Source of the DNA: a virus
Strand: one strand, 5' to 3'
Length of the DNA: 64,000 nt
IMG/VR virus record: IMGVR_UViG_3300032236_001631
Coordinates: 1 to 64,000 of that record
Made by a program: the position numbers and the translations under genes
Part shown: positions 1 through 64,000 of the stretch, piece after piece
Position numbering within the stretch: the stretch's first letter is position 1
Layout: each line of letters begins with the position of its first letter
The notes under the pieces: generated by a model
Told to the model about the DNA's origin: nothing
The model's database searches: none
What the model saw: the letters and a program-made list of their open reading frames with translations, nothing else

Positions 1-20
1 ACATTCTTTGGTATTTCCAT
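1..20 (-). CDS. partial gene, N-terminus only
   Basis: An ATG on the minus strand at 20 lies one base after the TAA of the next gene (TAATATG junction) and reads MEIPKN before leaving the window. The junction type matches many real operon joints here. Product unknown. Confidence 0.4.
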
Positions 21-21
21 A

Positions 22-252
22 TTAATTTTCTTCCATAGCACTGTACATATCTCCATACAGTTCTTCATCTTCTTCTCTTACATCCCTTTCGCAAGCTTCT
101 GCAAACCATTTAGGAACCTTTACTGACTTTACATTCTCATGTAACCAACAGACATAGCTTGGATCAATATCAGAGACTTCCTCTAAAGTCTTTCCTTTAT
201 ACTTTCCAAAGTCTAAAACTGTATCAAGTACATTCATTGAGAGATTTTTCAT
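22..252 (-). CDS. ExoX C-terminal-like small protein
   Basis: A 76-residue protein. Residues near 15-40 read FGKYKGKTLEEVSDIDPSYV followed by CWL. This matches the small domain found at the C-terminus of exodeoxyribonuclease X and in DUF3820-like phage proteins (FGKYKG...DPxYxxWL). Family members accompany nucleic-acid enzymes, but a catalytic role for the isolated domain is not established. The start at 252 is chosen because the early promoter at 253-288 would initiate one base upstream; a longer reading from a TTG at 288 would translate the promoter itself. The C-terminus is acidic. It is first in a short operon continuing into the gene at the window edge. Confidence 0.7.
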   Translation of the reverse strand: MKNLSMNVLDTVLDFGKYKGKTLEEVSDIDPSYVCWLHENVKSVKVPKWFAEACERDVREEDEELYGDMYSAMEEN

Positions 253-288
253 GATTCTTATTCTATATATTTTAGGAGGAAGTGTCAA
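253..288 (-). promoter_or_regulatory. early promoter copy 1
   Basis: TTGACA (283-288), 17-bp spacer, TAGAAT (260-265). Predicted start is base 253, one base before the ATG at 252. The spacer also encodes the C-terminal DTSS and stop of the gene at 272-502. Confidence 0.8.
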
Positions 289-502
289 TAAGATTCTTCA
301 CCACAGCATCAAATCCACCTTGATTCTGGACAAACTCCCAAGCTTCCTTCCAAATCCAAATAGAAGTCTTATGGGGATTAGTGTTCCATTGAGGATGAAA
401 AATTAGACATCCATCATCATGATGAACTGCCCATTCATTGTTTTCACCAAAAGTCAAAACAGTTGGCAATTCTTTTGCTGCATTTGTATTTTCTGTGTTC
501 AT
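272..502 (-). CDS. small protein, copy A of a duplicated gene
   Basis: A 76-residue protein of unknown function with aromatic-rich stretches (HHDDGCLIFHPQW, SIWIWKEAWEFVQNQGGF). It is nearly identical in protein and DNA to the gene at 2887-3117; differences are scattered substitutions. The final residues LIDTSS come from reading through the promoter of the next gene: the stop codon lies inside that promoter's spacer. The compact Trp/His-rich sequence could be a small globular binding protein, but I recognise no family. Confidence 0.75.
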   Translation of the reverse strand: MNTENTNAAKELPTVLTFGENNEWAVHHDDGCLIFHPQWNTNPHKTSIWIWKEAWEFVQNQGGFDAVVKNLIDTSS

Positions 503-542
503 AATTGTTTATGTATTCTATATTATTTGAGTTAGATGTCAA
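503..542 (-). promoter_or_regulatory. early promoter copy 2, diverged
   Basis: TTGACA (537-542), 16-bp spacer, TAGAAT (515-520). The spacer lacks the CCTCCTCC block of other copies. Predicted leader is about 6 nt before the ATG at 502. Confidence 0.65.
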
Positions 543-577
543 GAAAAAAAAGACTCTTCCAATTAAGAAAGATTCTT
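541..577 (-). terminator. intrinsic terminator
   Basis: On the minus strand GAATCTTTC and GAAGAGTC lie in arms 567-577 and 550-560 around a 6-nt loop (561-566), giving about 11 bp with one mismatch. A run of eight T follows (543-550). It ends the gene at 607-900 and abuts the next promoter. Confidence 0.75.
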
Positions 578-606
578 TTAAATGTTTGAATTATTAATAG
601 AGATAT

Positions 607-900
607 TTATATGCCATATGGATTTTTTGGATCAGGATTAAGACCTTTAGGCTTTGTATCTGTTAACCCATGCAATTCACCAAGATCATCTGGCCAATCA
701 TCTCTTTCAAAATAATTTATATAAATTGAACCATCTTTATTCTTTTTTAACTCTCCAATAGGTCCTTCATCCTTACAATAACCTGTACAGTAGACTTTAC
801 CATCTTTTAATATAAGATCAGATCCACATTTTGAACATTCCTCATCTTTTATATTAAATGGTTTGTTCAAAATACTCTCAACTAGCTTATCAAACTTCAT
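607..900 (-). CDS. zinc-ribbon-like small protein
   Basis: A 97-residue protein. The centre has CSKCG, then KVYCTGYC about 12 residues later: a CxxC...CxxxC arrangement suited to binding one zinc ion. The C-terminus is rich in Asp, Pro and Gly (TDTKPKGLNPDPKNPYGI). The start at 900 is preferred to an ATG at 969 because the early promoter (TTGATA/TATAAT at 917-944) lies between them. Function unknown; zinc ribbons of this size commonly bind nucleic acid or protein. Confidence 0.65.
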   Translation of the reverse strand: MKFDKLVESILNKPFNIKDEECSKCGSDLILKDGKVYCTGYCKDEGPIGELKKNKDGSIYINYFERDDWPDDLGELHGLTDTKPKGLNPDPKNPYGI

Positions 901-909
901 ATTATTATT

Positions 910-944
910 TATCCTTATTATAAATATTTTAGAAGAGGTATCAA
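910..944 (-). promoter_or_regulatory. early promoter copy 3
   Basis: TTGATA (939-944), 16-bp spacer, perfect TATAAT (917-922). Predicted start near 910, giving a leader of about 10 nt before the ATG at 900. Confidence 0.7.
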
Positions 945-954
945 GAAAATAATT

Positions 955-1022
955 AAAAGGTATATTCAAATTGCCTTAAACTACTCATAATGGTTATTTT
1001 CTTTGCTCTCAATATACCTTTT
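955..1022 (-). terminator. long-loop hairpin element, copy A
   Basis: A 12-bp perfect inverted repeat, AAAAGGTATATT with AATATACCTTTT, at 955-966 and 1011-1022 encloses a 44-nt loop. On the minus strand it begins in the stop codon of the gene at 1021-1218 and is followed by TTTTAATTATTTT, then by the next promoter. A near-identical copy is at 4807-4874. It could be a terminator or a small structured RNA. Confidence 0.6.
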
Positions 1023-1218
1023 AAAGTTTTTCATTAGGTAAAATCTGTGCTATTTCAAATAATGCCTCTCTAAGTTTGTTATTGACTCTATTCAGAGACC
1101 ATGCAAATTCTTCTGAAATATTTTCATTAAGAGCATGTCTTCTTATGTGTAAATCTAAATCCTTTTTAAGGTCTTCGATAAGTGTTTTACATTTTGTTGT
1201 TTCTACTTCGTATTTCAT
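1021..1218 (-). CDS. small helical protein, short paralogue
   Basis: A 65-residue protein of predicted helices, rich in Leu, Glu and Arg (SEEFAWSLNRVNNKLREALF). It matches residues 1-62 of the 116-residue protein at 4861-5211, which carries an extra C-terminal half. Both genes end at the same hairpin element, so this copy looks like an internal-deletion version of the longer one, or the longer one has gained sequence. No family recognised. Confidence 0.7.
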   Translation of the reverse strand: MKYEVETTKCKTLIEDLKKDLDLHIRRHALNENISEEFAWSLNRVNNKLREALFEIAQILPNEKL

Positions 1219-1220
1219 GA

Positions 1221-1256
1221 TTTTTATTTTCTATATGCTTTAGGGGGACTTGTCAA
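1221..1256 (-). promoter_or_regulatory. early promoter copy 4
   Basis: TTGACA (1251-1256), 17-bp spacer, TAGAAA (1228-1233). Predicted leader about 3 nt before the ATG at 1218. Confidence 0.75.
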
Positions 1257-1490
1257 TTAAAATCCTATAGTTTTAATTTCCGAAACAGTACCACCCTTAG
1301 TATATTTCTGAACCACTATAAAGGTGTGTGTTGATTCTTTTATAATTCTAAAATTAGTTTCTGGAAAAAGATATGTATATTTAGCATAAGCATCTATAGC
1401 TTTTTGCAAATCATCATGTGAATGTTCTACAACCATCCAACCACTTTCAGTATATTTTTCGAGGTTATAATATTCTGTGTATTCTTTCAT
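1257..1490 (-). CDS. hypothetical small protein
   Basis: A 77-residue protein rich in Tyr and Thr (MKEYTEYYNLEKYTESGWMV). The order of predicted helices and strands (DLQKAIDAYAKY, then TNFRIIKES and TFIVVQKY) suggests a small alpha/beta fold. Its TAA stop directly abuts the -35 box of the downstream gene. No family recognised. Confidence 0.65.
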   Translation of the reverse strand: MKEYTEYYNLEKYTESGWMVVEHSHDDLQKAIDAYAKYTYLFPETNFRIIKESTHTFIVVQKYTKGGTVSEIKTIGF

Positions 1491-1492
1491 GA

Positions 1493-1528
1493 TTCTTATA
1501 TTCTATATGCTTTAGGAGGAGGTGTCAA
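1493..1528 (-). promoter_or_regulatory. early promoter copy 5
   Basis: TTGACA (1523-1528), 17-bp spacer containing CCTCCTCC, TAGAAT (1500-1505). Predicted leader about 3 nt before the ATG at 1490. Confidence 0.8.
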
Positions 1529-1721
1529 GTTTGTTTTTAATATGCTCCCAAATTCTTTCATGAACATAGAAGAGAACGATCTTAGCAAAGAAGTCAAAGA
1601 TTGATACACTTAATGAGACAAAAGGTTTTCCTGTAAAGAAATAACAGGCTAGAAAAGTAACCAAAGAGCCAAAGATCCTATAAGAGATAGCTTTGAGTAA
1701 TGATACAGTTCTAGTTTCCAT
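1512..1721 (-). CDS. DUF2061 family membrane protein
   Basis: A 69-residue protein starting METRTVSLLKAISYRIFGSL. This matches the DUF2061 pattern (SLLKAIsyRifGslvTfl...yFftG), a family of small membrane proteins of unknown role. Two hydrophobic segments lie near residues 16-32 and 36-52. The C-terminal LDTSS is encoded by the promoter of the downstream gene. The ATG sits where the -10 box of its own promoter copy should be, so that promoter looks broken and the gene is probably read from upstream. Confidence 0.8.
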   Translation of the reverse strand: METRTVSLLKAISYRIFGSLVTFLACYFFTGKPFVSLSVSIFDFFAKIVLFYVHERIWEHIKNKLDTSS

Positions 1722-1743
1722 ATACTTTAGGAGGAGGTGTCAA
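1715..1743 (-). promoter_or_regulatory. degenerate early promoter copy 6
   Basis: TTGACA (1738-1743) and the CCTCCTCC spacer are intact. The -10 position (1715-1720) reads TGGAAA and is overlapped by the ATG at 1721. Probably inactive or very weak. Confidence 0.55.
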
Positions 1744-2032
1744 GCTTCTTCTTCATCTCATCCCTCTCCTTAAGATACTTCAAACAGATTTGAGGAACAA
1801 ACCTACCAAGATCCTCTACTTCAGCATTCAAGTTAATATAATCAGAGACTTCATTCCACTGATTCATAACCTTTAGAGCTTCTTCTTTCCATTTCTTTAA
1901 TTCATTTAACTCAATCTCTAAATCTTGAGCAAATGATGCATAAACCCATTCTGTTGCATAAGCCTTACCATCAAGTTTATTTGAATAGGTTACAAACTTA
2001 TCAGCTGCATCTGTTCTTGGTGTCTTATACAT
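1727..2032 (-). CDS. PRTDA-motif phage protein
   Basis: A 101-residue protein beginning MYKTPRTDAADKFV and containing FAQDLEIELNELKKW. The pair TPRTDA...FAQDLEIELNE recurs in the protein at 3151-3588 and resembles a motif I know from many small phage proteins of unknown function. The rest is a long charged helix, probably coiled coil, ending MKKKLDTSS, where LDTSS is promoter-encoded. It lies 6 nt downstream of the gene at 2039-2374 and is probably co-transcribed with it. Confidence 0.7.
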   Translation of the reverse strand: MYKTPRTDAADKFVTYSNKLDGKAYATEWVYASFAQDLEIELNELKKWKEEALKVMNQWNEVSDYINLNAEVEDLGRFVPQICLKYLKERDEMKKKLDTSS

Positions 2033-2038
2033 GTAATT

Positions 2039-2374
2039 TTATGCACAATAATTCCTCTTAAATGGTTCTTTAATTCCCCACCTAATACAGAAATCATCTA
2101 ACTTATCAATTGGTATAGCATCCTTTACTGATGCTCCATTACTAATAATAACATCAGCTAACTCTTCAGCAATCTCTATTAACTGTGTCCTTTGAATAAG
2201 TCTTTCTTTATTAGAGTCCATTAACTGATTAATCTCCCTCTCATCCTCTTGAGTTTTGACCCACAGAGCATCTCTTTCCAGCTTTACCTCTTCTAGCTCT
2301 TCAGCAGCATCCCTTAATTGACTGATCTCCCTAAATATATCAAACTCGAATTCATTCTCTTCAATATTATTCAT
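2039..2374 (-). CDS. coiled-coil protein
   Basis: A 111-residue, strongly acidic protein. Residues 10-75 form an uninterrupted run of Glu/Leu/Arg heptads (ISQLRDAAEELEEVKLERDA), a likely coiled coil. The C-terminal part (AIPIDKLDDFCIRWGIKEPF) looks like a small globular cap. It is first after a consensus leaderless promoter. No function can be assigned. Confidence 0.7.
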   Translation of the reverse strand: MNNIEENEFEFDIFREISQLRDAAEELEEVKLERDALWVKTQEDEREINQLMDSNKERLIQRTQLIEIAEELADVIISNGASVKDAIPIDKLDDFCIRWGIKEPFKRNYCA

Positions 2375-2409
2375 AATCTTATTCTATATGCTTTAGGAGG
2401 AGGTGTCAA
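2374..2409 (-). promoter_or_regulatory. early promoter copy 7, consensus
   Basis: TTGACA (2404-2409), 17-bp spacer, TAGAAT (2381-2386). The predicted +1 coincides with the A of the ATG at 2374. The TGA inside TTGACA is the stop codon of the gene at 2406-2678. Confidence 0.85.
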
Positions 2410-2678
2410 TCTATTTTACAAGAATCACAAGTACAATCAGTCCAAACAACATTTAGAATTTCATCTCCACCGTCTTTAAGATTTATAATGAAATCCATAG
2501 CTTCTTTTTCAGTCTTAAATTTTATAACTGGTAATACATTATCACCACTAGGCAAATAAAATTCTGGTATGCTTCTAAACATACATTCCCATTTATTAAA
2601 TAATCCTTGGTTAAGTTTTTGTTGTGGGTAATAATAACCACCAAGTTCTGCAATTCTATATACTATTTTTCTTTTCAT
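2406..2678 (-). CDS. hypothetical protein with Cys-rich tail
   Basis: A 90-residue protein. A Tyr-rich N-terminus (YRIAELGGYYYPQQKLNQG) precedes an alpha/beta stretch (IKFKTEKEAMDFIINLKDGG) of the kind seen in small phage proteins that handle their own 'input field' sequences. It ends WTDCTCDSCKID, a CxCxxC cluster that could bind metal. It overlaps the upstream gene by 23 nt, so the two are co-translated. Its TGA stop is part of the next -35 box. Confidence 0.65.
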   Translation of the reverse strand: MKRKIVYRIAELGGYYYPQQKLNQGLFNKWECMFRSIPEFYLPSGDNVLPVIKFKTEKEAMDFIINLKDGGDEILNVVWTDCTCDSCKID

Positions 2679-2868
2679 TTTTCTTTTTAGTTTTAAGTTC
2701 TTTAAAGGAAGTTACACCATTCTGTTCGTATAATTCTTCAAGTCCTTCTTTAGCACCATCTACCATAGCTTTGAAAACTTCAAAGATAAATTGTGCTATC
2801 TTGAATAAAATTACAATGGCTATTGAACCAAAGACTATAATTTCGGATATATGTAGAAATGTATTCAT
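2656..2868 (-). CDS. small membrane protein
   Basis: A 70-residue protein. A hydrophobic span at residues 10-33 (IIVFGSIAIVILFKIAQFIF) is followed by an amphipathic helix and a very basic tail (KELKTKKKNEKKNSI). This suggests an inner-membrane protein with a cytoplasmic positive tail. It begins at a leaderless consensus promoter and overlaps the downstream gene by 23 nt. Unknown function; small phage membrane proteins often modify host envelope processes. Confidence 0.65.
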   Translation of the reverse strand: MNTFLHISEIIVFGSIAIVILFKIAQFIFEVFKAMVDGAKEGLEELYEQNGVTSFKELKTKKKNEKKNSI

Positions 2869-2903
2869 TTTCTTATTCTATATGCTTTAGGAGGAGGTGT
2901 CAA
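2868..2903 (-). promoter_or_regulatory. early promoter copy 8, consensus
   Basis: TTGACA (2898-2903), 17-bp spacer, TAGAAT (2875-2880). The predicted +1 is the A of the ATG at 2868. The spacer encodes the DTSS end of the gene at 2887-3117. Confidence 0.85.
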
Positions 2904-3117
2904 TAAGATTCTTCACCACAGCATCAAACCCACCTTGATTCTGGACAAATTCCCAAGCTTCCTTCCAAATCCAAATAGAAGTCTTATGGGGATTGGTGTT
3001 CCATTGAGGATGAAAAATTAGACATCCATCATCATGATGAACTGCCCATTCATTGTTTTCACCAAAAGTCAAAACCTTTGGTAATTCTTTTGCTGCATTT
3101 ATGTTTTCTGTATTCAT
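2887..3117 (-). CDS. small protein, copy B of a duplicated gene
   Basis: A 76-residue protein differing from the product of 272-502 at only a few residues (INAAKELPK versus TNAAKELPT). DNA identity runs through the coding region up to both flanking promoters. Like copy A it ends LIDTSS because its stop lies in the following promoter. Two near-identical genes 2.6 kb apart point to recent duplication by recombination between promoter repeats. Function unknown. Confidence 0.75.
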   Translation of the reverse strand: MNTENINAAKELPKVLTFGENNEWAVHHDDGCLIFHPQWNTNPHKTSIWIWKEAWEFVQNQGGFDAVVKNLIDTSS

Positions 3118-3118
3118 A

Positions 3119-3154
3119 TTTTTATATTCTATATGCTTTAGGAGGAGGTGTCAA
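3119..3154 (-). promoter_or_regulatory. early promoter copy 9
   Basis: TTGACA (3149-3154), 17-bp spacer, TAGAAT (3126-3131). Predicted leader about 2 nt before the ATG at 3117. Confidence 0.8.
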
Positions 3155-3588
3155 GCTCTTTTATAACCAGTTTTTTTTATAATTAAATTTAACTTTGCAA
3201 GAGCTAGTTTTGATTCTTTACACCAATTCTGACTGATTTCATCACTCATAATATCAGCCAAAGTAATAGCTTCATTTAAAAGATTTCTTGTTTCATTCAA
3301 TTCAATCTCTAAATCTTGAGCAAATACAACTTCATCATCCCATGTAATATTTGTTCTATTAAAAAAAGCATCTGTTCTAGGAGTTTTGTTATGAATCATA
3401 TCCATAGCAACCTTATTATAATGCTCCTTCTCTTCTTCTGTTAAATTAGGTCTATTGGTCATATTCTTTTGTTCAAGCATAGTGTTTGTTTCATCTTTAT
3501 TGACTAATCCATATTTTACCAAATCATCAACCCATTCGTTAGCCAATGGCTTAATTAGTTTATTAAAATCTTCTGTATTCAGAAACAT
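3151..3588 (-). CDS. PRTDA-motif phage protein, larger
   Basis: A 145-residue protein. It has an N-terminal helical part (residues 1-65), then KTPRTDAFFNRTNITWDDEV and FAQDLEIELNETRNLL, the same paired motif as in 1727-2032, then a helical C-terminus. The shared central block with different flanks suggests a mobile small domain joined to different partners. Its stop TGA is inside the -35 box of the next gene. The start at 3588 lies in a decayed promoter-like sequence, 8 nt after the upstream stop. Confidence 0.7.
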   Translation of the reverse strand: MFLNTEDFNKLIKPLANEWVDDLVKYGLVNKDETNTMLEQKNMTNRPNLTEEEKEHYNKVAMDMIHNKTPRTDAFFNRTNITWDDEVVFAQDLEIELNETRNLLNEAITLADIMSDEISQNWCKESKLALAKLNLIIKKTGYKRA

Positions 3589-3596
3589 ATATTGTT

Positions 3597-3869
3597 TTAG
3601 TGAGAGGTGATATTTGTATCATAACTAGAGGATACAGAATCCGAACCAACAGCAAATAAAGTCTGTTGTTTAAACCAATGACTAGGTGAGTCAATGTTAC
3701 CTGTATTATGGAAATCTCTCGGATATTCAACAGGAAGATTATCAGAAGGAGTAACAGAATTAGGATGTACAAATCTTCTAGACATATTTTGCTCAATAAG
3801 TTGCTGATTCTGTTCTATAATCTTTTCTAAAAGTTTAATAATTTTGTTATTTTGTAATTTTGTATTCAT
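3597..3869 (-). CDS. helical N-terminus, disordered C-terminus
   Basis: A 90-residue protein. The N-terminus (NKIIKLLEKIIEQNQQLIEQ) is an amphipathic helix rich in Gln and Asn. The remainder is Ser/Pro/Asp-rich and probably disordered. The gene at 5252-5470 has a similar helix (KIIQLLEMIVKQNEEIIKNQ) followed by a different Pro-rich tail, so the two are probably related. No function assigned. Confidence 0.6.
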   Translation of the reverse strand: MNTKLQNNKIIKLLEKIIEQNQQLIEQNMSRRFVHPNSVTPSDNLPVEYPRDFHNTGNIDSPSHWFKQQTLFAVGSDSVSSSYDTNITSH

Positions 3870-3870
3870 A

Positions 3871-3906
3871 ATCTTACAGTCTATATGCTTTAGGAGGAGG
3901 TGTCAA
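3871..3906 (-). promoter_or_regulatory. early promoter copy 10
   Basis: TTGACA (3901-3906), 17-bp spacer, TAGACT (3878-3883). Predicted leader about 2 nt before the ATG at 3869. Confidence 0.75.
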
Positions 3907-4568
3907 GCATCATTATGATGATCTGGAGAACTTTGTGCTCTCTTTCTCATCTCTGCTCTTAGTTCTCCAAAGGTAATAGGACTTGGACAATTTTCAACAG
4001 AAACTTCATAATTGAGTCCTGTCTTTAGATATAGTCTCCCAAGTTCTGATCTATTAAGATTACCATGTACATGAGAAAAGATATGATATGCTCCCTTTCC
4101 ACTTCCATTCCAAGATAGAATAGGATAGTGGCTCATTACAATAGATTGTCCATTGATTGAAGTTTCCAAATAATTTGGAACAAAATGAACCTGCTTGTAT
4201 TCTGATGCAGAAGGTAGAAGAATATTATCCTGCACCTTTTCAATGAGTTGTTTGTATCCTGCTTGGTGATTACCAGACATGATATAAAGTTGATTGAAGT
4301 CTAGTCTACGAAAAAGGCTAATAAGTCTTTCATCAGCATTGTGACCGAAAATTGTATCACCAAGAAGAAACCCAATAGTACTAGCACCAGCTTTCTTATT
4401 CCAATTCATGATCAATCCTTCATCATGTTCAAAGGAACTATTATATCCTCTGGTCTTCCAGATAGGAACATCCCATTTTGGATCATGTCCATAGTGCATA
4501 CAGCCCCAAAACAGAACATCGTGATCGGTGCTTGTAATTTTTACAGATTTGTAAAAAAGATCCTTCAT
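3903..4568 (-). CDS. calcineurin-like metallophosphoesterase
   Basis: A 221-residue protein. The metallophosphoesterase motifs occur in order: GCMHYGHD in the DxH position, LLGDTIFG (GD), SGNHQAG (GNH), then MSHYPILSW (H) and FSHVHGNL (GHxH-like). The expected first Asp is replaced by Cys (WGCMHYGHD), which may change the metal site. Family enzymes cleave phosphoesters in nucleotides, nucleic acids or proteins. The start at 4568 is one codon inside a GTG-initiated frame and coincides with the predicted transcription start. Its stop TGA falls in the next -35 box. Confidence 0.85.
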   Translation of the reverse strand: MKDLFYKSVKITSTDHDVLFWGCMHYGHDPKWDVPIWKTRGYNSSFEHDEGLIMNWNKKAGASTIGFLLGDTIFGHNADERLISLFRRLDFNQLYIMSGNHQAGYKQLIEKVQDNILLPSASEYKQVHFVPNYLETSINGQSIVMSHYPILSWNGSGKGAYHIFSHVHGNLNRSELGRLYLKTGLNYEVSVENCPSPITFGELRAEMRKRAQSSPDHHNDA

Positions 4569-4603
4569 CACACTATTCTATATGCTTTAGGAGGAGGTGT
4601 CAA
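4568..4603 (-). promoter_or_regulatory. early promoter copy 11, consensus
   Basis: TTGACA (4598-4603), 17-bp spacer, TAGAAT (4575-4580). The predicted +1 is the A of the ATG at 4568, which decides between that ATG and the GTG one codon upstream. Confidence 0.85.
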
Positions 4604-4761
4604 TTAAATTCTCTTTCAAATTTTTTAATTTTATCTTCAAGGTCTTTAATTCTTTTTTCTAATTTATATTCTGCTCTAGAATCTATAAGAGCACTACCAA
4701 TACTCACAACAATATAGATACCAATAAACCAATAAATATATGGGATAAGTTGTTCATTCAT
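4600..4761 (-). CDS. 53-residue membrane-anchored coiled-coil protein
   Basis: A short gene reading MNEQLIPYIYWFIGIYIVVS, then a charged helix ending DLEDKIKKFEREFN. One N-terminal membrane span is followed by about 25 residues of coiled coil. It is framed by a consensus leaderless promoter at its start and by the next promoter at its stop (the TGA is within TTGACA), exactly like its larger neighbours. That context is the main support for it being real. Confidence 0.7.
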   Translation of the reverse strand: MNEQLIPYIYWFIGIYIVVSIGSALIDSRAEYKLEKRIKDLEDKIKKFEREFN

Positions 4762-4796
4762 AATCTTATTCTATATGCTTTAGGAGGAGGTGTCAA
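4761..4796 (-). promoter_or_regulatory. early promoter copy 12, consensus
   Basis: TTGACA (4791-4796), 17-bp spacer, TAGAAT (4768-4773). The predicted +1 is the A of the ATG at 4761. Confidence 0.85.
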
Positions 4797-4806
4797 GAAA
4801 ATAATT

Positions 4807-4874
4807 AAAAGGTATATTCAAAATGCATTAAACTACTCATAATGGTTGTTTTCTTTGCTCTCAATATACCTTTT
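4807..4874 (-). terminator. long-loop hairpin element, copy B
   Basis: Arms 4807-4818 and 4863-4874 repeat the 12-bp stem seen at 955-1022, and the 44-nt loop differs by only a few bases. The last codons and stop of the gene at 4861-5211 lie in one arm. The other side runs into a T-rich tract and the next promoter. Confidence 0.6.
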
Positions 4875-5211
4875 TCCAAGTTGTTTTTGTTTCTGTAATC
4901 TTCTTATATCTGATTCCCTTTATGACAAGCTCTTCAATATCTCCAGAAAGATTATCTAGGTTATCGAAAATGTCTGACTCTGTTTCTTTTTGTTTCCCAA
5001 GAAATCTTCCATATATATCTGGCTCACTGGGTAGAATTTGTGCTATTTCAAATAAAGCACCTCTAAGCTTATCATTAACTCTATTGAGAGACCATGCAAA
5101 TTCTTCTGAAATGTTTTTATTAAAAGAATGTCTTATTATATGCCAATCTAAATCCTTTTTAAGACTCTCAATAAGGGTTGTGCATTTTGTTGTTTCTACT
5201 TCGTATTTCAT
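4861..5211 (-). CDS. helical protein, long paralogue
   Basis: A 116-residue protein. Residues 1-62 match the 65-residue product of 1021-1218 (MKYEVETTKC...SLNRVN). Residues 63-116 are unique and acidic, ending YKKITETKTTWKKVY. The last codons form one arm of the long-loop hairpin. The paralogous pair, each followed by the same hairpin and a promoter, marks a duplicated unit. No function recognised. Confidence 0.7.
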   Translation of the reverse strand: MKYEVETTKCTTLIESLKKDLDWHIIRHSFNKNISEEFAWSLNRVNDKLRGALFEIAQILPSEPDIYGRFLGKQKETESDIFDNLDNLSGDIEELVIKGIRYKKITETKTTWKKVY

Positions 5212-5246
5212 AATCTTATTCTATATGCTTTAGGAGGAGATGTCAA
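5211..5246 (-). promoter_or_regulatory. early promoter copy 13, consensus
   Basis: TTGACA (5241-5246; spacer begins TCTCCTCC), 17-bp spacer, TAGAAT (5218-5223). The predicted +1 is the A of the ATG at 5211. Confidence 0.85.
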
Positions 5247-5251
5247 GAGAA

Positions 5252-5470
5252 TTAACCATACCATTCTCTATCTGGTAAAGATTCTGAACTTACTTTACAA
5301 TCTGGTCCTTTATATGGAACATAAGGAATGTCTTTTCCAAAATGAGGGTCAATGTTTGGAGGTACTGGAACAGTTGGAAGAGTTCTCCAAATGTTTTGAT
5401 TCTTTATAATCTCTTCATTCTGCTTTACAATCATTTCAAGCAATTGAATAATCTTTTCTTTTTTCTTCAT
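5252..5470 (-). CDS. helix plus Pro-rich tail protein
   Basis: A 72-residue protein. Its N-terminal helix (KIIQLLEMIVKQNEEIIKNQ) resembles that of the protein at 3597-3869. The tail is rich in Pro, Asp and Gly. It is the last gene of a long minus-strand operon that begins at 8677. It follows the upstream stop through a TAATATG junction. Confidence 0.6.
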   Translation of the reverse strand: MKKKEKIIQLLEMIVKQNEEIIKNQNIWRTLPTVPVPPNIDPHFGKDIPYVPYKGPDCKVSSESLPDREWYG

Positions 5471-5471
5471 A

Positions 5472-5735
5472 TTAATTTCTAGGATCAGTCCAACTTTGAA
5501 TAGGATAAGGTGTATTGAGAATCATTTCAACAAAAGCTTTTCCTTTTTCAGTGAGTGTAAGTTGATCAGCATCAGAATCATGTTCAGCAAATCTTACTAG
5601 GATATGATCTTTTAGTAATTGACTAGCAGCATCATATTCTGCACTATTCCATCTGTTGATCATATACCTTGGATGGTAATGTGCTTTGAGAACAATCTCA
5701 ATCTTTAATGGGCTGTGTAGGTTTCTTTTAATCAT
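5472..5735 (-). CDS. winged-helix-like phage protein
   Basis: An 87-residue protein. The order of predicted elements (YDAASQLLKDHILVRFAEHD, then LTLTEKGKAFVEMILNTPYP) and the closing QSWTDPRN resemble a group of small phage proteins with a winged-helix-like core and a TEKGxAxVExxxxTPxP signature. The start at 5735 (MIKRNLHS) follows the upstream stop by one base; an ATG at 5777 would overlap the upstream gene by about 40 nt and is less likely. DNA binding is an inference. Confidence 0.65.
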   Translation of the reverse strand: MIKRNLHSPLKIEIVLKAHYHPRYMINRWNSAEYDAASQLLKDHILVRFAEHDSDADQLTLTEKGKAFVEMILNTPYPIQSWTDPRN

Positions 5736-5736
5736 A

Positions 5737-6042
5737 TTAGTCTTTGTTAAAGTCATTAAAGATAGCTTTCCATTCATTTAGGATATACTCTCTAATTGGA
5801 TTGTCTTGGTACATTACATCTATATCTTTTACAATTCTATCAAAGCTTTTTACTAATTGCTCTCCTCTTTTCTTATAAAGATTTGCTACATCCTCCCAAT
5901 CAATATGTTCATTTGGTACTGGAATTACCATATCTTTATTGCAATGAACACAAGTACAATGAACTCTCTGTCCTATAACAGGTGCAAACTCTAAAGTATC
6001 TTCATTGAGGAATGGATTAGCAAAAATTGTTTTGTGTTTCAT
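5737..6042 (-). CDS. hypothetical protein with Cys/His cluster
   Basis: A 101-residue protein. Near residue 27, RVHCTCVHCNKDM holds Cys and His residues spaced for metal binding. An amphipathic helical C-terminus follows. It overlaps the upstream gene by four bases (ATGA), so translation is probably coupled. Unknown function. Confidence 0.65.
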   Translation of the reverse strand: MKHKTIFANPFLNEDTLEFAPVIGQRVHCTCVHCNKDMVIPVPNEHIDWEDVANLYKKRGEQLVKSFDRIVKDIDVMYQDNPIREYILNEWKAIFNDFNKD

Positions 6043-6356
6043 GCTATTTGTCCTTTCTCTTTGTAATAGTCATAAGCATCATTATAGCCATTCTCGTAAG
6101 CTTTAAGAGCAGCTTTATCCTTAATTTGTTCAATCTTCTGATTAAAGATTCTCAAAAGAAAATCAACAAAGACCTGTGCAGACTCATATGTATCTCCTTC
6201 AAACTTTAATTTGTCTTCATTAAAGTCTAACTTACCAAGTTCTTTATGTTCTTTGTTAAAGAATTGAATAGTATGATTAGGTTCAAAAAGAGATAGAGAA
6301 TTATCAGTACAGATAACTTTATCCCAATTAGATTTATCTATTTTTAGATATTCCAT
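6039..6356 (-). CDS. hypothetical protein
   Basis: A 105-residue protein with an N-terminal beta-rich half (HTIQFFNKEHKELGKLDFNE) and a helical C-terminal half (AQVFVDFLLRIFNQKIEQIK). It is joined to neighbours by a TAATATG junction upstream and an ATGA overlap downstream, inside the 8677-5252 operon. No family recognised. Confidence 0.65.
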   Translation of the reverse strand: MEYLKIDKSNWDKVICTDNSLSLFEPNHTIQFFNKEHKELGKLDFNEDKLKFEGDTYESAQVFVDFLLRIFNQKIEQIKDKAALKAYENGYNDAYDYYKEKGQIA

Positions 6357-6357
6357 A

Positions 6358-6636
6358 TTAATTTACAGCCTTCTCTGTTGTCTCATTATAAGCAAATTTT
6401 TCCATCTGCTTAATATATCTCAAAGCTGTCTGATGTCTAGTCTCATTTTCAAAACAACTAGAAACATTTAGAATTAGCTCATAGTAAAGCTCAGAAAGTT
6501 TTTCATACTTCTTTCTATTAACAACACTATCAAATGCTTCTACATTATGCATCTCCATCCAATTGTATAGCATTTTAGCAGCAGCAATGATCTCTGGTGG
6601 TACATCATTTACAGGTAGATAAATATCTTTGCTCAT
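6358..6636 (-). CDS. hypothetical helical protein
   Basis: A 92-residue, mostly helical protein (PPEIIAAAKMLYNWMEMHNV; YEKLSELYYELILN). Its start overlaps the end of the upstream gene by four bases. It resembles short helical phage proteins in which an 'A..m..ym...n' helix recurs, but I cannot name a family. Confidence 0.65.
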   Translation of the reverse strand: MSKDIYLPVNDVPPEIIAAAKMLYNWMEMHNVEAFDSVVNRKKYEKLSELYYELILNVSSCFENETRHQTALRYIKQMEKFAYNETTEKAVN

Positions 6637-6854
6637 AAATTGAATGCCTCATTAACCCTCTCTTCAAACTTCTTAACAGCTGGAAGGATAATTTGATTTG
6701 TTGTGAAGTCATTTGTCTTAAGCTCTCTTGCTATAACACTTCCAAACTCTAATGCTGCTAGGTTAACTTTATTTCTAATAACAGAAAGCTCATCATGTTC
6801 TTCTAGTCCAGTTAGAACTTCTTTTAGGAAATTTTTAATCTCTTCTCTTTTCAT
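6633..6854 (-). CDS. hypothetical helical protein
   Basis: A 73-residue protein starting MKREEIKNFLKEVLTGLEEH. The ATG at 6854 is preferred: it follows the upstream stop by one base, and an AAGGAG-like sequence lies about 10 nt before it. An upstream ATG at 6887 would overlap the neighbour. Function unknown. Confidence 0.65.
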   Translation of the reverse strand: MKREEIKNFLKEVLTGLEEHDELSVIRNKVNLAALEFGSVIARELKTNDFTTNQIILPAVKKFEERVNEAFNL

Positions 6855-6855
6855 A

Positions 6856-7257
6856 TTAAATCTTCTCCTTTTCGAATACATTACCAATTACTTCACAGTC
6901 ATCAACAACTGTTCTCCAAATATCTGGAATGAAGCAACCAGTAACAAACTTCACCTCATCAACTCTATAATTCTCCCTATGAAGACTATTTGTTGTCCAT
7001 CCTACTGGAATTGGATATTTGATAATGTCTCCTTCATAAATTTCTGTTCCTCCTTTATCTTTCATTCCAGTATATTGCTGAATAAAAGGCTGTTCATAAG
7101 CATCAAATACAGGTTCCCATGTTGGATCTTCTTTAGTACCATAGTTCTCATAAACAGTACCATTCAAACTAAGCATAAGATCCTCATCCTTATAGATCAT
7201 TTGCTTTGTCCCTTGTTGATCTGTATAACAAACTCTAAATTTGAATTCTCTTTTCAT
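6856..7257 (-). CDS. YopX family protein
   Basis: A 133-residue protein. It has the YopX signatures: N-terminal MKREFKFRVCY, central QQYTGMKDKGGTEIYEGDII, and C-terminal CEVIGNVFEKE. The family is common in phages and prophages, adopts a small beta-barrel-like fold, and has no firmly known role. An AGGAGG precedes the ATG by 9 nt, one of the few strong ribosome sites in this region. It follows the upstream stop by one base. Confidence 0.88.
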   Translation of the reverse strand: MKREFKFRVCYTDQQGTKQMIYKDEDLMLSLNGTVYENYGTKEDPTWEPVFDAYEQPFIQQYTGMKDKGGTEIYEGDIIKYPIPVGWTTNSLHRENYRVDEVKFVTGCFIPDIWRTVVDDCEVIGNVFEKEKI

Positions 7258-7258
7258 A

Positions 7259-7909
7259 TTACCAACCCTCCTCTTTCTTTCTTGGTGCTGTTACCCATAC
7301 ACCAATGTTTCCTACCCACTGTAAAGCACCATCTACAAAACCAAGTTCATACTTCTCGCCTTTAGGTAATTGTGACCATTTTTTATCAATAAGATCAAAT
7401 GCTTCTTGATATTTCTTTTCACAAAAAAACGAATATAATTTCTTTTTAATTCTAGCTGGAGCAACAAAGAATTTCCTAGTACTAAAACCTTGGACAACTG
7501 GATTAGGAACATCTGAATAACTTCCCCAACAAGTATCAAAGTCACGACCAGAACCAGAGTATCCTCCATTTCTTTCGTATGCCATATATTGTCTAAGAGT
7601 CTTCCAAATCATATAGGCTTCCTCTCCCCCAAAACCATACTGACCAACTCCCCATGCGGCATTAGGAGAACCAAGATCTTTGAAATATACTTTTCTAATG
7701 AGAGCTTCAATGTCTTTATTGTCATTGAAGTGATCATAGTTCTCATGCTTGAGCATCTCAGTCTGCTTATCAGCATAGCATTCGTCCAGTGCCATAGTGA
7801 TTTGACCACTACGCATACGCATGAATACTTCCAATGCTCTTTCGATTACAGGAAGATGTCTCTCGTCAAATGTAACAGTGACTTTCTTATGTTCTTTTTT
7901 CTTAGGCAT
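7259..7909 (-). CDS. hypothetical protein following a structured leader
   Basis: A 216-residue protein. It opens with a Lys-rich segment, then a helical region (RHLPVIERALEVFMRMRSGQ) typical of a phage family I have seen without assigned function, then a Gly/Trp/Tyr-rich middle (WGVGQYGFGGEEAYMIWKTL). Its ATG is 16 nt downstream of the cloverleaf RNA element at 7926-8038, and no Shine-Dalgarno site is visible. Expression could therefore depend on that structure. Confidence 0.7.
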   Translation of the reverse strand: MPKKKEHKKVTVTFDERHLPVIERALEVFMRMRSGQITMALDECYADKQTEMLKHENYDHFNDNKDIEALIRKVYFKDLGSPNAAWGVGQYGFGGEEAYMIWKTLRQYMAYERNGGYSGSGRDFDTCWGSYSDVPNPVVQGFSTRKFFVAPARIKKKLYSFFCEKKYQEAFDLIDKKWSQLPKGEKYELGFVDGALQWVGNIGVWVTAPRKKEEGW

Positions 7910-7925
7910 GTTTTTAAAAGTTGAT

Positions 7926-8038
7926 GACTAGGAAATACTTTGGTGGTACTTCGGACAGGCTACACGTTCATCGTATACTATGCTTCGCTATCACCTGTTG
8001 CGGAAGTTCTTTAGCTTATAAGAACTCGCACCCTAGTC
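7926..8038 (-). ncRNA. four-way-junction structured RNA element
   Basis: On the minus strand, ends GACTAGG and CCTAGTC (8032-8038 with 7926-7932) form a 7-bp closing stem. Inside, three arms follow almost without unpaired bases: 8030-7999 (TGCG/CGCA plus AGTTCTT/AAGAACT), 7998-7955 (ACAGG/CCTGT with internal pairs), then 7951-7933 (AAGTAC/GTATTT, one G-U pair that works only in minus-strand RNA). This is a cloverleaf like tRNA, but there is no T-loop sequence and no plausible anticodon arm. It lies between two genes of one operon. Confidence 0.65.
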
Positions 8039-8045
8039 AAATTGT

Positions 8046-8282
8046 TTATCCTAGCATATTAACAGTATCTCTATATGCTGTCAAGGCATTAATGATATCA
8101 TCTAATTCACTATTCTCAAAAGACATAAAACTTCTTGGTCTACGATCTGCGTCGAAATGACTAGGACAAATATCTGTAGTTAGCATTTCAGTATATTCAT
8201 AATTGTCTGGTGATTGTCTGAATGTCAAAAAGAAATCATCTAATTTTACGTTTACTTGTACACTTGTATTTTTATTTTTCAT
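8046..8282 (-). CDS. hypothetical protein
   Basis: A 78-residue protein with a beta-rich N-terminal half (SVQVNVKLDDFFLTFRQSP) and a helical C-terminus (ELDDIINALTAYRDTVNMLG). Start and upstream stop overlap as TAATG. It sits directly before the structured RNA element. No family recognised. Confidence 0.65.
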   Translation of the reverse strand: MKNKNTSVQVNVKLDDFFLTFRQSPDNYEYTEMLTTDICPSHFDADRRPRSFMSFENSELDDIINALTAYRDTVNMLG

Positions 8283-8677
8283 TACTTCTTATTACGAGTT
8301 GCTTCAAGGATAGGAAGATTAGCCTCTGTAGGAATATAGATTACCTGATTCTTGGTATTCTCAAGGTTATTCACAAAGAGATATCTAAGATATTCCTCAT
8401 TATTCTTCAGGGACTCACCAATGATTTTATTGGCTTCTGCAACTCCCTTTGCTCTTTCCACCTCTGCTTTAGCTAGAAGTGTAGCACTTTCCATCTTTGC
8501 CCTTGCTTCTGCTACTGCAACCTCACGAGAAGATTGAGCATGAGCAAGGATAGCTTCACCAGCCATTCTCTGTTGATAGACATCATACTTTGGACAACCT
8601 ACCATACCACCAGCAATAATACCAATGATAAGGATTGTGATTAATGTTACGATTGATATTACTTCTGTTGTTTTCAT
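8282..8677 (-). CDS. Band-7/SPFH-like membrane lipoprotein
   Basis: A 131-residue protein. A hydrophobic N-terminus (residues 8-28) ends GGMVGC, a plausible lipobox. Residues 32-100 (VYQQRMAGEAILAHAQSSRE; AEVERAKGVAEANKIIGESL) match the Ala/Glu-rich helical C-terminal part of SPFH (stomatin/prohibitin-like) proteins. NQVIYIPTEANLPILEA is also typical of that family. The globular Band-7 domain itself is absent, so this is a short phage version. SPFH proteins form membrane rings that scaffold proteases; here the partner is unknown. Confidence 0.8.
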   Translation of the reverse strand: MKTTEVISIVTLITILIIGIIAGGMVGCPKYDVYQQRMAGEAILAHAQSSREVAVAEARAKMESATLLAKAEVERAKGVAEANKIIGESLKNNEEYLRYLFVNNLENTKNQVIYIPTEANLPILEATRNKK

Positions 8678-8678
8678 A

Positions 8679-8714
8679 TTTTTATATACTATATCATTTA
8701 AAAGTTTCTGTCAA
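8679..8714 (-). promoter_or_regulatory. early-type promoter, non-repeat spacer
   Basis: TTGACA (8709-8714), 17-bp spacer, TAGTAT (8686-8691). Predicted leader about 2 nt before the ATG at 8677. It would drive the nine-gene unit down to 5252. The -35 box lies in the end of the HAD gene. Confidence 0.75.
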
Positions 8715-9135
8715 CAAAAATTCTATCGAATTTTTCGGCGGTAGTATTATTTTTATGCCTTCCATCATCTACGAGAAGAACATTATCAAAACCGCTCATC
8801 ATACATTCGACAGCAACCATAATAGAATCATCAATATGAAGTACAGAACCAATCTCTTTTAGAACTGGTGATTTAGGTTTACATGCAACAGAATGAATAT
8901 CTCTAATAGGAAGTTTATACTCTTCTACATATGCTTTAACTTCTGGTATGTCCCAAGTCTCTCTGGCAGTTACAATGTCAATGATGTAACCTTCATTATG
9001 CTTCTCAAAAAGAAGATCATGAACCTTTTGAATTGGGACAAGAACTTCAGAAGAAGTCCACAGCATTCCTACTTTCTCTTCGCTTAAAGAGAACAAAGTA
9101 TCATCAAAATCCGTTGAAATAACTAAACCTTTCAT
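8698..9135 (-). CDS. HAD-family phosphatase
   Basis: A 145-residue protein. HAD motif I is DFDDTL (residues 9-14), motif II is the VTAR region, a Lys follows in SVACKPKSP, and motif IV is HIDDS. These are the nucleophile and metal-binding acids of the haloacid dehalogenase superfamily. Length and motif spacing fit small capless phosphatases such as those acting on nucleotides or on 5'/3' nucleic-acid ends. The substrate cannot be read from sequence. It has its own promoter. Confidence 0.88.
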   Translation of the reverse strand: MKGLVISTDFDDTLFSLSEEKVGMLWTSSEVLVPIQKVHDLLFEKHNEGYIIDIVTARETWDIPEVKAYVEEYKLPIRDIHSVACKPKSPVLKEIGSVLHIDDSIMVAVECMMSGFDNVLLVDDGRHKNNTTAEKFDRIFVDRNF

Positions 9136-9170
9136 AAAATAAACTTATATGAAATTCTATTCATTGTCAA
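9135..9170 (-). promoter_or_regulatory. early-type promoter
   Basis: TTGACA (9165-9170), 17-bp spacer, TAAGTT (9142-9147). The predicted +1 is the A of the ATG at 9135. The -10 box is weak. Confidence 0.55.
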
Positions 9171-9265
9171 TTTTATATTTCAAAAAAAACCTCCAGAACT
9201 TTTACTTCTTTTCTTTAAACATGCTGTGATACTTTATTCATCAAAGTCAAAAGTGATTAGTTGTT
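9171..9265. other. short non-coding gap
   Basis: Contains a minus-strand T8 run at about 9182-9190 preceded by GGAGG and only a weak AGAA/TTCT stem, so a weak terminator is possible. I see no convincing gene here. Confidence 0.35.
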
Positions 9266-9484
9266 TCACCTTGGAATGATAACAGCCATAGCATTAGGTT
9301 CGTATTGATCAGTTACATGATGAACCTCATGCTTACCATAATACCACTCTTCATGGACATTCAGTCTAATAGGAGTCTGATAAGGCTTACTAGGAGAAGC
9401 AATTCCTCCCTCATATCCTTCTACCATGACAAGCATTTCTGGATCAAACTGCTGTAGCTGTTCTATAAGTTCTTTTATTTTCAT
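9266..9484 (-). CDS. hypothetical phage protein
   Basis: A 72-residue protein starting MKIKELIEQLQQFDPEMLVM, a pattern common to small phage proteins of unknown function (KELIExLxxxDPxxxV). A His-rich segment (GKHEVHHVTDQY) follows. The start at 9484 overlaps the stop of an upstream 41-residue gene by three bases; a longer frame to 9520 is less likely. Confidence 0.7.
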   Translation of the reverse strand: MKIKELIEQLQQFDPEMLVMVEGYEGGIASPSKPYQTPIRLNVHEEWYYGKHEVHHVTDQYEPNAMAVIIPR

Positions 9485-9606
9485 TTTATAACAAACATAA
9501 GCCACAATGCAAAAATGCACGATATAGTTGAGAATGCGATGAATGCACTTATACCTAAAAAGATATAGAACGCAATTGTTAATTTATTCGGATATTTATT
9601 TTTCAT
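9481..9606 (-). CDS. 41-residue membrane protein
   Basis: Reads MKNKYPNKLTIAFYIFLGIS and continues hydrophobic to LWLMFVIK: one long or two short membrane spans. It begins at the predicted +1 of a consensus early promoter and ends in an ATGA overlap with the next gene, which supports it despite its size. Confidence 0.65.
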   Translation of the reverse strand: MKNKYPNKLTIAFYIFLGISAFIAFSTISCIFALWLMFVIK

Positions 9607-9641
9607 AATCCTATTCTATATGCTTTAGGAGGTGGTGTCAA
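9606..9641 (-). promoter_or_regulatory. early promoter copy 14, consensus
   Basis: TTGACA (9636-9641), 17-bp spacer (CCACCTCC variant), TAGAAT (9613-9618). The predicted +1 is the A of the ATG at 9606. Confidence 0.85.
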
Positions 9642-9795
9642 GAGGTTCATACAAATCTGGACAAAATTCTCTATTATATGTTTCTCTAACTCTGATATAC
9701 TCTTCAAAAGTTAAACCAGAGATTGTTACAGTTATAAGAGCATTAGGACTATCAAAAAACTCTTTATCAGATTTTGAATCAAATATTCTAGGCAT
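9625..9795 (-). CDS. hypothetical small protein ending DTTS
   Basis: A 56-residue protein starting MPRIFDSKSDKEFFDSPNAL. The promoter-encoded C-terminus here reads LDTTS because the promoter spacer has one substitution. The start at 9795 follows the upstream stop by four bases; a longer frame to 9906 would overlap the neighbour by about 100 nt and begins with an unrelated hydrophobic stretch. Confidence 0.6.
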   Translation of the reverse strand: MPRIFDSKSDKEFFDSPNALITVTISGLTFEEYIRVRETYNREFCPDLYEPLDTTS

Positions 9796-9799
9796 AATC

Positions 9800-10033
9800 T
9801 TATTTGTTTTGGTTCCAAAGAGGAAAGTCATCCCATTGTTTGATAATCCAACCACCAGTATGATAAGACTCAAAATGTGTACCATTTTTAAAACCATCAG
9901 AAACAAATTTAGCTTCTACATTTGGAACACTAAAGGTTGCTATTCCATCTGGTGTATTCTTTGTAATGATAATATGAGTATCATTACAGCTAATCTCTGA
10001 GGTATCTACCATCACTTCTAATTTATATTTCAT
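9800..10033 (-). CDS. hypothetical beta-rich protein
   Basis: A 77-residue protein with alternating strands (KYKLEVMVDTSEISCNDTHI; IATFSVPNVEAKFVSDG) and an aromatic C-terminus (GGWIIKQWDDFPLWNQNK). It is the first gene after a leaderless promoter, followed closely by 9625-9795. No family recognised. Confidence 0.65.
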   Translation of the reverse strand: MKYKLEVMVDTSEISCNDTHIIITKNTPDGIATFSVPNVEAKFVSDGFKNGTHFESYHTGGWIIKQWDDFPLWNQNK

Positions 10034-10068
10034 AATCTTATTCTATATGCTTTAGGATGACTTGTCAA
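10033..10068 (-). promoter_or_regulatory. early promoter copy 15, consensus
   Basis: TTGACA (10063-10068), 17-bp spacer, TAGAAT (10040-10045). The predicted +1 is the A of the ATG at 10033. Its spacer encodes the C-terminal DKSS of the upstream gene. Confidence 0.85.
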
Positions 10069-10237
10069 GATTTTTGCATTGATCAATAATATAATCAACA
10101 GGAATCATATTAGTTAATGTTCTATTACTTTCTCTTAATTGCTTAACAGTCCAAATAAGCTCTTCTACTGTCATTTTTTCTGGTTCAACACAATATTCTA
10201 AATCATCTCCGAATTTATTAGTTCTGTATTCATTCAT
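10052..10237 (-). CDS. hypothetical small protein ending DKSS
   Basis: A 61-residue protein. The middle (MTVEELIWTVKQLRESNRTL) is a predicted helix. The last four residues are encoded by the next promoter and vary with it (DKSS instead of DTSS). It is a single-gene unit flanked by two promoter copies. Confidence 0.65.
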   Translation of the reverse strand: MNEYRTNKFGDDLEYCVEPEKMTVEELIWTVKQLRESNRTLTNMIPVDYIIDQCKNLDKSS

Positions 10238-10272
10238 AATCTTATTCTATATGCTTTAGGAGGATGTGTCAA
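10237..10272 (-). promoter_or_regulatory. early promoter copy 16, consensus
   Basis: TTGACA (10267-10272), 17-bp spacer, TAGAAT (10244-10249). The predicted +1 is the A of the ATG at 10237. Confidence 0.85.
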
Positions 10273-10441
10273 GCTTTTCTTTCAATTTAGCAATTTCCAC
10301 ACATTGCTTACTGATTATATCCTTTAGATATTTGATTCTATGTTCATGTGAATCACCACAATTATAACCTCCAAGAGATCTATAATAATCGAATGCCTTT
10401 TTTTGATAAGGGTCTGTTAGATTATATGAATTGAATTTCAT
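10256..10441 (-). CDS. hypothetical small protein ending DTSS
   Basis: A 61-residue protein. A His/Glu-containing N-terminus (GDSHEHRIKYLKDIISKQCV) runs into a helix ending KEKLDTSS, where DTSS is promoter-encoded. It is a single-gene unit between two promoters. No family recognised. Confidence 0.65.
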   Translation of the reverse strand: MKFNSYNLTDPYQKKAFDYYRSLGGYNCGDSHEHRIKYLKDIISKQCVEIAKLKEKLDTSS

Positions 10442-10475
10442 AATCTTATTATATAGTATTAAGAGGAGGTGTCAA
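10441..10475 (-). promoter_or_regulatory. early promoter copy 17, variant
   Basis: TTGACA (10470-10475), 16-bp spacer (CCTCCTCTTAA...), TATAAT (10448-10453). The predicted +1 is the A of the ATG at 10441. Confidence 0.75.
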
Positions 10476-10630
10476 TGAAAAAGATTAAGTGTTGCAGCTA
10501 TAAAATAAAATGCCAATGCTATAAAGAAAGTTTTCTCCATAAGACTAACCTTACACATTAGCCCTAATCCAAGAGTTATAAAGGTTGCTACTACAGCAAT
10601 GGTTGTAAAAATAGGTAATACTATATTCAT
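10472..10630 (-). CDS. 52-residue membrane protein
   Basis: Reads MNIVLPIFTTIAVVATFITL, a short polar turn, then FFIALAFYFIAATLNLFH: two membrane spans. It starts at a leaderless promoter and its TGA stop is part of the next TTGACA, the same layout as neighbouring genes. Confidence 0.65.
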   Translation of the reverse strand: MNIVLPIFTTIAVVATFITLGLGLMCKVSLMEKTFFIALAFYFIAATLNLFH

Positions 10631-10665
10631 TATTACAGTCTATATGCTTTAGGAGGAGGTGTCAA
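10630..10665 (-). promoter_or_regulatory. early promoter copy 18
   Basis: TTGACA (10660-10665), 17-bp spacer, TAGACT (10637-10642). The predicted +1 is the A of the ATG at 10630. It covers the last codons of the gene at 10662-10868. Confidence 0.8.
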
Positions 10666-10868
10666 GGCTCTTCTCTCTCAGCACTCAGCTTTAGAATCCC
10701 ATTACTAATGTATAGGTTAGCTGTAATTCTTGAGCCATCCTGAAGAGTAATTCCAAGCCAGAACCTATCCTGATCCATTCTTTCTAGATGGACAAATTGA
10801 GCATCTTCGGCAATAACTTCATCAAAGTTACCTTCTCTATCAGATCTGATTTCCCATTCTGGTTTCAT
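10662..10868 (-). CDS. hypothetical protein
   Basis: A 68-residue beta-rich protein (FVHLERMDQDRFWLGITLQD; RITANLYISNGILKL). This antiparallel-strand pattern occurs in small phage proteins of unknown role. It is the last gene of the unit that begins at 14300. Its TGA stop is in TTGACA. Confidence 0.65.
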   Translation of the reverse strand: MKPEWEIRSDREGNFDEVIAEDAQFVHLERMDQDRFWLGITLQDGSRITANLYISNGILKLSAEREEP

Positions 10869-10879
10869 TGATTAAAATC

Positions 10880-10969
10880 TCATTTATTTTCTTTTTCTTT
10901 TCTATCTCTTATCCATTTTATAATCATTGGCATACCTAGTAAGCCATATTTTGGAATTCTTTTTTTCAT
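10880..10969 (-). CDS. 29-residue basic peptide
   Basis: Reads MKKRIPKYGLLGMPMIIKWI, then a very basic tail ending KEKENK. Its ATG overlaps the upstream stop as ATGA, so it could be translated by coupling. Very short; supported only by that junction and the absence of another gene in the gap. Confidence 0.45.
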   Translation of the reverse strand: MKKRIPKYGLLGMPMIIKWIRDRKEKENK

Positions 10970-11202
10970 GAATTTAAATCCAAGTTATGCTCATTCAAGA
11001 GCCTCCAAAGCTCATCTCTTACCTTAGCCATAGTATCAGTGAGAATAGGATCCTCTTTATCAGATGGATACTTGACAAAGTTTCTAAGGTACTGGTCTAG
11101 CTCCCAAAGCACTAAAGAATACTTTCTAGCATTATTAGCTAGTTCAAATTCTTCAAGATCTTCAGGTTCGTTTAAGTTATATTCTAAAGTGGCTTTTGGC
11201 AT
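10966..11202 (-). CDS. common phage hypothetical protein
   Basis: A 78-residue protein (MPKATLEYNLNEPEDLEEFE...ALVLWELDQYLR-like...LWRLLNEHNLDL). The order of 'ATLEYNLpe...EFE.A', 'LWELDQ.LR' and 'R.EL..LLNE..LDL' matches a widespread phage family of unknown function. It joins its neighbours by a TAATATG junction upstream and ATGA downstream. Confidence 0.75.
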   Translation of the reverse strand: MPKATLEYNLNEPEDLEEFELANNARKYSLVLWELDQYLRNFVKYPSDKEDPILTDTMAKVRDELWRLLNEHNLDLNS

Positions 11203-11203
11203 A

Positions 11204-11530
11204 TTAAGATTTTATATTATTTTTATAAAGGTCATAGCTCAGAATCAGACTAATAGTATAACCAAAAGCTGTCCATATCCATCCATAATAGAGTAATATT
11301 ATAATAAAAACAATTGTAATAGGAGTACTAATCCATACAGGAACAGGTCTTCCTTCTTTAATGATTCTATCATGAATCTCTTTATTATTCATAGCTAGAA
11401 TACAACATGATACTCCAAACCAAGTAAGAAAATAAATCATGTATTGTGCTGCTTTCATTCCTTTGATACCATACCAGAGAACAATCAAAGAAAAACACAG
11501 AGAAATAAAATATTTTGATTTTCTGTTCAT
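11204..11530 (-). CDS. multi-span membrane protein
   Basis: A 108-residue protein with about four hydrophobic segments (near residues 8-24, 29-45, 67-84 and 85-100). The start at 11530 (MNRKSKYF) follows the upstream stop by one base. Function unknown. Confidence 0.65.
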   Translation of the reverse strand: MNRKSKYFISLCFSLIVLWYGIKGMKAAQYMIYFLTWFGVSCCILAMNNKEIHDRIIKEGRPVPVWISTPITIVFIIILLYYGWIWTAFGYTISLILSYDLYKNNIKS

Positions 11531-11531
11531 A

Positions 11532-11969
11532 TTATTCTTTATTGTCAATTTGACTTCTTAGCATTTGATTTTCAGATTCGAGTATATCAATACGCTCTCT
11601 CATTCCTTGAATAAGTGCTTTTGTTTCTTTTAAAATTCTAGCATCTTTTCCTGCTACATCATAAATTCTAAAAATATCTTCTTCGTTATGAGTTTTATCG
11701 TTATACGTCATGATTATTTTTTCCAATTCTACCAATATTTTTTTGTAATTGCAATCATTATTTTTATATTCTGAAATCAATTTTAAGCAAATATCTTTAA
11801 TCTTAAAGAATTTTATGGCATTCTTATCCATACTATCTGCCATTTCCTTTACCAGATCTCTCCAATAATTTAAAGATTTTTGAAATTCTTTATTTTGTAT
11901 TTCTAGATTGATATTCTTGATTCTCAAATTAGCAATATCATCTATCATATTTGGTTTATAATCATCCAT
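11532..11969 (-). CDS. coiled-coil protein
   Basis: A 145-residue protein with two helical, heptad-like stretches (RIKNINLEIQNKEFQKSLNY near the N-terminus; MRERIDILESENQMLRSQID at the C-terminus). Such proteins usually act as oligomerising scaffolds or structural chaperones. No family recognised. Confidence 0.65.
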   Translation of the reverse strand: MDDYKPNMIDDIANLRIKNINLEIQNKEFQKSLNYWRDLVKEMADSMDKNAIKFFKIKDICLKLISEYKNNDCNYKKILVELEKIIMTYNDKTHNEEDIFRIYDVAGKDARILKETKALIQGMRERIDILESENQMLRSQIDNKE

Positions 11970-11970
11970 A

Positions 11971-12654
11971 TTATTTTGTTAATTCGTATTCAAGAAGAAT
12001 AGAAGAAAGTTCTTTTTGAACTTCATTAAGGAGATTTTTTTCCTTTTTATTTGGTTTCAGACTTTCCCATATACTAGAATCATCTGTAGAAAAATAAGCA
12101 TTAATCTCATCGACTATGACCTTTTTAGTATATCCAATATGAAGCAGATATTCTTCAATATTTTTGTAAAGGTTTGGAGTGATACGTTTAATTATCTTAT
12201 CAACTTTATTCTTATAATCTTTATTGAGATGATAAAGTGCATGAGCAACTTCATGTCTCTTGGTAATCTTATTATTACCTTCACTACCAATAAGATAATA
12301 CTTTGGATCTTTTTCATCCAATTCATCCATGATAGTATCATGAATGTCCATGATGACATCATCATAATAATTCATATCTATAGTATTTTTCTCATAATAA
12401 CATTTTTGAATCATAGAACCCGGAATATTAAATCCTGACCAATCAGCAGGATAACCAAAATAAACTTCTTTATTTTTCTTAGCATACAAGCGCATGAAAT
12501 CCAAAAGCTCAAAGTTTTTTCCACGAATCTCTTTGAAGGGAGATTCGTAAAACTCTTGCACACGGCAAAAAGTCATTGCAAGATCATAACGATTATTGAT
12601 TATGCAATGATAAATTCTATTAGAAATTTTTTCTAGTTTGTATTTAATTTTCAT
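11971..12654 (-). CDS. zincin-like HExxH protein
   Basis: A 227-residue protein. Residues near 133-142 read RHEVAHALYHLN, an HExxH zinc-protease motif, and VDEINAYFST about 45 residues later may supply the third (Glu) ligand. The combination HEVAHAL...DEVNAYLST resembles uncharacterised phage proteins often mis-labelled as transporter ATPases. A proteolytic role is inferred from the motif only. It overlaps its upstream neighbour by four bases. Confidence 0.65.
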   Translation of the reverse strand: MKIKYKLEKISNRIYHCIINNRYDLAMTFCRVQEFYESPFKEIRGKNFELLDFMRLYAKKNKEVYFGYPADWSGFNIPGSMIQKCYYEKNTIDMNYYDDVIMDIHDTIMDELDEKDPKYYLIGSEGNNKITKRHEVAHALYHLNKDYKNKVDKIIKRITPNLYKNIEEYLLHIGYTKKVIVDEINAYFSTDDSSIWESLKPNKKEKNLLNEVQKELSSILLEYELTK

Positions 12655-12854
12655 AATGGGTTTCCACTTTTAAGTTTTTCTATCATTTTATTCAATGATT
12701 TAGTATCTCCCTTGGAGATCATATTCCAAGGAATCTGATTTTCAAATGTATTATTAGGAGTAATTAACCATTTTGCAATTTCCTTCCTTTCCATAATTTC
12801 TTCAAGCTTCTCATACCATTCCATGCAGAGAAGATAATCATTATCAATATTCAT
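12651..12854 (-). CDS. small protein resembling MbcA/ParS antitoxin domain
   Basis: A 67-residue protein. The C-terminal half (AKWLITPNNTFENQIPWNMI, then SKGDTKSLNKMIEKL) loosely follows the WLxxPNxxLxxxxPxxxxxxGd pattern of the toxin-binding domain found in MbcA/ParS/Xre antitoxins. No adjacent RES-type toxin is visible, so it would be an orphan. The start at 12854 overlaps the upstream stop by 11 nt. The assignment is tentative. Confidence 0.5.
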   Translation of the reverse strand: MNIDNDYLLCMEWYEKLEEIMERKEIAKWLITPNNTFENQIPWNMISKGDTKSLNKMIEKLKSGNPL

Positions 12855-13143
12855 AATCATCCTCTTCTTCCAGATCAATTCTTTCCATAATAGATTCTCT
12901 TTGCTTTACTTTCTTATTAAAGAGACGAAGAGCTTTTTTTTCAAATTGAATCTGATCTTTTTCAGGAACAGCATCAATCATACACTCGGTTACAGAAACT
13001 AAAAGACCTGCCAATGTTTCTGCATCAAATGTAACATTATCTAATGTATTATATGTCTTGGCAGCAGGATAAAAAGTTTCCTTATCATGAGAAGATTTGA
13101 TAAAACCAAGTGCTAAAATTTGAATAAAATTATCATCATCCAT
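12844..13143 (-). CDS. hypothetical acidic protein
   Basis: A 99-residue protein, helical (ETLAGLLVSVTECMIDAVPE) with an extremely acidic tail (RIDLEEEDDYEY). It belongs to the 14300-10662 operon with a TAATATG junction upstream. No family recognised. Confidence 0.6.
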   Translation of the reverse strand: MDDDNFIQILALGFIKSSHDKETFYPAAKTYNTLDNVTFDAETLAGLLVSVTECMIDAVPEKDQIQFEKKALRLFNKKVKQRESIMERIDLEEEDDYEY

Positions 13144-13144
13144 A

Positions 13145-13576
13145 TTAATTGTCCCTTATTTTTAAACATTCAGTAAGCATGTCTGCACATTGCAGTGCAG
13201 TAAGTTCCTTATTATACTCCATACTACGACCAATATACTTGTACCACCAAACCTTAAAGTCCAATGGTTTATAATAGAAATTGGGTGCATGTTCTTCTCC
13301 ACACCATTTACAATCTTCTGCCTCACACCAGCAGTAGCGATGTAAAGAGAACACGCAATTATCTACATTCGTACCATACTTGTCAGCCCATTCACCTTCT
13401 TCTGAATGGTAATCTGCAATGGCACGAATAACAGAATCAATAAGATAATCTTTTTTTGTTCCAAACATTCCAATAGGAACTATGAATTCTATTTGTTCAG
13501 GCATTTCATATGGATCATATTCCAATAACTCAGAAATGGATGGAAATCCATCATCTTTTTCAATTTTTTCACTCAT
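13145..13576 (-). CDS. Cys-cluster phage protein
   Basis: A 143-residue protein. The centre holds RYCWCEAEDCKWCGEEHAPN followed by FYYKP, a four-cysteine cluster suited to zinc, seen in a group of phage proteins of unknown role. It is preceded by an acidic region and followed by WWYKYIGRSMEYN. It overlaps the upstream gene by four bases. Confidence 0.7.
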   Translation of the reverse strand: MSEKIEKDDGFPSISELLEYDPYEMPEQIEFIVPIGMFGTKKDYLIDSVIRAIADYHSEEGEWADKYGTNVDNCVFSLHRYCWCEAEDCKWCGEEHAPNFYYKPLDFKVWWYKYIGRSMEYNKELTALQCADMLTECLKIRDN

Positions 13577-14049
13577 TTGTGATAGATAATATAACCAATG
13601 ATTATAGCAAATGCAACAAAATTCACAAAAAATGCAATCTGAAGTTTGAAGATAAGACTGAAATATTTCTTGTAAAGATCATCCAACATATTACCATCTT
13701 GAGTAATCACCTTGATTACTCTCTCATGAATATCTTGATGATTAGCCAGACATTCATTATGTTTACCAAACAAACCAGCAAGAGAATTAAACCCATCATG
13801 ATTAGTTTGAATCATATTTCTATGAGAATGCTGAACAGATACTAAGGCTTCAAGTGCTTGATTGGTAGACTTGGAAACCTTATCTATAGAATCATTGATC
13901 TTGGACAAAACCTGATCTAATTCTTTGACAGAATCCATACTCACCGAACTTGTTGTCATTGAATAAGCAACAGGAAAAGTACTACTAGTATTAGTAGTAT
14001 AAGTTTCTGAAACAACATTTTCTGATTTTTTTTCCTTTTTCTTTTTCAT
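13573..14049 (-). CDS. tail-anchored coiled-coil membrane protein
   Basis: A 158-residue protein. A Lys/Ser/Thr-rich N-terminus leads to a long helical coiled-coil region (VKELDQVLSKINDSIDKVSK) and one C-terminal membrane span (AFFVNFVAFAIIIGYIIYHK). It is likely anchored at the host inner membrane with the bulk in the cytoplasm. Function unknown; it overlaps the neighbour by four bases. Confidence 0.65.
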   Translation of the reverse strand: MKKKKEKKSENVVSETYTTNTSSTFPVAYSMTTSSVSMDSVKELDQVLSKINDSIDKVSKSTNQALEALVSVQHSHRNMIQTNHDGFNSLAGLFGKHNECLANHQDIHERVIKVITQDGNMLDDLYKKYFSLIFKLQIAFFVNFVAFAIIIGYIIYHK

Positions 14050-14300
14050 GAGATTTGTATAAAGGTTGGAGTCTTTTCTCCTACATATGATCCGATGATA
14101 TTGTACTCAAAGTATTCGACTGCTTCTTCATTGGTCATACCATCAGCCATTAATTTTTCGATACACTTTCCCATATCATAAGCTACATGATTCTCTTGTC
14201 CAAATCTAGAAGCAACACCGATGATACAATCATCAAATCCATCAGCAAATAACAATTCTTCATCATTAAAATTTTCTACAATGGTTTCTCGAATGTCCAT
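14046..14300 (-). CDS. common phage hypothetical protein
   Basis: An 84-residue protein. The C-terminal part (MTNEEAVEYFEYNIIGSYVG, EKTPTF) matches a motif frequent in phage proteins of unknown function (EAxEYFexNxxGaYvGexTPxf). It is the first gene of a ten-gene operon reading down to 10662. Confidence 0.72.
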   Translation of the reverse strand: MDIRETIVENFNDEELLFADGFDDCIIGVASRFGQENHVAYDMGKCIEKLMADGMTNEEAVEYFEYNIIGSYVGEKTPTFIQIS

Positions 14301-14334
14301 ATGAATATGATATATTATAATTTTAAATTGTCAA
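14300..14334 (-). promoter_or_regulatory. early-type promoter of the 14300-10662 operon
   Basis: TTGACA (14329-14334), 16-bp spacer, TATCAT (14307-14312). The predicted +1 is the A of the ATG at 14300. The -35 box lies in the last codons of the methyltransferase gene. Confidence 0.7.
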
Positions 14335-15234
14335 TAGTTGCTGAGAACATCTTTTTTCAATCAGAGGAATATAATCAGGATTCAATTCAATTAGAATTGC
14401 CTTCTTACCTTGCTCAAGTGCAACCTGTCCTGTTGTTCCCGATCCACCAAAAGGATCAAGAACAGTTCCATCTTCAGGGCATCCTGCTGTGATGCAAGGT
14501 CGGATGAGATCAGGAGGGAATACTGCGAAGTGTGCGCCTTTATATGGCTTAGTTGTAACGCTCCATACACTTCTCTTGTTAGCCATAGGATATGACTTGG
14601 TTAGACCAGTATGAGGCTGAAGACCAGATCCTTCATTATGATACTTTCCTTTGGTACGATCTCTTGTTCCCCAATCCTGTTTAGAAGGAATCTTGATTGC
14701 CTCATTGTCAAAATAATACTTGTTAGACTTGGACATGAGGAAAATATACTCATGAGCCTTGGTACAACGATCAGTGACAGATTCAGGCATTGGGTTAGGT
14801 TTGTGCCAAATTATATCTTGACGCAAATACCACCCATCAGCACGAAGAGCAAAAGCAAGCATCCAAGGAATGCCAATAAGATCTTTACTCTTGAGTCCAT
14901 CAACAATACGATTCTTGGATATTACTTGAGCATTACGTCCTTTGGGATTCTTAGGATCACGATGCTTTCCTTTGTCACCAGTTCCTACATAGCTGTCTCC
15001 GATGTTAAGCCAGAGAGTACCATCATTCTTTAAAACTCTACGAACTTCACGAAACAAAAGAACAAGCTTGTTGACATACTCTTCAGGAGTTTGCTCTTGT
15101 CCAATCTGTCCATCCATTCCATAATCACGCAAAGCATAATAGGGAGGAGAAGTCACGCAACAATTTACGGATTCATCTGGAAGTTTTTTAAGAACCTCAA
15201 GGCTATCACCACAAAGGATTTGAAGGTTGTCCAT
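14323..15234 (-). CDS. beta-class DNA methyltransferase (N6-A or N4-C)
   Basis: A 303-residue protein. Catalytic motif IV is TSPPYYALRDYG (residues near 29-40) and the AdoMet-binding motif I is DPFGGSGTTGQVALEQ near residue 260. Catalytic motif first and FxGxG last is the beta-class order. Such phage enzymes usually protect DNA against restriction or alter regulation. No cognate endonuclease is next to it, so it appears orphan. The recognition site cannot be read. The start overlaps the upstream stop as TAATG. Confidence 0.92.
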   Translation of the reverse strand: MDNLQILCGDSLEVLKKLPDESVNCCVTSPPYYALRDYGMDGQIGQEQTPEEYVNKLVLLFREVRRVLKNDGTLWLNIGDSYVGTGDKGKHRDPKNPKGRNAQVISKNRIVDGLKSKDLIGIPWMLAFALRADGWYLRQDIIWHKPNPMPESVTDRCTKAHEYIFLMSKSNKYYFDNEAIKIPSKQDWGTRDRTKGKYHNEGSGLQPHTGLTKSYPMANKRSVWSVTTKPYKGAHFAVFPPDLIRPCITAGCPEDGTVLDPFGGSGTTGQVALEQGKKAILIELNPDYIPLIEKRCSQQLLTI

Positions 15235-15497
15235 TATTTAGGCAGTTGAAGATTCAGAGCATCCTTTACACGATTAAAAAGAATAGTGTTAACCAGTTCC
15301 GCCTCATACTTCTTGATATAATACTCTTTATTATGATTGATATATAAAATACCTGCTACAAACAAAAAAATTACAATAAGCATGTTAATTGCATGTTTGG
15401 TATATCCCATCAAAAGACGAGCTATAATCAAAGAGAGTAGTAAACAAGAAGATGCTAGAAGCATACTTTGAATTGTTTGGAGTGTGTCTGGATTCAT
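15234..15497 (-). CDS. small membrane protein
   Basis: An 87-residue protein with two membrane spans (near residues 10-29 and 36-53) and a charged helical C-terminus (NKEYYIKKYEAELVNTILFN). It is the first gene of the two-gene unit with the methyltransferase. Function unknown. Confidence 0.65.
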   Translation of the reverse strand: MNPDTLQTIQSMLLASSCLLLSLIIARLLMGYTKHAINMLIVIFLFVAGILYINHNKEYYIKKYEAELVNTILFNRVKDALNLQLPK

Positions 15498-15499
15498 AT

Positions 15500-15535
15500 T
15501 TTTAGGATTATAGGTTATAGGATATAGATAGTCAA
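15500..15535 (-). promoter_or_regulatory. early-type promoter, strong
   Basis: TTGACT (15530-15535), 17-bp spacer, perfect TATAAT (15507-15512). Predicted leader about 3 nt before the ATG at 15497. It drives the membrane protein and the methyltransferase. Confidence 0.75.
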
Positions 15536-15552
15536 GAGTTTATTTTTAAACA

Positions 15553-16773
15553 ATGATTGTAAATAAAAGAGTGACCGATAAAATTTTTGTTCAAATTGCT
15601 TCTTACAGAGATCATGAACTCATTCCAACAATAAAGGATTGTATTGAGAAAGCGAAACATCCTGAGAATCTCACCTTTGGAATCTGTTGGCAAAGAGATG
15701 AACATGAGTCTTTGGATGAATTTAAAGATGATCCTAGATTCAAGATTATAGATGTTCCTTGGCACGAAAGCAAGGGATTATGTTGGGCTAGAAGTTTGAT
15801 TCAAAAGCTGTGGAATGATGAGAAGTATACAATGCAACTTGATAGTCATCATAGATTTGTACAGAATTGGGATGAAGAATTAATTGAGATGATGAGTCTT
15901 GTGGATTCAGAAAAACCAATTATAACTTCTTATGCTGGAATGTATTCTCCAAAAGAAAACAAGCTTTTAAACTTTGAACCTTATAAGATGGTTGCCGATA
16001 AGTTTACTCCTTCTGGTACTATTCTTTTTTATCCATCCACTATAGCAGAATATAAAGAACTAAAAGCTCCCATCCCTGCAAGATTTGTAAGTGGACATTT
16101 CTATTTCACTCTTGGTATTCATTGTAAAGAATACAAATATGATCCTAATTTATATTTCGCAGGTGATGAAATAAGTCTCAGTATTCGTTCCTTTACTTTA
16201 GGATATGACTTGTTTCATCCTCATAAACTGGTTATCTGGCACGAGTATACCAGAGAAGGGAGAACAAAGCACTGGACTGATTTCAACGAAGAGAACAAAA
16301 AATCAGGTAAGATAGAAAAACAATGGTGGGAGATGGATGTGGAAAGTAAAAAAAGATTAAGACACATGCTAAGAGAAGAGGATAATCAAATAGACTTAGG
16401 TGAGTATGATCTAGGTACTGTAAGAAGCCATACTGATTATGAACTCTATGCAGGTATAGACTTTAAGAATAGAAAGCTACATCCTGATACACTCAAAGGA
16501 GTTAATCCTCCGATCAATGACACATCAAAATGGTTTAAATTAGAAGAACAGACTTACAATTTAAATCTTAACATACCCAAAACAGAAAACTTTAAATTCA
16601 TTTATATTGGAGTTGAAGATGAAAATGGTAATGTAATTTATAGAGAAGACTTATATGAATACAAGCCTTTATTAAATGTAGAATTCAAATCCTTTACTCC
16701 TCCTTATAAATGGATACACTGGCCCGTTGATCTTAGCGACAATTGGGTTGATAGAGTAGATTCAATTATCTAA
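15553..16773 (+). CDS. GlcNAc-type glycosyltransferase
   Basis: A 406-residue protein. The N-terminal part (KIFVQIASYRDHELIPTIKD; FGICWQRDEHES; GLCWARSLIQKLW; MQLDSHHRFVQNWD) follows the glycosyltransferase family related to protein GlcNAc-transferases (PF11397 type). DSHHRF stands in the metal-binding DxD position. The C-terminal 100 residues are an extra beta-rich domain. A phage enzyme of this kind may glycosylate virion proteins, DNA or host surface. It is the only plus-strand gene in this region and converges with the RmlC unit, overlapping it by 12 nt. Confidence 0.85.
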   Translation: MIVNKRVTDKIFVQIASYRDHELIPTIKDCIEKAKHPENLTFGICWQRDEHESLDEFKDDPRFKIIDVPWHESKGLCWARSLIQKLWNDEKYTMQLDSHHRFVQNWDEELIEMMSLVDSEKPIITSYAGMYSPKENKLLNFEPYKMVADKFTPSGTILFYPSTIAEYKELKAPIPARFVSGHFYFTLGIHCKEYKYDPNLYFAGDEISLSIRSFTLGYDLFHPHKLVIWHEYTREGRTKHWTDFNEENKKSGKIEKQWWEMDVESKKRLRHMLREEDNQIDLGEYDLGTVRSHTDYELYAGIDFKNRKLHPDTLKGVNPPINDTSKWFKLEEQTYNLNLNIPKTENFKFIYIGVEDENGNVIYREDLYEYKPLLNVEFKSFTPPYKWIHWPVDLSDNWVDRVDSII

Positions 16774-16983
16774 TACTTCAGATAACTTGCGCTGTAATCT
16801 CATGGCAGCACCTATACTCATAGTAATTAAAATTCCTTCAAATGATATTTGAATTATAGTATTTTCCTTTACTTCTCCAGAAGCATCAGGAATTTCTTTA
16901 ACTGTAATATCTCCTTTAACTATAAAAGGTTCTTTCTTTTTCGTAGTAGGAATTTCATTGGCTTTCTTTGATTTAGGTTTCAC
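16762..16983 (-). CDS. hypothetical protein, GTG start likely
   Basis: A 73-residue protein, Lys/Pro-rich at the N-terminus and helical at the C-terminus (ITMSIGAAMRLQRKLSEVLD). An ATG at 17049 would overlap the RmlC-like gene by 77 nt. A GTG at 16983, overlapping by 11 nt, fits the compact style better. The start remains uncertain. Its end overlaps the convergent glycosyltransferase gene. Confidence 0.5.
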   Translation of the reverse strand: MKPKSKKANEIPTTKKKEPFIVKGDITVKEIPDASGEVKENTIIQISFEGILITMSIGAAMRLQRKLSEVLDN

Positions 16984-17524
16984 GGTATTTCTCACAATAC
17001 TTAAAGGAGATACCAGCCAAATCTTTAGGAGAAATGATAAGATCATCAAGCCATTTCCAATTTATATTGACATCAGGATCATTCCAGATCAAAGTTCTTT
17101 CCGCTTCCTTATTCCAAGAATTTGAACAACAATAGTTAAATTCTGTTCCCCTTTCAAGAGTAAGGAACCCATGAGCACATCCCTTTGGGATGAAAAGTCT
17201 ATTACCATTTGGTATGAGATCAACCGAATCCCATTGACCAAAAGTTGGAGAATCTTCTCGAAGATCAACAAAGACATCCTGAACCTTTCCGTGACTAACC
17301 CAAACTAGTTTTGCTTGTGCATTAAATCCAACCTGATAGTGTAATCCTCTAAGAACGTTCTTATGAGAAATACTGGTGTTAATTTGGGCAATATTTAGAT
17401 TAAGAATACCTAAATTGTTATATATGTCTCTATTAAAAGTTGTATAAAATGTTCCTCTATCATCTTCATGAAAGACAGGCTTGATGATAAAAGCACCATC
17501 AATTTTTGTTTCTATTTTTATCAT
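16973..17524 (-). CDS. rmlC: RmlC-like dTDP-sugar 3,5-epimerase
   Basis: A 183-residue protein of normal RmlC length. Motifs include DDRGTFYTTFNRDIYN, NVLRGLHYQ with the catalytic His, VFVDLREDSPTFGQW, FIPKGCAHGFLTL and the C-terminal IWNDPDVNINWKW. The enzyme epimerises dTDP-4-keto-6-deoxyglucose on the way to dTDP-rhamnose. No RmlA, B or D is in the window, so it either uses host intermediates or acts on a related sugar. Next to a glycosyltransferase it suggests a sugar-modification function. Confidence 0.9.
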   Translation of the reverse strand: MIKIETKIDGAFIIKPVFHEDDRGTFYTTFNRDIYNNLGILNLNIAQINTSISHKNVLRGLHYQVGFNAQAKLVWVSHGKVQDVFVDLREDSPTFGQWDSVDLIPNGNRLFIPKGCAHGFLTLERGTEFNYCCSNSWNKEAERTLIWNDPDVNINWKWLDDLIISPKDLAGISFKYCEKYRET

Positions 17525-17696
17525 AAATTTTTTTCTTTTTTTTATATTTTTTAATCAAAGGTTTGAATGTATCTAGCTTTAAAACTTTTCTTCTATAATC
17601 TTGATACCATTTCTTTAATGAATCATCATCCAATATTACATATGATTCAGAACTAAATTCAGTTTCTTTACCAAATGGATTATAATCATTATTCAT
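17499..17696 (-). CDS. small basic protein
   Basis: A 65-residue protein: acidic N-terminal half, then a very basic C-terminus (KKYKKKKKIYDKNRNKN). It overlaps the RmlC-like gene by 26 nt and follows the gene at 17700-17864 by three bases. Function unknown. Confidence 0.55.
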   Translation of the reverse strand: MNNDYNPFGKETEFSSESYVILDDDSLKKWYQDYRRKVLKLDTFKPLIKKYKKKKKIYDKNRNKN

Positions 17697-17699
17697 ATA

Positions 17700-17864
17700 C
17701 TACCAGTTTCTATTCATTTCTATTCGTATGCTTTCATTATACTCTTCGTCATTAATATCTTCAATAATATAACAACACTTGTAATATTTTTCGGATTCTG
17801 GTTCAATGAAAAGCATTTGAAACCTTACAATCAGTCGAGCTAGTTTGTATTTGATTCGGTACAT
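17700..17864 (-). CDS. 54-residue protein
   Basis: Reads MYRIKYKLARLIVRFQMLFI followed by an acidic Tyr/Cys-containing tail (KYYKCCYIIEDINDEEY). It ends TAG three bases before the next ATG. Its ATG is partly within an inverted repeat (ATAATTGG...CCAATTAT, about 17865-17895). No family recognised. Confidence 0.55.
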   Translation of the reverse strand: MYRIKYKLARLIVRFQMLFIEPESEKYYKCCYIIEDINDEEYNESIRIEMNRNW

Positions 17865-17932
17865 ATAATTGGTGCTTTATATTTTACTCCAATTATCTGT
17901 ATTAGCAAAGTCTTTTTGCTAAAAATGTTAAA
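17860..17932 (-). promoter_or_regulatory. two hairpins in a 68-nt gap
   Basis: TAGCAAA/TTTGCTA with a 5-nt loop (about 17902-17921) is followed by an 8-bp inverted repeat ATAATTGG/CCAATTAT that reaches the ATG at 17864. There is no T-run, so these look like leader structures and not a terminator. Confidence 0.4.
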
Positions 17933-18112
17933 CTATTTTACGAATCCTTCATCCATTAAATACATGATTATGATATTAGCTTCTTCATCAGGAACCTCTT
18001 CATCACTTGCTTCATCATCATTATCATAGGCAACTTCAATTACATTACCTTTTTGGATGATGAGATAATCCTTCCCTCTTATCTTAATTGGAAAGAAAGA
18101 AGCATTTTTCAT
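17933..18112 (-). CDS. 59-residue acidic protein
   Basis: Reads MKNASFFPIKIRGKDYLIIQ, then an acidic stretch (DNDDEASDEEVPDEEANIII) ending MDEGFVK. It is preceded by TATAAT two bases before the ATG and a short TCGC/GCGA hairpin. Unknown function; it could be a small inhibitor-type acidic protein, but nothing shows a target. Confidence 0.55.
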   Translation of the reverse strand: MKNASFFPIKIRGKDYLIIQKGNVIEVAYDNDDEASDEEVPDEEANIIIMYLMDEGFVK

Positions 18113-18160
18113 ATTATTATAAAGTCGCTTTATAGCGATATATAATAATACTTAATGTTT

Positions 18161-18295
18161 TTACAGATCAAAAAACTCAATAATCATCATACGAATTATT
18201 AAAATTTCACGATATATCAGAAAATATAAAATTTCAGGAAGATTTTTTAAGAAGTAATAGACTAACCAAAAATAATACTTAAATCCTTTTTTCAT
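18161..18295 (-). CDS. 44-residue hydrophobic protein
   Basis: Reads MKKGFKYYFWLVYYFLKNLP, then two more hydrophobic segments ending EFFDL. Its ATG overlaps the stop of the upstream lipoprotein gene as TAATG, so it could be coupled to it. A short membrane peptide, tentatively real. Confidence 0.5.
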   Translation of the reverse strand: MKKGFKYYFWLVYYFLKNLPEILYFLIYREILIIRMMIIEFFDL

Positions 18296-18957
18296 TAGTG
18301 ACGACCACCTCCACCGTAGCTTCCTCCACCATAGCTTCCACCACCGTAGGAACGACTTCCTCCACCGTAGCTTCCACCACCATAGGAACGACTTCCTCCA
18401 CCGTAGCTTCCTCCACCATAGCTTCCACCACCGTAGGAACGACTTCCTCCACCGTAGCTTCCTCCACCATAGCTTCCACCACCGTAGGAACGACTTCCTC
18501 CAGTATAGCTTCCTGTATGGCTATAAGAACCTCCACCTGCTGTAGTGTTTCCTGTATATGTATTTCCTCTTCTACCTGTTACAGAGGTAGAACCTGTATA
18601 TGTTCCATTATTATATGACCCATTGCGAGTAGCACTACCTGCTGTGGTAGAATTATTATAGGTTGTAGTTGATGTATAGGTGGTATTACCGCTGTTATTG
18701 TTATAACTTCCATAACCATATCCAAACAAACCGCCTAGCCAACCTAAACCACCACCATAACCATAACCATAACCTCCATAACCTCCATAGACAGGATAAT
18801 ATCCACCGCCATATGAACCAGAGGTTCCGTAACAATAGGGATTATCATAACCAACTGGAACAATTGCTGCACCATCAGGTCCAACAGCAATAGGAGGATA
18901 ATAGGCACATGCACAAAGCGAAAAGCTCAATGCGACTAGGAGTAATATTTTTTTCAT
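18295..18957 (-). CDS. Gly/Ser/Tyr-repeat lipoprotein
   Basis: A 220-residue protein. Residues 1-18 are a lipoprotein signal peptide (MKKILLLVALSFSLCAC) with the lipid-carrying Cys at about residue 17. The rest is low complexity: a GYGG-rich segment, an Asn/Thr-rich segment, and a C-terminal run of SYGGGSRSYGGGSYGGGS repeats. The DNA repeat (18298-18500) is almost perfect. Phage lipoproteins can block receptors after infection (superinfection exclusion, as Llp of T5); this is only an analogy. The start at 18957 is set by the signal peptide and promoter. Confidence 0.75.
   Translation of the reverse strand: MKKILLLVALSFSLCACAYYPPIAVGPDGAAIVPVGYDNPYCYGTSGSYGGGYYPVYGGYGGYGYGYGGGLGWLGGLFGYGYGSYNNNSGNTTYTSTTTYNNSTTAGSATRNGSYNNGTYTGSTSVTGRRGNTYTGNTTAGGGSYSHTGSYTGGSRSYGGGSYGGGSYGGGSRSYGGGSYGGGSYGGGSRSYGGGSYGGGSRSYGGGSYGGGSYGGGGRH
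18298..18500. repeat. tandem DNA repeat in the lipoprotein gene
   Basis: Units of 18-21 bp such as GTAGCTTCCTCCACCATAGC alternate with GTAGGAACGACTTCC in higher-order blocks of about 60 bp. The repeats are nearly exact at DNA level, which suggests recent slippage-type expansion. Confidence 0.85.
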
Positions 18958-18960
18958 AAC

Positions 18961-18996
18961 AAAAAGAATACTACTAATTTTTTCCGGTAAAGGCAA
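18961..18996 (-). promoter_or_regulatory. early-type promoter of the lipoprotein gene
   Basis: TTGCCT (18991-18996), 17-bp spacer, TAGTAT (18968-18973). Predicted leader about 4 nt before the ATG at 18957. Confidence 0.6.
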
Positions 18997-19013
18997 GAAT
19001 TATTTTTTACAAA

Positions 19014-19139
19014 TCAATACTTCTTGACCAACTTGCCTTTAATCTTAATAAATCCCTCTACCTTTCCAGACAACTTTGGAAAGTTGTTCTTATATGCTTT
19101 GCTGAAGGATGATCTGTCTTTGTCTCCTTTACCAGCCAT
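19014..19139 (-). CDS. 41-residue MAGKGD protein
   Basis: Reads MAGKGDKDRSSFSKAYKNNF and ends in a basic tail (KIKGKLVKKY). The opening MAGKGDxxR is frequent at the start of small phage proteins of unknown function. It lies two bases after the stop of the gene at 19142-19339. Confidence 0.6.
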   Translation of the reverse strand: MAGKGDKDRSSFSKAYKNNFPKLSGKVEGFIKIKGKLVKKY

Positions 19140-19141
19140 TT

Positions 19142-19339
19142 TTAAACCTTATAAGTAAAATTGATACTAGCATTCTTGTCGTTTTTGTTTACGACATCGT
19201 GAGTAAGAGGATAAAATCCTCTACTTCTTAGCGTACTCAGAATCTTGGTGATTTCTGTGTTGATAAGTGATTCTCTTTCAGAGAATGAAGCACCGGGTTT
19301 GAATTCTACTGTGTGTTTTATGCTTAATATTTGACTCAT
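19142..19339 (-). CDS. hypothetical small protein
   Basis: A 65-residue alpha/beta protein (SLINTEITKILSTLRSRGFY; KNASINFTYKV). A TAAATA box (19347-19352) stands just before the ATG, with a predicted leader of about 1 nt, so it may be a late gene. No family recognised. Confidence 0.6.
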   Translation of the reverse strand: MSQILSIKHTVEFKPGASFSERESLINTEITKILSTLRSRGFYPLTHDVVNKNDKNASINFTYKV

Positions 19340-19354
19340 AATCTTATATTTAGA

Positions 19355-20104
19355 TCACTTATGTAAAAAAGCAAATGGACACTTCTTTACTTCTCCTTGC
19401 TCATATTTCTTAGGTGAACGGAAAAACCTTTTATATCTGTCAAAGAAAACAGTATGTGCCTTTTCCCATTGAGTCTTGAAGAATCCTGTATCATAAGAGA
19501 ATTCAGATTTAAAATCAGATCTCTTGAATGGAATTACTTGAATCAAAGGAGTTCCCTTTTCAATAAGACCTTCAAAGTTTTTCTTGAGAAAGAATGGAAA
19601 GTTTACAAACGTAGGATGTTTGTCAGTATCAACAATTGCAGGAAGACACTTGAAGGGAAGATCATCAGAATGAAGCGGATGAGTAAATAAACAAGACCAT
19701 CCTTTAGGTGTCTTAACAATCCAAGGATTGATCCATTTAAATACTGTTGGATAGTATCCTTCTGGAATAGGATATGTTTGAATTTGTTCTTGATTCTGTA
19801 TATCTACTACTTTAATAGTATCCCAAGACCATCTGATATTGATATCATCAGCCCCTTTGTTTTCTACCCATACATCTGAATGTAAAGGAATGTGATAACC
19901 AGCAGTTATAGAATCAAATACTGGCATACATTTTTTGATGGTAGAAGTAGGATCACTATATTCATCTACTCCTTTCCTTCCACCAATATAAGAAGGAGTA
20001 TTACTAATCCACTCAGGAAGTTTTTGAATAGCTGGATAAGGTTTCTCCAAAACCTCTAACATTTCTTTTGTATCAGCTATAAACTGTATCTTTGACTTAC
20101 TCAT
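19355..20104 (-). CDS. DUF6065-like phage protein
   Basis: A 249-residue protein. The sequence blocks IKKCMPVFDSITAGYHIPLH, SCLFTHPLHSDDLPFKCLPA, VDTDKHPTFVNFPFF and GTPLIQVIPFKR match a protein family widespread in T4-like marine phages and without known function (DUF6065 as I recall it). Regular beta segments suggest a double-stranded beta-helix. The start at 20104 is set by the promoter; a TTG at 20122 lies in the promoter and is rejected. Confidence 0.75.
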   Translation of the reverse strand: MSKSKIQFIADTKEMLEVLEKPYPAIQKLPEWISNTPSYIGGRKGVDEYSDPTSTIKKCMPVFDSITAGYHIPLHSDVWVENKGADDINIRWSWDTIKVVDIQNQEQIQTYPIPEGYYPTVFKWINPWIVKTPKGWSCLFTHPLHSDDLPFKCLPAIVDTDKHPTFVNFPFFLKKNFEGLIEKGTPLIQVIPFKRSDFKSEFSYDTGFFKTQWEKAHTVFFDRYKRFFRSPKKYEQGEVKKCPFAFLHK

Positions 20105-20138
20105 GCCATAACTATAACCCAAAAACCATAGATGTCAA
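20104..20138 (-). promoter_or_regulatory. early-type promoter
   Basis: TTGACA (20133-20138), 16-bp spacer, TATAGT (20111-20116). The predicted +1 is the A of the ATG at 20104. The TGA in TTGACA is the stop of the gene at 20135-20326. Confidence 0.75.
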
Positions 20139-20326
20139 TCTATTTTTGAGATGAGTTCTGCAAGTTTCAGTAATTTCTTCTGTATTTCCTTTATCTGTTT
20201 CTTGTGTTTTGAACTAAAAATAGGTATCTTAACAGGAATAGGAACGACTCTTGGAATACTTCTAACAACATTAGAAGTAACTCCCATAGGAACATTTGAA
20301 ATGTAATCTGAGGAAAAAGTATCCAT
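20135..20326 (-). CDS. hypothetical small protein
   Basis: A 63-residue protein: a Val/Pro/Ile-rich N-terminal half (SIPRVVPIPVKIPIFSSKHK) and a basic helix at the C-terminus (KQIKEIQKKLLKLAELISKI). It is the last minus-strand gene before the plus-strand virion block. Function unknown. Confidence 0.55.
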   Translation of the reverse strand: MDTFSSDYISNVPMGVTSNVVRSIPRVVPIPVKIPIFSSKHKKQIKEIQKKLLKLAELISKID

Positions 20327-20357
20327 CTTTTATTTACTTACTGTATTAAGTATAATT

Positions 20358-20522
20358 GTGGCAAACAATATCACAACTTTAAATTCTTACACAAGAGGAG
20401 CTTCTAATATAAGAGGCAGTTTTCTTATTTCTACTAATGATCCTAATGATTGTTATACAGGAGGAGTTACTATTACAGAAAATACTGATGAGTTTATTTC
20501 AGAAGATCTTCCTTTGGATTAA
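20358..20522 (+). CDS. 54-residue probable virion protein, GTG start
   Basis: Reads (V/M)ANNITTLNSYTRGASNIRGS, then FLISTNDPNDCYTGGVTITE and an acidic end. The only usable start is GTG at 20358. TATAAT stands one base before it, which is too close for a leader. The stop TAA is the start of the late promoter TAAATA of the next gene. Position and composition suggest a small structural protein. Confidence 0.6.
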   Translation: MANNITTLNSYTRGASNIRGSFLISTNDPNDCYTGGVTITENTDEFISEDLPLD

Positions 20523-20532
20523 ATATTACTAA
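20518..20532 (+). promoter_or_regulatory. late promoter, TAAATA
   Basis: ATTAAATA (20518-20525), T4-late-like. Counting as for a -10 box, the predicted start is about 3 nt before the ATG at 20535. Confidence 0.6.
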
Positions 20533-20534
20533 GC

Positions 20535-23500
20535 ATGTCTGCACCTTTAACTACAGTTTCACCTCTGACCTATCCTACATGGTTAAAATATCAAGGTAAT
20601 CTAAAGCCTGATACTGCTCCAGAATTGTATACTGAATATCTACATGAATGGTACAGAAACAATACTCTTTTAACTTCTAATAATAGTAATGCTATTAAAG
20701 AGAACTACATACAACTTTTAAAGGATCTAAGTTTTTTATTTGGTACACAGGAAAAAGATCTTTTCCTAGCTGATCTTGATTATACAAACGATGAAGAGCT
20801 TATTTTTGCTATTCCTTATTTTGTAAAGAAACTTAAAGAAATCTCCAAAGTATTATCAAATAAGAGAGAAGCGGTAAAAAATGCAAAATTAAGATATAAT
20901 CTGATTGGTTCTAATCATGGTTTAGAAACTCTTTTGTATGAATATATCCTAAAAGGATTTACCAAAGATGAAAATTATATTACTCAGGTTCCTATATCTT
21001 CTCTTTCAAACTTCTTTCCTAATCTTTCTTCGGTTAATGGAAACTTTTTTGTAGAATTAGAAGAACTGCATGATTCTCAAACCTATCATGATTCTGATCC
21101 ATCTGTTTCTATTAATGAGTATGTTGATGTGACTCAGTTAGAGAATGAAATTCCTTTTGAAGGTTTATCTGAAGATGAAATACTAGGAATCATTTCAACT
21201 CGTTATCTTTCAAGAATTGCTGATACTCCACTTTCAAGACTTTTTAATCAATATCTTCTTGAAGTTCCTACTCTTTCCACAGCTGCTCTTTCTAATAAAG
21301 TTAATGGGTTGGTATATAATCAAATTGCAGCTAACCAAAAATATCTTGGTGAAACTGTTTACGGTTTAACAGCAATAAGAACAAGTGAGATAAACACTCC
21401 TGATTATATTTTAAATCTTAGTTTTGAACAGGGTAATAATTGGTTTTATTGGCCCTCTGGTGACAAGATAGTTGATGATTCAAAATTTAATAATATTTTT
21501 TCACCTATTGCTATTAATGATACAAATTTTGTAGCTTCTAGTGCAACAGGAGGAAGTGATTATACAAACTCTGATTTATTATTTTCTGATAAAACAGGTA
21601 TAGTCGAAGGTGCTTGGCTAAGAGGTCCGAGAACTCAATATAGTTCTGATGTGATGAATCTTACCATCAAACCTAATATCACCAGAGATTTTATATTTCC
21701 GTATCCGGGTTTTAGTTTAACTTCAAAAGGAACTCTTTGGAATGGATATTCATTAAATGATAGTGATTATTTTTTATATGAAAAATTATTACCAGAACAA
21801 AGAAAAACAATATTAACAAAATATTATACAGAAACACTTCCAAGTTCAGCATCGCTTCCTATCTACATTAATGATACATCATTAATATATAATGGGGCAT
21901 ATGCTGATAAATTCTCTGATACTGCTGATACAATTACCAAGAAACTCACATATAAAGGAATAAACACTATTTATAGTGATTCCCTTTCTGGTTCTATAGA
22001 ACAGACATATCTTTATAAGTTTGATAAAACAGATTTTCCTATTTCAAAAGGAGTCAATGATATTATATGGCCCTTAGATGTTTTCGATTCTACTCAGAAC
22101 ATTCCAATTACCGTTCTTAGTGATACTTGTATACCAGTAAAATTAAGTGAAATTGATATTCCTAATACAATGGCTGGTGCTGTAGCTGGTGCTAATTTTG
22201 GTGATGCTGATATAATTTATAAACTTAATACAAGAACAGATGATCCCATTGAGGCTGCATGGTTGGGTGCTGGTTTTGTTCATAGTCTTGATCTCACATC
22301 AAAGATTGATATTTATAACACACCTGCTGTTAATTGTGCTACCTATGTGGATGGTATCATACAAGGAGCACTCTCAATAAAAATAGATCCAAGACAAAAG
22401 ATTTCATTTGTATGGATGGATGAAGATACTTTTGCTGATGAAGTATTCTTCTATAGACAACATTCTGTTGATTGTCCTTATCTCAAGGAGTCTCCGCATA
22501 ACTACTATAAAAATCAAGACTATCAGAATCCAAATCCTATAAATAAACAACAAGGTTGGACAAAATGTAGATGTAAATCAATTCATTATTCTCCTATTGG
22601 ACATTCAGGTTCAAAGGTTACAGATTACAATAAGATGGCAGATTATTTATTTGCTGATCCTCAATGCTTGGGAGTGGATTTTGCATTTAATACATGGACT
22701 GATACTCGTGGATTTAATTACACAAATAGTCCACAGTTCTCTTTCTATCAGTTAGATGAACAAGAAGGTGATAATCAGGTAGGATGGGGAACAGGTAAAT
22801 GGAAAACACCTACAGGTGATTCAATGATTCTTAAGACAGGAAGAGTCTATACCTATTATCGTACTTCATTTAGAAGTGATTATATTACATCATCCGATAA
22901 CACAAGTCCTTATCTTATAGTAAACTATCCTTATAAAAATATAAAAGGATTATATTCTAATACAGCTTCCAATCAATATGATATTTCCATTATCATTGAT
23001 AAGAGTCGTTCTGAAAATAGAAATATAGATCAAACATTAGAATTGGTAAAGTCATTTGCCAATAATTTAATCAATAGTAACATTGATACACAAATATCTA
23101 TCATATCATTCAACAAAAATGCAACCGTAGCATCTTATCTGACTCATGATATAAATGCCATCAACTATAATATTGATAGTATTACTGTTGATACCACATA
23201 TCCAGAATATAAAACAGACATCTATTCAGCTTTAAAAATTTCTCAGAGTGTATTGGACACTACTATTATTGATAATAATCAAGCAACAAGTTTCTATGAA
23301 CTTTGTAATTCTCTAAATGCAACAATAAAAAAAACAGGCACATTTAATATAACAAGAAACATCCCTAGAAGTAATGCTAAAAAGGTTATAATTCTTTTAA
23401 GTGATGGGTATGAAACATTAAATGTTGGAAATGCTGTTCCTTATGCACAGACATTAAAAGATGCTGGAAAATATATATATGCAATTGATATCGGACCTAA

Positions 23501-25055
23501 TTCAAGTTATGACGATACAATGGAACAGATAGCAAGTAATAAAGGATATTTCAATTTACAAAAATATCTCACACAGGGAGATGGTAATATTAATAACTTT
23601 ATACAGTATATTCTTTCAGTATTCAGTGAAAACAAACTTTCTGTTGTTCCTAGATGGTATAAGGCAATTAGAGATACTTCTGGTAATTGGATAACAACAA
23701 CCGATATCTCTGACATGGAACTTTTACCGGGTGATTACATTACATATGTCCACAGAGAACAGGCAACATATAGCAGTAATAATAGCATTTCATTCTCAAC
23801 ACCTTCTATATCATTCACGGTTAATATAAAGTTAAACGGATGGAATTATAAAACAAACAGTTTTTCTTTAACTTCTATCGGAAGTATTTATGGGGCAAAG
23901 CCTTTCTGGGGAAAGAGCTATGTGACTCCTGAAGAAAATTATGATCAGCATTTTGATAAACAGGTAATATCATTCGGAGGACAAGTAAGATTCATTGATG
24001 GATATCTTCCTGTTCACCAGCCAGAAATATCTCCGATGGTTTTAAATAATGGAAATCTATTAAGTTACACAAGAAATGGAGACAATAATCTTATATGGAA
24101 TCAACCTCTTTCATTTGGTGTAAATCTTTCTTCTTATCAATGGAATAAAATTGTCTTTTATAAAGATTATTCAAATCTACAAGATATGTTTAGAAGTGGA
24201 AACAATTTAGATTTAATTGGTTATAGTTCTAATGAAGCAAGTGATATAATGTTAGAAAGCTATTCTGCTTTTACTCCTTCCAAGTATAACTACTTCGCTC
24301 GTAATGCTTTTAATTATATACAAAATCTTTATTATAAAAGTAAATGCTTAACAAGCTTTGTACAGTTTAGTACTGGTGTTGCAGTTGAGGCAGTTCACCC
24401 ATATGCAAACCTTGATAATGTTCACTATCCAACCGTAGCTACTGTTTCCTTTCCTTCGCTTGCCAAGTCTGATAAGGAAATAGGTGAATATATGTTACCT
24501 GAAAAATTAGGTGTATCATATTGGAGAGGTCGTGGATATACTATTAATGTAAGCGGAGATACATTAACATTCATTGATGGTATTAGTGCCGAGAGATTAT
24601 TCCTTAATACTAATAAGTTTGGTCCTCGTCAAAGAGGATTAACAAAGAACGATCAATATTCTCCTGTAGTTATTGATAATATTGATAATAGATGGATGAT
24701 GGAATCCTATAGTTCATCAAATGCAGCAGGAAGAGTTACTGACACATTAAATAATCAAAAATTTACTCCATATCAATCAAAATATGAAATAACAAAAAAG
24801 AATACTCTTGGTTTATCAAGGCAAAATGATGATTTTGATTTTTGGAATTTTCCAATTCCCGGTACTTGGAATAAACCAGAAAAATATCCTGTAACATTTA
24901 GACAAGAATTATTAACTTCTTCTTATGAAAACAGAAAGAAAGAATTACTTGTAGATAAAGGTAATATGGTGGATTGGAAAAATGATATTTTTGGAAATAA
25001 TTATGGGCTATTCAAATCTCAATATACATTAAATAAATTCTTAAGTGGTATATGA
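20535..25055 (+). CDS. giant virion protein with von Willebrand A domain
   Basis: A 1506-residue protein. Residues about 815-1030 form a von Willebrand factor A domain: [15 protein letters not shown] carries the metal-site DxSx[13 protein letters not shown] supplies a further Thr/Asp, and [14 protein letters not shown] is the third strand. The metal site appears intact. The N-terminal 800 residues are beta-rich and partly Asn/Ser/Tyr-rich. Such domains mediate metal-dependent adhesion, which suggests a tail or adsorption component, but I cannot name a T4 counterpart. It overlaps the next gene as ATGA. Confidence 0.75.
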
Positions 25056-26110
25056 AAATAATAGAAATACCTTTAGAAATAACCTGTGATTGTACTCCTG
25101 TTCCTACTCCAACAGGAACTCCTAGACCTACGCCTACACCTACACCTGTACCAACTCCTACACCTACCCATACTCCAACTCCTACTCCAACTCCTACACC
25201 TACTCCGACACCAACTCCAACACCTACTCCAACGCCAACGCCAACGGTAAGACCTACTGTTACTCCAACTCCTACACCAACTCCTACATTACCTCCAACT
25301 CCTACACCAACTCCTACACCAACTCCTACATTACCTCCATTACCTTCATTACCTCCTATATATCCACCATATAATCCTCCTAAATATCCAAAACAAAAAG
25401 TTGTTCCATCTCCTCCTTCTCCTCCTCCTCCTATAATTGGTGTTAATTCGTGTTATATAGGATTTGGAGCATCTACAGGTGCATATAATTCTGAACAATG
25501 GGTTCATGATTTTATTTTTACTAATAACTATCAAACAATTAGATTGAGTGATATTGTTAATAATCCTGCTATTGTAGGAAATGCTATAATAGAAAATGGT
25601 CAGATAAGATTGACACCACCAGTATATGCACAAGCAGGAAATGTATATTATGATATTCCTGCATATGTTACGGATATAAATAATAACTATATAGATTTTT
25701 CTGTATATATGAAGATGTCTATGGGTGGTACAACATCAGGACAACATGCTGATGGTCTTGGTTTTATAATGCAAAGTAATACTACTGATTTTGGTGGAGG
25801 TGGTGGTGGAATTGGTTATGGTGGAATTCCTAATAGTATTGGTATCATGTGTGATAATTACCAAAACGAGTTTGATCCAAATAATAATCACATGGAACTT
25901 GATGTAAATGGTGTTGTTGAAAACTCTTTAATAACAGCCACACCTTCATTCGAAATGTGGCAACCAGATCCCTATGTTTATAGATATATTTGGATAGATT
26001 ATAAAAATGGAATATTTTATATCTATATTTCAGAAAGTAATTCAAAACCATTAACACCTCTTATAACATATGAATTGGATATAAGAAATTATCTAATTCT
26101 TAATAACTAA
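25052..26110 (+). CDS. Pro-Thr linker plus L-type lectin domain
   Basis: A 352-residue protein. Residues about 11-115 are almost pure (PT)n with some Pro/Leu, a stiff extended linker; a poly-Pro segment follows. Residues about 131-345 match bacterial L-type (legume-like) lectins: [34 protein letters not shown] and MELDVNG. These domains bind glycans with metal ions. The likely role is carbohydrate recognition at the virion surface, with the linker as a stalk. The start overlaps the stop of the vWA gene (ATGA), so the two are probably made together. Confidence 0.82.
25120..25345 (+). repeat. CCTACA/CCAACT tandem repeat encoding (PT)n
   Basis: Six-base units encoding Pro-Thr (cctaca, ccaact, ccgaca and so on) run with few interruptions. 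Third codon positions vary, so selection on the protein and not only slippage seems to maintain it. Confidence 0.85.
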
Positions 26111-26134
26111 GATATTACTTTTTTAGGCTCTTTT

Positions 26135-26149
26135 ACTAAATATTAGAGT
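26135..26149 (+). promoter_or_regulatory. late promoter, TAAATA
   Basis: ACTAAATA (26135-26142). Predicted start about 4 nt before the ATG at 26153. Confidence 0.6.
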
Positions 26150-26152
26150 AAC

Positions 26153-29100
26153 ATGGCATCAACTCAGGCATATTTCATAAACGAAGTAGGTACTTGGCCC
26201 AATGAAGTCTATAAAATAGCTTTATCTGGTCAATTAATCAATCCTGATTTAAATTATTTACCAGCCGAAAACTTTTTTCGTTTTTATAAAGATTCTACAC
26301 TGCCTATAAACTATCTATCAAAATATGATTATCTTGCTACAAGACCTTCATTCGATGCACAAGGATTGGTACAGATAGATACATATAGTAATTCCTTATT
26401 GGTTTGGAATGTTAGTGCAGAAAGAAGATCATTCAATATTGGAAATATTTTCAATTCTCTTAATATTGATGTAAAACCGGGTGTTCCTGCTGACCAGAAG
26501 TTTTATTCTTATCTTCTATATCCAAAAAGACTTTTTTTAAAACCAACAGGTATTCCTACTCTTGTTGGTGGTAATTGGGTTTTAAATACTCAAACAGTAT
26601 TATTAGATACTAATACTTCTTATTTTTATTCTTCTGCTGTAGATACTGATGTTGCATATGCACACTTAAATTATCTTAAAACCCAACCATCAACAACTTC
26701 CATACCTTCAAACTCTAATTTCTCACTTGTTTATAACATTTCTGCAACTCGTACTAGAGCAGATTTACCATTAATAAACTTTACCAATACATATAATCCA
26801 GTTTATTATTCAACTGTTTTAGAAAACGTTCCAGTAGGAATTACTGATAAATGCAGAATCAGACCCAATTCTACCTATATATCATATGCTGTAAATTTTT
26901 ATGCTAATGATGAAAATAAAAATACAATTTTAGGAAATCTTGGTCAGATAAGACCTGATACTATTAATACAACTCTTCCAACAATTAAATCTTCTTATAT
27001 AATGAATTACGATCCTAATGGATCTAATCCTAATCTACAAGCTTTCCAGCTTTTACAGATTAAGAATGATGGAGATAAGAATATAGATCTTAGTGATGCA
27101 AGATATTGTGTATTAAGTGGTGTATTTGATCTGTCCACAAGTAACTTTACCTACTATAGTGATAACTATCAATCTTCCAATGGTTCTATAGTAAACGTAG
27201 TAACTGGTATACCTGATACATATATTGGAGTAAGCTATATAGCAGACTGTCCTACCATGCAGTTTTCTCAAGAGAGATGGCAAGATACTGTTATTTCTGT
27301 AGAAACACAATTAGGTACTCCTATCAGTACAACATCAATACCTGCAAGTATTAACTGGACTACAAAATACCCACCTCATTATTATTCTTATAAGGTATCT
27401 CTTTCTGGATCAGCAGAAAGTACTTACAATACATTGAGTTCATTGATGGAAACATCAAATCTTACTTGGTATCTATATTCATCAGCTGTATCTGCTGGAT
27501 ATACTTCAAGTAACTATACAACTTCTATAGCACTATCTTCATTTATAACATCTGACTATAACTTTGTAAGTTATGATCTTTTTAATGGAGCAAATAAAGA
27601 CTATATTAAGTTTACTCCTTTAGTAAAATCAAATACAATATTTCTTTCTTCTCTATATTGTTATTACGGAAAAGATTTAAATAATTCTTATTCATTGATA
27701 GATACACCTTGGATTCCTGCTTCTGCTGCAAATAACTTCATTATTACATATCCTGTAGTTACTCATGGTGAGTTAAATTTCTCAATTAGACCCACTCTTT
27801 GTTCTATAGCTGGTTATCTTGATGCATATCAAGCAACGCAAATAAACTTGGCAATAGGACAAGCTCCTGTAAATATTGGTCAACCAATCTTTATATCAAA
27901 GATAATGGAAGTAGAAGATTATATAGAAGTAGATTCTTCTTTCTTAATATCTGCAAGTTCTTGGCCCACAAGAGATTTAACAAATTCCTATGTTTCTTGG
28001 TTTTTTACACCAACAAGTACATTTGTAAGCATCAATGCAGTTGATTCTAATGGAATTTATCTACAGCAAATTCCTGCATTTAGTGCTGTTCCTTTTAATT
28101 CTAATACATGGGCAGTAGTTGTTTCTGGATATGGTCCGCAGACAACAGTAATCAATCTTTCATCACAGAAATATAATGAAGTGACAAATCTTACTTCAAA
28201 TTCTTCGTTGTTTAATTATTTCACCGAAGGAAAACTTTTAGTAGGATCTCCTCTTGGTCTTAACAATTATAATCCTACAAGAACAATTTATCTAACCGCT
28301 GGTGTTCCTTATAAAGGAAGACAGTATAATCTTCCAAACAATACACAAGTTAGTTGGATTTGGTCTTATAATAATGATATAAATTATGAAACAATTCCTG
28401 TCAGTGCTTATTTCTTACCAACACTAAGTTCATATCCATACGGTTATGATTTAGACAGTTCTCTTTTAAGTTCTGTTACAATTAATGTAATTCCTCCCTT
28501 TAAGGCTGATACTCCACAAGTTAATAATGTTAATACAACAATTTCTATTGATACACAAGATGGATTAATACAAGGAAATTATAATTTTTATGTTGATGAT
28601 TTTCCAGATCCTTCTATTTTTAATACAGACTTTGCTGCTTACTATACTGCCTTCCAAGATGTTTCTGCACAAATTCTTAGTACAAGAGATGGTAAAAATG
28701 TAATAACAAGACCAAACGATGGAACTAATAATTTTACATTCTCTGCATTAGGAGATGTTATTCCTAATATTACAAATGCTACTATAGTTTGGAATTTATC
28801 AAGTGATAGTGGATATAACATTCAAAGCTATTCATTAAATCCAATAAATTTTACAACATCAAATGTATCAAAAACATTAGTTACATTAAGTGCTTTAAGT
28901 GCTGTTGTTCCCGGTTGGACAAGTGCTCATAATGTACAATCAAATGTTATTGTTTATGTCTTAGATTCAGTAACATTCTACACTCCTTTGGATTTCTTAT
29001 CAATACCTGAGTTCTTCTGGATTGATGGAAGAAACCTAATCATCAGTAATCAGACAAATTATACATTACTTTCTGTTAACACAGCATTTGAAAATAAAAC

Positions 29101-31852
29101 ATCAAATAGTCAAAGATATTATCTATCTGCTAATAAGTCATTCTTGAATGATTTTAAATATTATACAGGATCTACTAATTCAACAAATATTAGCGGAGTT
29201 TCTTCATATTATCAACTAGTTGATATTCCATATCAAAGTGAATTTTTTACCAATATTGGATTACCTATAAGTCTCACTGCTTACAATGATACTACATTCC
29301 CTGAATATAATGGAATTTATTACAGCATACCAGTAGGATCAAATCTTGTAACTTCTAAATTTAATATCACAAGTCAAAGTGAAATAGGAAATTCAATACC
29401 ATTAAAAAATTCTCCTAAGTTAATTCCTTATAGTCCTATAACCGTTTCTTTTACTTCAAATACAACTTCTATTAATCTTGATACTGATAGAATTGTATCA
29501 GTAACACAAACAATTAGTACAAATCCACTTGAATCTGCTGTACAGCTTATAGATGGAACCATTACCTATACACTTTCCACATATTATTGGAGTGTTAATA
29601 AAGATATTCCAGCAATCAATGGATCATATGATATATTCCAACTTTCTATAGGTGATCCTATTAATGAATTGACTGTTAGTGGAACAAAAAATAATAGTCT
29701 TTTTCTATCTGCATCTGCCAACCTTTCGAAGAAAATATATCCTTCTACATTTAGCAATTATGCAGAAAATCAATATACCGGACCTAGAGATATCTGGAAT
29801 ACTGTAACACAGACAGTAACATCACTTTCTGGATTCACACCTATAGCTGCAAATAGTAATGCTATAAATCCTGAAATTTATATTTCAACAACATATGCAT
29901 TAACCGGACAAAATATTTTTATCCAATATAATACTCCATATAATCAAAGTGAATATTATGTAGTTGCTTATATGACAGATTTCGGTGAACCAGACTCTGC
30001 TAGAATATCTGCATATGATTCATCCATTTTTTATAACTATAAGAAAAAGGGAACTTTCTATATTTCTTACAGTGCATTATACAATGATGGATCTATAAAA
30101 TACTATCAACATCCTAATCCTATAATAATCGAACCTTCATGGGAAGTATATGATCCTAATGCTCTTAGATTCATAGAAGAAACAACTCTTACACTTCCTT
30201 ATAATGATCAAGATATAATGATTCAACCGAATGAATGGGGAGATGCTGATATTTTTAATACATCTATTTTTAGATTACAGGATAATCTTGACTATCTTGC
30301 TTCAAATTTACAGACACTTAATACTGCTTCTCCTACATTATTATTCGGTTGGCTTGGAAGTAATGCTGTGAATCAAGTAGATGGTATCAGATGGTATACA
30401 AAAGATTTTGGTAGTGAATATCATCTCAATCCTTCTCTTTCAATATCAACAGGAACCACTTATTTTAATAGCATTAAGGATGCTATAGAAATAAATGATC
30501 ATATATTTGTAATTGATAGTACAAAGTTTAGATCATTCTCTGCTGGTAACTTTGCTCCTGATATTAATTTTATAGGTTCATCTGATTTAGATTCTGTATT
30601 CTTAACTCCTATTTCCATAGAAACAAATGATACTGGTGATATAATATATGTTGCAGATCCTCCTAAAAATAAAATTTATAGATTTGATATGGAATATAAT
30701 GGATATAATTCCGTATTAAATTATACATTAAATATAGGTAGTCTTGGATCTAAACAAGATACAAACAAATTCAATTCACCATCTGAATTAGCATTTGGTT
30801 TAGGAAATCTTTTTGTTCTTGATTATAATAATTTCTGTATAAAAGAATATAATCCAGACTTGAATTGGATTCATACATATAGCGCAGATGAATTAGATGA
30901 TGATCAACCAATAAACATCGCAGTTCATCCTAGATTTGGATTCCTTTATGTATTAACAAAATCACATACAGTTTATGTATTTGATCCTCTCGCAACAACA
31001 TACTTCTCAAAATTCTTCATTCCTCAAACTTCTTCTAAAAAAATAGTTAAAATGATATTTGATGAAGTAGGAGATTTCTTATATATTATAGGAACCAATA
31101 ATGTTTACAAGTATTCTTCGTCTGGATACTTTATATCTGAATTAAATCTTCCTTCTGGATTAACATATATAGGAGGAAAAAAGTCTTCTAATCGTTCTAT
31201 ACTTCTTTTCACAGAAAAAGCTATTATAAAACTACAAGATATTCTTGAGGTTCATAAGGTAGGAGAAGGATTACCTTCACAATATTGGTCTAAAGATCAA
31301 TTAATAGTGGATAGAGATGAATTAGCTTCTGATACAAACTATAATCGCTGTTTGGTTAGAATGGCACAGAACCTAAAGACATTTAGAAATTCATTAAACT
31401 ATAAACTAGTTCTTGCTACAGAACAAACATCTACAAATATCATTACATATTTTGCTTCTGTTCCTATAGCAATATCAGATCGTCCTATATTTGATCCTAC
31501 AATAGAAGGAGAGGTGTTAAGTGTAGGTGTTAATGAATTACATTTACCACAATCAATTAATAAAGAATTAATTAAGCTTTATAGTGCGGTATATGATTTA
31601 AAATCTTTCTTAGATATCACTAACTATAATATCCAAAGTAACAATACTTCTGGTGGATGTGGATCACAGTTCTGTTGGTCTTGGAAAGCTATGTCATGCT
31701 ACAATTTAACGCTACCTGCTGTTAGAATTTGTAATATCAATCCTATTACATATGCAGAATTAGAATCATCATTCCCTGTAAGCTATGCACCAACAAAAAC
31801 ATGGATAGATGCTACTTCAGAATGTTGTAATAAAGTGATACCTCCAGTATAA
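26153..31852 (+). CDS. giant beta-rich virion protein with NHL-like propeller
   Basis: A 1899-residue protein, the largest in the window. Residues 1-1400 are Ser/Thr/Asn/Tyr-rich beta structure with repeated Ig-like blocks (STTSIPASINWTTKYPPHYY and similar). Residues about 1430-1700 contain NHL-type propeller blades: DTGDIIYVADPPKNKIYRFD, FNSPSELAFGLGNLFVLDYN. The C-terminal 70 residues hold clustered cysteines (GGCGSQFCWSWKAMSC; SECCNK), possibly disulphide- or metal-linked. The propeller and repeats suggest a long tail or fibre component. No signal peptide is visible. Confidence 0.72.
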   Translation: MASTQAYFINEVGTWPNEVYKIALSGQLINPDLNYLPAENFFRFYKDSTLPINYLSKYDYLATRPSFDAQGLVQIDTYSNSLLVWNVSAERRSFNIGNIFNSLNIDVKPGVPADQKFYSYLLYPKRLFLKPTGIPTLVGGNWVLNTQTVLLDTNTSYFYSSAVDTDVAYAHLNYLKTQPSTTSIPSNSNFSLVYNISATRTRADLPLINFTNTYNPVYYSTVLENVPVGITDKCRIRPNSTYISYAVNFYANDENKNTILGNLGQIRPDTINTTLPTIKSSYIMNYDPNGSNPNLQAFQLLQIKNDGDKNIDLSDARYCVLSGVFDLSTSNFTYYSDNYQSSNGSIVNVVTGIPDTYIGVSYIADCPTMQFSQERWQDTVISVETQLGTPISTTSIPASINWTTKYPPHYYSYKVSLSGSAESTYNTLSSLMETSNLTWYLYSSAVSAGYTSSNYTTSIALSSFITSDYNFVSYDLFNGANKDYIKFTPLVKSNTIFLSSLYCYYGKDLNNSYSLIDTPWIPASAANNFIITYPVVTHGELNFSIRPTLCSIAGYLDAYQATQINLAIGQAPVNIGQPIFISKIMEVEDYIEVDSSFLISASSWPTRDLTNSYVSWFFTPTSTFVSINAVDSNGIYLQQIPAFSAVPFNSNTWAVVVSGYGPQTTVINLSSQKYNEVTNLTSNSSLFNYFTEGKLLVGSPLGLNNYNPTRTIYLTAGVPYKGRQYNLPNNTQVSWIWSYNNDINYETIPVSAYFLPTLSSYPYGYDLDSSLLSSVTINVIPPFKADTPQVNNVNTTISIDTQDGLIQGNYNFYVDDFPDPSIFNTDFAAYYTAFQDVSAQILSTRDGKNVITRPNDGTNNFTFSALGDVIPNITNATIVWNLSSDSGYNIQSYSLNPINFTTSNVSKTLVTLSALSAVVPGWTSAHNVQSNVIVYVLDSVTFYTPLDFLSIPEFFWIDGRNLIISNQTNYTLLSVNTAFENKTSNSQRYYLSANKSFLNDFKYYTGSTNSTNISGVSSYYQLVDIPYQSEFFTNIGLPISLTAYNDTTFPEYNGIYYSIPVGSNLVTSKFNITSQSEIGNSIPLKNSPKLIPYSPITVSFTSNTTSINLDTDRIVSVTQTISTNPLESAVQLIDGTITYTLSTYYWSVNKDIPAINGSYDIFQLSIGDPINELTVSGTKNNSLFLSASANLSKKIYPSTFSNYAENQYTGPRDIWNTVTQTVTSLSGFTPIAANSNAINPEIYISTTYALTGQNIFIQYNTPYNQSEYYVVAYMTDFGEPDSARISAYDSSIFYNYKKKGTFYISYSALYNDGSIKYYQHPNPIIIEPSWEVYDPNALRFIEETTLTLPYNDQDIMIQPNEWGDADIFNTSIFRLQDNLDYLASNLQTLNTASPTLLFGWLGSNAVNQVDGIRWYTKDFGSEYHLNPSLSISTGTTYFNSIKDAIEINDHIFVIDSTKFRSFSAGNFAPDINFIGSSDLDSVFLTPISIETNDTGDIIYVADPPKNKIYRFDMEYNGYNSVLNYTLNIGSLGSKQDTNKFNSPSELAFGLGNLFVLDYNNFCIKEYNPDLNWIHTYSADELDDDQPINIAVHPRFGFLYVLTKSHTVYVFDPLATTYFSKFFIPQTSSKKIVKMIFDEVGDFLYIIGTNNVYKYSSSGYFISELNLPSGLTYIGGKKSSNRSILLFTEKAIIKLQDILEVHKVGEGLPSQYWSKDQLIVDRDELASDTNYNRCLVRMAQNLKTFRNSLNYKLVLATEQTSTNIITYFASVPIAISDRPIFDPTIEGEVLSVGVNELHLPQSINKELIKLYSAVYDLKSFLDITNYNIQSNNTSGGCGSQFCWSWKAMSCYNLTLPAVRICNINPITYAELESSFPVSYAPTKTWIDATSECCNKVIPPV

Positions 31853-31862
31853 ATATTTGTAC
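31848..31862 (+). promoter_or_regulatory. late promoter, TATAAATA
   Basis: A perfect TATAAATA (31848-31855) overlaps the stop codon of the previous gene. It is unusual here in giving a leader of about 57 nt. Confidence 0.7.
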
Positions 31863-31918
31863 ATTCGATAAAGTGACCCGCATGGGTTCCAGTAGAAATA
31901 CTGCGACTTGAGAATAAT
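31861..31918 (+). promoter_or_regulatory. structured 5' leader of the fibre gene
   Basis: Two hairpins: ACCC-GCAT-GGGT (31876-31887) and CAGTA-GAAA-TACTG with a GNRA tetraloop (31890-31903). An ATG at 31882 opens a nine-codon frame ending TGA at 31911, just before the real start at 31919. Confidence 0.55.
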
Positions 31919-34900
31919 ATGAGTAATAGATTTCACAACAAATGGCATAGACGTAATCACCATACCTACGGTAATGGTAGCAATCCTGACGCTGGACATG
32001 ATCCAATAGCGAGTCAACAACAACCTTTCTTAGGAGAATTCGTTCTCTCTGGTTCTTTAAGTGCAACGGCTCCTTTGAGTGCTTATGCAGCTTTCTTATA
32101 CACTGATCATACTGCTCTCTGTGCTTATGCAGGAACTCGTGGTGCTTTAGTTCATAGTGAAGGATATCTTGGTATTGAGGTATGGAGTACAAAATCCACT
32201 GCTCTCTCTGCATATGCTCCTAAAGTTGCAATTGAAGCTGCTTCACCTGTAAGAACTCTTAGTGCATATGCTGGTTATCTTGGAGCCGATATCTATTCAG
32301 ATGTAAGAGCAATCTCTGCTTATGGTAATTTTGTAGGTATTGATGTTTATAGTCCTAGAATAGCCCTTTCTGCTTCTGGTGGACAAGTAGGTATAGAAGC
32401 ACACTCACACTCCAGAGCATTATCTGCCTATGGTCAATTTATTGGTGGAGAATTTTACAGCCCAAGAACAGCACTCTCTGCATGGGGAGGAATTATAGGA
32501 TTAGAAGTAGGTTCTCCTAATATTGCTTTAAGTGCTTATGGTAATGATATTGGTGGTGCTTTCTATTCTGATCAAAAAGCACTATCTGCGTATGGTGTAG
32601 TAGTAGGTGCTGAGTTATTCAGTCCCAGACGAGCATTATCTGCTTATGGTGGTCAAATAGGATTAGAAACATTTTCTCCTAAATGGGGCTTGTCAGCATG
32701 GGGCGGTTATGTTGGTGTAGAATCATATTCCAACAATAGAGCAATTTCGGCATATGGACAGATAGTTGCTGGTGAATTTTATAGTCCTATAAGAGCATTA
32801 TCTGCATGGGGAGGAGTTTTAGGTGCAAGTATAGGATCTCCTAATATTGCTCTAAGTGCTTATGGAAGAAGAATTGGTGGTGCTTTTTATTCTGATGAAA
32901 AAGCATTATCTGCTTATGGTATCGTAGTAGGTGCTGAACTTTATAGTCCAAGAGCCGCACTTTCAGCATGGGGAGGTCAGGTTGGTTTAGAAGTAGTTTC
33001 TCCTACAAGAGCTTTAAGTGCTTTTGGTAGTTACCTCGGAGCCGATATTTATTCAAATAACAGAGCAATCTCTGCATATGGACAAGTAGTTGCTGGAGAA
33101 TTTTATAGTCCAAGAAGAGCACTCTCCGCATGGGGAGGTACAGTTGGTCTTGATGTTTCATCACCTTATTGGGGATTAAGTTCCTATGGTGGTTTAATGG
33201 CTATTGGTGCTTATTCTGATAACGTAGCACTTTCTGGTTATGGCGCATTGACAGGTATCAAGGTAGAAGGCGGAACTGTTGGTGGTATGTTCCATAGTCC
33301 ATTTATCTCACTCTCAACAGGTGGTGGAGGTATTAATATTTTCAATAGTAGAACTGGTATCTACAAGAGACCAGCAGATTATTATGGTCTTTCACAAAAA
33401 GGACAGGTAGTTCTTGATGTTGGCGGTGATACTTGGATTGCTGGTAGTTTAACAGTTACAGGCGATCTTTCGGCTCTTGGTAATATTTCTTATCTTGATA
33501 CTAATGTAACTGTAACTAGTGCATTTAAAGTTTATAATACAGGAACCGCCCCTGCTGCTACCTTTATTCAAAGTGGAGCACAACCAATTTTACAATGCTT
33601 TGATGGTGATATATCTACAAGTATACCATCTCTTATAGTTGATGGTGCTACTAATGGTTGGGTAGGTCTCGGAGTAGTAACTCCTACTGCTCCTTTTAAT
33701 ATTGTTAAGAGTAGTGCCTCTGGTGAATTAGCCAGTGCAAATCAACCTCATGTAAGAATCTACGATGGCACTGTTAATAAAATTATTGCTGGTACATATG
33801 GTACTAATAACGGTGGAGCTAATCCCGGTGCCGCTACAAATCCTTATATTGGAACCGAAAATTCTGTACCTTTTGATTTATATACAAACAACCAACAAAG
33901 AGTATCTATATTATCTAATGGTAATGTAGGTGTTAATGATGCAGGTGCTCGTGCGAAGGTTTCTGTATTTGCCAATGATGCAACAAGTAACTATAGAGCA
34001 ATCTCCGCATATGGAACATTTGTAGGTGCTGTATTTGCATCACCTATGAGAGCACTAAGTGCCTATGGTGCTTATACTGCTGGTGAATTCTATTCAGATA
34101 AGAGAGCACTCTCCGCATGGGGAGGTATAGTAGGTGCTGATATAGCTTCTTCTCAAATAGCTCTTTCAGCATGGGGAGGAACCTATGGTGCAATCATAGC
34201 TGGTGGTACAACTAGAATTAACTATGATGGTGGTGGTTCAACCTATATTAATACAAATAATGGTGTAGCAACTACAGTAGGTATTGGTAATACATTAGCA
34301 ACATTAACAACTCTTGGTTCCACAACAATCAATAATAATGCTGGAACTAATACTACAGGAATCGGTACAGGAACTACTACAGGAAAGATTACTATCGGTA
34401 ATACTGGTCTTACTGGTGGTATTGAAATGGATGGCGCAACAATCAGTATCAATGATAATGCTGGAACATATGTAACAAACATAGCTACAACAGGTACTTC
34501 TGGTGCAGTATCCATAGCAAATGGAACAGCTACAAGTAATGTTTCTCTTGGTAATGGTACAGGTTCTAATACACTTTTAGGAAATCCTGTTAACATCAAT
34601 GTTGACAATGGAACTGATATAACTAATATTGGAACAGGTACGACTTCTGGTGCTGTTAATATTGCAACAGGAACAGGAAATGTTTCTATTGGAAATTCTA
34701 CTGGATCATTAACAGTTAATGGTAATGCTGGTACTATATCTACTGCAAGTACTCTTGGTGTAACAACTGGTAGCACTGTAAGTGTAAACACAACAACAGC
34801 CAGAACAACTAACTTAAACACTGGTACTGGTGCTGTAACAACAACCATTGGTAATGCTGGTACTGTTGCAGTTGCTGGTAGTACGGCAGTTACACTAACA

Positions 34901-36172
34901 GGACCTACTACAATCAATAATAATGCTGGAACTAATACTACAGTTATTAATACAGGAACAACCACAGGTAATATTCAGATTGGTAATACTACTGGTTCTA
35001 CTACTGCATTAGTTGGTATCGGAACAAGTCCTTCAGTAAGATTAGATATCAGTAATAATGCAACAGTACCATCTGCTGCCACAGGAACAACTGTCCATGT
35101 GACTCAAACTGATAGTACAAATAATAGAGTATTAGTTGATTCATTTGGTTTGGTTAGTGTTGCTAGACCAGCCTTCACAGGAAGACATGCAAGAAATACT
35201 GCCGCATCTCCAACTGCTGTTTCAACTGATGATGTTCTTTGTGAATTCACTGGTCAAGGATATGGAGCTACTGGATATTCAAGTACTTCTCGTGGTAGAA
35301 TGACAATTCGTTCTGCTGAAGGATGGACTGATACAGCACAAGGAACATATTTAACATATGAAACTACAACAATAGGCGGTACTTCAACAACAGAAAAATT
35401 AAGAATTACAGATGCTGGAAATGTCGGTATTGGTACAAATAATCCAGCTGCAACCTTAACTGTTAATGGTCAGATAAGTGCAAACGGAGCAATTACATCA
35501 ACAAATGGTTTTACAACCATTGATAGATTTGGTACTAATTACTCTGTATTTTATAGAGCAAACGACAAGACCAAACTTTATGATAGTTCTTATGGTGATG
35601 TATTATATTATGATACATCTGGTCAGGTTGGTATTGGTGGAATACCAACTAGTGGTAAAAGACTATCTGTGTCAGGAGATTTATATTTTACTGGAGAAAT
35701 TAATGGACCTCTTGCAAGTTCTTCTAGTTTCAATAGTGCTGCAAATACAACAACTGCTTCTCCGGGTCAAGCTGCATTTAATACTACAGTTTCAATGCAA
35801 GCTAATAGTAGTTATGAATTAACTTATAATGTTTTATATACAACAAGTGCTGGTGGGCAAGCCACATTTGCATTATCAGGAAACAATACATTTAATGGTT
35901 CTGGTTTTATCTCTCATTCTAACACTGGAGGTATTGGAACTAATGCGGCTTCTGGTTCTTTAGGTGGGGCTAGTATAACTCTTTCTACAAATTTATTAAC
36001 TCTGACAAAACCTGTAGCAAGCACGGCATCAACAACTCAAGGTGCAAATATTACTTTTTACGTTCAAACTGGAAGCAGTGCAACGACAGCTAATTTAGTT
36101 GTATGGAATTCTACAGCTGGAACCATAGCAGTTAAACAAGGCTCCTATTGGAAGAAAACAAATCTAAATTAA
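31919..36172 (+). CDS. long tail fibre with ALSAYG repeats
   Basis: A 1417-residue protein. After a His/Asn-rich N-terminus, residues about 45-450 carry some 20 repeats of about 19-20 residues (RALSAYGGxxGxExYSP type), and a shorter block recurs near 690-760. Residues about 490-600 (GSLTVTGDLSALGNISYLD, TNVTVTSAFKVYNTGTAPA) match the post-N-terminal segments of known phage fibres. Residues 760-1040 are Gly/Thr/Asn repeats (NNAGTNTTGIGTGTTTG). The C-terminal 350 residues may form the tip. Most likely a trimeric receptor-binding fibre. Confidence 0.8.
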   Translation: MSNRFHNKWHRRNHHTYGNGSNPDAGHDPIASQQQPFLGEFVLSGSLSATAPLSAYAAFLYTDHTALCAYAGTRGALVHSEGYLGIEVWSTKSTALSAYAPKVAIEAASPVRTLSAYAGYLGADIYSDVRAISAYGNFVGIDVYSPRIALSASGGQVGIEAHSHSRALSAYGQFIGGEFYSPRTALSAWGGIIGLEVGSPNIALSAYGNDIGGAFYSDQKALSAYGVVVGAELFSPRRALSAYGGQIGLETFSPKWGLSAWGGYVGVESYSNNRAISAYGQIVAGEFYSPIRALSAWGGVLGASIGSPNIALSAYGRRIGGAFYSDEKALSAYGIVVGAELYSPRAALSAWGGQVGLEVVSPTRALSAFGSYLGADIYSNNRAISAYGQVVAGEFYSPRRALSAWGGTVGLDVSSPYWGLSSYGGLMAIGAYSDNVALSGYGALTGIKVEGGTVGGMFHSPFISLSTGGGGINIFNSRTGIYKRPADYYGLSQKGQVVLDVGGDTWIAGSLTVTGDLSALGNISYLDTNVTVTSAFKVYNTGTAPAATFIQSGAQPILQCFDGDISTSIPSLIVDGATNGWVGLGVVTPTAPFNIVKSSASGELASANQPHVRIYDGTVNKIIAGTYGTNNGGANPGAATNPYIGTENSVPFDLYTNNQQRVSILSNGNVGVNDAGARAKVSVFANDATSNYRAISAYGTFVGAVFASPMRALSAYGAYTAGEFYSDKRALSAWGGIVGADIASSQIALSAWGGTYGAIIAGGTTRINYDGGGSTYINTNNGVATTVGIGNTLATLTTLGSTTINNNAGTNTTGIGTGTTTGKITIGNTGLTGGIEMDGATISINDNAGTYVTNIATTGTSGAVSIANGTATSNVSLGNGTGSNTLLGNPVNINVDNGTDITNIGTGTTSGAVNIATGTGNVSIGNSTGSLTVNGNAGTISTASTLGVTTGSTVSVNTTTARTTNLNTGTGAVTTTIGNAGTVAVAGSTAVTLTGPTTINNNAGTNTTVINTGTTTGNIQIGNTTGSTTALVGIGTSPSVRLDISNNATVPSAATGTTVHVTQTDSTNNRVLVDSFGLVSVARPAFTGRHARNTAASPTAVSTDDVLCEFTGQGYGATGYSSTSRGRMTIRSAEGWTDTAQGTYLTYETTTIGGTSTTEKLRITDAGNVGIGTNNPAATLTVNGQISANGAITSTNGFTTIDRFGTNYSVFYRANDKTKLYDSSYGDVLYYDTSGQVGIGGIPTSGKRLSVSGDLYFTGEINGPLASSSSFNSAANTTTASPGQAAFNTTVSMQANSSYELTYNVLYTTSAGGQATFALSGNNTFNGSGFISHSNTGGIGTNAASGSLGGASITLSTNLLTLTKPVASTASTTQGANITFYVQTGSSATTANLVVWNSTAGTIAVKQGSYWKKTNLN

Positions 36173-36194
36173 GTATAGAAAATAAGAGTTTTCC

Positions 36195-36209
36195 ATTAAA
36201 TATTAATAA
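36195..36209 (+). promoter_or_regulatory. late promoter, TAAATA
   Basis: ATTAAATA (36195-36202) puts the predicted start on the A of the ATG at 36209: a leaderless late transcript. Confidence 0.6.
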
Positions 36210-36883
36210 TGGATCATAGTAAAACAGTTTATTTAAATACGGCATATCAAGCAATTACTGGCTTGTCTCCGTTTATTCTTACTATTAGTCCTTCTACTAT
36301 ATCCACATCTAATAAGATTTATAAAATAACATATGACTTTGGTGATGGTACTCTTATAGAAAGATTAATAAATCCAGATAATGATGAAGTTTTTTTATCT
36401 ACAGATGAAACATATGTTTATTATCTTACAGGAAATATTCAAAAAACATTTAATATAAATGTTCATGAATATCAGTTCAATACTTCTTTGTATAATGATT
36501 ATACAATATCTTTGGATTTAAAAGCACCTCCTATAGAAAGTATAGCAACAAATCTTAGTGGACTATCTAGTTCTGCATATTTTGATGAATTGCATTTAGT
36601 AGGTACAAGAATGTTTGGTACAGAAAATGAAATTCTTTATATGTTTGAAAGTATTAATCCAAATTATATTTTACCTATATTGGTAAATTGGAAAACAAGA
36701 CCTATCAAAAATATTGTCAAGACAATTGATAATTCATATACTCCTTACAAACTTCTTGCTCCATTTGAAAATGAATTTGTAACAAGTATTAATACAGGAA
36801 CAAACATCATAACATTCCCTGATGTAGATGCTGCACCAAATCCTGATTACGGAAGTCCTGATATGACTTTAAACGAAGGATAA
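36209..36883 (+). CDS. virion protein with PKD-like segment
   Basis: A 224-residue protein. Residues about 30-90 (YKITYDFGDGTLIERLINPD...ETYVYYLTGNIQKTFNIN) follow the PKD/Ig-like pattern with its DFGDG turn. The rest is beta-rich. It lies between the fibre gene and the portal gene, so a structural role is inferred. No T4 counterpart recognised. Confidence 0.65.
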   Translation: MDHSKTVYLNTAYQAITGLSPFILTISPSTISTSNKIYKITYDFGDGTLIERLINPDNDEVFLSTDETYVYYLTGNIQKTFNINVHEYQFNTSLYNDYTISLDLKAPPIESIATNLSGLSSSAYFDELHLVGTRMFGTENEILYMFESINPNYILPILVNWKTRPIKNIVKTIDNSYTPYKLLAPFENEFVTSINTGTNIITFPDVDAAPNPDYGSPDMTLNEG

Positions 36884-36893
36884 GATTTAAATT

Positions 36894-37691
36894 ATGAGCA
36901 TTTATTACGACAGACAAATACCCGGTGAACTTTGGTTAAGAGATCTAAAGAATAATGTAGACTCAGCAAGTAATATTTTATCTGCGATTTATTTAAAATA
37001 TAAAAATATTAATGAAAATTTTTATTTTTATCTAAACACTAATCAAATAACTAGATTTGATTTGTTCTATGATACAATTTTTGTTGAGACTCCTATTGGC
37101 TATATTTTTGAAAAGTTTTATATTCAGGATGAAGCTATTCTTCCTTTCAATCAGATCAATCTTTTTAATAGTAAAAAAACAACTAATGTTGATTACTGGT
37201 TTAATGAAAGTAAGAACAGAGTAATTCAAGCTGAAATATATTGTTATAATGACCCTCTTAGAAATCCAGATGAAAAATATTTTGATTTCATTTTAATTTT
37301 AAAATCTTTTGATTGTATAACAGGATTAAATCAAACAATTGCAATTGAACTAATAAGATTAGCTTATTCTTCTAGTATTAATTGGAGCAATTCATCATTT
37401 TTATTAGAAACTCCTAAGATAACTTATAACAAAGATACTAAAAATTATAATGTTTCATTTATTCTTAGAAACTCGGTTAAAACATTAGGTTTAGTAAGTC
37501 TTAATATTTTACAAAGTGATTATCCTACTATTACTGAAGTAAATGGATTTTTACCTTATTTTACGCAAGATACTTTAAATTCAGGTGTGAGTTCTTTAAA
37601 AGCACTTCCTACAGCAGTTGCATACTATATCTTAACTCAAAATGGTTATATACTAGAAACCGAAGCACCTGAAATAATATCCTTTGATTAG
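36894..37691 (+). CDS. probable structural protein
   Basis: A 265-residue beta-rich protein (QITRFDLFYDTIFVETPIGY, EKFYIQDEAILPFNQINLF). It follows the previous gene by 10 bases without a promoter. Position before the head module suggests a virion protein. Family not recognised. Confidence 0.6.
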   Translation: MSIYYDRQIPGELWLRDLKNNVDSASNILSAIYLKYKNINENFYFYLNTNQITRFDLFYDTIFVETPIGYIFEKFYIQDEAILPFNQINLFNSKKTTNVDYWFNESKNRVIQAEIYCYNDPLRNPDEKYFDFILILKSFDCITGLNQTIAIELIRLAYSSSINWSNSSFLLETPKITYNKDTKNYNVSFILRNSVKTLGLVSLNILQSDYPTITEVNGFLPYFTQDTLNSGVSSLKALPTAVAYYILTQNGYILETEAPEIISFD

Positions 37692-37713
37692 CATTGATTA
37701 GTTGATTTTTTTG

Positions 37714-37728
37714 TATAAATAGAATATA
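37714..37728 (+). promoter_or_regulatory. late promoter, TATAAATA
   Basis: A perfect TATAAATA (37714-37721) lies in front of the portal gene. Predicted leader about 10 nt before the ATG at 37738. Confidence 0.75.
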
Positions 37729-37737
37729 ATAAACATT

Positions 37738-39615
37738 ATGGCAGATCTTACGTCAAATTCCAATAGAATACCAGATACAAGTAGAAACTTTGTATCTCAG
37801 ATTCTCCAAAGACTTCCTTATATTGCTGGTGCTGTTACTCCTGATGTAAGCAACTCCAAATATGAACTTTTTGACCGTTTATCAAAGAGAAACGAGTTAA
37901 AAATCATGCAACAGTCTGTTCTTACTGGACCGTTCATGCGTAATGAATACGGAGAATATTATAATCCGGGTTCATTCACTTCTGATCATGCATATCATCG
38001 TTATATATATGCTAATATTGATTCTGATAAGATTCGTCGTTTGGCAGAATATCGCAGAATGGGTGCGTATGCAGAAGTTTCTGATTGTTTAGATGAAATT
38101 TGTGATGAAATAATCGTAAAGGATGAAAACGGAAAGATAATTCATTTAGGTTTTTCTACTTTTTCTAATTTGAATCAAGAAGTAAAAAATGAATTACTAA
38201 AGGAATTTAATAAATTCATTAGTATTTATGATTTGGAACATAAAGGATGGGGATATGCCAGAAGAATTCTTACAGAAGGTGAATTATTTTTTGAAAATGT
38301 AATTCACGAGGAAAATAGAGACAGAGGTATCATTGGTGTTCTTACAATCCCCGGTGAGCTTATTAATCCTATCTATGATAACATTCAGAACAATGTTATC
38401 GAGAACTTCGTATTTCAAAAGCCAATCAGTTTAACAAATGATCCTTCTGCTGCTCTTTCACAGGTACAGAGCAATACAAGTCCTGTAAATTCTCTTCAAC
38501 AGCAGATAGTAACTCTTCAAGGTAATCAGGTCACATACATGCACTCTGGAATGTGGAATGAAGATCAATCCATTCGTATTCCTTTCATTGAGAATTGTAG
38601 AAGAGCCTACAAACAACTTTCCCTCTTAGAAGATTCTATCATTATCTATAGAATGGTTCGTGCTCCAGAGCGTCTTAAATTTAAGATTGATGTTGGTAAC
38701 ATGCCTCCTGCAAAGGCAGAGTCATATTTAAAACAACTCATGCAACAGTACTGGAGTAAGCAGACATATAATTCCAGTACACAATCCCCCGGTGCTGGTA
38801 ATCAATACAATCCACAGACAATGTTAGATTCTTATTGGTTTGCCAGAAGAAACGGTGAGGTTGGTTCTGATGTTGAATTAATGCCCGGTGGTCAGAATCT
38901 TGGTCAATTGGATGATCTCATGTATTTCGTCAATAAACTTTATAAGAGTTTAAAGGTTCCTGTTTCTCGTTTGAATCCTAATGAGCCATTCAAGGATGGT
39001 GCAGAACTCTTAAGAGAAGAGCTTAGATTTGCCAAGTTTATTATTCGTGTTCAGAATCAACTTGCCGCTGGTCTTAAGGATGCTTTTGTCACTCATCTAA
39101 AATTAAGAGGTTGGTGGAAGGAGCTTAAACTTCATGAGTCATATTTTAACTTCCGATTCACAGAGCCTTCTAACTTTTTTGCTATCCGTCAGCAACAACT
39201 TCTCGAACTCAAACTTAAGAACTTCTCTGATATGAGTTCAAATGATGGTATTTCCAATACCTTTGCTCAGAGGCACTATCTTGATTACTCTGATGCCAAG
39301 ATCGGTGAGAATATGGAATGGAAACGTAAGGATGCTGCTCTTAGATGGGAGCTTTCACAGATAGAAACTAATGGTCCTAACTGGAGAGAGCATATTGAGG
39401 CTGCTGAGAACATTGCCGCTGGTGTTGAAAGTGGTGGTGTTAGCGGTGGAGGAGGGGGCGGTACATCTGCTTCTGCAATCCCTGAATTCGGTGGAGGAGG
39501 AGGCGGTGCTCCTGCTGGAGGAGAAGCAACACCTGAAGCAGGAGAAGCCACTGCTCCTGCTGGAGAAGAAGCAACATCTGCCCCTGCAACTCCAGCCGCT
39601 GAAACAACTGCATAA
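37738..39615 (+). CDS. gp20: portal vertex protein, gp20-like
   Basis: A 625-residue protein (T4 gp20 has 524). Diagnostic stretches are RRLAEYRRMGAYAEVSDCLD, the IYRMVRAPERLKFKIDVGNM segment, DSYWFARRNGEVGSDVELMP and NPNEPFKDGAELLREELRFA. The portal forms the dodecameric ring for DNA entry and head-tail joining. The extra length includes a C-terminal tail of about 60 residues rich in Gly, Ala, Glu and Pro (repeats of GGGGGG and EATAPAG), absent from T4. It is the first gene of the head module with its own late promoter. Confidence 0.95.
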   Translation: MADLTSNSNRIPDTSRNFVSQILQRLPYIAGAVTPDVSNSKYELFDRLSKRNELKIMQQSVLTGPFMRNEYGEYYNPGSFTSDHAYHRYIYANIDSDKIRRLAEYRRMGAYAEVSDCLDEICDEIIVKDENGKIIHLGFSTFSNLNQEVKNELLKEFNKFISIYDLEHKGWGYARRILTEGELFFENVIHEENRDRGIIGVLTIPGELINPIYDNIQNNVIENFVFQKPISLTNDPSAALSQVQSNTSPVNSLQQQIVTLQGNQVTYMHSGMWNEDQSIRIPFIENCRRAYKQLSLLEDSIIIYRMVRAPERLKFKIDVGNMPPAKAESYLKQLMQQYWSKQTYNSSTQSPGAGNQYNPQTMLDSYWFARRNGEVGSDVELMPGGQNLGQLDDLMYFVNKLYKSLKVPVSRLNPNEPFKDGAELLREELRFAKFIIRVQNQLAAGLKDAFVTHLKLRGWWKELKLHESYFNFRFTEPSNFFAIRQQQLLELKLKNFSDMSSNDGISNTFAQRHYLDYSDAKIGENMEWKRKDAALRWELSQIETNGPNWREHIEAAENIAAGVESGGVSGGGGGGTSASAIPEFGGGGGGAPAGGEATPEAGEATAPAGEEATSAPATPAAETTA

Positions 39616-39648
39616 GAAAGTTTATATTCTGACATAAGTATTGGTATT

Positions 39649-40014
39649 ATGTCAGAATATAGTACCTTGCCTTCTTACGAGATTCCTGCTCATGTAACAG
39701 GAGATACTTGGAGTGGGATTCCTCTTATAACATTACAACAAAATGGATCAGCCGTTGATCTTAGTGATGATGCTATTGTTAAGATGCAGGTTAGATTTCA
39801 AATAGATAGTCCTTCAGTCATTGATTTTTCCACAGAAGATAACACTATTACTATAATGGAACCAGCTACCGCTGGTAATATTTCTTTTCCTGAACAAATA
39901 GTAAGTATTCCTGTGGGAGTATATCAATACGATATTAAGGTAATATTTTCTACAGGAAAGATTAAAACATATTTAAGAGGAATATGGAATATTATTTCAC
40001 ACTGCACAAGATGA
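39649..40014 (+). CDS. small beta-rich structural protein
   Basis: A 121-residue protein. The order of strands and the end of the sequence (GVYQYDIKVIFSTGKIKTYL, RGIWNIISHCTR) resemble small Ig-like phage proteins such as the N-terminal domain of baseplate upper proteins. It lies between portal and neck genes, so an assembly or decoration role is plausible. The family match is by general pattern only. Confidence 0.6.
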   Translation: MSEYSTLPSYEIPAHVTGDTWSGIPLITLQQNGSAVDLSDDAIVKMQVRFQIDSPSVIDFSTEDNTITIMEPATAGNISFPEQIVSIPVGVYQYDIKVIFSTGKIKTYLRGIWNIISHCTR

Positions 40015-40070
40015 ATAATACTATTACTATAAACCTTAACTTAGATAATATAAGTAGTTAAACAAATACA

Positions 40071-40967
40071 ATGAGTTCTGCTTATCCTTCTACTCCTGTT
40101 CTGCCTAATGGCTTTCATGGTTCTACAACTTTTAATTCACAGATTAAAAGTTATGATCATCTTGCACAGAGGGTTCGTAGAAGTTTAGGAGAACCTTTAA
40201 TAAAAATTGAAATCAGTAGTGAACAGATTTATGAAATGATAGATATTGCTATTGAATACTTTACGAAATTTGCTGGTCTTGAAGAGGAGTATCTTATCTT
40301 CCGTTCCGATCTCTATAAGTCAGGTGTTGGTCTTAATGTTGGTGAATTGATGAATATCACTCCTGATATGTATAACTCCAATACAAGCAATCCTTCTCTT
40401 AGTGCATGTTATGATTATGATTTGGATGACTACAGAAAAGTAGTAGATGTTTTTTCTTTTGCAGAAGGTAATAATACTGGTGTTAACACGCTTTTCACAA
40501 TTGAAAATACAATTGCACAACAAGCATATTTTGGACAACTTCTTGGCAATGTAGGTTATGATTTGATTACATGGCAAGCACTTAAGACATGGCTTGATAC
40601 TCGTGAAAAGGTACTTGCATTAACTCCTTATCTTCGCTTTGATCCTGATACACAGATTTTAAAGATTATACCTGAACCTGCACAGCAAAATGGAGCAAGT
40701 ACATACTTTGGTTTGATTGGTTGTAAGATGCAGAAGCCTCTTAAATTCTTAGTTAATCAGCTTTGGGTATACAGATATACCCTTGCACTATCAAAGATAG
40801 CTATAGGGCATGTGAGAGGTAAATTCAGTGGTACTAATCTCTTTGGTGGACAGACTGTAAACTATCAGGATCTTATGTCTCAAGGCTTATCAGAAAAAGC
40901 TGCTCTTGAAGATGAGATTACCAAAGATACTATAGACAGGGACCCAATAAAATTCTTTATCGGTTGA
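40071..40967 (+). CDS. gp13: neck protein, gp13-like
   Basis: A 298-residue protein (T4 gp13 has 309). Conserved blocks are RVRRSLGEPLIKIEISSEQI, GNVGYDLITWQALKTWLDTR, FDPDTQILKIIPEPAQ and ALSKIAIGHVRGKFSGTNLF, then DPIKFFIG at the end. In T4 gp13 and gp14 complete the head after packaging and form the neck for tail joining. It lies two genes after the portal, interrupted downstream by a homing endonuclease. Confidence 0.85.
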   Translation: MSSAYPSTPVLPNGFHGSTTFNSQIKSYDHLAQRVRRSLGEPLIKIEISSEQIYEMIDIAIEYFTKFAGLEEEYLIFRSDLYKSGVGLNVGELMNITPDMYNSNTSNPSLSACYDYDLDDYRKVVDVFSFAEGNNTGVNTLFTIENTIAQQAYFGQLLGNVGYDLITWQALKTWLDTREKVLALTPYLRFDPDTQILKIIPEPAQQNGASTYFGLIGCKMQKPLKFLVNQLWVYRYTLALSKIAIGHVRGKFSGTNLFGGQTVNYQDLMSQGLSEKAALEDEITKDTIDRDPIKFFIG

Positions 40968-41024
40968 CCACGAACTTATAAATTTTTACTTAATTTGTCA
41001 CATTTATATACTAAGTATAAATGT

Positions 41025-42074
41025 ATGAATATAAATTTAATAATAGAAGACTATAATAGATTGAAGTCTATAAAAAAAGTAGCAAAAATACATAATACCT
41101 ATTTTGAAAAAATTCGCATTATCCTAAAAAACAATGGAATTTTTATGGTATGTAAAAATACCAAAAATAAAAATAACATATCAAAGGCTATTGAAGATTA
41201 TAAAAAAGGAGCATCTTTAAATCAACTAAACCAAAAATATGGTTTTGATCATAATGTATTTAAAAGAATTTTAATAGAAAATGGAATAGATTATATCAAT
41301 AGAGCAAAGGTTCCTATAGAAGGAGAAGTTCTTATTATAAGAGATAAATTAAATGATATTTTATCAGTTTATAAAAAAAATAAAAATGTAAGAAAAACAT
41401 CAAAATTATTTAAAGTTAAAGAGTGTAATCTATATAGATTTTTAAAAAATGAAAATCTTTTAATTAAAAAACATGAAAAAATATCTGTAGAAAAAGAAAA
41501 CCAGATAAAAAATGAAATATATGATCTCTATATAAATCAAAATCTTAATACTTCTGATATAGGTAAAAAATATGGTATTACTCGTTACAATATTAAGAAA
41601 ATTCTAACCTCTAATTTTGGAGAAGCTATAATAAAAACAAAAAGTGATATAACCAGAGATATGAATTACTCTATAGAACACCAAACCAAATGTCATAAAG
41701 GATTAGCTAAAAAAAGTCCTTATATTCTACCATCAGGAAAAATTATTGGATTACAAGGATATGAGCATGATTTTCTAGATTATACTTTCAAACATAGCAA
41801 TTTATCAGAAGATGATTTTAATTTTGAAAATAAACTTAGAATAAAATTATCAGACAAAAAAATAAAACATAAACATTATTATCCTGATTTTTATTTACAG
41901 AAATATAACATTGTTATAGAGATAAAATCTTGGTATACCTTTAATATGAATGTTTATCTCAACAAGAAAAAAATTAAAAAAACCAAAGAGTCTGGATATT
42001 CTATGCTTTTGATAAAAGATAAAAACTATTCAAAATATAGAAAATTTTTAGAAACTCATAATTTATTAAAATGA
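41025..42074 (+). CDS. free-standing homing endonuclease, PD-(D/E)xK-like
   Basis: A 349-residue, Lys/Asn/Ile-rich protein with AT-rich codons unlike the neighbouring head genes. The N-terminal 230 residues contain four or more short helix-turn-helix-like repeats (DYKKGASLNQLNQKYGFDHN; DLYINQNLNTSDIGKKYGIT). The C-terminus has GLQGYEHDFLDYTF, then HYYPDFYLQKYNIVIEIKSW, a nuclease core of the PD-(D/E)xK or EDxHD (Vsr-like) type used by phage homing enzymes. It sits between neck and gp4 genes and overlaps gp4 as ATGA. ATG at 41025 is preferred to TTG at 40995. Confidence 0.82.
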   Translation: MNINLIIEDYNRLKSIKKVAKIHNTYFEKIRIILKNNGIFMVCKNTKNKNNISKAIEDYKKGASLNQLNQKYGFDHNVFKRILIENGIDYINRAKVPIEGEVLIIRDKLNDILSVYKKNKNVRKTSKLFKVKECNLYRFLKNENLLIKKHEKISVEKENQIKNEIYDLYINQNLNTSDIGKKYGITRYNIKKILTSNFGEAIIKTKSDITRDMNYSIEHQTKCHKGLAKKSPYILPSGKIIGLQGYEHDFLDYTFKHSNLSEDDFNFENKLRIKLSDKKIKHKHYYPDFYLQKYNIVIEIKSWYTFNMNVYLNKKKIKKTKESGYSMLLIKDKNYSKYRKFLETHNLLK

Positions 42075-42532
42075 AACCAAAATTAGGGAAAAAAAATAAA
42101 AAATTTATACAAGGTTTTTTTAAACCAATGTTTCCTAAAAAATACATAGGTTCTGATCCAGTATATAGATCATCACTTGAGCTTAAAACAATGCGTTGGT
42201 TTGATAACAATCCTAATGTTGTTACATGGGGATCAGAAAGTGTTATTATTCCTTATCAGTCTCCTCTTGATGGGAGAGTACATAGATACTTTGTAGACTT
42301 TGTTGTAGCTTTGAAGGAAAAGGATGGAAATATAAAAAAACTGCTTATTGAGGTAAAACCTTATAAGCAAACATTAAGACCAGAGGCAACAAGAAATAAA
42401 AAACCAAAGACAATGATCTATGAGCAAACAGAATGGGTAAAGAATCAAGCTAAGTGGTCGGCTGCTGAACAATATGCAAAATTAAAAGGTTATCAGTTTG
42501 TTATTTTAACAGAAAAACATATAAACAATTGA
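42071..42532 (+). CDS. gp4: head completion protein, gp4-like
   Basis: A 153-residue protein, close to T4 gp4 (150). It shows YRSSLELKTMRWFDNNPNVV, WGSESVIIPYQSPLDGRVHR, YFVDFVVAL, LLIEVKPYKQT and AKWSAAEQYAKLKGYQFVIL. The E...D...EVK residues fit a nuclease-like fold. gp4 stabilises packaged heads. Its ATG overlaps the end of the endonuclease gene, so the insertion left gp4 translation coupled to that gene. Confidence 0.92.
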   Translation: MKPKLGKKNKKFIQGFFKPMFPKKYIGSDPVYRSSLELKTMRWFDNNPNVVTWGSESVIIPYQSPLDGRVHRYFVDFVVALKEKDGNIKKLLIEVKPYKQTLRPEATRNKKPKTMIYEQTEWVKNQAKWSAAEQYAKLKGYQFVILTEKHINN

Positions 42533-42545
42533 TTATTGAATTTTT

Positions 42546-42609
42546 AGTGTAAATATAGAAACAGAAAATAATTAGTAAAAAAGAGTAAGTTAATAATAAA
42601 TATATTAAG
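42546..42609 (+). promoter_or_regulatory. tandem late promoters before gp21
   Basis: Two TAAATA boxes: TGTAAATA (ending 42555) and AATAAATA (42595-42602). The second gives a leader of about 7 nt before the ATG at 42616. Confidence 0.55.
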
Positions 42610-42615
42610 AACATT

Positions 42616-43290
42616 ATGTCCAATAATACCTATAGCCTTTTAGTAGAAGAACCAACATATGAAGTAAAGTATCTCATTGAAGAAAAAAATCGTAATACTC
42701 CTTCAATTCTTCACATCCAAGGTCCATTCCTTATGGCTAATGAAGCCAATAAAAATAAGAGAGTATATCCTCTTGAAGAAATGGTCAAAGAAGTTGGTCG
42801 TTATCAAACAGAAATGATTGACACCAAAAGAGCTACTGGTGAACTCAATCACCCACAGTCTCCTGAAATTAATTTAGAAAGAGTTTGTCATGTTGTTACA
42901 GAATTAAAGCAGAATGGAAATATCTTTGAAGGTAAGTCTAAGGTTCTCTCAACACCAATGGGACAAATTGTTCGTTCATTAATCATGGATGGTGTTAAGC
43001 TTGGTGTATCAAGTCGTGCTCTTGGTAGACTTGAAGAAGATGGTAAAGGAGTTAATCGTGTTGCTGATTTTAGATTAGTAGCAGTTGATGTTGTTGCTGA
43101 TCCTTCAGTACCTTCCGCATTCGTAAATGGTATCTTAGAATCAAAACAATGGATCTTAAATGAGAATGGTGAGTTTGCTCAATCATATGACAAATTTGAG
43201 AAGTCTATTGCAAGTCTTCCTAAGAATAATGTTGATGTTTATCTGAAGGAACAGATCATTACATTCATCAATGCATTAAAAACTCTTTAA
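42616..43290 (+). CDS. gp21: prohead protease, gp21-like
   Basis: A 224-residue protein (T4 gp21 has 212). Blocks seen are GPFLMANEANKNKRVYPLEE, TGELNHPQSPEINLERVCHV (catalytic His in ELNHP), VKLGVSSRALGRLE (catalytic Ser) and FRLVAVDVVADPSVPSAFV. The S21-type serine protease cleaves scaffold and capsid precursors during head maturation. It lies immediately before core, scaffold and capsid genes as in T4. Confidence 0.94.
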   Translation: MSNNTYSLLVEEPTYEVKYLIEEKNRNTPSILHIQGPFLMANEANKNKRVYPLEEMVKEVGRYQTEMIDTKRATGELNHPQSPEINLERVCHVVTELKQNGNIFEGKSKVLSTPMGQIVRSLIMDGVKLGVSSRALGRLEEDGKGVNRVADFRLVAVDVVADPSVPSAFVNGILESKQWILNENGEFAQSYDKFEKSIASLPKNNVDVYLKEQIITFINALKTL

Positions 43291-43307
43291 TTGTAAACAA
43301 TCAAAGG

Positions 43308-43322
43308 TAAATAATATAACAA
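43308..43322 (+). promoter_or_regulatory. late promoter, TAAATA
   Basis: GGTAAATA ending at 43313. Predicted leader about 4 nt before the ATG at 43324. Confidence 0.55.
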
Positions 43323-43323
43323 T

Positions 43324-43572
43324 ATGAATATTCGTAATTTAATCTCAAAGCTTATAGCACAAGTATGTGAAAAGAACTTTGCTGCTGCAAACAAAACACT
43401 TGATGAAGTTGTAACCGAAAAGGTAAAGACACGCATCAAGAAAACTTCTGAGAAACTTTCACCAAAACAAAAAGCCATAGCTAAAGCTGCACCTCCTCGT
43501 GATAAAATCACAGGAGCAGATTTCAAGGCTTTAAAAAAGTCTTCAAAAAAGGTAACTAAGAAGAATAAGTAA
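43324..43572 (+). CDS. prohead core-like small protein
   Basis: An 82-residue protein. The N-terminus (MNIRNLISKLIAQVCEKNFA, NKTLDEVVTEKVKTRIKK) resembles small prohead-core proteins of T4-like phages that sit between protease and scaffold genes. The C-terminus is basic, with KQKAIAKAAPPRDKITGADF. Position fits a gp67/gp68-like internal protein. Confidence 0.65.
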   Translation: MNIRNLISKLIAQVCEKNFAAANKTLDEVVTEKVKTRIKKTSEKLSPKQKAIAKAAPPRDKITGADFKALKKSSKKVTKKNK

Positions 43573-43583
43573 TATTATAATTT

Positions 43584-44474
43584 ATGGATATCTCATCTAT
43601 CATCAAAAATATTGATACCAATGTCCTCAACGAGGAAGTTGCAACAGCAATCGCTGAAGCTTTTGAAAGTGCAGTAAATGAGAAGGTTGATTCTCGTATT
43701 ACTCTCGAAGTTGAAAGTGCTCTTAGCAAGCAAGATGAAGATCATGCTGTTAAGCTTGAGAGTCTCTTAGGTGCAATTGATGCAGACCACTCCACAAAAC
43801 TCAACAAGGTTGTTGAGGCAATCAATGAGAATCATGCAGGTAAGTTAGAGAATCTTGCATCTTTTTATCGTAAGGCTCTTAACGAGAAGGCTGAAGCTTT
43901 CAGTTCCAAGATCGTTGATGAACTTAGTAATTTTATGGATGCCTATATCGAAAAGGCTATCCCCCAAGCACAGTTAGAGGAAGCAGTTGCTAATACAACC
44001 GCTCGTCAGCAGCTTGAACAGATTAAGAGTGTAATCTCTTTTGATCCATCTTCACTTAATGAAGATGTGAAGAATTTGATCTCCCAAGGAAAGGGCAAGA
44101 TCGAAGAGCTTCAGAATCAGCTTAATGAATCCTATAAGGAGAACATTGAGTTGCATGAGAAGCTGAAGGAAGTTAATGCTTCCCTCATCTTAGAAAAGAA
44201 GACATTAGGAATGCCTTCATCTAAGAAGAGTTATATTTCCAAATTGTTGAGCGACAAGTCCTCTGAGTATATCGAAGAGAACTTCAAGTATGTCGTTGAG
44301 ATGTTCGAAAGAGAAGAAAGCGAATCATCAGCTAAATTAGTCGAAGAGGCTAAGACCAAGGCAGTATCAAAGGATGCCAAGGTTCCAAAGACTGAAGTAA
44401 TCGCAGAATCCTCTGCTGGTGAAGTCAACACACCAGTTAACGGATATCTTAGTGCTTTAAAAGACATACGATAA
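43584..44474 (+). CDS. gp22: prohead scaffold, gp22-like
   Basis: A 296-residue, highly charged helical protein (T4 gp22 has 269). It is coiled coil over most of its length (LESLLGAIDADHSTKLNKVV; KIEELQNQLNESYKENIELH) and ends in a short conserved tail (NGYLSALKDI). It forms the temporary core around which gp23 assembles and is degraded by gp21. Gene order 21-core-22-23 supports the call. Confidence 0.9.
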   Translation: MDISSIIKNIDTNVLNEEVATAIAEAFESAVNEKVDSRITLEVESALSKQDEDHAVKLESLLGAIDADHSTKLNKVVEAINENHAGKLENLASFYRKALNEKAEAFSSKIVDELSNFMDAYIEKAIPQAQLEEAVANTTARQQLEQIKSVISFDPSSLNEDVKNLISQGKGKIEELQNQLNESYKENIELHEKLKEVNASLILEKKTLGMPSSKKSYISKLLSDKSSEYIEENFKYVVEMFEREESESSAKLVEEAKTKAVSKDAKVPKTEVIAESSAGEVNTPVNGYLSALKDIR

Positions 44475-44544
44475 AAGATTTATAGGTTGGAGAAGGCAAT
44501 AACGCACTTCCCGAACGCTATATCCATAAAGGAGAAATAACAAT
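44475..44544 (+). promoter_or_regulatory. capsid gene leader with Shine-Dalgarno
   Basis: AAGGAG lies about 10 nt before the ATG at 44545. This is the clearest ribosome site among the virion genes and contrasts with the near-leaderless genes around it. No clear TAAATA is in the gap, so the gene may be read from upstream. Confidence 0.6.
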
Positions 44545-45990
44545 ATGGCTAATGTAAAACCCGCACCCGGTTTCATCGACAAATCCCGTGCGAATCAACT
44601 CCTCGAAAAGTGGGCCCCAGTTCTGAACTACAGTTCAGACAAGGTTCGTCCTATCGAAGATGAACACTCAAGAGTTACCACAGCAATGCTGATGGAAAAC
44701 CAAGAGCGTTGGTGCTTAGAGGAAGGCGGTAACTACGCTGGAAATGGTGGAGCTTTTGGCTCTGGCAGTTCCATCGGTGGTATCTACAATCCTCCCGGCA
44801 CAATTGGTTCAAATGACGGATATGCTTCAGGTGATGCACGTTTACCAAAGGTATTAATACCTATGATCAGACGTACATTCCCAGAGCTTATCACAAACGA
44901 GATTGTTGGTGTTCAACCAATGAGTGGTCCAGTAGGTCTTGCTTTCGCCCTGCGTTACCGTTATGAGAACAATAGTCTTGGAGCAAATGGTCTTGACGGT
45001 TACGCCACAGGCGCAACCACAACAAGCAACAATGGTACACCCAGAGTTGCCGGACCAAATGAGCTAGGCTATCAGTATCTCGACACTCGCTTCACAGGAA
45101 CAAGCTCAACATTCTTATCAGGTAACAACGACTTCTCAGTCCAAAGTACCGATCAGGGCGTTGCTGCTATCCTTAGCCAGTTCGAGTTATCTGGAAACAT
45201 TCCACAGGTTACTGTCGAATTCAGCAAGACAGCAGTTGAAGCTGGCACACGCCGCCTCGCTGCTCGTTGGTCAGTTGAACTCGAACAGGATCTTAAGAAC
45301 ATGAATGGTCTCGATATCGACTCTGAATTAACAAATGCTATGTCATATGAAATTCAGGCTGAAATCGACCGTGAAATGGTCATCAGAATGATCCAGATTG
45401 CTCTCAATGCAGGTAATCCAAACGGATACACATTCTGGTACGCTCAGTCAGCCGACGCACGTTGGTTGGGTGAGAGAAACAGAGACTTCTACAGCAAGGT
45501 AATTGTCGAGGCTAACCGCATCGCAATCCGTAACCGCCGTGGTGCAGCTAACTTCATCGTTGCTACACCTCGTGTTTGCGCTATCCTTGAGATGCTCCCT
45601 GAGTTCCAGTGGATGCCAGTAAATGGCAACGTCAACACACAACCAACAGGCATCGCCAAAGTTGGTACATTGGGTGGACGTTTCACCGTTTACCGCGACA
45701 CTCGTACAGATGCTCAGTATCTAGCAGGTCAGAGAACAAACCCATTGGAGTACGCTCTGCTCGGTTATAAAGGCACAGAGTACTACGATACAGGTATCGT
45801 ATACTGCCCTTACATTCCTGTCATGATTCAGCGTACAGTCGGAACTAACGACTTCAGCCCACGAGTTGGACTGATGACACGTTACGGAGTCGTAGATTAT
45901 ATCTTCGGCGCATCCCTCTACTACCATGTAATCATCGTCAAGGGACTAGGGGAAGCCTTTGCTCAACAGCAGACTTCACTCTATCTGTAA
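44545..45990 (+). CDS. gp23: major capsid protein, gp23-like
   Basis: A 481-residue protein (T4 gp23 has 521). It begins MANVKPAPGFIDKSRANQLL, EKWAPVLN, as in T4-like capsids, and contains IRRTFPELITNEIVGVQPMS, EFSKTAVEAGTRRLAARWSV and GLMTRYGVVDYIFGASLYYH. Codons are noticeably richer in C and G at third positions than in neighbouring genes, as expected for the most highly expressed protein. A strong terminator follows. Confidence 0.97.
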   Translation: MANVKPAPGFIDKSRANQLLEKWAPVLNYSSDKVRPIEDEHSRVTTAMLMENQERWCLEEGGNYAGNGGAFGSGSSIGGIYNPPGTIGSNDGYASGDARLPKVLIPMIRRTFPELITNEIVGVQPMSGPVGLAFALRYRYENNSLGANGLDGYATGATTTSNNGTPRVAGPNELGYQYLDTRFTGTSSTFLSGNNDFSVQSTDQGVAAILSQFELSGNIPQVTVEFSKTAVEAGTRRLAARWSVELEQDLKNMNGLDIDSELTNAMSYEIQAEIDREMVIRMIQIALNAGNPNGYTFWYAQSADARWLGERNRDFYSKVIVEANRIAIRNRRGAANFIVATPRVCAILEMLPEFQWMPVNGNVNTQPTGIAKVGTLGGRFTVYRDTRTDAQYLAGQRTNPLEYALLGYKGTEYYDTGIVYCPYIPVMIQRTVGTNDFSPRVGLMTRYGVVDYIFGASLYYHVIIVKGLGEAFAQQQTSLYL

Positions 45991-46011
45991 GTTCTTACAG
46001 ACCTCAAAGCT

Positions 46012-46048
46012 TTGCTCATCCTCGAAAGGGGATGAGCAATTCTTTTTT
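46012..46048 (+). terminator. strong intrinsic terminator after gp23
   Basis: TTGCTCATCC (46012-46021) pairs with GGATGAGCAA (46030-46039) around an 8-nt loop, followed by TTCTTTTTT. It separates capsid expression from the downstream genes. Confidence 0.9.
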
Positions 46049-46083
46049 ATAGACATATCACCATTTTGTAATAAAATATCCTA

Positions 46084-46632
46084 ATGGAAAATACCATAGT
46101 ATGGTTAACTGGTCTCTCTGGAGCAGGTAAAACCACTTTAGCCTATAAATTAAAAGATATGATGGCATTGTATGATCAATGCATGTTTATGGATATTGAT
46201 CCTACTCCTGTAACCGTTATTGATGGTGATGAACTCAGGAAAGAAAGACCTAAACTTGGATTTTCTAGAGAAGATAGAGAATCTAACATTTTCCATGCTG
46301 TTTATAGGGCATTTATCCATCTTAGTTATAATGGTGGACTTGCTATAGTTTCTTTGATCTCTCCATATAAAGAATCAAGAGAAAGTGTCAAAAAAATGTT
46401 TAAAAATTATACCAATGCTAGATTCATCGAAGTCTATGTTAATACGCCTTTAGATGTCTGTGAGGCTCGTGACCCAAAAGGGCTTTATAAACGAGCTAGA
46501 GAGGGCAAATTGAGCGATTTTACAGGTATAGACTCTCCTTATGAGGCTCCTGAGAATCCAGATATTATAATCACTCCTGATATACCACTTTTGGATTCTG
46601 TAAAGCTCCTCCATAAGGCTGTTCGTGAATAA
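46084..46632 (+). CDS. cysC: adenylylsulfate (APS) kinase-like protein
   Basis: A 182-residue protein. The Walker A is WLTGLSGAGKTTLAYKL. CysC motifs follow: VIDGDELRKERPKLGFSRED, SLISPYKESRESVKKMF, FIEVYVNTPLDVCEARDPKG and LYKRAREGKLSDFTGIDSPY. CysC phosphorylates adenylylsulfate to PAPS, the sulfate donor. No ATP sulfurylase or sulfotransferase is in the window. It could support sulfur supply or modification during infection, or have been re-used for another substrate. Confidence 0.9.
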   Translation: MENTIVWLTGLSGAGKTTLAYKLKDMMALYDQCMFMDIDPTPVTVIDGDELRKERPKLGFSREDRESNIFHAVYRAFIHLSYNGGLAIVSLISPYKESRESVKKMFKNYTNARFIEVYVNTPLDVCEARDPKGLYKRAREGKLSDFTGIDSPYEAPENPDIIITPDIPLLDSVKLLHKAVRE

Positions 46633-46635
46633 TTC

Positions 46636-46670
46636 TTTACAAATACTTGAAATATAGTATAATTTTGTGA
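46636..46670 (+). promoter_or_regulatory. early-type promoter before the P-loop kinase
   Basis: TTTACA (46636-46641), 16-bp spacer, TATAAT (46658-46663). The predicted +1 is the A of the ATG at 46670, the same leaderless geometry as the minus-strand early promoters. Confidence 0.6.
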
Positions 46671-47200
46671 TGAGATATGCCTTAACAGGTTCACACGGAG
46701 TCGGAAAGACTTCAATAATAAATGGTTTGGAAGATTTTCTGATAGAAAAGCGTATCACTGCTATTACCAATAGCTCAAGGGCTAGGAATATTAAGGCATC
46801 AGGCTTGAATATCAATGATAAAGCAGATGATATCACAGAACTCCTTATTGCTTCCAATCATATCAGTCACTTTAGTAATGATAATTGGTTTGCAGACAGG
46901 TCAATCATTGATACCTATGCTTATGCAGAGATAAGCTATAAGAGGGGGAATATCTCTGCAAAGACCTTTAATACCATATCACATCTTGCTGTTAACTTTG
47001 TCAGTCTCTATGATATTATCTTCTATATTCCTATAGAATTTGATATGGTAAGTGATGGTATTCGTAAAGATGATGAGTCTTATAGAAAAGAAGTTGATAA
47101 AGAAATCATCAACTTCCTAGAATATCACAAGAAATTTGAAGTCTTGAGTGGTTCTGTTGAGAACCGTGTTGCAAAAGCACAGAAGATTATGAGTCTTTAG
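46670..47200 (+). CDS. NadR/thymidylate-kinase-like P-loop protein
   Basis: A 176-residue protein. The Walker A is TGSHGVGKTSIINGL, and WFADRSIIDTYAYAEISYKR holds the Walker B-like region. It matches the AAA_28 (NadR/Ttd14-like) group of small kinases acting on nucleotides or cofactors. The substrate is unclear. ATG at 46670 is chosen over a GTG one codon earlier because the promoter +1 falls on it. The gene end overlaps the convergent gene by 14 nt. Confidence 0.75.
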   Translation: MRYALTGSHGVGKTSIINGLEDFLIEKRITAITNSSRARNIKASGLNINDKADDITELLIASNHISHFSNDNWFADRSIIDTYAYAEISYKRGNISAKTFNTISHLAVNFVSLYDIIFYIPIEFDMVSDGIRKDDESYRKEVDKEIINFLEYHKKFEVLSGSVENRVAKAQKIMSL

Positions 47201-47672
47201 AGAACTCGCCTTCTATTAATTCTATTTTTTCTTTCTTACCACTAGGTCTATCGAACAATTTATTCATAACCTCATCTCTTGTAGCAATCATAATATTATT
47301 TGTTTGAGTACCAATTGGAAGAGCCTTTGTACCACTTGCTTCGACTTTTGCCACTTCCAAATTATTCTTATGCTGCTTGGTTTGAAGATTAATCTTATTA
47401 AGGTTATCAATAGCCTTAGTGACTGCACCAATCATTTGAGCCAATGCAGCTATCTCCTTTGGATCTTGACCAGCAGTAACCATATCCTTTAGATTATTAA
47501 CAGCTTCCAATCCAACTTCAATTACCTCGGCAGTTTTTTTATAGACATAATCACTAACATTGTCATCATTAAGATTTTCTACCTCTGTTTTTTCTGTTGG
47601 CTTAGGTTGAGAAGGAACCGCATCTCCACGCAATTGATCTATAATTGCATCTATTTCATTTGAAGAATCCAT
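47187..47672 (-). CDS. small-terminase candidate
   Basis: A 161-residue helical protein (EVIEVGLEAVNNLKDMVTAG, EIAALAQMIGAVTKAIDNLN, KINLQTKQHKNNLEVAKVEA) with ATRDEVMNKLF near the C-terminus. Its length, helical hairpin centre and position in the packaging/head region fit the small terminase (gp16) of T4-like phages, but no single motif is decisive and the large terminase is not in the window. A TAAATA box (47689-47696) lies upstream on the minus strand. Confidence 0.45.
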   Translation of the reverse strand: MDSSNEIDAIIDQLRGDAVPSQPKPTEKTEVENLNDDNVSDYVYKKTAEVIEVGLEAVNNLKDMVTAGQDPKEIAALAQMIGAVTKAIDNLNKINLQTKQHKNNLEVAKVEASGTKALPIGTQTNNIMIATRDEVMNKLFDRPSGKKEKIELIEGEFSKDS

Positions 47673-47695
47673 ATTTTAATACTGTAACTATTTAG

Positions 47696-47730
47696 TTGAT
47701 AATTATCGAATTTCTACTATAATACTCTTA
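47696..47730 (+). promoter_or_regulatory. early-type promoter before gp44
   Basis: TTGATA (47696-47701), 16-bp spacer, TATAAT (47718-47723). Predicted leader about 10 nt before the ATG at 47740. It overlaps a minus-strand TAAATA box (47689-47696). Confidence 0.6.
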
Positions 47731-47739
47731 TAAACACAG

Positions 47740-48681
47740 ATGAGTAACCATTATAATAACCTTTGGTGTGAAAAATATCGTCCTAAAACGCTTGATGATA
47801 TCCTTTTAGATAGTGATCTCAAGGATCATTTCAAGACAATCAAGGAAGATATCCCTAATCTTCTTTTCTATGGATCTCCGGGTACTGGTAAAAGCACTCT
47901 GGCTAAGATTATCATCAATGATATTCTAAAGTGCCAGTATCTATATATCAATGCCTCTGATGAGAATGGTATTGATACTATCCGAAATAAGGTCATTTCA
48001 TTTGCTCAGACTCGTTCTCTTGATAGTAAAAAGAAAGTGGTTATCCTAGAGGAAGCCGATGGTCTTACTGGAGAATCACTTAGAATCCTTCGTAATGTCA
48101 TGGAGGAGTATATAGATACTACACGCTTTATATTAACTGCAAACTATATCAATAAGATCATTGAACCAATCAGATCTCGTTGTATGTTATTCAAGCTACA
48201 TAATGATATAGAGGATTGTGTTGCTCGTTGTGCAGAGATCATTAAAAAAGAGAACATCAAGATTAGTGATGAATCTAAGAAGAAGTTTATAGAATTTGTA
48301 ACAGATCGTTATCCTGATCTTAGAAGGATTATCAATGATCTACAAAGATTCTGTGTAACAGGTGAACTCATCATTCCAGATGGTGATGAACTCTTGGATC
48401 TTACAGGTTATATCATCAAGGGAATAGCTATTAGTAAGATATCCTCTCTAGACATTAGAAAGAAGGTTATAGAGTCAGAGAAGAGCTTTGGTAATGATTA
48501 TCAACAGCTTCTTAAGAACCTATTTGATTATGTCTATAGCTCAGATGAACTTTCAGACAAGGTTAAGAAGACCTTCTTAATTGATATCGGAGAGCATCTT
48601 TATAGAGACAATTTCGTGTTAGATCACGAAATTAACTTCTTTTGCTGTATTTTAGCAATGGAAACTTCTACTTCTTCTTAG
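47740..48681 (+). CDS. gp44: sliding-clamp loader ATPase, gp44-like
   Basis: A 313-residue protein (T4 gp44 has 319). Motifs are WCEKYRPKTLDDILLDSDLK, Walker A YGSPGTGKSTLAKII, Walker B VVILEEADGL and the arginine-finger segment EPIRSRCMLFKL. gp44 with gp62 loads the sliding clamp for replication and, in T4, for late transcription. gp62 is not visible next to it. The gene has an early-type promoter, fitting a replication role. Confidence 0.94.
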   Translation: MSNHYNNLWCEKYRPKTLDDILLDSDLKDHFKTIKEDIPNLLFYGSPGTGKSTLAKIIINDILKCQYLYINASDENGIDTIRNKVISFAQTRSLDSKKKVVILEEADGLTGESLRILRNVMEEYIDTTRFILTANYINKIIEPIRSRCMLFKLHNDIEDCVARCAEIIKKENIKISDESKKKFIEFVTDRYPDLRRIINDLQRFCVTGELIIPDGDELLDLTGYIIKGIAISKISSLDIRKKVIESEKSFGNDYQQLLKNLFDYVYSSDELSDKVKKTFLIDIGEHLYRDNFVLDHEINFFCCILAMETSTSS

Positions 48682-49282
48682 AAGATTTCTTACTCTTTTT
48701 AGGACCTGTGAAATACTTCTTAGCAATAGCAGGTGAAGCAGGAATTGAAGTTTGAGTAACAGGAAGCTTGTTGTCTGTGGGTTGATTGCCTAGTGCCTTA
48801 AACTCATCAGGATTAGCAGGAACTGGTTGTGACTGAACATAGTCCTGATAGTGCTCATACTTGTTAGGAACACCTTGTACAGGAGGAAGATTGATACCGA
48901 AATCAAGAACCTCTATAAGCTTGTAATCACCGGGAACGGTGAATTCATTATACTCTGTAGGTGATTGTAATGTACGAGGATCGGTCTTTAATGTAAGAAA
49001 AATATGATTAGAACCAGCAAGATCATTAGCATCCTTTGCATTGGCATTATTACTGTTTGCAGCAATATCATGAATGAAGAAGAATAGATTTGGATTTGAC
49101 TCTATTGAACCTCTGAGCCACTGATCAAAGGCTGAATCCTTCTGATAGTGTGACTTATAGAAATCGGAATTGAAAAACTCAGGACGGAGTTTTACAGGTG
49201 TATTGGTGCGGAAACCACCATTTGAATGGTGAGTGAATGCTTTTTCACAGAGAGTTTCAAATTTATTAAACTTTTTGCTCAT
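48668..49282 (-). CDS. hypothetical, possibly virion-associated protein
   Basis: A 204-residue protein. N-terminal basic part (MSKKFNKFETLCEKAFTHHS), a central globular region (NLFFFIHDIAANSNN; SNHIFLTLKTDPRTLQSPTE), and a Pro/Asn-rich then very basic C-terminus (TGPKKSKKSSKKK). The start at 49282 follows a late promoter shared with gp25 on the other strand. Its 3' end overlaps gp44 by 14 nt. No family recognised; late control suggests virion or assembly. Confidence 0.6.
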   Translation of the reverse strand: MSKKFNKFETLCEKAFTHHSNGGFRTNTPVKLRPEFFNSDFYKSHYQKDSAFDQWLRGSIESNPNLFFFIHDIAANSNNANAKDANDLAGSNHIFLTLKTDPRTLQSPTEYNEFTVPGDYKLIEVLDFGINLPPVQGVPNKYEHYQDYVQSQPVPANPDEFKALGNQPTDNKLPVTQTSIPASPAIAKKYFTGPKKSKKSSKKK

Positions 49283-49298
49283 ATATTTTGGGTTTTTA

Positions 49299-49314
49299 TC
49301 ATAAATATTTACCA
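49299..49314. promoter_or_regulatory. divergent late promoter, palindromic TAAATATTTA
   Basis: CATAAATATTTACC (49300-49313) reads as a TAAATA box on both strands. Predicted starts: about 4 nt before gp25 (plus, ATG 49318) and about 17 nt before the gene ending at 48668 (minus, ATG 49282). Confidence 0.65.
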
Positions 49315-49317
49315 CAC

Positions 49318-49824
49318 ATGGCTACTATTTACATAGATAATCTTATAAAACCAAGAGAGGTTAATTCTCCTACTAATTATCCTGCCAAGGAGACAAAACC
49401 AAATCAATTCGTTTATACAGATCTTCATTTAGATTTAACTATAGATAAGAACGTTGGAAATGGCTTAAGTCCAGTAAATAGCAATGATATTGTTGCTGAT
49501 TATGATTCTAATGCAATAAAGAATTCTTTATATAATATATTCACTACAAAAAAAGGACAGAAAATCCTTAATCCTAACTTTGGTGGTTCTTTAGACCAAT
49601 TTCTTTTTGAAGGTATAACCGATGTTAAAGCAAAATTACTTGGTAATAACATTTTAAACTCAGTAGGTCAATTTGAACCAAGAATAGAAGTACAAAATGT
49701 ACAAGTAATGCCAATGCCAGATGAAAATCAATATTATGTAATATTTGTGTATAAAGTATTAAATATTGGTAAGGTTGATAAATTTGAAATAAACTTCCAA
49801 AGAGATAAAATTAATATTCTATGA
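49318..49824 (+). CDS. gp25: baseplate wedge, gp25-like
   Basis: A 168-residue protein (T4 gp25 has 132). It matches the GPW/gp25 family: DYDSNAIKNSLYNIFTTKKG, KILNPNFGGSLDQFLFEGIT and EPRIEVQNVQVMPMPDENQY. gp25 joins the baseplate hub-wedge interface. The start at 49318 (MATIYIDN) is set by the late promoter; an ATG at 49288 lies upstream of the promoter and is rejected. It overlaps gp6 as ATGA. Confidence 0.9.
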   Translation: MATIYIDNLIKPREVNSPTNYPAKETKPNQFVYTDLHLDLTIDKNVGNGLSPVNSNDIVADYDSNAIKNSLYNIFTTKKGQKILNPNFGGSLDQFLFEGITDVKAKLLGNNILNSVGQFEPRIEVQNVQVMPMPDENQYYVIFVYKVLNIGKVDKFEINFQRDKINIL

Positions 49825-51623
49825 GCGATTTAGTACCATTTAACAAAAATTCATATGTAGCCTTTGATGGTATTAGCATCAGAGATATCATAGTAAACCG
49901 TCTTAACCAAGGAAAGGTATTCACCGATCAAAATTATCAGGGATCTAATCTATCAGGTCTTATTGATATTATCAGTTATACCTTTACTACTCTTTTATAC
50001 TATTTAAACAAGACATCTTCTGAAAGTATGTTCTCCGAATCACAGATTTATGAGAACATGAATCGTATTGTAAAATTACTTAACTATAAACCAATAGGTC
50101 GCCTTGGTCAAAATGTACCTTTCAATCTTTCAGCAACTGCTGATCTTACCAAGGGAAATTATTTCATTCCTCGTTATAGTTATATCAATGTAGGAGGAAC
50201 TCAGTATTCAACCAATCAAGATATAGTATTTTCAAAATTAACCGATGATGCATCAAAAATTGATGATGTAAACAATAACTATCTCTTATATCAAGGAACC
50301 TTCCAAGAATATCCTTTATATAGTGCTGCTGGTATTGATAATGAAGTTATTTACCTTGCATTAGGAGATAATGTACAAATAGACCATTTCAACATTTTTG
50401 TATATGTAAAGCCAAAAAATGCTAATTCTTGGCAGGAATGGTCAAATGTATCAGATCTTTTTCTATACACCGCAACCGATAATGTTTACACAACAAGATT
50501 TAATGAAAATCTGAAATATGAAATTAGTTTTGGTAATGGAGTTAATGGAAGAAAACTTCAAGAAGGTGATCAGGTAGCAATTTATTATCTACAAATAGAT
50601 TCTAATGCCACAGGCATTTCATCTAATGCAATCAATAATTCAAAAATTATTCAATTTAATTCTGTTCAATACAATCAAATATTAACCGATACAAGTTTTA
50701 ATTTTGATGAGAAATTAAGTAGTAATCAATTAGGATATATTTCATTATCTAATGATTATCCTTCAAATTCATATTCTGATTATGAAGGTGTTGATAACAT
50801 TAGATTAAATGCTCCTCAGAATTTTAGATCACAATATCGTCTTGTAACAACAAGAGATTATGAATCTTACATCAAGTCTAATTTCTTTAATATAATATGT
50901 GATACTAAGGTCATTAGTAATGATGATTATTTAACAGGACATATAAAGTATCTTTATAATATAGGACTAAATCAACCACAATTACAGAATCAAGTATTAT
51001 TTAATCAGATTAAATTTGCTAATAGTTGTAACTTTAATAATCTATATGTTTATGCAGTTCCTAATAATGAACTTCAGAATTTCTTATCTCCTCCACAAAA
51101 AGAATTGATATTAAATGGTCTTCAGGAATCAAAAACAATAACATCAAATATTGTTGTTTCTGATCCTGTTTATATGAACTTAGATTTTTATACAAAATCA
51201 CCTATAAGTAATCCTACAATCAATGATTTAAATATCAATAAACTTAGAATTATTAAATCAAAAAACACAAGAAGAGCTTCTTCGGCAATTATTGCTGATA
51301 TCAAAACACTCTTCACAAATATGTTTAATCATAAAGTATCTAAGTTGGGACAAGTCATTGATCTATATCAATTGACCTCTGATATCCTCAACATTAATGG
51401 TGTTGAAAATGTAGAAACTTATAGATCGGATACAGATACTTCTGTAAATGGAATCTCAATACTTTTATGGAATGATTTATATCCAATTCAAGACACAGCT
51501 GTATATACACAGAATATTACATTAGGATATTTTCAATATCCAGTGTTTAATAATATAAATGATATTGCTTCAAGAATTGAAGTAATAGAACAAACTGGAT
51601 CTATCAAAGCTGTTGACTTATAA
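49821..51623 (+). CDS. gp6: baseplate wedge, gp6-like
   Basis: A 600-residue protein (T4 gp6 has 660). Blocks include SDLVPFNKNSYVAFDGISIR, IVKLLNYKPIGRLGQNVPFN, RFNENLKYEISFGNGVNGRK and RLVTTRDYESYIKSNFFNII. gp6 dimers form the ring that holds the baseplate wedges together. The order gp25-gp6 is that of T4-like genomes. It is coupled to gp25 by a four-base overlap. Confidence 0.92.
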   Translation: MSDLVPFNKNSYVAFDGISIRDIIVNRLNQGKVFTDQNYQGSNLSGLIDIISYTFTTLLYYLNKTSSESMFSESQIYENMNRIVKLLNYKPIGRLGQNVPFNLSATADLTKGNYFIPRYSYINVGGTQYSTNQDIVFSKLTDDASKIDDVNNNYLLYQGTFQEYPLYSAAGIDNEVIYLALGDNVQIDHFNIFVYVKPKNANSWQEWSNVSDLFLYTATDNVYTTRFNENLKYEISFGNGVNGRKLQEGDQVAIYYLQIDSNATGISSNAINNSKIIQFNSVQYNQILTDTSFNFDEKLSSNQLGYISLSNDYPSNSYSDYEGVDNIRLNAPQNFRSQYRLVTTRDYESYIKSNFFNIICDTKVISNDDYLTGHIKYLYNIGLNQPQLQNQVLFNQIKFANSCNFNNLYVYAVPNNELQNFLSPPQKELILNGLQESKTITSNIVVSDPVYMNLDFYTKSPISNPTINDLNINKLRIIKSKNTRRASSAIIADIKTLFTNMFNHKVSKLGQVIDLYQLTSDILNINGVENVETYRSDTDTSVNGISILLWNDLYPIQDTAVYTQNITLGYFQYPVFNNINDIASRIEVIEQTGSIKAVDL

Positions 51624-51628
51624 TTCAA

Positions 51629-54600
51629 ATGGCTGCTCCGTTCATACCATCTAAACAATCTTTTGATATAATCTTTGGCACTTTTTTTAGTGATATAATT
51701 GATTATAGTGGAACAGGTCCATTTACATGGCTTGCTGTGGGTTTACCTGATGGATTGAGTATTGATATTGATAGTGGGTTAATTACAGGAACTCCTACTG
51801 TAATTGGAAATAGATCAGCTTATATTCTATTAACAAATTCTGAAGGAAATTTTGCTACTGTTGTTAATTTTACAATTAAATCAAATGTTGAAAATTCTTT
51901 AAGTTTTTCAATATCTCCTGAAGTAGGATATTCTAGAGTAACTCATTATCAATTCACAACAAATGTTAATAAGACTCTTTCTGCATATTCCTTAATGTGG
52001 GATTTTGGTGATGGTTCTATAAGCAATATAGAAAATCCTATACACATATATAATTTACCGGGAAATTATAATATAACATTAAATGCTTATGTTTCTTCTG
52101 GTGTAATTAGTCTTTCATCTGTAGTGAATGTTCATCTTCTGATGAATGAATCAATTTATTTTGAGTATGTACCACCTCCAACATTTGCAGGTCATTATAA
52201 TAGATATCCTTTCCGTATTCAATATACATCATCAAAAGAAGGTCCGCATTATATTGATATAGGTGCTCAATTCTCTAGGTCATATGAAAATCAAATTCCT
52301 GAAAATAAATGGTCTTTTCTAAGACCTCAATGGAGATTTTTAGACCTTAATGGAAATCCTATAGATGTAATAATTCCTAGTGAAACATTAATATACTCAG
52401 ATGATTTAGGAAAAATAAATCATGATGCAAGGGGATTAGTAGTTGGTGTAACTGGAGTTGCAGAATTTTATTTTGTAGATGATATCTATAATTTTGATTT
52501 ATTTTTAGAAGAAAAACCATATACAACAATCATAGCTACACTTCGTACTAGTGGAATAAGGTCTTTCGGAGATAGTTTTAATCTTAGTGATGATCTTCCA
52601 AGTTTTTCTAATAGTTTGGCTACTGTTGCATGTCCTTATTTGTTCATGTACAGAACACCTGATATTTTAAGAATATCTGAAAATGGAATAAGAGAACATG
52701 TCAATCCAAGATGGCAAGAAGCAGAACAACCTTTAATCGTAGCTGCTGATTATAGTGAACCATATCCAGAGCCTTTTGAATGGGATGATAATAGTAATGG
52801 TGTTAAATTATATGACAGAGAAAAAGCATTTGCTCATTATATTCCTCTTTCTGATTCTATTTCATTATCATTAGGAGCAACTGGAATAAGTGCTAGATTC
52901 ACACCAGAACCTACACAATTTCAATGGATAGATGATACTGGTTATAAAACACCGGGTTATTATAAAGGTAGTTTTTTTACTAATACCGTATCATCTTTAA
53001 ATGCTATCATTACAGCATCTGCAATGTTTAATCCACCTGCACTATCTGCTCAATATCTTAATCCTGTGCTTTGGATATCTAATCCAGAAGCAGGACTTAT
53101 GGCTACTGCTCAGTACAACTATAGTGCATCATTATCAGCTGCTGTTACTACTCCTAATCTTAATATAGCACAAGTTCATAGTTTTGGAATGCCTATAATC
53201 AATCAGGTAGATTTTGTAAAAGATCCTATGGCACTTTCTGGTATTCACGGAATTTATAGTATAGCTGCTATGCCCTTCCCTGATTATCATGCATGGGCAT
53301 TAGATTCTGAATTGAACTATCTTTACAGATTAACAACCAATGGAGATATTCTATGTGCTATTGATGTTAATCAGGTTGTATATGATAATCAATTAGGATT
53401 TCTTTCACCTGATCAGGTTTCTCCTGCTTCTATAGTATTAGATAGTAAACAGAATATATGGATGACTCTCCATGACACTATCTCAACTCTTAAGTTTGAT
53501 AGATGGGGAAATTTCTTATTTGCTACAATACCACTTTCTAGTACTGGATATCTATTTCCTCCTGCTCCTAATATAGCTGGTCCTTGGTATGCTGAGAATT
53601 CATATTATGATTATGATCAGACTGCTAAGTACGATTGGAATAAACTAAACAATGTCGATCTTAATTTTGTAGAACCTAATTGTGTTGATACAGATTCAAA
53701 GGATAATGCATGGGTAACATATTCTCATTATGCTAGTGGTTATTTAGTAAAATATAACTCTCAAGGTGGAATGATTTATTCGCACACCTATCCAGTATGT
53801 TCATGTCCTCAACAAATTGTTGTAGATAATAAAGATAATATATGGATTGCATTATCTAATAATATATGGGATTCTCAATGTACTCTTGAAAAGAGATCTT
53901 CTACAGGTCAATTATTAAGTTCTGTATTCCCTATAAGAGGTCTAAACTACCTAACTATAGACTCAAATCAAAATCCTTGGTTTACCTTTAGTTATAGTTG
54001 GATAGGATCTATTGATGAAGATACAGGTGATATCTTTACTATCAATCTTTCAGGTTCTAATCAAACAACAAATGCTGCTGATTGGTTAAATCCTAATTAT
54101 GGAAATGATGAAACAGCATTAGAAGGTATTGCCTGTGATCTCAAGGGAAGAGTCTATGTAATTAATTCAATTGAAAATCAAGTTTATGTAATTGATGCAG
54201 TTAATAGAAAATTCCTAAACAAATTCTATATCAATCCACAAGGATTTACATTCTATTTAGAAGATCAATCAAGTCCAACTGTGATGTCTGCATCTCTTTG
54301 GAATAAATCTCTACAGGCATCAGGAGATTGGTCAGGTCTTAAATGGGTTAATAAATATGGTAATATTAGTTTACCATTCTATAAAGGAGATACATTTACT
54401 GTTCAAATAACTGGTCAATCTAAATATTTAAATTTCATCAAGCATGAAGATTATGATATTTTTAAGAAAAATGAAGATTTTGATATGGCAGGTCAAATGC
54501 AATCATTAGCGTTTATGCCAGCACTTAATGAAAGTACTAATTTATTTGAAAATTTCTTAGGTTCTATTTATGGAAAATATCCATTTGCTCATGATGATTT

Positions 54601-55219
54601 GGGCGTAGCAACCTATGAAAAAATTGCAAACTATGTATCAAATCATTCCGACATAGATTATTGTAATATCAATCAACTTTATGATATGGCACAGGAAATA
54701 GGAATGGATTCTGAAGATTTTAGGTTAAACTTTCCTCCTAATATTCAAAGATTAGTTGATTATGCAAGTGTAAATCAATCTAGACTATTTGGTTCACGTT
54801 CATTAAGTCAGGATGCATTTATCAATATCAATAATCAAAGTATTAGTAATAAAGGAAGTTTAATAAATTCATTAACATATACTATAACAGCTGGAAAACC
54901 AGTTATATTAAAAGATAAAACTTTAAACAAATATAGAATAATACCTACAGGAGAGATATACGGAAATTATACCTATTCTCTTTACGACCTTAGTGTATTC
55001 ATAGGATTAGAAAATAACTGGCAACAATACTATGAATTTTATGAATTTGTACCTAGTTATGATATGAAACAAGTGGCTGGTCTCATTGATTGGGATAATC
55101 CACAAACAACAATTAATGAAAATCTTTCAACAGCAAACTATTGGTTTGGTGAGGAAGGATTCATTGATTCTGAATTCTCTTATGAGTTATATAAGGGACT
55201 AGGATTAATACAAAACTAG
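51629..55219 (+). CDS. Ig/PKD/propeller tail protein
   Basis: A 1196-residue protein. Residues about 10-90 are a putative-Ig (He_PIG) domain (GLPDGLSIDIDSGLITGTPT). Residues about 95-170 are a PKD domain (LMWDFGDGSISNIENPIHIY). Residues about 525-860 hold propeller-like repeats with 'D.kdNiWi...' cores (VDNKDNIWIALSNNIWDSQC; DSKQNIWMTLHD). The C-terminal 250 residues are helical/beta mixed and end as a short tail domain. Directly after gp6, it is probably a baseplate or fibre protein binding host surface polymers. Confidence 0.75.
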   Translation: MAAPFIPSKQSFDIIFGTFFSDIIDYSGTGPFTWLAVGLPDGLSIDIDSGLITGTPTVIGNRSAYILLTNSEGNFATVVNFTIKSNVENSLSFSISPEVGYSRVTHYQFTTNVNKTLSAYSLMWDFGDGSISNIENPIHIYNLPGNYNITLNAYVSSGVISLSSVVNVHLLMNESIYFEYVPPPTFAGHYNRYPFRIQYTSSKEGPHYIDIGAQFSRSYENQIPENKWSFLRPQWRFLDLNGNPIDVIIPSETLIYSDDLGKINHDARGLVVGVTGVAEFYFVDDIYNFDLFLEEKPYTTIIATLRTSGIRSFGDSFNLSDDLPSFSNSLATVACPYLFMYRTPDILRISENGIREHVNPRWQEAEQPLIVAADYSEPYPEPFEWDDNSNGVKLYDREKAFAHYIPLSDSISLSLGATGISARFTPEPTQFQWIDDTGYKTPGYYKGSFFTNTVSSLNAIITASAMFNPPALSAQYLNPVLWISNPEAGLMATAQYNYSASLSAAVTTPNLNIAQVHSFGMPIINQVDFVKDPMALSGIHGIYSIAAMPFPDYHAWALDSELNYLYRLTTNGDILCAIDVNQVVYDNQLGFLSPDQVSPASIVLDSKQNIWMTLHDTISTLKFDRWGNFLFATIPLSSTGYLFPPAPNIAGPWYAENSYYDYDQTAKYDWNKLNNVDLNFVEPNCVDTDSKDNAWVTYSHYASGYLVKYNSQGGMIYSHTYPVCSCPQQIVVDNKDNIWIALSNNIWDSQCTLEKRSSTGQLLSSVFPIRGLNYLTIDSNQNPWFTFSYSWIGSIDEDTGDIFTINLSGSNQTTNAADWLNPNYGNDETALEGIACDLKGRVYVINSIENQVYVIDAVNRKFLNKFYINPQGFTFYLEDQSSPTVMSASLWNKSLQASGDWSGLKWVNKYGNISLPFYKGDTFTVQITGQSKYLNFIKHEDYDIFKKNEDFDMAGQMQSLAFMPALNESTNLFENFLGSIYGKYPFAHDDLGVATYEKIANYVSNHSDIDYCNINQLYDMAQEIGMDSEDFRLNFPPNIQRLVDYASVNQSRLFGSRSLSQDAFININNQSISNKGSLINSLTYTITAGKPVILKDKTLNKYRIIPTGEIYGNYTYSLYDLSVFIGLENNWQQYYEFYEFVPSYDMKQVAGLIDWDNPQTTINENLSTANYWFGEEGFIDSEFSYELYKGLGLIQN

Positions 55220-55680
55220 TTTTTTACCAAAGAAAGAAGGTAATTTGCTTTATTTAATCTGGTTATAATATCATCAACAGTATTATGTATACCTGTTTTT
55301 GCTTGGGTTAGGAAATTGTTAAATTCCAAAGAAGTTAAAAGCTCTATGAGAATATTATAAACCTTATAATAGGTTTCTAGTATATTACTATTCTCATCTC
55401 TATATTGCAATATATAGTCTAAATCTAATATAACAGAGTTAATTCTAGGAAGTGTTATATTATTCTGTCTACAAACTCCTATTATTTCTTCTTGAATCTT
55501 ATCAAATAATCCATCAAGATCTTCATAGAGATTACCAAGTATTTTATGGGCATCATAATTTAAGACATACCAATGAACCATATGAATGATAGATTCTGCC
55601 TTTAATAAAAGAATTCCAAACTCTCTAGTTGAATCTAGAGAGTTTTCTACTGGTTGAGGAGCTATTACTTGTATTTCCAT
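55216..55680 (-). CDS. ferritin-like (DUF5856-type) helical protein
   Basis: A 154-residue helical protein. FGILLLKAESIIHMVHWYVL then NYDAHKILGNLYEDLDGLFD resembles the four-helix arrangement of Dps/ferritin-like proteins (H..HW, then D at the second helix). This fits the phage family DUF5856, of unknown function. Whether iron binding is retained is unclear. It overlaps the convergent tail gene by four bases. Confidence 0.6.
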   Translation of the reverse strand: MEIQVIAPQPVENSLDSTREFGILLLKAESIIHMVHWYVLNYDAHKILGNLYEDLDGLFDKIQEEIIGVCRQNNITLPRINSVILDLDYILQYRDENSNILETYYKVYNILIELLTSLEFNNFLTQAKTGIHNTVDDIITRLNKANYLLSLVKN

Positions 55681-55681
55681 A

Positions 55682-56167
55682 TTATATTTTTTTGTATATT
55701 TGAGTTCTTATCATAAACTCACCTGCAAAATTATCACCACTTGTTATTAATTTATAATTATCTAAATTTTGATCTATTTTATGCTTATAAAAGGTTTCTT
55801 CTTGATTTTCTTCTGAATGTATTTTTATTTTTGCTTTAGAGGATGATAATCCTAATTTATCTGATGTTAATTCGACTTTGTAACCAGCTTCCTCCATCTC
55901 TTTAGCTAAAGATTGAACAAGATCTTCTGCATTTCGAAAAAATAATCTCCAAAAAGGTATTGGGAATAAAATATTCAATGCATTAGCCCTCTCAGAACAT
56001 ACTTTACATGGCTTATTCTTGCCTGTAATGATTTTTGTTAACCATCCTATGGCTTTACTATGCAAAATGGATGCAATTGCATCTCCTAATCCACGAGAAT
56101 ATCGTAATTTTAGACTAGGATCATTATTATTTTCCAAATGCGTTATTGAATTGTTGCTCTGATTCAT
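55682..56167 (-). CDS. CxxC phage protein
   Basis: A 161-residue protein. Residues about 22-60 (RYSRGLGDAIASILHSKAIG; KPCKVCSERANALNILFP) resemble a phage family with a GLGD helix and CxxCxxR near the N-terminus. The C-terminal part is beta-rich. It overlaps the upstream gene by 41 nt. Function unknown; it could be a virion or assembly protein in this late block. Confidence 0.6.
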   Translation of the reverse strand: MNQSNNSITHLENNNDPSLKLRYSRGLGDAIASILHSKAIGWLTKIITGKNKPCKVCSERANALNILFPIPFWRLFFRNAEDLVQSLAKEMEEAGYKVELTSDKLGLSSSKAKIKIHSEENQEETFYKHKIDQNLDNYKLITSGDNFAGEFMIRTQIYKKI

Positions 56168-56570
56168 GTCTTGGTATTAAATTGGCGTAATTTCTATAAT
56201 AATTAACTCTTTTAGTGTATTTGTCTACTGCACTTATTATACAATCTGACATATCCATAAATTCATCATCTTGTAATCGGTCATTATCTTGTACGATTCT
56301 TTTTAATTGCTTTATTATTTTAAGTATTTGAACATTAATAGGATATTCCTTGCCTATATACTCAAATAACTGTCTTTCTAATTCTATTTCTTCTATGGGA
56401 TATCCTATATTTATAGAAATCATTCTACCATTATCATAGTCTCCTTCCCATCTCCACAGAGTAATATCAGATTGTTCCTCTGGTATATCTTTCTTTAAGA
56501 TATTTGAATTTTCTGGAATATCAGGACTATATCCTATAAATTGTTTTTCTGTATTAAAAAGTGCAAACAT
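56127..56570 (-). CDS. tail-fibre-assembly-like or hypothetical protein
   Basis: A 147-residue protein. The N-terminus (MFALFNTEKQFIGYSPDIPE) and the acidic Ile/Glu-rich centre recall short phage proteins that accompany fibres (Tfa-like) but lack a decisive motif. It lies directly after the Gly-rich adhesin gene, as fibre chaperones often do. Overlap with the downstream gene is 41 nt. Confidence 0.5.
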   Translation of the reverse strand: MFALFNTEKQFIGYSPDIPENSNILKKDIPEEQSDITLWRWEGDYDNGRMISINIGYPIEEIELERQLFEYIGKEYPINVQILKIIKQLKRIVQDNDRLQDDEFMDMSDCIISAVDKYTKRVNYYRNYANLIPRHESEQQFNNAFGK

Positions 56571-56576
56571 ACTTCA

Positions 56577-58121
56577 TTATAGCACAAATAATCCTCTAAT
56601 GTCACCGTTAATAGACACAGGATTAGAATTTGTTGTTGTAATTGAGTTTATGAAATTATATCCTTTAATAGCTGCACCTGCCTTACCACCAAGAGGAGGT
56701 AATTGAGTTCCTTTAGCGTCTTTAACTCCTGTGTTAATACCATCAGATCCTAAAGTTCCGCCAGTTCCACCATTTACATAACCGCTTCCACCATTTCCGG
56801 GTGTATTAAATGTACCAGAAATACCATCAGTTCCAGCACTATCAGTCCAAAGATATTTTATTTTTGGGTTGAGAGGTTTTACGTTTTTAAATCCACCAGA
56901 ACCAGCAGCACCACCAGCATAACCAGCACCTCCTCCACCTCCACCTCCACCTTGAAGTTTTTCCCCTTTCTTTCCCTTTAAAGTAATATAACTAGTATTA
57001 TTATATGTGGCAATTCCTCCAGCACCTCCACCACCTCCACCAGCTATAACTCCGTTATTAACTATTTTAGTAGGGAATGTTAATAAAATTGCATCTCCAC
57101 CATTTGAACCATTATTAGAATTTGATAAAGGAATACCGAGAGATTCACCATCACCACCGAGACCTCCATAACCATATATATTTCCATTATTTTTTATGGT
57201 TATAGTATCTCCTACGGTAAATCCAGAAACAACCAGTGCAGCACCACCATTTACATTACTTCCAACATTAACACCTCTATTAATAGTTAATATTACATCA
57301 GTATAACCAGCATAATAAAGACCACTATGAACTGTTTGATAGAATAAATCAAAGTTTGTTGTGTCATTAACTAAAGTTAGTTCTATAGTAGATCTACCAT
57401 TTTCTGTTGAAGGTCTGGTTGATATTCTAGGAGGTATACCTTTAACAAAAATGGGTTGTTTTGTTACTTCTGTACTACCTACATCTAAACTATCATATAT
57501 CCAATTGCCATTGTTATCATTATAAAATTTAAATATTTTTCCATTTCCTAAATGAATATCTTGTTTTATGTATTCAGCATACATATGCCTAGTCATAAAT
57601 GAAAATTCAGGACTAGTATTAAAGGTTATTAAATCATTTGGATCATTAGGATTTACAGGAACATTATAAAGGAAAAATATAACATTTACATTTGTATTTT
57701 TTGTATAACCTGTTGCGGGATAATTTTTATTTAAATATGTTTTAGCTAAAGAAATTAATTTTTGATCTAATTGATTAACTGTTGGACAACTTATTGCAAG
57801 ATTATTAAGAAGTGATATATTAAGAGGATAATGAACAGAAAATTCATGTTTATCCCAATAGGCACTAAGCAAGTTTACTGTTGCTGTAACAAGATTATAT
57901 CTGCTTGGGTCTAAAAACAAATTAGTAGCTTGTATAAAGATAGGATAATTTTTTATAAAATCACTGAATATTGTATAAAAATTATTTTTTGATATAAAAA
58001 ATTCACTAGATAGATTGCAAATATATGTGTCCAAAGACATTAAATTATAATTGTGTTTTCCAGAAGAATCTCCTACACAATCTTCTTTATAAATTTCTTG
58101 AGTTAATTTTCTATTGCTCAT
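56577..58121 (-). CDS. Gly-rich tail adhesin, paralogue 1
   Basis: A 514-residue protein. N-terminal residues 1-190 resemble the two upstream proteins (LLSAYWDKHEFSVHYPLNIS...AKTYLNKNYP). Residues about 275-480 contain poly-Gly blocks (GVIAGGGGGGAGGIATYNNT; GEKLQGGGGGGGGAGYAGGA) separated by short strands. This pattern is like the polyglycine sandwiches of T4-like gp38 adhesins and other receptor-binding tips. A host-recognition role is likely. The DNA is correspondingly rich in CCACCT repeats. Confidence 0.75.
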   Translation of the reverse strand: MSNRKLTQEIYKEDCVGDSSGKHNYNLMSLDTYICNLSSEFFISKNNFYTIFSDFIKNYPIFIQATNLFLDPSRYNLVTATVNLLSAYWDKHEFSVHYPLNISLLNNLAISCPTVNQLDQKLISLAKTYLNKNYPATGYTKNTNVNVIFFLYNVPVNPNDPNDLITFNTSPEFSFMTRHMYAEYIKQDIHLGNGKIFKFYNDNNGNWIYDSLDVGSTEVTKQPIFVKGIPPRISTRPSTENGRSTIELTLVNDTTNFDLFYQTVHSGLYYAGYTDVILTINRGVNVGSNVNGGAALVVSGFTVGDTITIKNNGNIYGYGGLGGDGESLGIPLSNSNNGSNGGDAILLTFPTKIVNNGVIAGGGGGGAGGIATYNNTSYITLKGKKGEKLQGGGGGGGGAGYAGGAAGSGGFKNVKPLNPKIKYLWTDSAGTDGISGTFNTPGNGGSGYVNGGTGGTLGSDGINTGVKDAKGTQLPPLGGKAGAAIKGYNFINSITTTNSNPVSINGDIRGLFVL

Positions 58122-58122
58122 T

Positions 58123-59121
58123 TTATGTTATATATTTTTTGTCAAATACCCACTTACAGTTTTTAACTTTAAAAACAACTGCTGTTATAGTATCTAATTC
58201 ATTTCTGTCTTGAAATGTCATTTCTATATTTGCCGTTATACCACCATAAGAATTTTTGTTACTTGGTGTAGGTGTACTAGGAACAAGTGTTCTTGTTGTC
58301 CATTTTACAACTCTTTGAACAACTTTCTTTATATATTTAAATAATATCCCTTTTTTATTTAAAATAGGATTATTTACAACTGTTGGTATAGTAGAATAAT
58401 GATCTTCTGTTTTCCAAGTATATGTTATGGGAGGGACATAAAGATTATAAGGAGGAGTTTTATAATAACAACTCAATGTTTGACATTTTTGACATGAAAA
58501 TGCTTGTCCCCCACAGTTGAAATTTCCATTACTACAATAAACATATCCATAATACCTATCAGTACAATATGAACAAATAGTTTTATCAGCAGTAGTGCAT
58601 AATGTGTAATCTAATATAAATTGATTTTCTGAAATACTTGTACCATATTGCCATGTATGTGCATATATAATAGCCATTTGGTTTTCTACATAGTTAGTTT
58701 TTGTTGGTGGTATTTCTATTGTATTTCCAGTAGTATCATCAATAACATATTTAGTAGGATTAATAACTGGAAAATAAGATTCCACCCAAGATGATATAGT
58801 TTCTACTATAGAATTAGTTGGATAATTAGAAGGAAATAATGATGGATAAAATATAGTAATAGGTTTTATCCAACCAGAAGAATTACTTTCTACAGTTGTA
58901 GCAGTGCTGATTAATAAAGAAGAATTTCTCTGAACAATACTAGTTGTATCTTTTAAAAATTTATTAAAGGTAAGATAATACTCCAACATAGGAGTCCATA
59001 ATTTATCAGCACTTGTTTTTACTGTAAAGGTATCTAACTCTAAGTTATAATAGTTAATATTAACAGAAGATAATGAGTTTCCTATAGTATCTTGTGGATT
59101 TATTGTATAATATACACTCAT
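58123..59121 (-). CDS. Cys-rich tail protein, paralogue 2
   Basis: A 332-residue protein. The N-terminal half (LISTATTVESNSSGWIKPIT, IFYPSLFPSNYPTNSIVETI, SSWVESYFPV) is related to paralogues 1 and 3. A central cysteine cluster follows (CTTADKTICSYCTDRYYGYV, YCSNGNFNCGGQAFSCQKCQ), likely metal- or disulphide-bound. The C-terminus is beta-rich. The start at 59121 overlaps the upstream stop as ATGA. Confidence 0.68.
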   Translation of the reverse strand: MSVYYTINPQDTIGNSLSSVNINYYNLELDTFTVKTSADKLWTPMLEYYLTFNKFLKDTTSIVQRNSSLLISTATTVESNSSGWIKPITIFYPSLFPSNYPTNSIVETISSWVESYFPVINPTKYVIDDTTGNTIEIPPTKTNYVENQMAIIYAHTWQYGTSISENQFILDYTLCTTADKTICSYCTDRYYGYVYCSNGNFNCGGQAFSCQKCQTLSCYYKTPPYNLYVPPITYTWKTEDHYSTIPTVVNNPILNKKGILFKYIKKVVQRVVKWTTRTLVPSTPTPSNKNSYGGITANIEMTFQDRNELDTITAVVFKVKNCKWVFDKKYIT

Positions 59122-59897
59122 ATAACAGTCCAACTCCTATTTATATTTTTAAACCTTACATTTACTGTTCTAGCAGTATTTTTATCAGTAGCATTTCTAT
59201 TCAATCCTATATTTAAGGTTTTTGCTCCGCTTCCAGTACAAGATACAGATGCAGGATTATTCGAAGTTCGTGTTATGTTACAACCATCATAAGCATTTGT
59301 ACAAGGACCATAACCTGCTTTCCCTCCGTGGTGGTTACATCCTCTATACGGTCTCTCACCACAACCATTACATGAAATAGATAATCCACCTCCTGTAGGT
59401 ATGCAAGATTCATAGAATGATCTGTTAAATCTAAATGAAAATGGTTGATTTTGATTTAAATAAACCACAATATCAATTATTTGATTTATATTATAAATCT
59501 TAGAACTAAAGTTATTATTCAACCAAGTTATTAAGATATTATTTTGATTTGTTGTTCCAAGACCATTCCAATAATTTATATCAAGCATTTTGGGATAATA
59601 CAAAGTATATGATTTATTCCAATTAGAACTAAGTGTTGAAACTGTTGTTGCAGTATCAATCCATGTAGCACTAAAAGATTTAATATTAGTAGCTGTTTTT
59701 ATCCATTTAGAACTATATGTTGTAAATATGGTATATAAGTTAAACCATGTAGAATAATATCTGCTTACATCAGTAATAGCCGAAGAAAGCGAATATATAT
59801 TGTAATTTATAGTATCTAATGTATTAGCCAAGCAAAGATTCTCATCTATCAAATAGATATTTGAACATGTTGGTGTTGTTTTTTTGAAAGTTGTCAT
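59118..59897 (-). CDS. Cys-rich tail protein, paralogue 3
   Basis: A 259-residue protein. The helical N-terminal half (FSATWIDTATTVSTLSSNWN, KSYTLYYPKMLDINYW) is related to paralogues 1 and 2. The C-terminal half has CNGCGERPYRGCNHHGGKAG, then CTNAYDGCNITRT, a Cys/His/Gly cluster different from that of paralogue 2. A conserved N-terminal attachment part with variable ends is typical of tail proteins that share a docking site. Confidence 0.68.
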   Translation of the reverse strand: MTTFKKTTPTCSNIYLIDENLCLANTLDTINYNIYSLSSAITDVSRYYSTWFNLYTIFTTYSSKWIKTATNIKSFSATWIDTATTVSTLSSNWNKSYTLYYPKMLDINYWNGLGTTNQNNILITWLNNNFSSKIYNINQIIDIVVYLNQNQPFSFRFNRSFYESCIPTGGGLSISCNGCGERPYRGCNHHGGKAGYGPCTNAYDGCNITRTSNNPASVSCTGSGAKTLNIGLNRNATDKNTARTVNVRFKNINRSWTVI

Positions 59898-59898
59898 T

Positions 59899-62800
59899 TT
59901 ACATCCATTTTATCTTATAAAGAGAAGATTCAGCAGGTATAATCTTAGATATACTTGATTTTAAAGATTCCTCTAAAATTTTCTTTATATTTTCATCTAT
60001 ATTTAGGTTGTGTATATTAATATTAAAGTACTTGCTTTTACTACCGGGCATTTGCATCTTATACCAATGTTCAATTTCTTCAATAAAATTTCTACTACCA
60101 ACTCTCATATTCCAATTAAGATCCTTACGAGAATCCGTAAAATCTGAAGAGAAATATATCTGTTCTATTTCTCCATTTGTAAGAGATTTAGAATACATTT
60201 TAAGATCTGAAACATTACCTATGAATTTATAACTATCATCTATTCCTATAATATCGTTCAAAGTTGTATTTTTAACAGTAGCTGCACCAAGTAATAATGA
60301 AGATCTGTAATCATAGTACAATTGATATTTAAAAGGAGTAAATGATACACTATCTACTGGTATAGAATCTATGTAGTATTTTGCATTTCCTTTTAATGAA
60401 TCAAAAACAAATGAGAAATGATGCCATCCTTTAGGTAGTGAACTTACAGCATAGTTAAGTGATAATAGCTTAGAATTTTTACCATTAGGTTCTGATATTT
60501 TAAACTTCCAAGAAAGTCTTTTTACATTTCCTCCAAATTTTCTAAGATATTGATATCCTGTAAAATCTCCCTTTGCATAAAAATTTAATAAAATTTTTGG
60601 ATTTGATAGTAAGCCTCTTATATCAAGTTTAGATAAAAAATTTCCTGTTTGATCTAATACATAAATTTCATTATCTCTTACATCAACAATAATTAAATTA
60701 TCTTGATATACTACGCTCTTATCACATGTTTCTGTATTTCCTTTTGGTACTTTAACAAAATCTATATAACGAAATCTTTCTTGTGATTTACAAGGATTTA
60801 ATTCTGCTGACGAATTTCTACCTATTCTAAATGAGAATTCGAACAATCCTGTAATTGTGTTTAACTTTGAAATTGTATCTTGATTATGTGATATCCAAAT
60901 ATTATTTTTAGAATCACATGTCAATTGTTGTGTTGGACCTATATTTGCAAATACTTGTCTGTTCTTATATAAATTACCACCGACAACTTCCCATATGTTA
61001 TTATAGTTATCAATTACAGATGCATTTCCGTATATACCAATCACATCATTAGTTTGATTATCTATTTCTATTCTATTAAAACCAGAAGTCAATGAGAAAT
61101 AATTTTGTTCAATAAAATTGCCATTACCATCTGTTTTTATATATGATTTAATTGTATTATCATAGAAATAAAAATTTTGATATGCATCAATTTCTATTTG
61201 ATCTATTCCACTGAGTTTTGTATTTAAACTAGAAAGACCTCCTATAATATTATTAATTGCATTGTATTTAACTCCTGTTTTATTTTTTGAATCAAATACC
61301 CAATAACTATAATCAGGTAGTCTTTGTATAAAAGTATATTCAGAATTTTTATTAGCAGGAAGAGGTATCTCAGAAAGTTTTGTAAATTTATAATTTATAT
61401 TATATGCTACTGCTGATCCTACATTGGTTATAGTTAATATAGGAGCACTTAAAGCACCTTCATTAACTAACCCAAAACCACTATCGTAATAATTTCCAAA
61501 TACTTGATCTCCATATATATTAGACCAATCATTCACATTAATCCACATGGAAACAGTAAGTCTGGACTTTTGTAAAAGTGAAGATTTTGATGGAAATACT
61601 GCATGATTTGTTCCATCCAATTTCCAATAATTACCATTTAAATTTTCAGAAATATTAAAGAAGGTTAATCCGTTATTATGATATTTAGAATCATCTACTA
61701 AAACAGCAGAAGACCAATTAGTTATACTCAATAATTTTGCACCATTTGGTAAATTTTTATCTTGATCCAGATAAGATAAAAATTGTTTACTGCTTTCCTG
61801 ACCTGTTCTATTGTATTTGTAAAGAACACCAGGTTCTAGAATAATTGTAGAAGGAACATCATATGTAAATGGTTTATCAGCATATAAAGCAGGATTATAA
61901 ACAACTGCTTTTGCAGTTAATGCTTGATCTAAAGTATAGTAAGCAGCATTATAGTATCTATCTAGCCAAATTTTATGACCTAAATTAGAACCAGATAACC
62001 AAGAACAAAGCCAAACATTGTCATATTTAGTTATACTTTTTGGTTGTGGTTGACCGGGAATTGTTTCTTCATAATTTTTTCTATAAATATAAATACGATC
62101 AGAAGTAAATGGCAATTCACCTGCTGTAGCACCATCTTCTATAAGTCCAGAATTTTGAAGTGTAACTCTTTTACAAGTAGATGGATAATAAAAAGGAGTT
62201 TCTTGATTTACTTTGAAATTATATTCTTTTGTATCTGCACTATATCCCAGATAAACTTTATCATAACCATTAAGTTGATTAGTTCCTGTGTATATCTTAT
62301 TATATAATCTTCTTATTGAGGAAGATATGCCTGTTAAGGGATTTGCTGTTGTGTATTTATATTCAGGAGTTTGATAATTTTTCAAACCATGTACTTGTAA
62401 ATCATAAACACAATCCACATCGGTTATGTTGGGATTTTCTACAGGGAAAAGACCAAGATAATTTTGTGACAATAAATTATTATTAGAAAAATTATAATCA
62501 ACATCCAAAATATTTTCATAGATTATTGGATTTGTTTTATATTTTACCATAAAACTGTCAGAAACATCATTTTCAAAATCTATTAAATTTTTCTTATAAG
62601 AAATAAAATTAAAAATTGCATCATTAGGTAAAATGTTATTATTTGTTAAATTTACAGAACTTAATACATATATATTATCTGTATTTCTTATTACTATATT
62701 TGTATAATTTGTATTAGATTTAAATAAAATAATAGATGATTCTCCTAAAAAGTAATCAAAAAGTTGTGTTTGTGTAGGTGGATATATTTGAGATTTAAAT

Positions 62801-63288
62801 TTTAAGCCATTAGTACCAAAAAAATCAGCAGTAAGAACATTTCCTAGTTTATTTTTTATGCTTACTTTATTATTTTCTTCAAAATAAAACGTAAAAACAT
62901 CATTTTTACCAAAAATAGTACCAAGAGTATCCTTTAAAACAGTAGGATTATTAGGTAAAGAAGAATTTGAATTGTAAAAGGTTACTATATTACCAGATAA
63001 AGTAGCAATAGGAGATTCAATCTTTGTCAAATTATCTACTAATTTTGGATTTTTCTTATTTTTTAAAAAATATGAATTGTATATTATACTTGATAGAAAT
63101 GTTCCTGTTTTTCTATTAAAAGTAAAATCTATAGGATCAGATAATACATTATGTAAATAAAAATACATCCCATTATCAAGAAGCAAAGGTGTCTTTTTGA
63201 CATCAAATTGCTCCCCAACTACATTAAAATCTACTGGTTTCCAGTAGGTAGCAGATAAAATATTGTATATACTAAACGTAGCAGACAT
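59899..63288 (-). CDS. large tail protein with LamG halves and propeller
   Basis: A 1129-residue protein. Residues about 533-606 look like the first half of a concanavalin/LamG domain (YWKLDGTNHAVFPSKSSLLQ, RLTVSMWINVNDW). Residues about 616-890 form propeller-like repeats (NQTNDVIGIYGNASVIDNYN; CDSKNNIWISHNQDTISKLN). Residues about 916-1050 look like the second LamG half (LPKGWHHFSFVFDSLKGNAK, YKFIGNVSDLKMYSKSLTNG). The C-terminal 60 residues are a separate helical tail (EEIEHWYKMQMPGSKSKYF). Start 63288 is set by the promoter; TTG at 63294 is rejected. Carbohydrate binding is inferred. Confidence 0.75.
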   Translation of the reverse strand: MSATFSIYNILSATYWKPVDFNVVGEQFDVKKTPLLLDNGMYFYLHNVLSDPIDFTFNRKTGTFLSSIIYNSYFLKNKKNPKLVDNLTKIESPIATLSGNIVTFYNSNSSLPNNPTVLKDTLGTIFGKNDVFTFYFEENNKVSIKNKLGNVLTADFFGTNGLKFKSQIYPPTQTQLFDYFLGESSIILFKSNTNYTNIVIRNTDNIYVLSSVNLTNNNILPNDAIFNFISYKKNLIDFENDVSDSFMVKYKTNPIIYENILDVDYNFSNNNLLSQNYLGLFPVENPNITDVDCVYDLQVHGLKNYQTPEYKYTTANPLTGISSSIRRLYNKIYTGTNQLNGYDKVYLGYSADTKEYNFKVNQETPFYYPSTCKRVTLQNSGLIEDGATAGELPFTSDRIYIYRKNYEETIPGQPQPKSITKYDNVWLCSWLSGSNLGHKIWLDRYYNAAYYTLDQALTAKAVVYNPALYADKPFTYDVPSTIILEPGVLYKYNRTGQESSKQFLSYLDQDKNLPNGAKLLSITNWSSAVLVDDSKYHNNGLTFFNISENLNGNYWKLDGTNHAVFPSKSSLLQKSRLTVSMWINVNDWSNIYGDQVFGNYYDSGFGLVNEGALSAPILTITNVGSAVAYNINYKFTKLSEIPLPANKNSEYTFIQRLPDYSYWVFDSKNKTGVKYNAINNIIGGLSSLNTKLSGIDQIEIDAYQNFYFYDNTIKSYIKTDGNGNFIEQNYFSLTSGFNRIEIDNQTNDVIGIYGNASVIDNYNNIWEVVGGNLYKNRQVFANIGPTQQLTCDSKNNIWISHNQDTISKLNTITGLFEFSFRIGRNSSAELNPCKSQERFRYIDFVKVPKGNTETCDKSVVYQDNLIIVDVRDNEIYVLDQTGNFLSKLDIRGLLSNPKILLNFYAKGDFTGYQYLRKFGGNVKRLSWKFKISEPNGKNSKLLSLNYAVSSLPKGWHHFSFVFDSLKGNAKYYIDSIPVDSVSFTPFKYQLYYDYRSSLLLGAATVKNTTLNDIIGIDDSYKFIGNVSDLKMYSKSLTNGEIEQIYFSSDFTDSRKDLNWNMRVGSRNFIEEIEHWYKMQMPGSKSKYFNINIHNLNIDENIKKILEESLKSSISKIIPAESSLYKIKWM

Positions 63289-63302
63289 TAACAATATTTA
63301 TG
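63288..63302 (-). promoter_or_regulatory. late promoter, TAAATA
   Basis: CATAAATA on the minus strand (63302-63295). The predicted +1 is the A of the ATG at 63288, so the transcript would be leaderless. Confidence 0.65.
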
Positions 63303-63340
63303 GATAATACCTCATTTATCTTGTAGTATTTGATTAAAAA

Positions 63341-63832
63341 TCAATTAAAAAGTAAAAATCCATTTATACTTGGTTTTTGATAAGGAATAAATCCACTCCA
63401 AGAACTAATAGAATATGAATAGCTATCTCTAGATAACAAACCATATCCAGCTTCGTTTTCTATTATTATATCAATATATGTACTATATCCTTCTTTTTGA
63501 AGAATATAATTAAAAAATTCATTAGGTATATTAAAAATAATTTTAGTATCACCTATTAATGTAAATTCAGGAACTGCATAGGCAGTAAAACCGGGATTAT
63601 TTTCTGATAAGTTAGGAAATGAAGAGAATGGATTGAAATAACTATAACTAAGTCCATTATATAATTCTATATCAGCTGCACTTAAATATAAATTTCTTGG
63701 TAATAAAAAACTTTTACCAAGAAGATTAACAGTTTTAGACTGTGATGATGAAAGTGGTAAAGACAAAACATAAAGACTATAAGGCTTTATATCAGTAGCA
63801 CTAGGTTTTGCGTAAAAAGAGACTTTTTCCAT
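63341..63832 (-). CDS. probable tail structural protein
   Basis: A 163-residue beta-rich protein (PYSLYVLSLPLSSSQSKTVN; FNYILQKEGYSTYIDIIIEN). It stands upstream of the large LamG/propeller gene in the same minus-strand late block. No family recognised. Confidence 0.6.
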   Translation of the reverse strand: MEKVSFYAKPSATDIKPYSLYVLSLPLSSSQSKTVNLLGKSFLLPRNLYLSAADIELYNGLSYSYFNPFSSFPNLSENNPGFTAYAVPEFTLIGDTKIIFNIPNEFFNYILQKEGYSTYIDIIIENEAGYGLLSRDSYSYSISSWSGFIPYQKPSINGFLLFN

Positions 63833-63835
63833 ATT

Positions 63836-64000
63836 TTAGAGTTCGGTTAATATAATAGAATCTTGTTGTGGATTAGTAGAATCAAAAAAGTCTGCATTAA
63901 TTGTATAAATTTTCTTAACAACCTGATCTGTTTTCTTAAACAACCAACCTTTAATTGTAAAAGATGTATCAGCAGATACTCTATATGGCTGTGTTGGTCC
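63836..64000 (-). CDS. partial gene at window edge, C-terminus only
   Basis: The minus strand reads through from the window edge to TAA at 63838-63836. The last residues are FFDSTNPQQDSIILTEL. The gap to the next gene is three bases. Probably another structural protein; too little is visible to classify it. Confidence 0.6.
   Translation of the reverse strand, partial: GPTQPYRVSADTSFTIKGWLFKKTDQVVKKIYTINADFFDSTNPQQDSIILTEL

Follow-up and report, generated by a model that had tools for sequence, protein, structure and literature searches.

The locus and its surroundings

The window, i.e. the whole stretch of 64,000 nt that was analysed (positions 1 to 64,000 of IMG/VR record IMGVR_UViG_3300032236_001631), covers most of a 74.8-kb record of an uncultured virus. 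Its clamp loader, portal, major head and baseplate wedge proteins matched phage families, which we take to be those of the T4-like myoviruses. The source of the window is a freshwater T4-like phage. On the minus strand about 136 noncoding bases separate an ORF of 78 aa from the ORF at 7259-7909 (Table 1), and neither flanking gene gave a family in Pfam or PHROGs. These bases hold a structured RNA, the end of which had been placed 16 nt upstream of the ATG at 7909, between co-oriented genes; both positions were borne out.

The nearest upstream promoter-like site in the operon containing the RNA lies at 8714 and, judged by its pattern, is the probable start of this operon. Another promoter-like sequence, TTGACT...TATAAG within the RNA (8040), was rejected: it is accounted for by helix P1 and is not retained in subtype B (see below). 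Between 288 and 10665 the minus strand of the window also carries about 15 near-identical strong promoter sites of the family TTGACACCTCCTCCTAAAGCATATAGAAT, with an ATG just ~6-12 nt past the -10 box. Most early genes behind these promoters look almost leaderless.

Table 1. Features of the RNA locus and versions of the P3 hairpin
Feature	Position	Strand	Remarks
Upstream ORF, 78 aa	8049..8282	(-)	RNA begins directly 3' of its stop codon
Downstream ORF, 216 aa	7259..7909	(-)	relatives elsewhere without the RNA in front
Promoter-like site TTGACAGAAACTTTTAAATGATATAGTAT	8686..8714	(-)	pattern match only
Whole four-way-junction RNA with short conserved flanks	7923..8042	(-)	covariance model 138 bits, E 2.4e-33 (own sequence included in the model)
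P1 5' strand UGACUAGG	8032..8039	(-)	pairs with 7925-7932
P1 3' strand CCUAGUCA	7925..7932	(-)	pairs with 8032-8039
P2 arm	7999..8030	(-)	pairs 8030-8028/8001-7999 and 8026-8020/8011-8005
P3 arm	7955..7998	(-)	7998-7993/7960-7955, then 7988-7986/7966-7964, then 7982-7980/7971-7969
P3 apical-loop palindrome GUAUAC	7973..7978	(-)	proposed kissing-loop dimer site
P4 hairpin	7933..7951	(-)	7951-7946/7938-7933, 6 bp, 7-nt loop
P3 haplotype, GUAUAC version			CAUA-GUAUAC-GAUG
P3 haplotypes, GUGCAC version			CACA-GUGCAC-AGUG; CCCA-GUGCAC-AGGG
P3 haplotypes, CGGCCG version			CAUU-CGGCCG-AGUG; CACU-CGGCCG-GGUG; CAUUC-CGGCCG-GGUG
P3 haplotype, GCGCGC version			CACA-GCGCGC-AGUG

Fold and class of the RNA

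Refolding of the minus strand of 7926-8038 gave a minimum free energy of -32.6 kcal/mol (z = -3.30, 0/200 shuffles as good), and the plus strand was less exceptional (z = -2.55, 2/200 shuffles). This upheld the compact four-way junction of four stems that the initial annotation had read from the minus strand at this place. The stems, which form a cloverleaf shape, measure 8 bp (P1), 3+7 bp (P2), 6+3+3 bp (P3) and 6 bp (P4), and the only clearly free bases at the junction are those of J3/4 (CCG, 7954-7952). The P2 arm consists of a 3-bp base, UGC/GCA here and CGC/GCG in other members, an internal loop, a stem of 5-7 bp and a loop in which GC and AA are conserved. The P3 arm, with GCG/CGU inside an invariant double internal loop (GAUA/GUA and AAG/AA), is the most conserved part of the RNA, its invariance being in part search selection, as the patterns used to collect the members prescribe a large part of it.

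No Rfam 15 family was found on the element at the gathering cut-off, whether in subtype A, subtype B or contig L137, and permissive searches returned only unrelated families with scores far under the cut-off. The covariance-model search thus agreed with the earlier view of a structured RNA of no recognised class. A tRNA was excluded with ARAGORN, which reported 0 tRNA genes in the window, and the Rfam tRNA model did not match the element. Since a CCA end, a T-loop and an anticodon arm are also missing, the suggestion of a tRNA mimic gained no support; that of a processed RNA remains likely. Among the Rfam models no known ribozyme class matched in sequence or structure, and a rough comparison by eye with ribozyme motifs suggested no fit either. 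The GOLLD and ROOL covariance models matched neither the element, nor the subtype B region, nor L137. A description of the RNA was not found in the literature searched, which comprised few subscription papers and no bioRxiv preprints.

Homologues and covariation

Searching related virus records at the DNA level revealed a 98% copy in record G006 and an 81% copy in G001; by DNA matches of this type the RNA was located elsewhere in two records that have relatives of the downstream gene. A pattern of the conserved arm yielded 19 contigs. A looser one added L137, which is full length (115 bits, E 6e-27), and two contigs with the P3 core only, L136 (32 bits) and L141 (23 bits). The model matched 20 records, with exactly one copy in each. 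The RNA family extends over about two dozen uncultured phage contigs, one copy per genome; identical sequences occur in several contigs, so that the independent phages are fewer than the contigs. Cultured phages and plasmids contained no real match to the RNA, and the sole matches of the subtype B region there were to tRNA-Met itself. In bacterial and archaeal genomes 90 pattern matches were obtained, none with the structure or the core; 67 of the 90 were scored with the model (maximum 14.1 bits) and the remainder judged by sequence only. A degenerate scan in which the GCG/CGU helix was left free gave 116 stretches, and among the 80 listed there were no new members or core variants. Model searches near relatives of the other type-A downstream genes and of the terminase-like gene (see below) produced no further members and no diverged cores.

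Covariation was analysed in 14 distinct sequences, using the structure without P4. Standard pairs occupied 99.2% of the pair cells, and the covariation score was 0.264 against 0.153 +/- 0.013 after shuffling, a value that none of 500 shuffles reached; as the alignment was fitted to the model, these figures lean towards the model. When partners were slid by one to three columns, pairing fell to 27-39%. Absence of covariation in homologues had been named in the initial annotation as an argument against the RNA; instead, 10 pairs were altered on both sides, with double changes in every helix but the invariant GCG/CGU. In P2 the covarying pairs are 13-45, 20-36 and 21-35. P1 is replaced by another pairing sequence in G001/L010 (GCUGGG/CCCAGC in G001 for GACUAGG/CCUAGUC), and in the P3 of L032 ACAAG/CUUGU takes the place of ACAGG/CCUGU. 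P4 occurs in two forms, a 6-7-bp hairpin in subtype A and, in subtype B, one that is longer and capped by a GAAA tetraloop; its third pair varies (G-U, A-U, U-G), and 78 of the 79 pairs of the main stem are standard (12 sequences, two hairpin types).

Across five type-A loci identity amounts to 93.7-99.1% for the RNA, 67-85% for the upstream gene and 75-85% for the downstream gene. On these identities, conservation sits on the RNA and not on its neighbourhood.

Genomic contexts

Subtype A is located between protein genes, directly 3' of a stop codon. From the core to an ATG that lacks a Shine-Dalgarno sequence the distance is 81-83 nt in seven of the eight type-A loci, and an A/U-rich flank is kept in these seven despite differing genes. 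No consistent downstream gene family or pathway emerged: three unrelated genes follow the RNA across the type-A loci, and none does in subtype B. Relatives of the type-A downstream genes without the RNA are numerous; relatives of the gene at 7259-7909 were present in six other contigs with no such RNA in front. Together these contexts speak against the riboswitch-like leader of 7259-7909 that had been considered, and the simple form of the leader hypothesis was abandoned on the homologue search with this gene. RNA and gene have a U-run and a separate promoter between them in G001. Neither a switchable Shine-Dalgarno sequence nor a switchable terminator was seen.

Subtype B occurs mostly in tRNA arrays and, where tRNA-Met is present, 2 to ~110 nt past it. 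Behind it lies a conserved noncoding sequence of ~430 nt with no protein gene, which mostly closes with a terminator-like hairpin and which contains a twister-like motif scoring 25.8-32.4 bits in the subtype B records (cut-off 67 bits), with the conserved letters in place. This noncoding stretch looks like an undescribed ornate RNA. An example of ~400-430 nt is L030:5726-6130 (+), and others are found in L015, L016, L024, L028 and L032; the motif in L030 (5951-6027) has 25.8 bits, below the cut-off. Type-A phages likewise have twister-like motifs, at a distance from their four-way-junction RNA, in L150 (G001:200923-200992), L151 (G013:29167-29230) and at G018:38590-38687. The stretch in G013 shares the upstream motif GATCTTTGATArTACATTTT with subtype B, and the four-way junction of this record is 9 kb away and not part of the stretch.

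Several further elements were observed in these regions. In L024 the four-way junction and the long noncoding RNA are separated by an insertion of ~100 nt (1025-1130, +), bounded by ATTACTG/CAGTAAT, that seems to be a further structured RNA of small size. L015, L016, L019 and L024 have, upstream of their subtype B RNA, a conserved noncoding stretch of ~160 nt (cggcaaa-ccctctc ... ggacgcttgaggtttttaggacaaa), which precedes tRNA-Met or takes its place. A tmRNA (69-115 bits) adjoins the tRNA arrays at L015:6818-7268, L030:4166-4616, L020:756-1206, L014:6710-7160, L019:10965-11402 and L137:1-412. The subtype B contig L016 has a group I intron at 3301-3525 (-) with 77.7 bits.

In L136 and L141 the P3 core is accompanied by other helices, P2 is absent and the site is the gap after a terminase-like gene. 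A true relationship of these two is argued for because two hairpin types recur there though the other helices differ. Relatives with a 98-99% identical terminase-like protein have no P3 core in the same gap. The terminase-like and portal-like genes of L141 gave no family in PHROGs, and both names come from the look of the sequence only. Close relatives have different inserts at this same site, and iteron-like repeats (GAACTCAGGAACTCAGGAA, GAAACCTGAAACCTGAAA) are found in the gap in L136, L141, L269 and L300. The gap after the terminase-like gene is a hot spot where short elements come and go. In G020 the RNA sits in a tRNA array, and this record's copy of a gene that elsewhere follows the RNA has its own promoter and no RNA. 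Because contexts change and presence or absence differs at matching sites, the RNA is seen to be gained, lost and moved as a unit; presence or absence at matching sites shows that it is passed between phages as such.

A palindrome in the P3 loop

Seven haplotypes of the P3 hairpin were found (Table 1), all of them with a palindrome of 6 nt at the centre, of which there are four versions (GUAUAC, GUGCAC, CGGCCG and GCGCGC). A self-complementary apical-loop hexamer is thus kept through the changes among the haplotypes. The outer pair of the hexamer could prolong the hairpin; the inner four letters (UAUA, UGCA, GGCC, CGCG) have no possibility of mutual pairing within one loop. Assuming independent origin of the four versions and equal base frequencies, the chance of four palindromes is ~1.5e-5 for the inner four letters and 6e-8 for whole hexamers. 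The palindrome is flanked by A..A or A..G in the GUAUAC, GUGCAC and GCGCGC versions and by a closing pair in the CGGCCG versions. The hexamer duplex is weak for GUAUAC, the version in the window (-4.0 kcal/mol), and ranges from -7.9 to -10.9 kcal/mol for the others, ViennaRNA being a program without a kissing-loop model. Because four different hexamers in one loop are all palindromic, the P3 loop suggests pairing between two copies of the RNA. The P2 loop was considered as a second palindrome and rejected: AGCU and UGCA fit and CGCA in L017 does not.

Interpretation

The explanation that we prefer, with somewhat more confidence than doubt, is that of a new phage noncoding RNA of ~115 nt that is transferred as a unit, forms a putative homodimer through a P3 kissing loop, acts in trans and has a fixed partner for P3. 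The RNA would be made inside longer phage transcripts, which here would start at the promoter-like site at 8714, and it folds into the almost gap-free four-way junction that the covariation supports. Two copies would probably join via the palindromic tip of P3, giving a kissing-loop homodimer, while the invariant double internal loop would be shown to one fixed partner, possibly a protein, the ribosome or a small molecule. Most likely the RNA would be freed from its transcript and then act alone; action in trans is proposed because place and neighbouring genes change while the sequence hardly does. Four palindromes in one loop point to dimerisation, and an invariant core of ~20 letters points to one fixed partner. 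To our knowledge, functional RNA homodimers are rare in nature. Against this explanation it weighs that type A keeps its flank and its spacing to the ATG, which a purely trans-acting RNA does not need, and that the window's own GUAUAC duplex is weak. A wider proposal, put forward tentatively and with more doubt than confidence, is a new class of small trans-acting phage RNAs that form a symmetric homodimer, are exchanged as a cassette between unrelated phages and serve in larger phages as the 5' module of a twister-processed long tRNA-island RNA.

Foremost among the alternatives, though unlikely, is a self-cleaving ribozyme or processing element that cuts beside P1 or in the core and separates genes or frees the long RNA of subtype B. 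In its favour are the small size and mobility of the RNA, its perfect four-way junction, the invariance of its internal loops and, in subtype B, a position 5' of a noncoding RNA that holds a twister-like motif. However, none of the Rfam ribozyme models matched, L136 and L141 retain the P3 core and miss P2, and no conserved unpaired candidate for a cleavage site is obvious.

Next comes a cis-acting leader of the following gene, by riboswitch-like control or by Shine-Dalgarno-free ribosome recruitment. The core-to-ATG distance and the A/U-rich flank kept in seven of the eight type-A loci, though the genes differ, speak in its favour; it is nevertheless doubtful, as no protein gene follows the subtype B RNA, a U-run and a separate promoter intervene in G001, relatives of all these genes function without the RNA and an alternative fold hiding the start site was not found.

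An improbable alternative is a decoy or mimic for a host RNA-binding protein or an anti-phage factor, the palindrome being no dimer site. It accommodates the invariant P3 core, the single copy and the frequent location among the phage tRNAs and tmRNA of tRNA arrays, but leaves the palindromy of all four hexamers unexplained. That these are chance hairpins in an A/T-rich spacer and the RNA functionless is very improbable: a single minimum free energy fold is weak evidence and the plus strand folds well too, yet the covariation and a conservation far above that of the flanking genes oppose it.

Comparison with known RNAs

The proposed homodimer-forming RNA resembles the hairpin and twister-sister ribozymes in its compact four-way junction with conserved internal loops in the arms; it differs in that their covariance models do not match and its conserved letters are unlike theirs. 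With the pRNA of Phi29 it would share being a structured phage RNA that oligomerises via loops, whereas the pRNA has another fold and uses two complementary, non-palindromic loops (PMC7357161), and its Rfam model gave no match here.

The dimer initiation site of HIV-1 has a GUGCAC apical loop (PMC7357161). The likeness lies in a six-nucleotide apical-loop palindrome, which in the GUGCAC version is identical and has a purine on each side. In contrast, the origin of the phage RNA is unrelated, GUAUAC, CGGCCG and GCGCGC occur as well, the surrounding structure is a four-way junction and the dimer is proposed from the letters of the loop.

GOLLD and ROOL are ornate RNAs of phages and prophages near tRNA islands, and one GOLLD is located downstream of a Met-tRNA (PMC12286853). 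Like the present RNA they are phage noncoding RNAs that often adjoin phage tRNAs, as subtype B does past tRNA-Met, and a homo-oligomer is probable for both, here on account of the palindromic P3 loop. They differ in being hundreds of nucleotides long, whereas the present RNA consists of ~115 nt with a single four-way junction, and its type A stands alone between protein genes. The landscape of phage tRNA islands in which GOLLD and ROOL occur here yields a compact RNA, the size of which would permit gel assays, chemical probing and the solving of its structure.
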